NCBI GenBank assembly: GCA_002712305.1
Contig: PATE01000114.1
Coordinates: forward strand, 1-30,887
DNA length: 30,887 bases
DNA from: Gemmatimonadota bacterium
Lineage (GTDB): Bacteria; Latescibacterota; UBA2968; UBA8231
Reading direction: 5' to 3'
Shown here piece after piece: positions 1-30,887 of this stretch. The notes beneath the pieces were generated by a model that had not been told where the DNA came from, did not search any database, and was given only the letters and a program-made list of their open reading frames with translations. Position 1 is the stretch's first letter. Each line of letters begins with the position of its first letter. A program made the translations under genes and the position numbers.

Positions 1-1041
1 AAGGGCCGCAGGATTCGCAACAGTGTCCTTGCAGGTACAGCTCGCGATCGAATTGAGCGCAGTGTCAAAGAGGCCCTCGACTACGCCGTCGTCTACCTGC
101 AGGTCTTTCGTTCGCTGGGGCAAATCGAGGAGCGTTTCGATCCCGCGCTGAAGTTCCTTACTCGTAATGGCCCCATTGTGAACGCCGATGCGGGTGACGA
201 GGAGGTCGCCCAACTCGGAGAGATGGTGCTGGCCTTGTTCGAGGACGTCGACACATTGCGCCTGCTCATCGATCTCATGGATCGCAAGGACGCGGAGGTG
301 CGCATGGTCGGTGCTCGTCTGTCTCCCTACAGTCACATCGTGGGGCGTGACCAGGGGCGGGTTGAGCGTGTCGCCGTAACGGAAGGATTAATCGACCAGT
401 TGCGACAGACCGACCCAGATGAGATCGCGGCTCAACTGCACTCCGGCGACAAGCGAGAGCGAGCTCGGCCGGCGGCAGAGATGATCACGATGACGGTGCT
501 CCTCGGCCGGTTGATCAAGCCCACACCGATCCGCAAAGAGATTCGGTTATTGAAGGTGAATTTGATCATCGAGGAGTTCTATCGTTCCACCGATGACATC
601 GATCACGCGCGTGACCAGGCGCAGGAGTTCCTGCGGACGCGACTCAAGAGTCTCTATCCAGATCTGAGTCGCGAAGAGTCAGAAGCCATGCAGGAGCAGG
701 GCGAGATGATGTTACCAGCAGTGGAGCAGAAGGTCGTCGCCGAGCGTGCTGCCCAAGGCGTGACCGAGAAGACCACGGACATGGCTGACGGAGATGGCGA
801 CGGCGAGGATCTGAGTGCCGAAGAGAAGAGCATGGGAGTTGAGATTCATCGAATTCCCATCCGCGTTGCCGGGCGAGTGCGGCAGGGGCCGCAGAAGATC
901 ATGCCCGACCCGGATGATGCCGAACGGCACGTCATCGCACAGCGAGATCCCGATACGGGCGAGCTGGTTCCGGCTCGTCGTCGAGGGGGAAAGAGGTATG
1001 TGATCAAGGCGCGCGAGGGCTGGGCGCTGGAGAAGGAGTAG
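1..1041 (+). CDS. Partial hypothetical protein, 5' end outside the window
   Basis: The frame is open from the first base of the window, so the start lies upstream; GTG at 178 is only an internal codon. The visible 346 residues are charged and mostly helix-forming, with no signal peptide, membrane segment or catalytic motif I recognise. The last ~75 residues change character: an acidic Asp/Gly/Glu-rich linker (around base 780-830) is followed by a basic, Arg-rich tail with a GGKRYVIK stretch just before the TAG stop. The SDR gene starts 13 bases downstream on the same strand, so the two may be cotranscribed. I cannot assign a function. The long open frame and the tight junction with a clear gene support it as real. 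Confidence 0.7.
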   Translation, partial: KGRRIRNSVLAGTARDRIERSVKEALDYAVVYLQVFRSLGQIEERFDPALKFLTRNGPIVNADAGDEEVAQLGEMVLALFEDVDTLRLLIDLMDRKDAEVRMVGARLSPYSHIVGRDQGRVERVAVTEGLIDQLRQTDPDEIAAQLHSGDKRERARPAAEMITMTVLLGRLIKPTPIRKEIRLLKVNLIIEEFYRSTDDIDHARDQAQEFLRTRLKSLYPDLSREESEAMQEQGEMMLPAVEQKVVAERAAQGVTEKTTDMADGDGDGEDLSAEEKSMGVEIHRIPIRVAGRVRQGPQKIMPDPDDAERHVIAQRDPDTGELVPARRRGGKRYVIKAREGWALEKE

Positions 1042-1054
1042 GGGGACGACTCTC

Positions 1055-1858
1055 GTGAGTGGCCGCATATCGCAGACACCAGCACCGGTTGTGGTCATCA
1101 CCGGCGCCAGCAGCGGCATTGGCTGGGAGCTCGCTTTGCGCCTCGCCGCAGGTGGCGCCTGCGTGGCACTGGTCGCTCGACGTGCGGACCGACTGCGTCA
1201 GCTCGAAGCGCAGATCACCGCTGGCGGGGGAGTGGCGGTCGCGTTGCCATGTGATCTCACCGACGTCGATGCGTTGGCACGGTTGCCAGGGCAGGTAGAG
1301 ACAGATCTAGGTCCGGTGGATGTTCTGATCAACAATGCAGGTCGAGGCGCACATGGGCCGTTCGATGATGTCGATATGGCGACGCATCGACAGGTGATGG
1401 GGGTCAATGTCGACAGCGTCGTCGCCTGCACGCATGCCTTTCTGCCGCAGATGCTGAACAGAGGGTGCGGCAAACTGGTCTTTGTATCCAGCGTGTTAGG
1501 ACGTCTTCCCGCGCCAGAACATGCGGTGTACGCCGCCAGCAAATGGGCGGTCAGCGGTTTTGCCGAAAGCTTGGCTTACGAACTGCAGCCGCGAGGGATC
1601 GATGTGGTTTTGGTGGAACCTGGTCTCGTGCAGACGGAGTTTGCACAGCAAGCCTCGGCGCCGATGGCTCGATTCCGACATGTGCCTTCCAAGACGGCGG
1701 CGCAGGCTGCACAGATCATCATGCAAGCCATACAACGCAGCACCCCCCACACGATTGCAGACCGAGGGGTTGCTTTCGTCATCGCATGCAAGCGGCATGT
1801 GCCGCGGTTGTTCAGATTGATCTTCGGTGCTGTCTATCGGCGAGCTGCGCGGTCGTAG
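1055..1858 (+). CDS. Short-chain dehydrogenase/reductase (classical SDR)
   Basis: 267 aa, GTG start preceded by a GGGGGA stretch 8 bases upstream. The Rossmann cofactor motif TGASSGIG is at residues 16-23, NNAG at 93-96, the structural Asn at 118 (GVNVD), the catalytic Ser at 145/146 and YAASK (Tyr159, Lys163). All residues of a working NAD(P)-dependent oxidoreductase are present. The last 30 residues are basic with hydrophobic patches (around VIACKRHVPRLFRLIFG), as in SDRs that associate with membranes or lipid substrates. ARR after the second strand hints at NADP(H) preference; this is inference. It follows the partial gene by 13 bases and converges on the SMP-30-like gene 43 bases downstream. 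The substrate cannot be deduced. Confidence 0.9.
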   Translation: MSGRISQTPAPVVVITGASSGIGWELALRLAAGGACVALVARRADRLRQLEAQITAGGGVAVALPCDLTDVDALARLPGQVETDLGPVDVLINNAGRGAHGPFDDVDMATHRQVMGVNVDSVVACTHAFLPQMLNRGCGKLVFVSSVLGRLPAPEHAVYAASKWAVSGFAESLAYELQPRGIDVVLVEPGLVQTEFAQQASAPMARFRHVPSKTAAQAAQIIMQAIQRSTPHTIADRGVAFVIACKRHVPRLFRLIFGAVYRRAARS

Positions 1859-1901
1859 GGCCGCTACTTTAGCCGAACTCGTCCACTGGGGCAGGGGCGG
1901 C

Positions 1902-2723
1902 CTATACAGAGCGTGGCCCCGCGAAGGGACGTTGGCCCGACACCTCGCGATGGCAGCAATAGACCTTGCCTTCCTCGGTATCAGCGACGTAAAGGTCGTC
2001 GTAGTCGAGACCGCCAAAGGCCATCCCCGCCAGCCTTCCCGAGCCAATCTCGAGCGTCTCGACCACGTCTCCTACATCGTCGAGGATGACGATGCCCACG
2101 CCCTGTACCGCGACATAAAGGTTGCCCTGGCTGTCAAACATGAGGGCGCCGGGTGTGCCATTCTCGAAGTTGGCCAACGTCTGCTGGTTTTCCAGATTCT
2201 CACCAGCGTCATCGAGATCGAGGGATACGATTCGGTTCTGACCGGTTTCGCTGACAAAGAGTGTGCTGGCATCCTGAGACCAGACCATCCCTGTGGGTGA
2301 CGCCAGTCCATTGGCGATGCGATTGACCTCACCGTCGAGATCTGCGCGATAGACGCTGCCGTCGGCTCCCTCGCGACCCCAATCGGTGAAGAGCACGTCG
2401 CCTTCAGGGGAAAAGCACAGCTCCTGGGGAGCGGCCAATCGTTGGCCACGGCACTGATTCGCATAGACCTCGACCGCTTCGTCGAGGGAGATCAGCAGCA
2501 GATGATGCCGAGCCGACTCGGCGACAAACAGATCGCCCGAGTCATCAAAGGCAATGCCTCGGGGTTTTCCGCCGGTTTCGGCAAAGACCTGTACACGGTC
2601 ATCGACAATTCGGACGATGCGGCCGCCTTCGATCTCTGCGACGAAGAGCGTATCCTCGTCGTCGAAGGCCAAGCCGTGAGGAGTCTTTAGATCTTCTGCG
2701 ACGAGGGTCCAGCTGCCAGCCAT
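1902..2723 (-). CDS. SMP-30/gluconolactonase-like beta-propeller protein
   Basis: 273 aa with six recurring blades of the form 'P-x-G-[hydrophobic]-x-F-D...G-[DN]-L-[FY]-V-A-[ED]', for example TPHGLAFDDEDTLFVAE near the N-terminus, KPRGIAFDD, SPTGMVWSQDASTLFVSE, TPGALMFDSQGNLYVA and LAGMAFGG. This is the six-bladed propeller of the SMP-30/gluconolactonase/LRE group, usually metal-dependent lactonases or sugar/ester hydrolases. No signal peptide is visible, so it is probably cytoplasmic. It is the last gene of the long minus-strand string and starts 6 bases after the 58-aa gene. A lactonase beside a sugar-type SDR (2916-3701) would fit an aldose-to-aldonate-to-keto-acid oxidation step, but the substrate is unknown. 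A non-enzymatic NHL-type propeller is the alternative. Confidence 0.8.
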   Translation of the reverse strand: MAGSWTLVAEDLKTPHGLAFDDEDTLFVAEIEGGRIVRIVDDRVQVFAETGGKPRGIAFDDSGDLFVAESARHHLLLISLDEAVEVYANQCRGQRLAAPQELCFSPEGDVLFTDWGREGADGSVYRADLDGEVNRIANGLASPTGMVWSQDASTLFVSETGQNRIVSLDLDDAGENLENQQTLANFENGTPGALMFDSQGNLYVAVQGVGIVILDDVGDVVETLEIGSGRLAGMAFGGLDYDDLYVADTEEGKVYCCHREVSGQRPFAGPRSV

Positions 2724-2729
2724 GTCGAG

Positions 2730-2906
2730 TCAAAGACGAGATCGAAAAGGGTGATGGTTGACGATTCCGGGAGTCGACTCGAGTTCGATTCCCAGTTCCT
2801 TTTTGGATTCCGGCACATCTACTGCGGCATTGACCAACCAAAGGCCAAACCGATGACCCGGGGCGGGCAAATATAGCGCCCCCTGTTGGAATGTAAAGTT
2901 TGTCAT
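2730..2906 (-). CDS. Small 58-aa hypothetical protein between SDR and SMP-30 genes
   Basis: ATG to TGA, 58 codons, filling almost exactly the space between its neighbours: 9 bases after the SDR stop and 6 bases before the SMP-30-like ATG. An AAGGG stretch overlapping the SDR stop codon lies about 8 bases before the ATG and can serve as ribosome binding site. The protein starts MTNFTFQQGALYLPAPG, continues with a hydrophobic GLWLVNAAVDVP segment and an acidic LGIELES stretch, and ends HHPFRSRL. I recognise no family. The spacing, the SD-like sequence and non-random composition support a real gene. It is short enough that automatic gene finding may miss it. Confidence 0.5.
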   Translation of the reverse strand: MTNFTFQQGALYLPAPGHRFGLWLVNAAVDVPESKKELGIELESTPGIVNHHPFRSRL

Positions 2907-2915
2907 CGGCTACCC

Positions 2916-3701
2916 TTATTGCGACGTGTAGCCACCATCTACCAGCAGGGTTGCGCCCGTGGTGAAGGACGACGCGGGGGAGGCGAAATAGAGCGCCGCC
3001 GTAGCCAACTCCCGTGGATCGCCCCAGCGCCCCATGGGGACCTTGGACACCATGGCCGCCGTGGCGTCCGGATCGTCGAGCAGGGGCTGATTGATGGGAG
3101 TCGCGAAGGGGCCGGGGCAGATCGCATTCACCGTGACCCCCGATTCTGCCCACTCGAGCGCGAGAGTGCGAGTCAATTGCACGATGGCTCCCTTGCTCGA
3201 GGCATAAGGAACGCGGCCGGGAATCGAGATGGTCGACAACGTCGATCCCATGTTGATCACTCGACCATATCCTCGTTCAAGCATGTGCCGTCCTGCGGCA
3301 CGACAGTAGTAGACCGGTCCGTCGATGTTGATGGCCATGACGGCGCGCCAGTCCTCATCCTCCATCTCAACGATCGGTTTGCGCAGGTTGATCCCGGCGT
3401 TGTTGACCAGGATATCGAGCTGACCGAGTTGCTCTATCGTAGAGGAGACCGAATCCTCAACCTGGATGCGATCTCCGGCGTCGGCCTCGAGGGCCAGCAC
3501 TCGAACCCCGCAGTCGCTGGCAATCTCATCGGCCACTTGTTTGGCTTCTTCTTGGTGCCGACTCGTGATCACAACCTGGGCTCCGGCGCCGGCCAAGGCT
3601 CGTGCCATCGCTTCGCCCAGCCCCTTGCTGCCCCCTGTCACCAGAGCGACCTGACCATCGAGTCGAAATAGGGATTGCGAGTTCGTCGTCAAGGGATCCA
3701 T
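2916..3701 (-). CDS. SDR family oxidoreductase, gluconate 5-dehydrogenase/3-oxoacyl reductase-like
   Basis: 261 aa. TGGSKGLG at 22-29 binds the cofactor, NNAG is at 100-103, Asn125 is in AINIDG, the catalytic Ser is at 153, and YASSK gives Tyr166 and Lys170. The C-terminal DGGYTSQ ending and the PGPFATPINQPL substrate-loop segment are typical of the FabG/gluconate 5-dehydrogenase/glucose dehydrogenase branch, usually tetrameric soluble enzymes. The N-terminal SLFRLDGQVALVTGG pattern resembles gluconate 5-dehydrogenases (Idn/Ga5DH type). The ATG overlaps the stop of the 77-aa gene by one base (TGATG), so translation is probably coupled. With the adjacent lactonase-like propeller it could handle sugar acids. 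The exact substrate is inference. Confidence 0.9.
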   Translation of the reverse strand: MDPLTTNSQSLFRLDGQVALVTGGSKGLGEAMARALAGAGAQVVITSRHQEEAKQVADEIASDCGVRVLALEADAGDRIQVEDSVSSTIEQLGQLDILVNNAGINLRKPIVEMEDEDWRAVMAINIDGPVYYCRAAGRHMLERGYGRVINMGSTLSTISIPGRVPYASSKGAIVQLTRTLALEWAESGVTVNAICPGPFATPINQPLLDDPDATAAMVSKVPMGRWGDPRELATAALYFASPASSFTTGATLLVDGGYTSQ

Positions 3702-3934
3702 CAGCTTTCCGCCTCCACCATCTCTCGTGCCAATTCACCGAGTTCTTCCACCAGCTCGTCTTTCTCTTCAGATCTGGCCTTGTTCGTAATCTGCATGGTT
3801 AAGGCGATCAGTCCGAGGCCAAAGATCCGCTGGAGGCTTTCCAACTGATCTGGATCCAGATCTTCCACCAGTTCGCTGAGTCGGGTCAGCAACTGTTGGT
3901 GCTGCAAGGTCAATGGGATGGCATCCAGGGCCAT
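3701..3934 (-). CDS. Small 77-aa helical hypothetical protein
   Basis: ATG start with a strong AAGGAG site 8 bases upstream, which lies inside the last codons of the preceding frameshifted gene. The stop overlaps the start of the SDR by one base. Predicted helices are acidic (LTRLSELVEDLDPDQLESLQ and KDELVEELGELAREMVEAES) and flank a short hydrophobic, possibly partly buried segment (IFGLGLIALTMQI). No transmembrane helix is convincing and no known family comes to mind. The clear ribosome binding site and coupling to both neighbours make it a confident gene of unknown role in the sugar-metabolism string. Confidence 0.8.
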   Translation of the reverse strand: MALDAIPLTLQHQQLLTRLSELVEDLDPDQLESLQRIFGLGLIALTMQITNKARSEEKDELVEELGELAREMVEAES

Positions 3935-3937
3935 AGT

Positions 3938-4286
3938 TCACTCCTTGAGACTGAGATAGACGATGACGCGAAGCGGCTGTTCGGGGGAGACGGTCCCGGC
4001 CAGGCAACCAGCCACCAAAATGACGGACCCGAGCCCACATCAGCGCGTCGCCGTCGTCGGTAAGTGTCGTTCCTTCGTCGACCCAGTGCATTCCGTCAGG
4101 TGACAGTTGCACGCGCAGAAGAGTAGGCTCCGATGACGTACTGGTGTGCGCCGATGTGCGCTCGAGAACGCGAATGAAGAAGACACCCTCAGAGGCCCAG
4201 CCCGCTTCCCATGGTTCGGTCGTGACGTCACCCTCCCAGGTGACATTCCTCTCGACGACGGCGGTGATCGAGCGCCGCGGACTCAT
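3938..4286 (-). CDS. Beta-rich hypothetical protein with an apparent frameshift near 4005
   Basis: ATG at 4286 overlaps the stop of the metallo-hydrolase gene as ATGA. The first ~93 residues look genuine: alternating beta-type segments such as EGVFFIRVLE, LLRVQLSPDGMHWVDEG and ARVRHFGGW. After GGW the ATG frame turns into a basic, low-complexity tail that runs through the whole 77-aa gene to 3768. Moving one base forward instead gives AGTVSPEQPLRVIVYLSLKE and a TGA at 3938-3940. That ends 3 bases before the next ATG and carries its AAGGAG site. The natural gene is therefore about 115 codons with one extra base around 4000-4010. Function is unknown; the shape suggests a small single-domain beta-sandwich. 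The indel may be a sequencing error. Confidence 0.65.
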
Positions 4287-5149
4287 GCTGTCTCTACATC
4301 GATGGCCACAACGCCCTCGTTGGTTTCGCTAAGGCGACTGAATGGCGACCCTGGATCGTGGTCCCAGGCGATGATGCACTGATCGTCAAGGATCCGTCGG
4401 GTGAACAAGCCCTTCGTCGTCAGCGTGTCGTGGGGGAACATATCATACGCCATGATCCAATACGGCCGCAGGTGCTGGCGAGTCGGCAGAAGATCTGCAG
4501 GATAGACCAGGCTCTGGTCGCCTCCGTGCAGCCAGATCGCCTGATGGTGGGCGGTGTGTCCTCCTGTGATCTCGACACTCAAGCCGGGCAGGATTTCTTG
4601 ATTGCCGTCAATTCCTTCGAAGCGAGTCGAGGCTCGAAGGCACTCGATGTCCTCGGACACATAGCTGGACTTCATGATGCTGTGTCCCCGCATGCCGTCC
4701 TCGATTTCGCCATCCTGCACTAGATGAATCGCGTCGGGGAAGGTAGGACGCAAGCGCCCTGAGTCACTGACCAGGGCGCCGGCACAGTGATCGAAATGCA
4801 GATGAGAAAACAGCACGTGCGTAATCTGTTCCGGTGCTGTTCCCGCCAGCCGGAGACTGCCTGTCAGCGAGGTGTTGCCATCGACGGCGAAGAGATCTCG
4901 GCCGCGCTCGTCGAATCTCTGCCCGATTCCCGCATCGAACAGAACGCGTTCCCCCGAATCCGCCTCGACGAGCAAACAATTGCAGGTCATCGGAATTCGA
5001 TGACGATCGTCCGGAGGGGTTGCTCTGCTCCACAACGGCCGAGGGACCACGCCATACATGGCGCCGCCATCCAGAGAAAAACGTCCCGCCAGGATTGAGG
5101 TGACTCGGAACCCACCGAGGTCAAGACGATGGATCGACGGATTCAACAT
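4283..5149 (-). CDS. MBL-fold metallo-hydrolase, lactonase-like
   Basis: 288 aa. The metallo-beta-lactamase signature is complete: HLHFDH (His116, His118, Asp120, His121), a third-motif His198 in GGHTAHH, bridging Asp219 in YPADLL and His264 in AWDHD, so a dinuclear metal site is expected. The long N-terminal region with MTCNCLLVEA (strand) and VLFDAGIG is typical of the AHL-lactonase/YtnP-like subgroup rather than beta-lactamases or RNase J. No signal peptide, so cytoplasmic. It starts 6 bases after the transaldolase stop and overlaps the next gene by 4 bases. In this setting it could hydrolyse a lactone or ester of a sugar metabolite; a quorum-quenching role is possible but not supported by context. 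Confidence 0.85.
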   Translation of the reverse strand: MLNPSIHRLDLGGFRVTSILAGRFSLDGGAMYGVVPRPLWSRATPPDDRHRIPMTCNCLLVEADSGERVLFDAGIGQRFDERGRDLFAVDGNTSLTGSLRLAGTAPEQITHVLFSHLHFDHCAGALVSDSGRLRPTFPDAIHLVQDGEIEDGMRGHSIMKSSYVSEDIECLRASTRFEGIDGNQEILPGLSVEITGGHTAHHQAIWLHGGDQSLVYPADLLPTRQHLRPYWIMAYDMFPHDTLTTKGLFTRRILDDQCIIAWDHDPGSPFSRLSETNEGVVAIDVETA

Positions 5150-5155
5150 GGGCAG

Positions 5156-5821
5156 CTAACTCAGTCCGCCTTCCGATCGCGCCTGATTCCATGCCTGCTT
5201 GAATTCCTGAATCGTCTCCACCGTTCGTGGGTGGTGGGCCATCTCGGGTAGGAATCGATAGGGTGTCGTCACGATGTGGGCGCCGGCCAGGAAAGATCGC
5301 CGAATATCATCTGCCGACCGCATACTGCCGGCGATGAGTCGCGTTGAAAAACCGCCTCTGTCGATAGAGTGAGCCGTCTGCTGCAAAACGGCATCCGCAT
5401 CATCTCCCAGATCATTGATGCGACCCACAAATAGGCTCACGTAGCTTGCCCCCGCCATCATGGCCATGGTCGCCTGGTTCGTATTCACCATACACGTGAC
5501 ATTGACGCGAATATCCCGCTCACGTTCGAGCTTCGCGACGACCTCCAGGCCCTCCAGCGACATGGGGATCTTGACGACCACACGTTCATGCCAGGCGGCA
5601 TATTCTTCGGCCTCGCAGAGCATGTCATCGATCTGTTCCGCGACGACCTCGACGCTGATGGGGCCGGGAATAATGCCCAGGATTTCCTCGACCCTGTGAC
5701 GAAAGTCACCCGGTTCGGCCAGAGCTGCCAGTTTCGGATTGGTCGTACAGCCGGAGATGACACCGAGGGCCACGGCTTTACGGATATCTGCGATATCCGC
5801 GCTGTCGATAAAGAGCTCCAT
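5156..5821 (-). CDS. Transaldolase / fructose-6-phosphate aldolase-type (TalC/FSA family)
   Basis: 221 aa counted from the ATG at 5821, which gives the family's standard start MELFIDSAD. An earlier in-frame start would run back into the isomerase gene and add 42 non-homologous residues. Asp6 (FIDSAD), Asn28 in CTTNPK and the Schiff-base Lys84 in VVVKIPMS are in place, and VGRIND matches the conserved loop of the single-domain (~220 aa) decameric subgroup. Members either transfer dihydroxyacetone between sugar phosphates (yielding sedoheptulose 7-phosphate) or cleave fructose 6-phosphate; the two are hard to separate by sequence. Placement 20 bases after a sedoheptulose-7-phosphate isomerase gene favours a role in supplying that substrate. 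Confidence 0.9.
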   Translation of the reverse strand: MELFIDSADIADIRKAVALGVISGCTTNPKLAALAEPGDFRHRVEEILGIIPGPISVEVVAEQIDDMLCEAEEYAAWHERVVVKIPMSLEGLEVVAKLERERDIRVNVTCMVNTNQATMAMMAGASYVSLFVGRINDLGDDADAVLQQTAHSIDRGGFSTRLIAGSMRSADDIRRSFLAGAHIVTTPYRFLPEMAHHPRTVETIQEFKQAWNQARSEGGLS

Positions 5822-5841
5822 ATCGATCGTCCGAAAAAGGG

Positions 5842-6441
5842 TCAGGAGGAAGAGATACGCTGGCGGAGGCAGTCGCAGATCAGATGCTCTAGTGCCAGGT
5901 GAACGGATTCCACGTGAGGGGTCGACTCCATGGGGACTGTGACACACACGTCCGCCATCTGCTCTAAAGCGCCACCATCGAAGCCGCTGAAGCCCAAGCA
6001 GTCAGCACCTCGCTCACGAGCCAGACTCAATGCACGCAGCAGATTCTGCGACCATGAACCCGCATTGCCCTCGCCAGACCCACCATGAACGCTGATGAGG
6101 ATGAGCAGGTCTCCGGCGCCGATGAATGGGGCAAGTTGCTCACTGTACACCGATGCCGTGCCTTCGTCATTCATCAAGGCGGAGAACAGGGGCATGTTGT
6201 CGGTCAGCGCCATCACCCGAAAGCGAGATTTGCCCTCGCAGATGGTCCACTTAGCCAGGTCACACGCAAAGTGACTGGCCGTAGAGGCGGAGCCACCGTT
6301 GCCCGCGATGAAGACGGTTCCGCCTCGATGCCATGTCTGAAACAATAACTCGATTGCGGCATCGATGTCCGGACGCGACACCTGTTCCAGAGCCTGATTC
6401 ATCTGAAGCAGAAACCGATTGATGTATTGATCGTTCTTCAT
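5842..6441 (-). CDS. gmhA: SIS-domain phosphoheptose isomerase (GmhA-like)
   Basis: 199 aa from the ATG at 6441; an ATG at 6492 would overlap the kinase gene and add 17 residues unlike the family, while a GAGGGA stretch precedes 6441. The sugar-phosphate-binding loop GNGGSASTASHF (from ~47), the LTDN and ALMNDEG segments, the second SIS serine/glycine loop (SVHGGSGEGN) and the C-terminal HVESVHLALEH with the catalytic His are all typical of sedoheptulose-7-phosphate isomerases. The acid normally following HFAE is replaced by HFACD, so Asp61 may take over the base role. It should convert sedoheptulose 7-phosphate to D-glycero-D-manno-heptose 7-phosphate in the cytoplasm. Its neighbours, a GHMP kinase upstream and a transaldolase downstream, support this. 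Confidence 0.88.
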   Translation of the reverse strand: MKNDQYINRFLLQMNQALEQVSRPDIDAAIELLFQTWHRGGTVFIAGNGGSASTASHFACDLAKWTICEGKSRFRVMALTDNMPLFSALMNDEGTASVYSEQLAPFIGAGDLLILISVHGGSGEGNAGSWSQNLLRALSLARERGADCLGFSGFDGGALEQMADVCVTVPMESTPHVESVHLALEHLICDCLRQRISSS

Positions 6442-6484
6442 TGAAGCATCCGTGTCCCTCGCATGTCGATCGCCAAACCATCGA

Positions 6485-7474
6485 TCAGGCATTCATGAGA
6501 ACTTTGGCGCCGTCCGTGTCAAACTGAAAACTCATCTCCTGAAGTCCCTCGCTGGTCATTGCTTCGCGAAGCTGACCTCGAAACTCCGCAGGGCAATAGA
6601 ACATGAGGAATCCGCCACCGCCAGCGCCCAGAAGTTTACCTCCGAGTGCGCCCTGCCTTCGTCCGGTCTCGTAATAAGCATCGATCTTTGGGTTGGAGAC
6701 CTTCGTCGACCGTCTCTTCTTGGCTTCCCAGTGCACGTGCAACAACTCGCCGAATCGGTCCGGGTTCCCCTCTTGCAGAGCGGATCTGATCTGTAGGCCG
6801 AGCTCCTTCACCTGATGGAGACTGTCGACGACATCGGGCTCACCAGCAGCGGTATCGGCTTCCTGTTGGGACAGGATGTCAAAACTCTCGCGGACCATGC
6901 CCGTGAAGAAGACGACCATGCTGTTGCGTAACTCGTCCAAGGTGTGCAGAGAGATATCGAGTGCACTGACGGTTACATCACCCGCTGTGTCGATCTCAAG
7001 ACAGGTAAGTCCACCGAATGCACCTAGGTAGTGATCGTGCTTGCCGGCGGGCTGGCCGGCGCGGACGGTCTCCACGTAGAATGCTTCTTCCGCCAGTTGC
7101 TGGCGAGGCATCGGCAGGCGTTGATGTTCCCGCAGTGCGGCTAGCAGGGCCACCGTGAAGGATCCCGAAGAGCCCAGGCCTGTTCGTCCGGGTACGTCGG
7201 CCATGGCGCCGATCTCGAGCCCCGAATCGATGCCCGTGTGCAAGAGCGATTCGCGCAGCAGCGGATGCTGTATCTGAGACGGATCGTCAACACGCTCGGT
7301 CTGCGAGTACTTCACCCGAATGAACGGTTCTACCTTCAGCGTGTTGAGCTGGATGAAGACGTACTTGTCGATCCCCGCACTGAGGATGAAGCCGCCATGT
7401 TCGCGGTAGTAGGAGGGTAGGTCGGTACCGCCGCCGCCGAGGGGTATTCGCAGCGGTGCTCTTGTCGTGATCAT
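6485..7474 (-). CDS. hddA: GHMP kinase, D-glycero-alpha-D-manno-heptose-7-phosphate kinase-like
   Basis: 329 aa, ATG start. The N-terminus MITTRAPLRIPLGGGGTDLPSYY is the signature of the HddA/heptose-kinase branch of the GHMP superfamily. The ATP loop PGRTGLGSSGSF lies at 95-106, and the C-terminal glycine-rich motif LGGKLLGAGGGGFLMFYCP is near residues 276-294. The predicted reaction is phosphorylation of heptose 7-phosphate at C1 to the alpha-1,7-bisphosphate, the branch leading to GDP-activated heptose rather than to ADP-heptose. It lies directly upstream of the GmhA-like gene and 88 bases after the nucleotidyltransferase, the usual company of hddA. A related sugar kinase (fucose- or galactose-type) is the alternative, but the context makes heptose the best call. 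Confidence 0.88.
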   Translation of the reverse strand: MITTRAPLRIPLGGGGTDLPSYYREHGGFILSAGIDKYVFIQLNTLKVEPFIRVKYSQTERVDDPSQIQHPLLRESLLHTGIDSGLEIGAMADVPGRTGLGSSGSFTVALLAALREHQRLPMPRQQLAEEAFYVETVRAGQPAGKHDHYLGAFGGLTCLEIDTAGDVTVSALDISLHTLDELRNSMVVFFTGMVRESFDILSQQEADTAAGEPDVVDSLHQVKELGLQIRSALQEGNPDRFGELLHVHWEAKKRRSTKVSNPKIDAYYETGRRQGALGGKLLGAGGGGFLMFYCPAEFRGQLREAMTSEGLQEMSFQFDTDGAKVLMNA

Positions 7475-7562
7475 GGGCGGATTATTCGGATGAACTCCGG
7501 TCGCGCCCTTTCAGAGTGTGTCGACCAATGTGGTCAGTTCCGAGGTGTAGATCGACGTGGGG
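7475..7562. other. 88-bp gap inside the heptose gene string
   Basis: This is the only sizeable gap between the epimerase and the SMP-30 genes. I see no convincing promoter hexamers, terminator hairpin or small gene. A GGAG lies about 20 bases before the kinase ATG, too far for a good ribosome binding site. The stretch is probably untranslated spacer within one transcript. Confidence 0.4.
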
Positions 7563-8294
7563 TCAGGGAAGCTGAAAGTGTCCATCCGCCACCTGCTCGC
7601 ACGTCGCTTGATATCGCTGAGGTGTATCGGTGGAAAGTAGCTGGCCCTGAAGGCGATGTCCAACCAGAGGCGCGCCGTCCTGAAGCATTGCCGGGAAGAC
7701 ATGGGTGGCAAAATCGGGTGTCCCTTGCGGCGGAATGGCAGCCACGACGGTGGATTCCAGGACATAGACGCCGGCATTGATCAGATAGTCCTCAAAAACC
7801 TGATCAGGCAATGGTTTTTCGATGAGTCGATCAATGCGTGCGTCCTGCGTCAGGCCCACGATGCCTCGGTCGCCCGGATCGGGCATCCAGACAAGGCCGA
7901 TCGTCGCGGCAGCCTTTCGGACTCGATGTTCAGCCCACAAGGCGCTGAGATCCGCGTTGATGAGATTGTCACCATAGTAGACGAGGAAATCTTCATCCTC
8001 AAAGAACCCCGATCGTGCCACGTCGCGGACAGCACCGGCCGTCCCCAGCAACCGGGGTTCATCTGCATAACGGAGGCGGACGCCGAAGCGATCTCCGTCT
8101 CCAAAGTGGTCTTTGATGGCCTCTGGCAGGTGGTGGAGGTTGATCACGAGATCGTCAAATCCGTGTGTACGCAGTAACTGCACGACGTGCTCGAGCAGGG
8201 GACGCCCGGCGATGGGAATCATCGGTTTTGGCACTCGATCGGTAAGTGGGCGCAGTCGCTCTCCGCGACCGGCGGCCAGAATCATCGCCTTCAT
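7563..8294 (-). CDS. hddC: Sugar-1-phosphate nucleotidyltransferase, HddC/mannose-1-phosphate guanylyltransferase-like
   Basis: 243 aa from the ATG at 8294, which gives the classic start MKAMILAAGRGERLRPLTD and overlaps the epimerase stop as ATGA. Longer in-frame starts would read back into the epimerase gene. The nucleotide-binding signature AAGRGERLRPLTDRVPKPM is at 7-25, the metal-binding Asp is in YYGDNLIN, and EKPLPD and the INAGVYVLE segment follow in the usual order. It lacks the C-terminal left-handed beta-helix or cupin of bifunctional enzymes. It should join an NTP to a sugar 1-phosphate. The adjacent heptose kinase and isomerase genes suggest GTP and D-glycero-alpha-D-manno-heptose 1-phosphate, but nucleotide and sugar choice are inference; the symbol is by context. 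Confidence 0.85.
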   Translation of the reverse strand: MKAMILAAGRGERLRPLTDRVPKPMIPIAGRPLLEHVVQLLRTHGFDDLVINLHHLPEAIKDHFGDGDRFGVRLRYADEPRLLGTAGAVRDVARSGFFEDEDFLVYYGDNLINADLSALWAEHRVRKAAATIGLVWMPDPGDRGIVGLTQDARIDRLIEKPLPDQVFEDYLINAGVYVLESTVVAAIPPQGTPDFATHVFPAMLQDGAPLVGHRLQGQLLSTDTPQRYQATCEQVADGHFQLP

Positions 8295-9415
8295 GCCGAT
8301 GAGTGGCTTTGGCGCAGCACGCCGGCTGCTCGCATCGCCGTCTGGGTTTTCGCGTAGAAGTCGGCGAGGGTGGGTTGCTGTTTCACCCACTCCACGTAGT
8401 CGCCGTAGATCGAGTGCAGGTCGTGGGCCCTTTCCCAGCCGAGTTGTTCCAGGGCGGCGGCAGTGGACACCGTGTGGCGTGTGTCGCCGAAGCGAAACTC
8501 ACCACTGATCAGAGGTTCGATGTGGTCCTTGCCGCACACGGATCGTAACCGATTCGCTGCCTCCAGGACCGTGGTCGCATCCTGCCCGGCTACGTTGAAG
8601 CACCGGTCGACGGCCTGGGCATGCTCAAGGCAGAGGACATTGGCGCGAGCCACATCTTCGACATGGATATAGTCACGTCTCTGCAGACCGTCCTCGTAGA
8701 CGATCGGCGGTTCATCGTGGAGTAAGCGCAGGGTGAAGATTCGCGCGATCCCACTGTAGGCATTGAAGAACGAGTTCCGCGGGCCCTGAACGATGGAGTA
8801 CCGCATGTTCGTGACGCCGATGTCGTACTTGCGCCCGAGGTTCAGGGAGGTCAATTCGAGGGCGTATTTGGAAATGCCATACGCCGTGTGTGGCTTGACC
8901 TTCTCTTCGCTTATCAGAACAGAGGACGCGGGGGTCTGGCAAACCGGGCAGCGTACCTCCCATTCTCCTCGTTCCAGTTGCTCGGCGCTGCGGAAGCCGG
9001 GTTGAAAAACGCCGTGTTGATCACACGTGTAGGTCCCTTCTCCATAGACGGACTGGGAGGAGGCAAGCACCACACGTTCCACGGGAAGTCTGTCGGCGAC
9101 GATGATCTCGAAAAGCAGAGCCGTACTGGTGGTGTTTACATCGAAGAAGGTGCTGAAGTCTGGCATGTAGTCCTGATAGGCGGCCAGATGGACAACACCC
9201 TCGACTCCGTCGAGGGCTTGGCGCATGGCGATCGGATCGCGTACATCGCCCTGGATTCGTTCGATGTCTGTAGGTAGATAGGCAGGCCAACCGTGTGGAT
9301 GAACGCGCGGTTGAAGAAGGTCCAGGACTCGAACCTCGTACCCTTTGCTCAGAAGATGGTCGACGGTATGGGAGCCGATAAAACCGGCGCCACCCGTGAC
9401 GAGAATACGCTTCAT
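8291..9415 (-). CDS. NAD-dependent epimerase/dehydratase (extended SDR) with zinc-knuckle-like insert
   Basis: 374 aa. The Rossmann motif TGGAGFIG is at 7-14, Asp59 follows GDVRD, HLAA is near 77, a serine-rich ASSQSVYGEG segment runs from 118, and YGISK gives Tyr179 and Lys183, so it should be a working nucleotide-sugar epimerase, dehydratase or reductase. Between the VYG strand and the catalytic Tyr there is a ~45-residue insert containing CDQH (131-134) and CPVC (156-159), a CxxH/CxxC pair that could hold zinc. The same insert is known to me from proteins annotated as dTDP-L-rhamnose 4-epimerase-like. It is first in the minus-strand heptose string and overlaps the nucleotidyltransferase by 4 bases, so it probably modifies the GDP-heptose. 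The exact reaction is unknown. Confidence 0.88.
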   Translation of the reverse strand: MKRILVTGGAGFIGSHTVDHLLSKGYEVRVLDLLQPRVHPHGWPAYLPTDIERIQGDVRDPIAMRQALDGVEGVVHLAAYQDYMPDFSTFFDVNTTSTALLFEIIVADRLPVERVVLASSQSVYGEGTYTCDQHGVFQPGFRSAEQLERGEWEVRCPVCQTPASSVLISEEKVKPHTAYGISKYALELTSLNLGRKYDIGVTNMRYSIVQGPRNSFFNAYSGIARIFTLRLLHDEPPIVYEDGLQRRDYIHVEDVARANVLCLEHAQAVDRCFNVAGQDATTVLEAANRLRSVCGKDHIEPLISGEFRFGDTRHTVSTAAALEQLGWERAHDLHSIYGDYVEWVKQQPTLADFYAKTQTAMRAAGVLRQSHSSA

Positions 9416-9498
9416 CGGGTCGGGAATCGAAAGGGGGTATCAGGTTGTTTGCGTTGGATACAAATATAGTGTTCACACGGTGTTACGCGCGAAGGCTG

Positions 9499-9527
9499 TT
9501 GACACTTTCGTAAACCCGTCGAATACT
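9499..9527 (+). promoter_or_regulatory. Predicted sigma70-type promoter of the SGNH/YfhO/DUF2723 genes
   Basis: A perfect TTGACA (9499-9504) and AATACT (9522-9527, four of six matches to TATAAT) are separated by exactly 17 bases. Transcription would start near 9534. The site lies in the 123-bp divergent gap between the epimerase and SGNH genes. On the opposite strand only a TATATT-like -10 near 9463-9468 is visible, without a fitting -35. A short palindrome GTGTTCACAC (9469-9478) lies between the two and could be an operator, but it is too short to claim. Confidence 0.6.
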
Positions 9528-9574
9528 TTCCTCTCTCCTTGATCAGCTCGACTCGCAACGACCGTGAGACAACT

Positions 9575-10753
9575 GTGGCACCTTCCTCTGTGAGAGCAGC
9601 CGGCCTCGCCGTGGTGGCAACCGTACTGGCGGTGAGTCTTGCAGAGATCCTGCTCACGGTTCTGGCGCCGCAGATTCACCGGCTCCCTGATGTCTGGGAA
9701 CACGACCCCCAACTGGGTTGGCGCCATCGGCCTTCTGCCACGGGCAGACTCAAGACCCCCGAGTTCGACGTCCTGTACCGATTTGATGTGCAGGGAATCC
9801 GCACGGATGGCGATTCGCCTCCTCAAGACACCGCCCCTCAACATGGATCGCCAGGGATCGGCCTGTACGGCGACTCTTTCGCCGAGGGGTGGGGGGTCGA
9901 CCAGGAACAGAGCGTGTCAGGCCAGTTGCAGGCCCTGCTCAAGCAGGACTGGCCCAGAGCTCGAGTCGACAATATGGGTGTCGCCGGCTACGGTACGGAC
10001 CAGCAACTTCTGCTGTACAAGAGATCTGCCCAACTCCAGGCGCACGATATCGTCCTTGTCCTCTTCTACGGGAATGACCTGTGGAACAATGCCTCTCGAC
10101 AGGGGATCGGAGCGCAGCGAGGGGATAAGCCGTTCTTCCGTCTCGATACCGACGGCCGACTTCGCCTCCATGGGGTGCCGGTGCCCCGAGACCCGGGGTG
10201 GGATCGACTACCATCATTCTTGGACCACAGCGCACGGCACTATCACATCTTCTCGCTGTTGGAGAAGGCCTTGAAAAAGACCGAGATCACCGTGGGCAGG
10301 CAGGATGCGTTTTATGCAGCTCTCTATGGGGAGCGGTCGTCGGAGATCGAGGCACAGTGGGAACTGACGTGTCGCTTGCTCGCTCGATTTCGTGACGACG
10401 TGGAAGCCGATGGTCGCGCTTTCGCCGTGATTCACGTTCCCTCCATCGCACAGGTTGACTCGGTTCACTGGGCGAAAAAACGCACGCGTTTCGGACTGAC
10501 GCGGGAGTACGACCTGCAGAAGCCGAATCGAATTCTGTCCGAGTGGGCACTCGACGAAGGTGTGGCGTATCTCGACCTGCAGCCCGCCTTTCTCGAAAGG
10601 CAGATGGCGGGCGAGACGCTCTACTACGAGGACAGTCACTGGCGTGCGCAAGGGCATCGTCTCGCCGCCAGAGAGACGATGGAATTTCTGCGCGAGGTGT
10701 TTCTCAACGCGGGGCCTTCGAACGTGAAGGATCGGCTCCACCGTGACGGCTAG
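9575..10753 (+). CDS. Membrane-anchored SGNH/GDSL-type hydrolase-like protein
   Basis: 392 aa from GTG 9575. A TTG at 9539 is in frame, but it would lie only about 5 bases after the predicted transcription start; GTG 9590 is also possible. One N-terminal transmembrane helix (VVATVLAVSLAEILLTVLAP) anchors a large outer domain. SGNH blocks are present: GDSFAEGWGV with nucleophile Ser101, the Gly of GVAGYGTDQ, Asn167 in YGNDLWNN, and DSHWRAQGH with Asp353 and His355. This arrangement matches AlgX/AlgJ-like or PatB-like surface O-acetyltransferases and esterases acting on glycans. The stop overlaps the YfhO-type gene by 11 bases. It probably adds or removes acyl groups on an extracellular polysaccharide; which one is inference. 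Confidence 0.82.
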   Translation: MAPSSVRAAGLAVVATVLAVSLAEILLTVLAPQIHRLPDVWEHDPQLGWRHRPSATGRLKTPEFDVLYRFDVQGIRTDGDSPPQDTAPQHGSPGIGLYGDSFAEGWGVDQEQSVSGQLQALLKQDWPRARVDNMGVAGYGTDQQLLLYKRSAQLQAHDIVLVLFYGNDLWNNASRQGIGAQRGDKPFFRLDTDGRLRLHGVPVPRDPGWDRLPSFLDHSARHYHIFSLLEKALKKTEITVGRQDAFYAALYGERSSEIEAQWELTCRLLARFRDDVEADGRAFAVIHVPSIAQVDSVHWAKKRTRFGLTREYDLQKPNRILSEWALDEGVAYLDLQPAFLERQMAGETLYYEDSHWRAQGHRLAARETMEFLREVFLNAGPSNVKDRLHRDG

Positions 10754-13241
10754 GAACTTCGATCGCCAAACGCTCTGGGCTGTCGGGGGCGTGTGTGCCC
10801 TCGTCGTCTGGTTTTTCGCCGACGCCGCCTTGGGCAGCGGTGCGTTCTTCGTCCAGGACGTGATGGCGCAGAATGTACCGTTCCGCCATCACCTGCATGC
10901 CGCAGTGAGTCGGGGTACTCTTCCGCTGTGGGTGCCCGAGATCAATGCAGGTTTTCCGCTGTTTGCCGAGGGGCAGGTGGGAGCACTGTATCCCCCGAAT
11001 CTGCTCTTCGCCATGTGGTTGTCGCCTTGGCAGGCGGTGAACGCGAGTGTGGTGACACACCTGATGTTGGCTGCGGCCACGATGGTGGTCCTGCTTCGGC
11101 ATCTAGGGTCAGGCCTCTGTGGCGCAATCGTGGGGGGGCTCAGCTATGGCTTGAGTGGGTATCTCGTGGTGCGTGCCATGTCTCCGAACTTTCTCGCCGT
11201 GGCCTCACTGTTGCCCGCTTTGTTGCTCTTTGTGGATGCCACCGTCACCGAGGCACGGCGACGGCCGCTGTTGTGGGCCAGTGCCATTGTTGCGCTGCAG
11301 TGTTTGGCCGGTCATCCTCAAGCGACCGCCTACGGAGTCGGTGCGGCCATCATCTACGCAGCATTGCGCACGCGCCGTGGACGTCTGTGGGGTCGCGTCG
11401 TGTGGGTCGCCGTCATCGTCGCCGGGGCTGGCGCCTGTCTGGCTGCGGTTCAGCTCTTGCCGACGTTCGAATTGGCCTCCCTGTCGCTGCGATCCGAGGG
11501 CGTGGGTTTCGATCGGTTCGTGCAGATGTCCATGGCGCCCGAACGGCTACTCACGTTGCTGCTGCCGTCCCTGCTCGGCGACGCCTCTACAGGCACCTAC
11601 TGGGGGGCGCAGGGGGACTTCTTCATTCAGATGTGTCCCTATCTCGGAATCCTGGCACTGCCCCTTGCGGGGCTGGCGCTCGGCGAGCGGCGTGAAGCGT
11701 CGACCTTCGCTCTCGGTGTGATTGCTGCGGCGGGTCTCATTCTGTCGTTGGGCAAATACACGGGGTTGTTCGAACTGCTCTATTCCTTGCCGCCCATGCG
11801 CGCCTTCCGAATTCCCACCAGATTCTTGCTCTGGTGGGCCGTTGCCGGTGCTGCCTTGGTGGGGTTGGGGACCGACCGTCTGCTTCAGGGACCCGTGCGA
11901 CGACGGTATTGGCTGGTGAGTGCGTGTCTGCTGCTACTGTGCATCGCGGTCGTCGCCACACTGCTGGGCCGATCGTCCGATCTGGATGTGATGGCTGAGC
12001 GAATGGTGCGATGGCGGGGCCAGCTTATCGAGGAGTTGCTCAGGGCGACGTTGATCTTGGGGCTGTTTGCGCTCCTGGTCGTGTCGAATCGCTGGCGCCA
12101 GGGATTGGGGCGAACCGGTGTTGGGATCGTGATCCCCCTGGTTGTGCTTGCAGATCTGGGTGGCTTCGGACGTGGATTCAATGCCGTCATCGACCCGTCG
12201 GTCTACGAGCGGGTGCCACAAACGGTGTCGGCCATCCTGCTCGATCAGGCCCCTCCGACATCGCCCATGACACCTGACTCGGGTCAAGCCCTCTATCGGG
12301 TCGCAAGTCTCGTCAACGAATCGAATAGTCATCTCGATTGGCATTCGGGATGGCGCCGCAATCTGCAAGACTATCGTCAGTATCCTGAGACGCTCCGCCA
12401 CTACACAGGGGGGCTGTTCGGGCTGGCCAATGCCGAGCCAGGTTGGAGCCCCCTGCACCTGGCAAGGCACTGGGAGGTGGCGCAGGGGTTTCCGGCCCTG
12501 TTACCGTTGGCCAGCGTCGCGTATCTGGTGATTCCGAGACCGTCGACTGCTCACGCTTCTCACCTTCGGCTTCCTGCGACATCGATGTTTGCCGTCGAAC
12601 GCGTCCCCGTGCCACTGCCGAGAGCGTATGTCGTTCATGAGGCGATCGTCATCGAGGATGACGAGGACCGTGTCCGCGCTCTGTTGTCGAATTTCGATCC
12701 CTTCCGACGTGCCCTGCTCAGTTCGGGGCAGTCCATGTTTGCTGAAGAACACGGCTCACTACAGGCGGCTCGGGTTGCGGCGTATGATCCTACCCGGGTT
12801 GTCATCGATCTACCACGCCTGACGAAGACTGGTTATCTGATTCTCACCGACACGGCCTATCCGGGATGGGTGGCTCGCGTCGATGGCGAGGTGACACCGA
12901 TCGAAACGGCGAATCATGTGTTTCGAGGCGTCCGCGTGCCGCCCTCCGCCCGCCGGGTGGTATTCGACTTCGAACCTGCGTCGCTGATGGTTGGCGGCTG
13001 GCTCAGTTGCGTTGCAGGTCTCTGTTGGCTGGGCGCTTTCTGGTGGACACGCCGACGCCGGGCGGAGGATCGTCAGCATGTATTTCAGGACTCGCCCACG
13101 AGCGAGTTGCCCGTATGCTCCAGAGCCTGGCTCGTCCAGGGCGTCCTCATCCTCCTGTTGTATGGCCTGGCGATGCGAACAAGCCAGTGGCTGTCGTGGA
13201 GCGAGCGGCTGGATGTGCAGAAAATGATCGGTGCCGGATGA
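10743..13241 (+). CDS. YfhO-family multi-pass membrane protein (GT-C-like)
   Basis: 832 aa, GTG start inside the SGNH gene with AAGGA 11 bases upstream. An N-terminal helix is followed by an extracytoplasmic loop with FFVQDVMAQNVPFRHHLH and LPLWVPEINAGFPLFAEGQVGALYPPN, the hallmark of bacterial YfhO proteins (PF09586), including a catalytic-type acidic residue in the first loop. Roughly a dozen hydrophobic helices follow. The outer C-terminal part carries the family's beta-rich motif GYLILTDTAYPGWVARVDG before two last helices. YfhO of Bacillus is implicated in glycosylating lipoteichoic acid; family members are thought to transfer sugars from lipid carriers. The overlap with both neighbours (11 bases each) suggests a tightly coupled surface-glycan unit. 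Confidence 0.88.
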   Translation: MTARNFDRQTLWAVGGVCALVVWFFADAALGSGAFFVQDVMAQNVPFRHHLHAAVSRGTLPLWVPEINAGFPLFAEGQVGALYPPNLLFAMWLSPWQAVNASVVTHLMLAAATMVVLLRHLGSGLCGAIVGGLSYGLSGYLVVRAMSPNFLAVASLLPALLLFVDATVTEARRRPLLWASAIVALQCLAGHPQATAYGVGAAIIYAALRTRRGRLWGRVVWVAVIVAGAGACLAAVQLLPTFELASLSLRSEGVGFDRFVQMSMAPERLLTLLLPSLLGDASTGTYWGAQGDFFIQMCPYLGILALPLAGLALGERREASTFALGVIAAAGLILSLGKYTGLFELLYSLPPMRAFRIPTRFLLWWAVAGAALVGLGTDRLLQGPVRRRYWLVSACLLLLCIAVVATLLGRSSDLDVMAERMVRWRGQLIEELLRATLILGLFALLVVSNRWRQGLGRTGVGIVIPLVVLADLGGFGRGFNAVIDPSVYERVPQTVSAILLDQAPPTSPMTPDSGQALYRVASLVNESNSHLDWHSGWRRNLQDYRQYPETLRHYTGGLFGLANAEPGWSPLHLARHWEVAQGFPALLPLASVAYLVIPRPSTAHASHLRLPATSMFAVERVPVPLPRAYVVHEAIVIEDDEDRVRALLSNFDPFRRALLSSGQSMFAEEHGSLQAARVAAYDPTRVVIDLPRLTKTGYLILTDTAYPGWVARVDGEVTPIETANHVFRGVRVPPSARRVVFDFEPASLMVGGWLSCVAGLCWLGAFWWTRRRRAEDRQHVFQDSPTSELPVCSRAWLVQGVLILLLYGLAMRTSQWLSWSERLDVQKMIGAG

Positions 13242-15156
13242 CAATCCGCCGGGGCCGGACGGCGATCCGCCAGATGAGACACCGCCGATGAAGATCGCCG
13301 AGTACGGGCCGAGCGTCGGCGTCTTCCTCGCTGCGTTGGCGACGTATCTGCTGACCCTGTGCCCGGGCGTCTACACCGAGGGTGCGGGGGAGTTGATTGG
13401 TGCGGCCTATCTGCTCGGAACACCCCATCCGACAGGATATCCGCTATTCGTCCTGCTCGGGCGAGTGGTTACAGTCTTGTTACCCCTCCAGAGTCCTGCT
13501 GTCGAGATCAATGTAGCCACGGCTCTGTTCGCCGCGATCGCTGCAGCGACGCTGACCGGGTTGCTGCGATCTCGCGGTGTCGGGTCCATAGCTGCCCTGG
13601 TGGCGGGCCTGGCCCTGGCCTGGGGGCAGGTCTTCTGGACGCAGGCCGTGATCGCCGAAGTGTATGGACTGTTTGTCGCCGTGACCCTGCTGGCCGTCGC
13701 CAGTTGCCTGGCTGCGTCTGCGGCACCCACCTCGCTGCGCCGAGCGATCTTGGCCGGGTATCTGTGTGGACTCGCGGTCACGACCCATCTGCAGGCCATC
13801 CTCGTTCTGCCCATGGCTGCCGGGCTGGCTCTGTGGCCAAGATGGCAATGGGCACGATCGCAGAGCCGAGGTCAGCTGTTGGCTGTGGGGCCCTTTCTTG
13901 GGGGGGGTGTGCTTGGACTTAGCGTCTGGCTCTACCTACCGTTGCGTAATGGACGGGGGCCGGGTTTCCACTGGGCCGAGATCACGACATCCTCTGGATT
14001 TTGGCACTATCTGACGGCCGCAGACTATCGGGCCTCCTTCTTTGATCTTCCTTGGGCCGCCGTGATGCGCAATGCGGAGCGGTTCATGGAGATCTGGCTC
14101 CAGGAATGGTCGCTGTTGGGTGTGTTCATCGGTCTGGTGGGCATCCTGCGACTGTGGCGTCTCGATCGCTCGCTGCTGACGATCATCGGAGGCGCCCTGC
14201 TGCTCAATCTTCTCGTGGCCCTCAACTATCACCGAGATCCTGCCGGTTTCGGCGTGTTCTTCCTGCTCGCACTCACTTGCGGTGCCTCTCTGATCGGATA
14301 CGGCGCCGATGAATTGATCTCTCGATGGCGTCGCCCTGCGTCCGGCGTGTTGATCGGGTTTTGTCTGTGGCTTGTGACCACTCATTTCTCCCAGGCCGAT
14401 CATTCACAGGTTCGACTCCCGGGGCAATACGGCCGAGATCTGCTGGCCGGTCTGCCCGAGGGGGCCGTCCTGCTGATCGAGGGAGACGACATCGCCTTCG
14501 TCGTAGACTATCTGCAGCGACTGGAAGGCGTTCGTCCCGATATCGAGGTCTATAACCGACAGGGCCGCGGGCGTACTCTGGCCCAGAATGGTGTCAGAGT
14601 TGGGCGACAGCGAGAACACGAACGGCGCGAAGCGGAACTGTGGCGACAGGGCAGGGATCTCTATGTGGTTGTCATCCGCCGGCCACCCGTGGCAGGGGTT
14701 CGCTTCGTTCCGCATGGTCTGGCCTACCGGTTGGAAGGGCCAAGGACGCCGCCACGCACGGCCGACATCGTAGACCCAACCCAACGGTTGTTGCAGGCTG
14801 GGGCGGGAGGGCATCAGGTTGCGGATCCGCGGCTGGCAAAACTGGCGGCGAACTATTGGTGGATGGCGGGGGAGTCCTTTGGCGCCCGTGGAGATACGGC
14901 CAAAGCTGTGGCCGCCTATCTGGAGGCGGCCAACGTCGCCGATCGATCTCAGTCGACGCTCTACAATGTCAGCCTTAGATTGTTGAACCACAACGAATTA
15001 GAAGAAGCACTTGAAACGATAGAGAAAGCGATTTCGATCGATCCACTGCAGGAGGGCCCTTATCGTCTGGCCTCTCAGATCCTTCGTGGACTCGAACGGA
15101 ACCACGAACGGGATCAACTGCACAAACGAGCACAATTTTGGGGGGTCTTTCCTTGA
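13231..15156 (+). CDS. DUF2723-family GT-C membrane protein with C-terminal TPR-like repeats
   Basis: 641 aa. GTG 13231 overlaps the YfhO stop by 11 bases; ATG 13288 (MKIAEYGPSVG) is the other plausible start and would drop a Pro/Asp-rich leader. The first helix is followed by CPGVYTEGAGELIGAAYLLG and TPHPTGYPLF, the diagnostic DUF2723 (PF11028) pattern, here with Glu in place of the usual Asp before LI. About ten further helices end near residue 395. The soluble C-terminus contains a Rossmann-like stretch and then TPR-type helices (AVAAYLEAANVADRSQSTLY, ELEEALETIEKAISIDP). The family is related to protein O-mannosyltransferases (TMEM260 in animals). It is therefore likely to transfer sugar to secreted proteins or glycans outside the cytoplasm. 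Confidence 0.88.
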   Translation: MPDDNPPGPDGDPPDETPPMKIAEYGPSVGVFLAALATYLLTLCPGVYTEGAGELIGAAYLLGTPHPTGYPLFVLLGRVVTVLLPLQSPAVEINVATALFAAIAAATLTGLLRSRGVGSIAALVAGLALAWGQVFWTQAVIAEVYGLFVAVTLLAVASCLAASAAPTSLRRAILAGYLCGLAVTTHLQAILVLPMAAGLALWPRWQWARSQSRGQLLAVGPFLGGGVLGLSVWLYLPLRNGRGPGFHWAEITTSSGFWHYLTAADYRASFFDLPWAAVMRNAERFMEIWLQEWSLLGVFIGLVGILRLWRLDRSLLTIIGGALLLNLLVALNYHRDPAGFGVFFLLALTCGASLIGYGADELISRWRRPASGVLIGFCLWLVTTHFSQADHSQVRLPGQYGRDLLAGLPEGAVLLIEGDDIAFVVDYLQRLEGVRPDIEVYNRQGRGRTLAQNGVRVGRQREHERREAELWRQGRDLYVVVIRRPPVAGVRFVPHGLAYRLEGPRTPPRTADIVDPTQRLLQAGAGGHQVADPRLAKLAANYWWMAGESFGARGDTAKAVAAYLEAANVADRSQSTLYNVSLRLLNHNELEEALETIEKAISIDPLQEGPYRLASQILRGLERNHERDQLHKRAQFWGVFP

Positions 15157-15181
15157 CTTCCAGGGTGGACCCCGTTACTTT
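15153..15181 (+). promoter_or_regulatory. Possible weak promoter before the PtsN-like gene
   Basis: TTGACT overlaps the DUF2723 stop codon and is followed, after 17 bases, by TACTTT (three of six matches). It would give a leader of about 95 bases before the EIIA ATG. The 132-bp gap has no other clear signal and no obvious terminator, so the downstream genes may simply be read through from 9534. Confidence 0.25.
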
Positions 15182-15288
15182 CGCGACCGTCTTGTAGAGG
15201 CTACGGCTTGAGGTTCGTAGTGGCCCGTTTATCCGCGACAGACCCCACCTAATCACCGCATTTCGCAAGGCTACCTGCCGCCCCGCTT

Positions 15289-15744
15289 ATGGACAAATGG
15301 GATCGAATCCTCCGCAAGGACAACGTCGTCGTCGACCTTCAGTCACGACGAAAGTTCGACGTCCTGCGCGAACTGTCCGCCGTTTTCGACAACGACGACG
15401 CGATCGAGGACCCGAAGCAGTTTCTCGCCGATCTGATTCGCCGCGAGCAACAGGGTTCGACCGGTATCGGCAAAGGCGTTGCCGTTCCGCACGCGCACGA
15501 GGATTCCATCCTTCGACAGATTCTGGCGATCGGGATCTCTCGCGAGGGCATCGACTTCGATTCCGCCGACGATGCCCCCGTCCACATCGTCGCGCTGCTG
15601 GGCACGCCCCGGAAACACCAGAAACAGCACATGGAACTGCTCGCAGAGCTGTCCCGGCTGCTGCAACAGGATCAGGTTCGCGACGATCTCGTGGCGGCAG
15701 CAAGTGCCGCCGATGTGCTCGCCATCTTCAAATCTGGCGGGTGA
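15289..15744 (+). CDS. PTS EIIA type-2 domain protein (PtsN-like)
   Basis: 151 aa, a complete single PTS_EIIA_2 domain. The motif GSTGIGKGVAVPHAHED carries the phosphorylated His68; LGTPRKHQKQHMELLAELSRLL is the usual following helix. Fused EIIB or EIIC domains are absent, so this is a stand-alone regulatory type like PtsN (EIIANtr) or the EIIA-like proteins common in lineages that lack sugar PTS. Such proteins take phosphate from HPr/EINtr and regulate potassium and nitrogen functions or other enzymes. No HPr or EI gene is in the window. It precedes the helicase-dead subunit gene by 27 bases, so cotranscription with the recombination genes is likely. Confidence 0.9.
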   Translation: MDKWDRILRKDNVVVDLQSRRKFDVLRELSAVFDNDDAIEDPKQFLADLIRREQQGSTGIGKGVAVPHAHEDSILRQILAIGISREGIDFDSADDAPVHIVALLGTPRKHQKQHMELLAELSRLLQQDQVRDDLVAAASAADVLAIFKSGG

Positions 15745-15771
15745 GTCCGGTGTGGGCGCAGCGTGTTGCCC

Positions 15772-17970
15772 ATGGCTGACCCCGAAAACCTTCCTCTCGA
15801 TCGTGTCCTTGAGCGGCTGAAGGACCCGACTCCGGGTAATGTCTGGGTCGAATCACCGCAGGGCCCCACAGCGCGCCACCTGATCCTGACCCAACTGCAG
15901 ACCTGGCTCGGCGCCGGGATCGCTCCTCGACACATCCTCGTCCTGCTGCCACAGCTGGATCGTCGTGAGCACTACCGTCGCTCGTTGGCGGCGATGCTCG
16001 ATGACCCCGCCCTGTCGGCCGGCGTGGGCATTCAGACCTACTACGGACTTGCCTCGCGGGCGGTAAGGTTGCTCTGGCCCGATGTCGCCGCTGCAGCCGG
16101 TTTTGGCAACCCGCTGGATCCACCGGTTTTCCTCACCTACGAAACGGCCCAATATCTGATGAGCCAGATCGTTCAGCCCAAGGTGAGTGAAGGGTACTTT
16201 GAAGGGCTCACCATGCGCCCTCAGCGCATTCTCTCGCAGTTGCTGGACAATCTCAACAAGGCCGCCGTCAACGGATATCCCCTGGAAGAGGTCGGACAAC
16301 GGCTGAAGGCCGCCTGGACGGGTGAGGCGGAGAGTCTCCGATACTTCGATCAGGCACAGACGTGCATCGAAGTGTTCCGAACTCATTGTCTGCAGCACAA
16401 TCTGGTGGATATCTCCCTGGCCATCGACCTGTTCCATCGGTTTCTGCGACCGGGCGATGCCTGTGAAGCCTATCTGTCCCAATTCACCTATCTGGCGGTG
16501 GAGGGTGTCGAGGAATCAGTACCCGTGGCCCAGGATTTCCTTGCTCACCACATGTCCCGTACCTCCGCTTCGCTGCTCGTCCATCGCAGGCACGGTGGAT
16601 TTCGGGTGTTCCTCGGCGTCGATCCGCTCGGAGCCATCGACCTGCGCGACAGATGCAACCGATCCATTGGTGTCGACAGCCCGCTACGGCCCGTGGACAC
16701 GCTCGCTGAACACATCATTGCCGACCTGAACGATCTGGTCCAGCCCACAGGTGGTGAGCGCCCCCATGCGGAGACGGCCTCGACGACGGTATGTCCAATC
16801 GCGGCGCGGCACCGTGGCGAGATGATCGACCGCGTGGCAACACAGGTGGTCGAACTGGTTCGCAGTGGCGACGCCGAGCCCGGCCAGATCGCGATCGTCG
16901 CTCCCTATGCAGACGGGGTGCTGCGCTTCGTTCTTCAGCAGGCCTTGCGTGAGCACGACATCCCTTTCGCGGTGGTGCGTCGTTTCGAAAGTCTGCGTGA
17001 GGAGCCTCTGGTTCGCGGCGCCCTTGCCCTGGCCGCCCTTGCCCACGAAGGCTGGACGATGAGGCCCCACCCATGGGATGTGGCCGAGGGGCTGGCGGCC
17101 GTGATGGATCTGGATCCGGTTCGAGCAGCCATCCTCGGTAGAGCCGCCTACGATCGTGGCAACGGGTGTCTGCGAAGTCCGACCGAACTGGCTGACTCTG
17201 ATCTGCGTGAACGTCTGGGGAACGAGAAGAGGACGATCTATGAGGGGGTATGGCAGTGGATTCAGCGTATGCGGGAGTCCGAATCGATGCCGCTGGATCA
17301 TTTCCTCCGACGACTGTTTGGTGAGATTCTTTCGCGACCCGATCTCGACCCAGCACACGGCACGCTCTTCGCGCGATTCATTGCCTCTGCAGAGGCTTTC
17401 CGTAAGACGGCGCCGGCCCTCAATCTGGAGGGCCGACAGATTGGCGAGCGTTATGCGGAGATGGTGGCAGAAGGCGTTGTGGCGGCCGCCTACGAAGCAC
17501 CCATGTCGCAAGCCGTGTCCGATGCGGTTCTGGTGGTGGCACCGGTGACGACGTATCTACTCGACGAGCGACAGGCTCGATACCAGTTTTGGCTGGACAT
17601 CGGTTCCATTCACTGGTGGGCCCCTCCTCATCAACCTCTGACCAACCCTCATGTACTGGCGAGACGTTGGCCAATCGGCCAAGCCTGGACGGACCGCCTC
17701 GACTTTCAACAGCGCAACGACGTGCTCGGCCGTCTCGTGCGTGGGTTGTGTGCCCGTGCCAGTGAGAGGATCTACCTCTGCTGGAGTGAACTGGAGACCG
17801 CAGGGGCCGAACAGGACAGCCCTCTGCTGCAGGCGGTGACCGATCTCGTCCTCGATCGATCCGTCATTCAGGGGATCGATTCTCGACAGGAGGGACCCGA
17901 CCAAGGAGGGTTCGATACGCTTGGACTCGACGCCGTCCCCGATGCGGGCCCCACCGACCCCGATGACTGA
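15772..17970 (+). CDS. ATPase-dead UvrD/AddB-like helicase homologue, no nuclease domain
   Basis: 732 aa from ATG 15772 (GTG 15763 adds three residues). The fold follows superfamily 1 helicases but the catalytic motifs are lost. The Walker A position reads ESPQGPTARHLIL (27-39), with no GKT. The Walker B/motif II position reads YLAVEGVEESVPVAQDFL (240-257), where an active helicase has DEAQD. Domain 2A is still recognisable (IAIVAPYADGVLRFVLQQAL from 373, then SLREEPLVRGALAL). This is the pattern of AddB/RexB and RecC, whose helicase modules are inactive. Unlike AddB it lacks a C-terminal nuclease and cysteines for an Fe-S cluster. The stop overlaps the active helicase gene. It is probably the scaffold or DNA-scanning subunit of the complex encoded with the next two genes. 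Confidence 0.75.
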   Translation: MADPENLPLDRVLERLKDPTPGNVWVESPQGPTARHLILTQLQTWLGAGIAPRHILVLLPQLDRREHYRRSLAAMLDDPALSAGVGIQTYYGLASRAVRLLWPDVAAAAGFGNPLDPPVFLTYETAQYLMSQIVQPKVSEGYFEGLTMRPQRILSQLLDNLNKAAVNGYPLEEVGQRLKAAWTGEAESLRYFDQAQTCIEVFRTHCLQHNLVDISLAIDLFHRFLRPGDACEAYLSQFTYLAVEGVEESVPVAQDFLAHHMSRTSASLLVHRRHGGFRVFLGVDPLGAIDLRDRCNRSIGVDSPLRPVDTLAEHIIADLNDLVQPTGGERPHAETASTTVCPIAARHRGEMIDRVATQVVELVRSGDAEPGQIAIVAPYADGVLRFVLQQALREHDIPFAVVRRFESLREEPLVRGALALAALAHEGWTMRPHPWDVAEGLAAVMDLDPVRAAILGRAAYDRGNGCLRSPTELADSDLRERLGNEKRTIYEGVWQWIQRMRESESMPLDHFLRRLFGEILSRPDLDPAHGTLFARFIASAEAFRKTAPALNLEGRQIGERYAEMVAEGVVAAAYEAPMSQAVSDAVLVVAPVTTYLLDERQARYQFWLDIGSIHWWAPPHQPLTNPHVLARRWPIGQAWTDRLDFQQRNDVLGRLVRGLCARASERIYLCWSELETAGAEQDSPLLQAVTDLVLDRSVIQGIDSRQEGPDQGGFDTLGLDAVPDAGPTDPDD

Positions 17971-20230
17971 GGCGACCGGCTTTCAACCCCGTGCAGGACA
18001 GCGCGAAATCCTCGAATACGAGGGCGGCCGGATGGGCGTTGCCGCCGTTCCGGGCAGCGGCAAGACCGCGACGATCGCCGCGTTGACGTCCCGTCTGCTC
18101 GAGCAGAGGGTGGACGGGAAGGGACCGCTTGGGCGACGGGGACGCGTTCTGGTGGTGACGTATCAGAACGCCGCAGTGGATACACTGCGAGGTCGAATCG
18201 GGGCGCGACTGCGCGAGCGCGGTTTGCCTGTCACCGGATTCGATGTGCGCACGCTGCACAGTCTCTCCTTCGGACTGGTTCAGGCTTATCCCGGGCACGT
18301 GGGCACGACGACGGACTTCCGTGTCCTGGACGAAGCCTCAGCGAATGCCTTCGTCGATCGTTCCGTGGCAGACTGGAGTCGGGCACATGTCTCCACCTGG
18401 GGGCGATTGGCACCTGGTGAGGGCAATGTGTACGACGAGCGGTGGGAGGGGCAGTGGCAACGTATCGCACGATCGCTGGCCAGCAGTATCATCGGGGCCG
18501 CGAAGAACCGCCGCCTCGAGTCCGAGGCGGTCATCCGCCTGGCAACCGGCGAACATGCGCAGGGATTGGCCGCCCAACTGGTGCGCATCGGCGGTCAGAT
18601 CTTTGAGGGATACCAGAGACTGGTAGAGACATCCGGTAGCATCGACTTCAACGACATGGTTCGCCTCGCCGTCGCCTTGCTCGAACAGGCAGAGGATGTG
18701 ACCGAACGCCTCGCTCAGCGCTGGCCCGTTATTCTGGAAGATGAGGCGCAGGACAGTGTTCCTCTGCAGGAGGAGTTGCTCGGTCGTCTTACGGCGGCGA
18801 CGGGCAACTGGATCCGCGTCGGTGATCCCAATCAGTCCATCACCAGTACGTTTACCGCCGCCAATCCGAAGTTGCTCCGCGCATATCTTGAGCGTCACGA
18901 TGTGATCGCCGTAGAGATGTCCGTCTCTGGGCGGAGTGCGCACAGGATTCAGAATCTGGCCAACGACCTGGTCCGGTGGACGTGCGACAGGTATCCCCTT
19001 GAGGCGATTCGTGCCCGTGCCTTCCGTGATCAGTCGATGCAGCTCACCGAAGTGGGTGATCCACAACGAAACCCCGTCGACAGTGATGGGCACAGCATTC
19101 TATTTCGCCAGTTCGAACATCGCCATGAAGAGCTGCTGGACACGAGCACTCGTGCGGCGCGTTTCGCCGGTGCGCAGCCGGATGCGACAGTGGCGATTCT
19201 GGTCCCCACGAACAAGATGGGATTTGACGTGGCCGAACTGTTGCGAGAGCGGAAGGTCGGCTTCGACGAACGTCTGCAGAGCTCGCGCAACGTCCGGTCC
19301 GTCGTCGACACGATGGCCAGAGCTCTCTCGCTGGTCGCACAACCAGCCAACTCCCGTGCCTTGGAGCGCGCCTGGCAGTCGCTGGAACTGGCCGGCGGTG
19401 ATTCGCCGAGGGCGACGCCAGATCAGGCCCCCCGTCTTCTGCGCAGTTGCTATCGCCCCGAGCAGCTGTTGGCGCCACGTGAGGAGGAAGACTGGGTGAC
19501 GTCCGATGCCTTTCCTCCCGTGTCGGGTATCGATTCGGACACCTGGCATCGGATCGATCGGTTCGCCCGACGTGTAGCCAAGTGGCTGCCTGCGGCAGCA
19601 CTTCCCGTGGACCAGTTGACGATGGCTCTGGCCCATGACCTGCTGCCAGAAGACGATCTGGCCATGGCCCATGAGATCGCCATGTTTCTGCGCCGGCTCA
19701 GCGATGAGCATCCCGCCTGGCGATTGCCCGAACTGGTGGCTGAACTGAGTGACGCCGCCGTAGGGCGATCGTTGCTCTCCCAACCCGATGAAGGGTACGA
19801 ACCGCAACCCGGTCGCATTACGCTGACGACCCTTCACAAAGCAAAGGGCTTGGAGTGGGATCTCGTCTATGTCCTTGGTGTCGATTCGGTCGAGTATCCG
19901 GCCACGTTAGAGGATGAGTTCCGTGGTCATCAGCAACACCTGGGAGGTGACCCAGCACAGCTCGCACGCACGTGGATGCTGAATGCTGCCGATGGCGGGC
20001 AAGCAACCCTCGATGGCGGCACCGAAGGGCGGCTCGATACGATCGCCGAGCGACTACGTCTGCTGTACGTGGCCATTACACGCGCCTGTCGCTATCTGAG
20101 CCTCAGCTTCAGCGAGTACGTGCCGATGGGCCAGCGAACGCGGCGTGTAGAGCCGGCGTTGGCATTCGAGCAGTTGCAGACGCTCTATCAAGCCAGAACC
20201 GTGACAAGCGACAAGGGCGCTGGAGCATGA
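17963..20230 (+). CDS. UvrD/AddA-like SF1 helicase lacking a nuclease domain
   Basis: 755 aa from ATG 17963 (8-base overlap with the previous stop; ATG 17942 is an in-frame alternative). All SF1A motifs are present: Walker A AVPGSGKT (28-35), Ia TYQNAAVDTLRGRI, II DEAQD (260-264), III VGDPNQSITSTF (from 286), IV with an Arg in SVSGRSAHRI, V LTTLHKAKGLEWD (about 621-633) and VI LLYVAITRA (about 701). It should be a 3'-to-5' DNA translocase. AddA and RecB carry a C-terminal RecB nuclease; here the protein stops soon after motif VI and the nuclease is the next gene, joined by an ATGA overlap. It also lacks the Tudor-like tail seen in the UvrD at 25865-28174, so it is a different subfamily. Confidence 0.88.
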   Translation: MTEATGFQPRAGQREILEYEGGRMGVAAVPGSGKTATIAALTSRLLEQRVDGKGPLGRRGRVLVVTYQNAAVDTLRGRIGARLRERGLPVTGFDVRTLHSLSFGLVQAYPGHVGTTTDFRVLDEASANAFVDRSVADWSRAHVSTWGRLAPGEGNVYDERWEGQWQRIARSLASSIIGAAKNRRLESEAVIRLATGEHAQGLAAQLVRIGGQIFEGYQRLVETSGSIDFNDMVRLAVALLEQAEDVTERLAQRWPVILEDEAQDSVPLQEELLGRLTAATGNWIRVGDPNQSITSTFTAANPKLLRAYLERHDVIAVEMSVSGRSAHRIQNLANDLVRWTCDRYPLEAIRARAFRDQSMQLTEVGDPQRNPVDSDGHSILFRQFEHRHEELLDTSTRAARFAGAQPDATVAILVPTNKMGFDVAELLRERKVGFDERLQSSRNVRSVVDTMARALSLVAQPANSRALERAWQSLELAGGDSPRATPDQAPRLLRSCYRPEQLLAPREEEDWVTSDAFPPVSGIDSDTWHRIDRFARRVAKWLPAAALPVDQLTMALAHDLLPEDDLAMAHEIAMFLRRLSDEHPAWRLPELVAELSDAAVGRSLLSQPDEGYEPQPGRITLTTLHKAKGLEWDLVYVLGVDSVEYPATLEDEFRGHQQHLGGDPAQLARTWMLNAADGGQATLDGGTEGRLDTIAERLRLLYVAITRACRYLSLSFSEYVPMGQRTRRVEPALAFEQLQTLYQARTVTSDKGAGA

Positions 20231-21069
20231 TCGACACGCTGAGCCAGAGTGCCATCGACACCTACCAACGTTGCGCACGCCGCTTTTACCTCAGATATGT
20301 GCAGGGTCTGGACTGGCCTGCACCACTCACGTCATCAGAACTGGACTTTGAGCAGGCCATGCGCCGGGGCGAACACTTCCATCTTCTGATACAGCAACAT
20401 ACTCTGGGGCTGGACGTGACGCCCATGGTGGAAGCCAGTGAAGACCAGATCCTGCGAGACTGGTGGCAGCGCTACCTGAATCAAGCTCAGGCGCTGATCC
20501 CGTCCACGGCCCGGGCTCAATTCAGTGAAGTCGAACTCGGCCTTGGTCTGGCGGGGGTCACGCTGGTGGCCAAGTTCGATCTTGTCGTGGTCGACGCCGA
20601 GGGCGAACTGGTCATCTTCGATTGGAAGACCGGTGTTCCACGCACGGCCCAACAGCTGTCGGCAACGTGGCAGACCATCGTCTACTGTTTCGTCGCGACC
20701 GAATGCGGAGGTCAGCTTGTCGACCCCGCATCCGCGTCGCCAACGCCGGTGTCGCCCGAGTCTGTTCGGTTGACCTACTGGCACGCCCGCGAGGCCGACC
20801 GGCCCGTTCGGCTGCCGTATGATGAGGCCTCCCATGAACAAGCACATCGACGACTGTCGGCCGTGATCATGGAACTAAAGGATCTCGTTGAAAGCGGCGA
20901 GGAAAGTGCCTTCGTCCGTACACCGAACGAAGGAGAGTGTCGCCACTGTCCCTATCGATCCTATTGTGAGAGGGGGCGTGTGGCGGGCCCAGAGATGGAG
21001 CCCGAACAGCTACTCGGAGTCGAGGAGTCGATGAGAGTCGTCGAAGGGCCGAATGACCTGGAAGATTGA
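20227..21069 (+). CDS. Stand-alone RecB-family PD-(D/E)XK nuclease with Fe-S cysteines
   Basis: 280 aa, ATG at 20227 overlapping the helicase stop. It opens with the family motif LSQSAIDTYQRCARRFYLRY (Cys16). The nuclease core has His50 in the GEHFH helix, Asp118 in KFDLVVVD, Asp132 and Lys134 in FDWKTG, and Gln149/Tyr153 in WQTIVY, in the order of RecB/AddB/Cas4 nucleases. Three more cysteines at 238, 241 and 247 (CRHCPYRSYC) give, with Cys16, the C...CxxCx5C iron-sulfur clamp of AddB and Cas4. Cas4 is unlikely without any cas gene or CRISPR array nearby. It most likely provides the single nuclease of the helicase complex encoded by the two preceding genes. Confidence 0.9.
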   Translation: MIDTLSQSAIDTYQRCARRFYLRYVQGLDWPAPLTSSELDFEQAMRRGEHFHLLIQQHTLGLDVTPMVEASEDQILRDWWQRYLNQAQALIPSTARAQFSEVELGLGLAGVTLVAKFDLVVVDAEGELVIFDWKTGVPRTAQQLSATWQTIVYCFVATECGGQLVDPASASPTPVSPESVRLTYWHAREADRPVRLPYDEASHEQAHRRLSAVIMELKDLVESGEESAFVRTPNEGECRHCPYRSYCERGRVAGPEMEPEQLLGVEESMRVVEGPNDLED

Positions 21070-22761
21070 GGCCTCACGAAGGTGTTGCTGCTGGGCACTG
21101 TGTCTGCTGGGTGTTGGGTTGTCCGCGTGCGGCACCGAAGGATCATCGCCGGAGTGGCCCCGTTTTACTGACAGAGCCACAGCCTCCGGTCTGACAGAAC
21201 CGGTCCGAGCTGGAGATGCGCAGAAGGCGGATGTACTAGAAGCCAACACGGGCGGTGTGGCCATCATCGACTATGACGAGGATGGTGATCGGGATCTGTT
21301 CTTCGTCAACGGCGGTGCACGAAGCCCGTACGATGAGGAGGTGCCCCGCTCCATGTTGTATCGAAACGACGGTCGCCTCCAGTTCACGAATGTCAGTGAA
21401 GAATCTGGTGCTGACGTCACCGCGTGGGGGATGGGGGTTGCCGTGTGGGATGTCGACGGCGATGGATGGCCGGACATGTTCCTGAGTGCATGGGGAGCCA
21501 ACCATCTATTCCTCAATCAGCGCGATGGCACCTTCGGGTCGGTTCCCTCGGCCGGGGGGGCAAGTGATGATGGTTGGAGTACAGGCATCGCAGCGGCAGA
21601 CTACGATCTGGACGGCGATGTCGACGTCTACGTCGCACAATATGTGGACCGCCCTGCGGAACTGGAGGCGATCCCTTCCTGTACGTGGCGGGGGATCCCC
21701 GCATTCTGCGGACCTGCCGGTTTGCCGGCGGCGCCCGACAGGCTATACGAACGGACCTGGTATGGCCCCTCGATCTTTCGGGATGCCACCGAGGCGGCAG
21801 AGATCTCCGAACAGATTCCGGCCTATGGGCTTGGGGCGGTGGTAGGCGATCTGGATGCCAACGGGGATCCAGATCTCTATGTGGCCAACGACGCGACGCC
21901 GAATTTCCTCTATGAGAATCGGCACCATACCGCAGATGCCCGGTGGAAAGATCGACTTCATGAAGTCGGCCGCGTGGCGGGTGTCGCCGTCAGCGGTGAT
22001 GGCAGACGGCAAGCAGGAATGGGAATCAGCGTGGGAGATATCGACTCAGATAGTCACGTCGACCTGCTTGTGAGCAACTTCTCTCACGATCACGTCTCTC
22101 ACTATCGACAGCTGGACCCTCTTCGATTTTCAGAGACAGCCTTCGCCAGTGACCTCGGTCGCTGGACGCTTCCCACCCTCGGGTGGGGGACAGGGCTTGC
22201 TGATTTTGACCACGACATGGATCTGGATCTTTTCGTATTCCAATGGACACGTCTATCCACAGGTCGATGAGGCAGGGATCGGCACGACCTATCGCCAAGA
22301 CAATCAACTTCCGCAACGATCATGGTTTCCTTCGCGATGTAACGGTATTGTCTGGATCCGGTCTTCGCGTCACCGCAGTGAGTCGAGGAGCAGCTCTGGG
22401 CGATCTCGATGAGGATGGAGATCTCGATGTGGTGATCGTGAATCTCGACTCGATCCCGAGCCTCATGCGAAACGAGGGAGTATCTGCGGGTTGGCTGAGT
22501 GTCGAACTGGAAGGAACCCGACGAAACCGAATGGCCATCGGGGCGCGCGTCGTGGTGCGCTCTCAGGATGGCCACAGTCAGTTTCGAGAGATCCACGCCG
22601 GAACGGGGTATCTGTCACAGGATGATCACCGGCTCCACTTCGGCACGGGGACCATCGACAGCGTCGAGATTGAAGTTCACTGGCCCGGAGGCAGAGTCGA
22701 GTCTCTCGGCCGAATGGGCGTGCGTCAGCACTTAAGGATCAACTCGGGGAACGACGGTTAA
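21053..22761 (+). pseudogene. CRTAC1-like FG-GAP/VCBS repeat lipoprotein with ASPIC/UnbV domain, broken by two frameshifts
   Basis: The start overlaps the nuclease gene by 17 bases. A lipoprotein signal (CCCWALCLLGVGLSAC, lipobox Cys26) precedes calcium-binding-type repeats such as DYDEDGDRDLFFVNG, DVDGDGWPDMFLSA and DYDLDGDVDVYVAQ. The frame holds to DLDLFV near 22237, then meets TGA at 22268-22270. One base on, it resumes as SNGHVYPQVDEAG...TTYRQDNQ, and after a second shift near 22307 as FRNDHGFLRDVTVLSGSG. It then runs through DLDEDGDLDVVIVN and an ASPIC/UnbV domain (GTRRNRMAIGARVVV, HWPGGRVESL) to TAA. One extra T at 22238/22239 and two missing T's near 22309 would explain both. The restored protein is about 570 aa, probably an outer-surface lipoprotein of unknown ligand. 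Confidence 0.75.
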
Positions 22762-24152
22762 CGCTGCAGCGCTCCGTACAGCGTGTGCGACGTGGTCCGT
22801 TCGATCTTTACCTGGACCAACTGATTCATCTCCACGGGATCGGAGAGAATCGTCACCTTGCCCTGCGGTGACCTGCCGAAGTAGGTCGGCTGCCCGTCGG
22901 CGTCGGGACGACGGCTGCGTCCTTCGACGAGCACCTCAACCGTGCGTCCGACCCAGGTCTGGTTCGTCTCCCGCGAAATGCTCTCCTGCATTTCGATGAT
23001 CTGCTGGAGTCGAGCCCCTTTGACGTCGTCGGGCACGTCGTCAGCCATGCCCTTGTGAGCGAAGGTGCCGGATCGTTCGGAGTAGCGGAACATGAAGGCA
23101 CTGTCGAAGCGTACCTCCTGCATGAGCTCTACGGTCTGGCGAAAATCGTCATCGGACTCGCCGCAGAAGCCGACGATGATATCCGTCGTGATGGCAAGAT
23201 CGGGGATTTCGGTGCGCAGTCGTTGTACCAACTGTCGATACTCACCAATCGAGTAACCGCGCCTCATCGCCTCCAATTGGGGGTCAGAACCCGATTGCAC
23301 GGGAAGGTGAAGGGACGGGCAGACCTGTGGGAGGCGACCCATCGCCTCTATCGTCTCGTCGTTGAAATCGGCGGGGTAAGGGGATGTGAAGCGGATCCTG
23401 CGGATTCCATCGATCTGCGCTACCTCGTCGAGGAGCTGGGCGAAACTTCGCTGGCCGTCGTCGTAGGAGTTCACCGTCTGGCCCAGGAGAGTGACTTCGC
23501 GGAAACCCGATTCGGCCAACTCACGTACCTGTCGCAGAATCTCGTCGGATGGCACACTCCGCTCTCGTCCGCGTACATAAGGAACGACACAGAATGTGCA
23601 GAACTTGTCGCACCCTCGAATGATCGTGACCCATGCGTTGGTTCCCTCCTTACGAACCGGATCGATGCCGACATAGTTCTCGGTGCGGCTCAGACGCGTG
23701 TCGAGGAGGGTTTCATCCGCCGTTTGAGCGAGCAGCTCAGGAAGACGTTGATAGGCGTCTGGGCCTGCGATCAGATCAACGAAGGGCGCTCTCGCAGGCA
23801 GCGTGTCCGTCAAGTGTTGCGCCATGCACCCGAGCACGCCGATGGTGAGGTCTGGGCGTGTTCGACGAAGTCCGTGCAATTGGCCGACCCGGCCGATAAC
23901 GCGTTTCTCCGCATTCTCTCGCACGGCGCAGGTGTTGACGAGAATGACATTCGCGTCTTCTGGGCCGTCCACGATGCGGTATCCTGCATCTGAGAGGATG
24001 CTGGCCACAACCTCCGTGTCGGCCACGTTCATCTGGCAGCCATAGGTCTCGATGTAGACGCTTCGGTGGTGGAGGGGAGCTGTCCGTGCGTGTGCCGAGG
24101 TCGGTGAGGGGACCTCGGATAACAGTTCGATGTCGGGGAGGGACTGGCTCAC
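22758..24152 (-). CDS. miaB: tRNA-2-methylthio-N6-dimethylallyladenosine synthase MiaB
   Basis: 464 aa. The N-terminal MTTase domain holds three cluster cysteines: Cys39 (ETYGCQMN), Cys75 (NTCAVRENAE) and Cys109 (LGCMAQ). The radical-SAM motif CDKFCTFC gives Cys181, 185 and 188, and a C-terminal TRAM domain follows. CQMNVADTE and VVPYVRGRERS are MiaB-specific, as opposed to RimO or MtaB. It thiomethylates i6A37 in tRNAs reading U-starting codons. About 30 extra residues precede the usual start, but the ATG overlaps the mtaB stop as ATGA, supporting this start. The stop shares two bases with the convergent CRTAC1-like gene's stop. Confidence 0.95.
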   Translation of the reverse strand: MSQSLPDIELLSEVPSPTSAHARTAPLHHRSVYIETYGCQMNVADTEVVASILSDAGYRIVDGPEDANVILVNTCAVRENAEKRVIGRVGQLHGLRRTRPDLTIGVLGCMAQHLTDTLPARAPFVDLIAGPDAYQRLPELLAQTADETLLDTRLSRTENYVGIDPVRKEGTNAWVTIIRGCDKFCTFCVVPYVRGRERSVPSDEILRQVRELAESGFREVTLLGQTVNSYDDGQRSFAQLLDEVAQIDGIRRIRFTSPYPADFNDETIEAMGRLPQVCPSLHLPVQSGSDPQLEAMRRGYSIGEYRQLVQRLRTEIPDLAITTDIIVGFCGESDDDFRQTVELMQEVRFDSAFMFRYSERSGTFAHKGMADDVPDDVKGARLQQIIEMQESISRETNQTWVGRTVEVLVEGRSRRPDADGQPTYFGRSPQGKVTILSDPVEMNQLVQVKIERTTSHTLYGALQR

Positions 24153-25657
24153 GACGATGCCACCGCCTGTACGTCGTCATGTACCCCGATCGCATGCTCG
24201 CCTGGATGCTCAGCACTTCCAGTCTCAACCCCTGTCAGGGGTACGGCAGGTATAGTCCCTGTCATCGGAGTAGAGAGAGAGCCGAAGGCGAACTGCTCGC
24301 GGGCTTCACGGATCTTGACATTCACCAGTTGATGGGCCTGAACCCGAGGATCTTCCACGCCACCCCCATCTTCGATCAGGACCTGCACATAGTTGTCGGT
24401 CCTCCCCACGGCAAGACCACTGCCATCGGATCGACGAGTCTCTTCGATCAAGACCTCAACCTGCTGGCCTACATGGGATCGATGAAAGGCGAGTCGTCGG
24501 GTCTGGCTCCATTCGATCAGCCTGCGCGCTCGAGTCGACTTCACCGCGCGGGGAGCGTGGTCGGGCAGTCTCTCGGCGGGTGTGCCCTGGCGCAGGGAAT
24601 AGGAGAAAACATGTAGGTAACTCATGGGGAGGGAGTCGAGCAGTTCGTGCGTGTTCTCGAACTGCGCCTCCGTCTCGCCCGGAAAGCCCACCATCACGTC
24701 GGCACCGATGCAAGCACCGGGGACGGTGTCGGCGAGGCGCTGGATTCGGTCGGCGTAGTGCTGGCGGTCGTATCGTCGCCCCATTCGGCGAAGCACGGTA
24801 TCATCGCCACTTTGCAGTGGAATATGGTAGTGACGGCACAGGTGGCTCGAGTGGGCGGCAAACCCGATCAACTCGTCGGTCACGAAATTGGGTTCCACGG
24901 AGTTGAGACGGATTCGTCGCAGCCCATCAACCCCTTCAAGCTGGGCAAGGAGGTCGACCAATTCGGTAGGGCTCGAGTCGGTTCCGTGCCGGTCGTGTCC
25001 GAAGCTTCCCGTGTGCACTCCTGTGAGGGCCAGTTCGACATAGCCTGCCTCGACCATGGCGCGGGCCTGCGTCAAAATCTCCTGGACGGGGCGACTCACG
25101 CTGACTCCCCGAACCTGGGGAATGATGCAATAGGTGCAGTGCTCGTCACAGCCATCCTGAATCTGAAGGGTGCCGCGTGTTCGTCCGCCCTCGACCATGC
25201 CATCGATCTGTAGAAACTTTTCAGTCTTGGGGGGGCTCATCGGATTCAGGTTTAGGTCCGGTGAACCCTGGATTCGACGTTGAACGGCCTCGACCAACTG
25301 CGTCTTCTCGCCATTGGCGACGATGAGATTGGCCCCCGCGTCTGACAACTCGCCGGGACGACGCTGTGCGTAGCAACCGGTTGCTACGACAATCGCCTCC
25401 TCGCCCGTACGCCGGGCAGTGCGCACAGCTCGGCGAGAGTCTGCATCTCCAGCACCGGTGACCGTACACGTGTTGACGACGTACACGTCGGCCTCCTCCT
25501 CGAATCCGACCATGTCAAAGCCGGCCCGAGAGAATCCGGATCGTAACGCCTCGCTCTCATAAAGGTTCAGCTTGCAGCCGATGTTCTTGATCGCCACTCG
25601 AAGCGGCTGATGATCAACGGCAGGGGGGTGTTCGACGTGCGAGTCTGACACAGGCAT
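24149..25657 (-). CDS. mtaB: tRNA t6A37 methylthiotransferase MtaB
   Basis: 502 aa. MTTase cysteines are Cys28 (IGCKLNLYESE), Cys64 (VNTCTVTGAGD) and Cys95 (ATGCYAQ). The radical-SAM motif CDEHCTYC gives Cys170, 174 and 177, followed by IIPQVRG. IGCKLN and NTCTVT are typical of MtaB, which converts t6A37 to ms2t6A37 in ANN-decoding tRNAs. The TRAM region (VEVLIEET, VNVKIREAREQFAFGSL) is followed by a ~40-residue tail rich in Pro, Thr and Glu without homology I recognise. The 4-base overlap with miaB suggests coupled translation. No good ribosome binding site precedes the ATG. Confidence 0.93.
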   Translation of the reverse strand: MPVSDSHVEHPPAVDHQPLRVAIKNIGCKLNLYESEALRSGFSRAGFDMVGFEEEADVYVVNTCTVTGAGDADSRRAVRTARRTGEEAIVVATGCYAQRRPGELSDAGANLIVANGEKTQLVEAVQRRIQGSPDLNLNPMSPPKTEKFLQIDGMVEGGRTRGTLQIQDGCDEHCTYCIIPQVRGVSVSRPVQEILTQARAMVEAGYVELALTGVHTGSFGHDRHGTDSSPTELVDLLAQLEGVDGLRRIRLNSVEPNFVTDELIGFAAHSSHLCRHYHIPLQSGDDTVLRRMGRRYDRQHYADRIQRLADTVPGACIGADVMVGFPGETEAQFENTHELLDSLPMSYLHVFSYSLRQGTPAERLPDHAPRAVKSTRARRLIEWSQTRRLAFHRSHVGQQVEVLIEETRRSDGSGLAVGRTDNYVQVLIEDGGGVEDPRVQAHQLVNVKIREAREQFAFGSLSTPMTGTIPAVPLTGVETGSAEHPGEHAIGVHDDVQAVASS

Positions 25658-25864
25658 GGGTCGTGATAGGGATCGGCGTCGATCTTTGAGGATAGATGAG
25701 CAGACGAGGATAGAATGTGAATGGATGCGATCGCAGGCATCGCGGTTTGATTGCCAGAAGGCGCAGACCCCCGCGATCAGAATGCGAAACTACGCTTTTA
25801 GGAAAGGCGACGCAAGTCTCACTGCCATCGTAACTTACGCCGATAGCGACGTCCAGTGATGAGT
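25658..25864. other. 207-bp intergenic region between UvrD and MtaB genes
   Basis: Both flanking genes run on the minus strand, so this gap may hold a UvrD terminator or an mtaB promoter. I see neither clearly: there is no GC stem with a T run and no paired -35/-10 hexamers. An imperfect inverted repeat with TCACTG/CAGTGA arms lies near 25817-25860 beside the UvrD stop. A plus-strand open frame fills the gap but has no ribosome binding site or family resemblance. Confidence 0.4.
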
Positions 25865-28174
25865 TTATGCAGGCTCGAGTTGGGCGTAGGCTACGAGGAT
25901 CCGCTTGGACATGCTGCCAAAGCGAACCGTGATCTTTGTATCCTCCCCCATCCCTTCTCTCTCCGTGATCATGCCCCGGCCAAAATTCGGGTGCTTCACC
26001 CAACGCCCTACGGCCAAGGGATCGGTGCCATCTGAAGCATCCTCATCCATCTCGTAATGCACGCCTGTGGGTGCCTTTGGTGCTGGCGTGGAGAACTCCG
26101 CCACGGGAAGATGGCGTGCTCGCGACGAGGACTGTTTCTGATCGCCAGATGCACGCCGCTGCCGGCGGGTGGCCCCCGGTGGGGTTCCCCGCGAAGGCGC
26201 TTGGGGTGCCACCTCTGTGACCTCCACCAACTCTGTGGGAACTTCGGCGACAAATCGAGACGGTTCCATCTCTCGACTTTGACCGAACACGTAGCGCCAG
26301 CGGGCGCTGGTCAGGATTAGGTGTTTCTGCGCCCGAGTAATCCCCACGTAAAAGAGGCGCCTTTCCTCTTCGATCGCACCCGGGTTGGTACGACTCTCCT
26401 CGACAGATCTGAGTGTGGGGAACAGTTCTTCCTCCAACCCGCAAATGGCGATGATGGGGAATTCCAGTCCCTTTGCGCTGTGCAGTGTCATCAGGGTCAG
26501 CGTCTGGCCGCGCCCTTCCTCGTCGACTTCGTCCTCCGACGTCATGAGGGAGACTTCCTCGAGGAATGCACTCAGCCCAGCGTCCTCATCGTCGGAATGA
26601 TCAGACGCGTACTCGGCGATACTGGACACCAGTTCACCCAGATTCTCCTCACGTGCTTCTGCTTCGGGCGTGCTCTCGCTTCGCAAGGCCTCGAGATAGC
26701 CCGTCTTTTCCAGGACCTCCTCGACCAATTCGGGCAAGGGCATCACGCCGGGGGCGGCAGCAGCGAGAAGAGCCTCCATCATCTGTGCGAACTCGGTGAG
26801 GCACTTCAAAGCCCGCGCACCGAGTCCCTCGACCTTGTCACACTCGTGCACGATGACGTCGAGCAGTTGCCGCCGCTGTTGATGAGCGTATCCCACGAGC
26901 CGCTCGATGGTCGTGTTGCCGATGCCCCGCTTTGGTACGTTCAACACACGAAGCAGGCTTACATCGTCGTCAGGGTTCACCAGCAGTCGCAGGTAAGCCA
27001 ACACATCCTTGATCTCGCGCCGTTCATAGAAGCGAACGCCGCCGATGATCGTATAGGGTACGCCACTGCGGCGTAGTTCTTCCTCCAACTGGCGTGACTG
27101 CGCATTCGTGCGATAGAGAATGGCGGCCTCGCTGCGGCTGTAGCCTTGAACGCGGCACAGATCCTCGATCTTGGCCACCACACGACGTGCTTCGCTGCGA
27201 TCGTCACCGCATTCGGCATAGTCGATGAGGTCGCCGTCGCTACCGGCAGTCCAGAGCTTCTTGCCCTTGCGGTCGAGGTTGTGACCGATGACGGCATTGG
27301 CGGCATTCAGGATGCGTGCTGTGGATCGATAATTCTGCTCGAGACGGACCACCTTGGTCTCTGAATAGTCCTTCTCGAAATCGAGAATGTTGCGAAGGTC
27401 GGCGCCGCGGAATTGGTAGATCGACTGATCGTCATCACCGACGACACAGATGTTTCGGTGCTCTTCGGCAAGCAAACGCGTCAGCAGATACTGGGGCCGA
27501 TTCGTGTCCTGGTATTCGTCGATGAGGATGTATTTGAAACGCTGCCGATACTTCTCAAGTACTTCGGGGCAGCGACGAAAGGCTCGCACCGGTTCAACGA
27601 TCAGGTCGTCGAAATCGAGGGCCTTGTTGGCTCGCAGGCCCTGTTCGTAGTCGGAATAGACATCCGCAATCTGTCGTCGATGCGGATCGGCCCCCGCCTG
27701 TCGAGCGAAGGTCTCCACGTCGATCATCGCATTCTTGGCCCCACTGATCTGACCCGCTACCTGGCGGGGTGGGAAGTCCTGGTCCGACAGATCGCGTGCA
27801 TCGAGGATGCGTCGCACAAGAGCACGACGATCCTCTTCATCATAGATGGTAAAGTCGCGGTGAAGGCCGAAGGGTTCGGCCTCATAACGTAGCAGCCGCG
27901 CACAGACCGAATGGAAGGTGCCTATCCAGATTCGCTCTGCCACAGGCCCGACCAGGTCGATGACGCGCTGTCGCATTTCGCCGGCCGCCTTGTTGGTGAA
28001 GGTCACGGCGAGGATGTTCCACGGGGCCACGTCGTGGGCGTCGATCAGGTGGGCGATCCGGTAGGTGAGGACCCGTGTCTTCCCAGATCCGGCGCCAGCC
28101 AGAATCAACAGGGGACCGGACGTGGTTTCGGCGGCACTGCGTTGTTCAGGATTCAGATCTGCGAGGCTGTACAA
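25865..28174 (-). CDS. uvrD: ATP-dependent DNA helicase UvrD/PcrA
   Basis: 769 aa from TTG 28174; no ATG or GTG lies further upstream in the free space, and an AAGGA is 15 bases before the TTG, so the exact start is uncertain. The body is canonical: LNPEQRSA Q-motif, Walker A AGAGSGKT, VTFTNKAAGEM, DEYQDTN, VGDDDQSIYQFRGA, EQNYRST, LMTLHSAKGLEFP and FYVGITRAQ. The C-terminal VKHPNFGRGMITEREG...TVRF module is the Tudor-like tail of PcrA/UvrD, used for RNA polymerase contact. It unwinds DNA 3' to 5' in nucleotide excision and mismatch repair and removes RecA or stalled polymerase. It follows mltG by 47 bases and is separate from the AddA-like helicase. Confidence 0.95.
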   Translation of the reverse strand: MYSLADLNPEQRSAAETTSGPLLILAGAGSGKTRVLTYRIAHLIDAHDVAPWNILAVTFTNKAAGEMRQRVIDLVGPVAERIWIGTFHSVCARLLRYEAEPFGLHRDFTIYDEEDRRALVRRILDARDLSDQDFPPRQVAGQISGAKNAMIDVETFARQAGADPHRRQIADVYSDYEQGLRANKALDFDDLIVEPVRAFRRCPEVLEKYRQRFKYILIDEYQDTNRPQYLLTRLLAEEHRNICVVGDDDQSIYQFRGADLRNILDFEKDYSETKVVRLEQNYRSTARILNAANAVIGHNLDRKGKKLWTAGSDGDLIDYAECGDDRSEARRVVAKIEDLCRVQGYSRSEAAILYRTNAQSRQLEEELRRSGVPYTIIGGVRFYERREIKDVLAYLRLLVNPDDDVSLLRVLNVPKRGIGNTTIERLVGYAHQQRRQLLDVIVHECDKVEGLGARALKCLTEFAQMMEALLAAAAPGVMPLPELVEEVLEKTGYLEALRSESTPEAEAREENLGELVSSIAEYASDHSDDEDAGLSAFLEEVSLMTSEDEVDEEGRGQTLTLMTLHSAKGLEFPIIAICGLEEELFPTLRSVEESRTNPGAIEEERRLFYVGITRAQKHLILTSARWRYVFGQSREMEPSRFVAEVPTELVEVTEVAPQAPSRGTPPGATRRQRRASGDQKQSSSRARHLPVAEFSTPAPKAPTGVHYEMDEDASDGTDPLAVGRWVKHPNFGRGMITEREGMGEDTKITVRFGSMSKRILVAYAQLEPA

Positions 28175-28221
28175 GAGCTTTTTGTGGATTCCTTGGAGAA
28201 GATTTTCTAAGAGGGAATGAG

Positions 28222-29208
28222 TCAGTTGGGGCGGCTGCGTTCTGCGCGGCGGATCGCTCTTTTGGCGGCTTCGTGTTCACGATTGGTGCGGCTGAATTCG
28301 TGTGTGCCGTCTCCACGAGCGACGAAATAGAGAAACTCCGTTTCCACCGGATTCAGTGTCGCCTCGATCGAGGCGCGACCGGGGCTGCCGATCGGCCCCG
28401 GTGGCAAGCCGCGATGGCGATAGGTGTTGTAGGGCGACACGACCCGAAGGTCGGTATTGGTCAGACGCTTCTTGTGGACGCCAAGGGCGAACTCGACGGT
28501 GGCGCAGGACTCGAGGCGTCGTCGCAGCCCGAGTCGACGAAGAAAGATGGCGGAGATGGTTGGGCGCTCCTGGGCAGCCACGGCTTCGCGTTCGACGATC
28601 GACGCCAGAGTGACCGCTTCGTGCAGGGATAGATCGATCGCCTCGAGTCGGGCGAAATGATCGTCGGAGAAAACACGGAAGAACTGTTCGACCATCAGAC
28701 GTGCGATCTGCTCTTCCTCGATGTCCGGAGGGAGGAAATAGGTCTCGGGGAACAGATAACCTTCCAGCGAAACCGAGGGGACCCCAAGTTGAGAAATGAG
28801 GTCCTGGTCGCGGGTGACCATCATGAATCGGCTCGAGTCTGCCATTCCTGACGACTGCAGAATTGAGGCGACCTCGGATCGCGTCAGGCCTTCGGGTATG
28901 GTGACACGAACCATTTCCAATGGCGCCTCGAGCAGCACGTCGAGAAGTTCCCCCGTCGTCAGGGAGCCATCGAGCTGGTAGTTGCCCGCCTCGAGGCGAT
29001 CAGCTACACCTCGCCAGCGAGCGAACCACTCAAAGAATCGGGCGTGGCGAATCAGACCGTTCTCGTGGAGTTGGCCGCCGATGGCACGGGCACTCATCCC
29101 TGTACGAATCGAAATCTTGGCTTGTGCAGTCCCTGTGGGTCTGTTCAGAACCCACGCTGTCACACCAATGCCCGTGAGAAGGACAGTGATGGCAAGAATC
29201 AGTCGCAT
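28222..29208 (-). CDS. mltG: Endolytic murein transglycosylase MltG
   Basis: 328 aa from ATG 29208, which has CCAAGGA 12 bases upstream and begins directly with the membrane anchor MRLILAITVLLTGIGVTAWV; ATG 29259 would add a basic 17-residue cytoplasmic tail. A LysM-like subdomain (IRTGMSARAIGGQLHENGLI) is followed by the YceG catalytic domain with the SLEGYLFPETY motif, catalytic Glu in LASIVEREA, and YNTYRHRGLPPGPIGSPG. The enzyme cleaves nascent peptidoglycan strands next to the inner membrane and sets glycan chain length. Pairing with uvrD rather than with ruvX or tmk is not the commonest context. A sigma70-like promoter lies about 220 bases upstream. Confidence 0.93.
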   Translation of the reverse strand: MRLILAITVLLTGIGVTAWVLNRPTGTAQAKISIRTGMSARAIGGQLHENGLIRHARFFEWFARWRGVADRLEAGNYQLDGSLTTGELLDVLLEAPLEMVRVTIPEGLTRSEVASILQSSGMADSSRFMMVTRDQDLISQLGVPSVSLEGYLFPETYFLPPDIEEEQIARLMVEQFFRVFSDDHFARLEAIDLSLHEAVTLASIVEREAVAAQERPTISAIFLRRLGLRRRLESCATVEFALGVHKKRLTNTDLRVVSPYNTYRHRGLPPGPIGSPGRASIEATLNPVETEFLYFVARGDGTHEFSRTNREHEAAKRAIRRAERSRPN

Positions 29209-29367
29209 CGGGACATGCAATCCTTGGAGATTCGGTCGTCGGGACAGGCGGGTCGCCATGGTCGACGCGGGTCAGGACAAGGGGGTCGCTGGGGGAGGGT
29301 ACTGGTCAAGGAATGCAAGTGCAAAGCGAGACCATGAAAGAGCGCCCCTAACTGCACGCGCCGTTAC

Positions 29368-29400
29368 CTACAAGCCCTACAAGCGTCGTTTCTTACAAGC
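29368..29400. repeat. Three short direct repeats in the mltG leader
   Basis: The octamer CTACAAGC occurs at 29368-29375 and 29377-29384, and a one-base variant TTACAAGC at 29393-29400. On the coding (minus) strand they read GCTTGTAG/GCTTGTAA. They lie between the predicted promoter and mltG, so they would be in the leader RNA. They may be a binding site or simply a chance cluster. Confidence 0.45.
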
Positions 29401-29431
29401 GTCCGGGGGAAGGAGGCTCTGTGAACGACGC
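29383..29431 (-). other. Possible 5' stem-loop at the start of the mltG transcript
   Basis: On the plus strand GCGTCGTT (29383-29390) and AACGACGC (29424-29431) are perfect 8-bp complements separated by 33 bases. The outer arm sits at the predicted transcription start, so the RNA would begin with one arm of the hairpin. The loop contains one of the GCTTGTA repeats and a pyrimidine-rich CCTCCTTCCCCC stretch. There is no T run, so it is not a standard terminator. Confidence 0.3.
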
Positions 29432-29437
29432 AGGGCG

Positions 29438-29466
29438 AGTGTAGCCGCCGTGTCTGGGAATGTCAA
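29438..29466 (-). promoter_or_regulatory. Predicted sigma70-type promoter of mltG-uvrD
   Basis: On the minus strand a perfect TTGACA (29466-29461) is followed, after 17 bases, by TACACT (29443-29438; four of six matches to TATAAT). It begins 20 bases beyond the stop of the ARPP-1-like gene and drives toward mltG. Transcription would start near 29431, leaving a leader of about 220 bases. Confidence 0.65.
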
Positions 29467-29486
29467 GATCGCGTCACCGGGACGAC

Positions 29487-30701
29487 TCAGCGGCGAAACA
29501 AGCGGAGGAAGAAGTCATGGAGGCTGTCACTCAGTGGCAGGGGCTGGACGGCCTCGGGCCCCTCTGTTGCCTCTTCGTCTTCCGGGACAACGTAGGGCTC
29601 CTCACTCGTGGTCCGCGAAGGGGTGAGACGACGTAGGAATGATCGATATCGCTTGTGGCGACGGGAGTAGTCGTCATCGAGTTGGGCCAGCAGTGGTGCA
29701 TGGTCGGAAGTACGTTGTGCACGTTCGGCTTCGAGATGAGGCAGCTGATCACTGAAGGGGCGACCGGTTCCCCAGCAACGTTTGTGGGCCGACAGGTGCA
29801 CCAGATGGCCCGCAGAGACAAGGCCCGAACCTGTGATGGCTCCCTTACTGAACACCTGCGTACGGCCACTGTCTCGCAGAGAACGACTGTGAACCACCTT
29901 GCTGCTGCGACTTGCTTCGACCAACTCGTCGAGGACGCCATCGACCTGCGACGTCGGCGTCACTTTACGGGTGGGGTGGGCCACGGCCTCGACAAGAGCG
30001 CTGCTGAGGACATCGTCGTAACGCTCTTCAAGCATTTCAGGATCGCCGAAAATCTCGACAAACAGATCCTGTGCGACGGCACTCACGCAGCCGACCTGGC
30101 CCGGGTGAAGCGGAAAGACCTGTCTGAGCTTGTCAACATCGTCACCAAAACGATCAAAGATGGCGCACACATCCTGGGTCGAACTCACCGTTCCTGTGTG
30201 TTGCAGGTATGTCTTGATTCGATCCCATATCCGGTGTTGATGATTGTCTCCATGACGTCCGAGTTGCTCCAGCTTGTAAGAGCGCAGATACCAGGGACAG
30301 GCGGTAGCGTCGGTAAACTCGGCTTGATACACCGTGGGCTGCCCCGCCTCGACGCAATTGACCGGCAGTGAAGCACGCCGGCCAGGAGGAACCAGGCAAC
30401 TGAACTGCACAGAACGCAACTGTGTCGGTCCCACGAGAATATCAGACTCTCCCACAAGGACCGCCGTCGGCAACGGATTGTCTACGTGTACCTGAGTAAC
30501 GATTCCGGTGTCCGACAACTTGACTCCGCGGCGAAGGGCCTGAGTCAAACTCACCACATCGGGTGGATCGGGTGCAAGATAGGTGGGGAAGATCGGGTAG
30601 ACGACCATGTTGGGGAGATTCCCTGTCGCATCGAACTGCGGGGCCCCGAGCAGGAGTTCATCAAAGCTCCGTCGGAGCGTGTCAGCGAGCGGAGTGGCCA
30701 C
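29487..30701 (-). CDS. ARPP-1-like domain protein
   Basis: 404 aa, GTG start 3 bases after the stop of the preceding membrane protein gene. The central region LPTAVLVGESDILVGPTQLRS followed by PPGRRASLPVNCVEAGQPTVY matches the pattern I know from the ARPP-1 (ARG and rhodanese/phosphatase-associated protein) domain: a 'GE...G..Q.R' strand, then 'IPV.CVE.G.W'. The rest is mixed alpha/beta with no signal peptide or membrane helix. The last 70 residues are Arg-rich and then acidic (VVPEDEEATEGPEAVQ), ending with an amphipathic DSLHDFFLRLFRR. The biochemical role of ARPP-1 is not established; such proteins are found near stress or signalling genes. Confidence 0.65.
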   Translation of the reverse strand: MATPLADTLRRSFDELLLGAPQFDATGNLPNMVVYPIFPTYLAPDPPDVVSLTQALRRGVKLSDTGIVTQVHVDNPLPTAVLVGESDILVGPTQLRSVQFSCLVPPGRRASLPVNCVEAGQPTVYQAEFTDATACPWYLRSYKLEQLGRHGDNHQHRIWDRIKTYLQHTGTVSSTQDVCAIFDRFGDDVDKLRQVFPLHPGQVGCVSAVAQDLFVEIFGDPEMLEERYDDVLSSALVEAVAHPTRKVTPTSQVDGVLDELVEASRSSKVVHSRSLRDSGRTQVFSKGAITGSGLVSAGHLVHLSAHKRCWGTGRPFSDQLPHLEAERAQRTSDHAPLLAQLDDDYSRRHKRYRSFLRRLTPSRTTSEEPYVVPEDEEATEGPEAVQPLPLSDSLHDFFLRLFRR

Positions 30702-30704
30702 GCG

Positions 30705-30887
30705 TCAGCCGACGAAGGCGCGTAGAACCTGGTAGGAGCCGATGGCGAAACCCAGACTACAGTAACCGGCCAACGCGGCGAGTCCGAAAAAAGCGGGGAA
30801 CAGAGCCACCATCCAGGGGTCCAGATGGCCGGCTCCACCTCGGATCTCCAGCACCGCCAAAGAGGCATCGTGACCAAAGACGGTACC
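30705..30887 (-). CDS. C-terminal fragment of a membrane protein, start outside the window
   Basis: Sixty codons are visible, in frame from the window edge to TGA at 30705-30707. They contain a hydrophobic helix (MVALFPAFFGLAALAGYC, continuing as SLGFAIGSYQVL) after a glycine-rich, more polar stretch (LEIRGGAGHLDPW). The ARPP-1-like GTG follows after 3 bases, so the two genes are probably coupled and the ARPP-1-like protein may work with this membrane partner. Too little is present to name the family. Confidence 0.6.
   Translation of the reverse strand, partial: GTVFGHDASLAVLEIRGGAGHLDPWMVALFPAFFGLAALAGYCSLGFAIGSYQVLRAFVG

Follow-up and report, generated by a model that had tools for sequence, protein, structure and literature searches.

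The locus analysed here raises the question of whether three overlapping genes encode a DNA end-processing enzyme in which the nuclease is a subunit of its own. To our knowledge, three architectures are usually distinguished among bacterial end resection enzymes, namely RecBCD, AddAB, and AdnAB, in all of which the nucleases are fused to helicase chains. The three genes, designated P1, P2, and P3, lie in a stretch of 30,887 nucleotides (the window; that is, the whole stretch of DNA that was analysed) and had been read in a preliminary description as an inactivated helicase, an intact helicase, and a separate nuclease. The results indicate that together their products quite probably constitute an AddAB-like helicase-nuclease of three polypeptides for the processing of DNA double-strand ends, where the complex itself, its strand polarity, and its role in repair are what we infer.

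Gene layout and the three predicted subunits

All three genes lie on the + strand. P1 (15772..17970, 732 aa) begins with an ATG at 15772 and has its stop at 17970; an in-frame GTG at 15763, taken as the start, would give 735 aa. P1 overlaps P2 (17963..20230, 755 aa, ATG at 17963 and stop at 20230) by 8 bp, and P2 overlaps P3 (20227..21069, 280 aa, ATG at 20227 and stop at 21069) by 4 bp. Re-reading of the open reading frames thus returned the same coordinates and overlaps as the preliminary description. The order P1-P2-P3 is kept throughout the Latescibacterota family of the host genome, with a 4-bp P1/P2 overlap in 12 of 18 loci, and because it persists in relatives as low as 33% identity the gene set is far beyond chance. 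Natural P1-P2 or P2-P3 fusions are absent from the Latescibacterota and Chloroflexota loci inspected, and in every homologous locus read, as in the window, P3 is encoded by a gene of its own.

The gene immediately upstream, of PTS EIIA type (PF00359; 15289..15744, + strand), is separated from the P1 ATG by a gap of 27 bp and is not regarded as part of the enzyme. Its position ahead of P1 is conserved at most loci within the Latescibacterota family, where together with TMEM260/YfhO genes it mostly precedes the trio. A pair of adjacent genes for MiaB/RimO-type radical SAM methylthiotransferases (22758-25657 of the window, - strand) adjoins the trio in several relatives.

Searches with P1 alone gave no match in Pfam or NCBIfam, its sequence alone gave none in the PDB, and comparison with viral contigs likewise gave none. 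Among 66 members of the P1 family, UvrD-helicase (PF00580) is matched by 54 and ADDB_N by 6. The AlphaFold2 model of P1, built from the 66-sequence alignment with a mean pLDDT of 89.6, has an SF1 helicase fold, and Foldseek relates it to the SF1 helicases UvrD/Rep, AddB, AdnB, AddA, and RecB; the SF1 fold on which the reading of the first protein as a helicase depended is thus present. VIA-align superposes the P1 model on AdnB with Z 23 over 613 residues at 4.8 Å and on Rep with Z 28 over 447 residues at 3.3 Å. The P1 and P2 models both align to AdnB over 600+ residues at an rmsd of ∼4.8 Å, and their Foldseek TM scores are 0.62-0.64 for the best AdnB chains as against 0.48-0.58 for free UvrD/Rep. 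As judged from these models, the core of P1 superposes best on Rep, whereas its whole-chain arrangement is nearer to that of complex-forming subunits.

The ATPase motifs of P1 are degenerate, in agreement with the earlier proposal that they are dead. In the window the Walker A motif reads SPQGPTAR, the GK[TS] element being present in 52 of the 66 family members and absent in 14, that of the window included. Motif II reads E-G-V-E-E in the window and mostly D-(N/S/Q)-x-E-E in relatives, and the usual DExQD pattern is absent from the family members examined. A profile comparison of P1 with AddB, as had been proposed, placed AddB first with a score of 124, followed by UvrD (105) and AddA (80). 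On profile scores AddB is P1's best fit by a modest margin, and P1 is accordingly described here as a putative AddB-like inactivated SF1 helicase subunit.

P2 matches PF00580 (E=3.7e-36) and UvrD_C, and its motifs I (AVPGSGKT), II (EDEAQDS), III, V, and VI are near-invariant. No PDDEXK match was found in its 755 residues, and the protein ends after motif VI, all of which bears out the description of P2 as an intact SF1 helicase that is devoid of a nuclease domain. The AlphaFold2 model (pLDDT 91.2) has UvrD, AdnB, and AddA as structural matches, and the profile scores are 436 for UvrD, 381 for AddA, and 172 for AddB. By these sequence criteria P2 is an SF1A motor but not demonstrably an AddA orthologue, and orthology to AddA is not claimed because UvrD profiles fit equally well.

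P3 matches PDDEXK_1 (PF12705) with E=8e-32. Among 40 homologues the residues H52, D118, D132, K134, Q149, and Y153 are invariant, as are the cysteines C16, C238, and C241, whereas C247 is at least 90% conserved. The P3 profile scores 117 (99.5%) against the AddB nuclease domain versus 30 (59%) against that of AddA. This conserved catalytic set and the AddB-like spacing of the cysteines uphold the view of P3 as a single RecB-family nuclease with AddB-type cysteines. The corresponding cysteines of AddB hold an Fe-S cluster (Yeeles et al. 2009, as cited in PMC4824097), and by analogy those of P3 form a probable Fe-S staple. Assignment of P3 to Cas4 was considered and rejected, since the NCBIfam cas4 model gives 24.5 bits against a cut-off of 65 and Pfam gives PDDEXK_1. 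The profile also matches PDB entries 9iab (E 0.0014) and 9iac (E 0.077) weakly; these are, like P3, standalone PD-(D/E)XK nucleases (273-277 aa), although very distant from it, and the searches turned up neither a publication on them nor any partner proteins.

Comparison with known helicase-nucleases and a proposed mechanism

With AddAB (Bacillus subtilis AddAB, or RexAB) the trio shares one active SF1A motor (P2, with intact motifs and with AddA among its profile and fold matches), an inactivated SF1 helicase-like partner (P1, with its preference for the AddB profile over that of UvrD), an AddB-type nuclease with four cysteines including C-x2-C-x5-C (P3), and the addB-then-addA gene order. 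It differs from AddAB in that the AddB nuclease is fused C-terminally to the inactivated helicase, whereas P3 is a separate protein; in that AddA bears a second, C-terminal nuclease, whereas P2 is without such a domain; and in the length of the helicase subunits, which at about 700-770 aa are shorter than those of AddAB. RecBCD resembles the trio in that its RecB-family nuclease is the only one and in that one subunit, RecC, to which P1 is comparable, is helicase-like but inactive, but the RecB nuclease is fused to its motor, unlike in P2, and the cluster has no gene for a RecD-like second motor. The resemblance to mycobacterial AdnAB is that of the models, which align to AdnB as described above; AdnA and AdnB, however, each combine motor and nuclease in one chain, whereas P1 and P2 have no nuclease domains. 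UvrD-Cas4 fusions (Hudaiberdiev et al. 2017, PMC5704561) likewise pair an SF1 helicase with a PF12705 nuclease, but they are single-chain proteins found mostly in restriction-modification contexts, and no P1-like subunit is described for them.

The claim that the architecture is unlike those of AddAB and RecBCD therefore stands, in that P3 is a separate polypeptide and neither P1 nor P2 carries a nuclease. Because the trio lacks two features that define AddAB, as well as those proper to RecBCD and to AdnAB, it is classed here as a variant of AddAB-like type. That it descends from AddAB is not proven, since the P2 profile is slightly nearer to UvrD and the AddB preference of P1 is modest. No earlier description of the trio was found in the literature searched, with subscription papers and preprints largely outside it, and its novelty is provisional.

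In AddAB one SF1A motor unwinds the DNA end; of the two nucleases, that of AddB cleaves the 5'-ended strand and that of AddA the 3'-ended one, and Chi is read by the inactivated AddB helicase (PMC4824097). In the proposed mechanism P2 would be the single 3'-5' SF1A motor, P1 would be its inactivated helicase-like partner, serving as a scaffold for the complex and guiding (or scanning) the single-stranded DNA, and P3 would be the sole nuclease. The predicted complex would unwind the end and digest the 5'-ended strand, so that a 3' single-stranded tail remains for RecA. Resection of the 5' strand is predicted because the trio has an AddB-type nuclease only, without one of AddA type, and no Chi switch would be needed to spare the 3' end. 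This prediction is qualified by RecBCD, in which one nuclease can cut both strands.

Distribution and co-occurrence of the trio

A scan of GTDB genomes returned 353 P1 relatives. The best 80 of these belong to metagenome-assembled genomes (MAGs) named Latescibacterota, Gemmatimonadota, or similar, and to Chloroflexota, mostly Anaerolineae, and in most of these 80 loci P2 and P3 are nearby. The conservation of gene neighbourhood, a check proposed in the preliminary description, thus extends over one Latescibacterota family and many Chloroflexota. P1 is present in 80 of 150 sampled Anaerolineae, and a strong P1 match occurs in about 39 of 300 sampled Chloroflexota.

Co-occurrence was assessed in 80 Chloroflexota genomes, 38 with P1 and 42 without. 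P2 is found in 38/38 genomes with P1 and in 0/42 without (Fisher 1e-23), and P3 in 34/38 and 0/42, respectively (Fisher 2e-18), both values ignoring shared ancestry. P1 and P2 but no P3 were detected in the remaining four (G225, G315, G345, and G359), from which P3 may be missing in the assembly or may have been replaced. In some Chloroflexota the genes are unlinked, lying on different contigs in G114 and G373 and with P3 ∼350 kb away in G186, so that the co-occurrence is not merely inheritance of an operon; that the genes are far apart and yet co-occur points to a joint function. Correlations between the pairwise distances of the three proteins are 0.90-0.98 (r), and every one of the three trees shows the Latescibacterota clade, weakly supported (0.48) in the case of P1. 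Conserved order, overlaps of 4-8 bp, and near-perfect co-occurrence together substantiate the co-production suggested earlier from the overlaps in the window.

Joint function might also be achieved without a stable AddAB-like machine, if the proteins acted sequentially in one repair pathway, the helicase step falling to P2 in the manner of UvrD, ssDNA exonuclease activity of Cas4/Dna2 type to P3, and a regulatory or adaptor function to P1. In keeping with such a pathway are the P2 profile, which is at least as near to UvrD as to AddA, the separate P3 polypeptide, encoded far from P1/P2 in several genomes, and the four genomes with P1-P2 in which P3 was not detected. Nevertheless, a sequential pathway is unlikely in view of the near-perfect co-occurrence and conserved overlaps, the dead helicase fold of P1, which in AddAB and RecBCD is the kind used for a structural subunit, and the fit of both models, P1 and P2, to AdnB/AddA (600+ residues aligned at about 5 Å). 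A three-polypeptide AddAB-like complex remains the preferred reading.

Seven of the Chloroflexota genomes without P1 (G091, G102, G111, G115, G119, G123, and G127) encode other standalone AddB-type PDDEXK_1 nucleases of ∼260-390 aa. These do not match P3 and may belong to other split helicase-nucleases.

Relation of the trio to known helicase-nucleases of its hosts

The preliminary description had suggested that the trio could be the main double-strand-break machine of its lineage and had proposed a search of the same genome for addAB. That search found an AddAB-like pair on contig C51, consisting of an AddA-like gene (1224 aa, UvrD and PDDEXK) and an adjoining AddB-like gene (1086 aa, with a C-terminal PDDEXK domain containing C-x2-C-x5-C). 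Such a pair also occurs in the Latescibacterota relatives examined, and the suggestion of a main role in this lineage is not sustained. Judged by gene content, the trio in the window's genome would work beside the AddAB-like pair and is not the sole candidate there.

The presence of this pair, together with the loss of the P1 Walker A motif in the window's clade, might be taken to indicate that the trio is a degenerate, redundant AddAB paralogue that is being lost from the window's genome. This is highly improbable, because all three frames are open, the catalytic residues of P2 and P3 are intact and conserved across the family, the Walker A loss is clade-wide, and nearly all P1 frames of the family are open at 33-75% identity.

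Other helicase fusion genes were observed in the same genomes. In the window's genome, contig C44 encodes a DinG/XPD-like SF2 helicase with a PDDEXK_1 domain at its N terminus (L006, 4354-6795, 814 aa), PDDEXK_1 matches being found in ORFs of similar size (∼790-830 aa) in the relatives G080, G081, and G082, and contig C48 encodes a helicase of UvrD type to which a TIGR00375-family domain is fused N-terminally (L028, 148-3381). A helicase-nuclease of 1135 aa in G082 (L171, contig C103) has a C-terminal C-x2-C-x5-C, adjoins an AddB-like gene, and gives a long uninterrupted match to the P2 profile in its helicase part; it is possibly AdnAB-like rather than AddAB.

The situation in Chloroflexota is different. 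Absence of AddAB, RecB, and AdnAB was judged by a search for the nuclease domain (PF12705), in which E. coli, B. subtilis, and Corynebacterium controls were positive. No large PF12705 helicase-nuclease was found in 25 of 37 Chloroflexota with P1, only P3 and small proteins of Cas4 size, and such large proteins occur in 9/37 genomes with P1 versus 27/42 without (p=0.0006, Fisher, shared ancestry ignored). Many of these genomes are MAGs of unreported completeness, so that single absences are weak but the overall pattern is less so. The PDDEXK protein of 958 aa in G345 is not a fusion of trio members but a separate protein, and its helicase part gives a weak match to the P2 profile. In Anaerolinea thermolimosa the PF00580 helicases are UvrD and P2 only, and recJ lies ∼3 kb from the trio cluster. 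The domain searches suggest that the trio is probably the sole enzyme of the AddAB/RecBCD/AdnAB kind in many Chloroflexota, mostly Anaerolineae.

The same distribution bears on the earlier suggestion of an anti-phage nuclease, in which the trio would be a defence system comparable to the nuclease-helicase sets of Gabija or UvrD-Cas4. The PADLOC models for GajB and Cas4-like proteins do match P2 and P3, UvrD-Cas4 fusions occur in defence contexts (PMC5704561), and phage DNA is degraded by AddAB/RecBCD anyway. The GajB match is generic, however, a cross-hit that is stronger for the window's housekeeping UvrD (405 bits) than for P2 (135), and the neighbours tested, both in the window and in Anaerolinea thermolimosa, include no defence genes. 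The trio is single-copy and stable in position within the Latescibacterota family, and it is both frequent in the sampled Anaerolineae and inversely associated with large helicase-nucleases, leaving a defence role very unlikely. Gabija itself was rejected, as no GajA (ATPase-TOPRIM) gene adjoins P2, the direct neighbours being P1, P3, and the EIIA gene.

A broader scenario is advanced tentatively, as conceivable rather than probable: in many Chloroflexota (mostly Anaerolineae), AddAB/RecBCD may have given way to a dedicated, possibly Chi-independent machine for 5'-strand resection whose nuclease subunit is detachable, which became the only processor of double-strand ends there and which was shared with one Latescibacterota family that also has AddAB. 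If the proposed function is correct, this widespread set, in which the one nuclease stands free, would represent a fourth layout of end resection enzyme and would account for how broken ends could be processed in many Chloroflexota where the known enzymes are absent. The trio would also offer a natural test of whether recombination requires the second nuclease and Chi switching.
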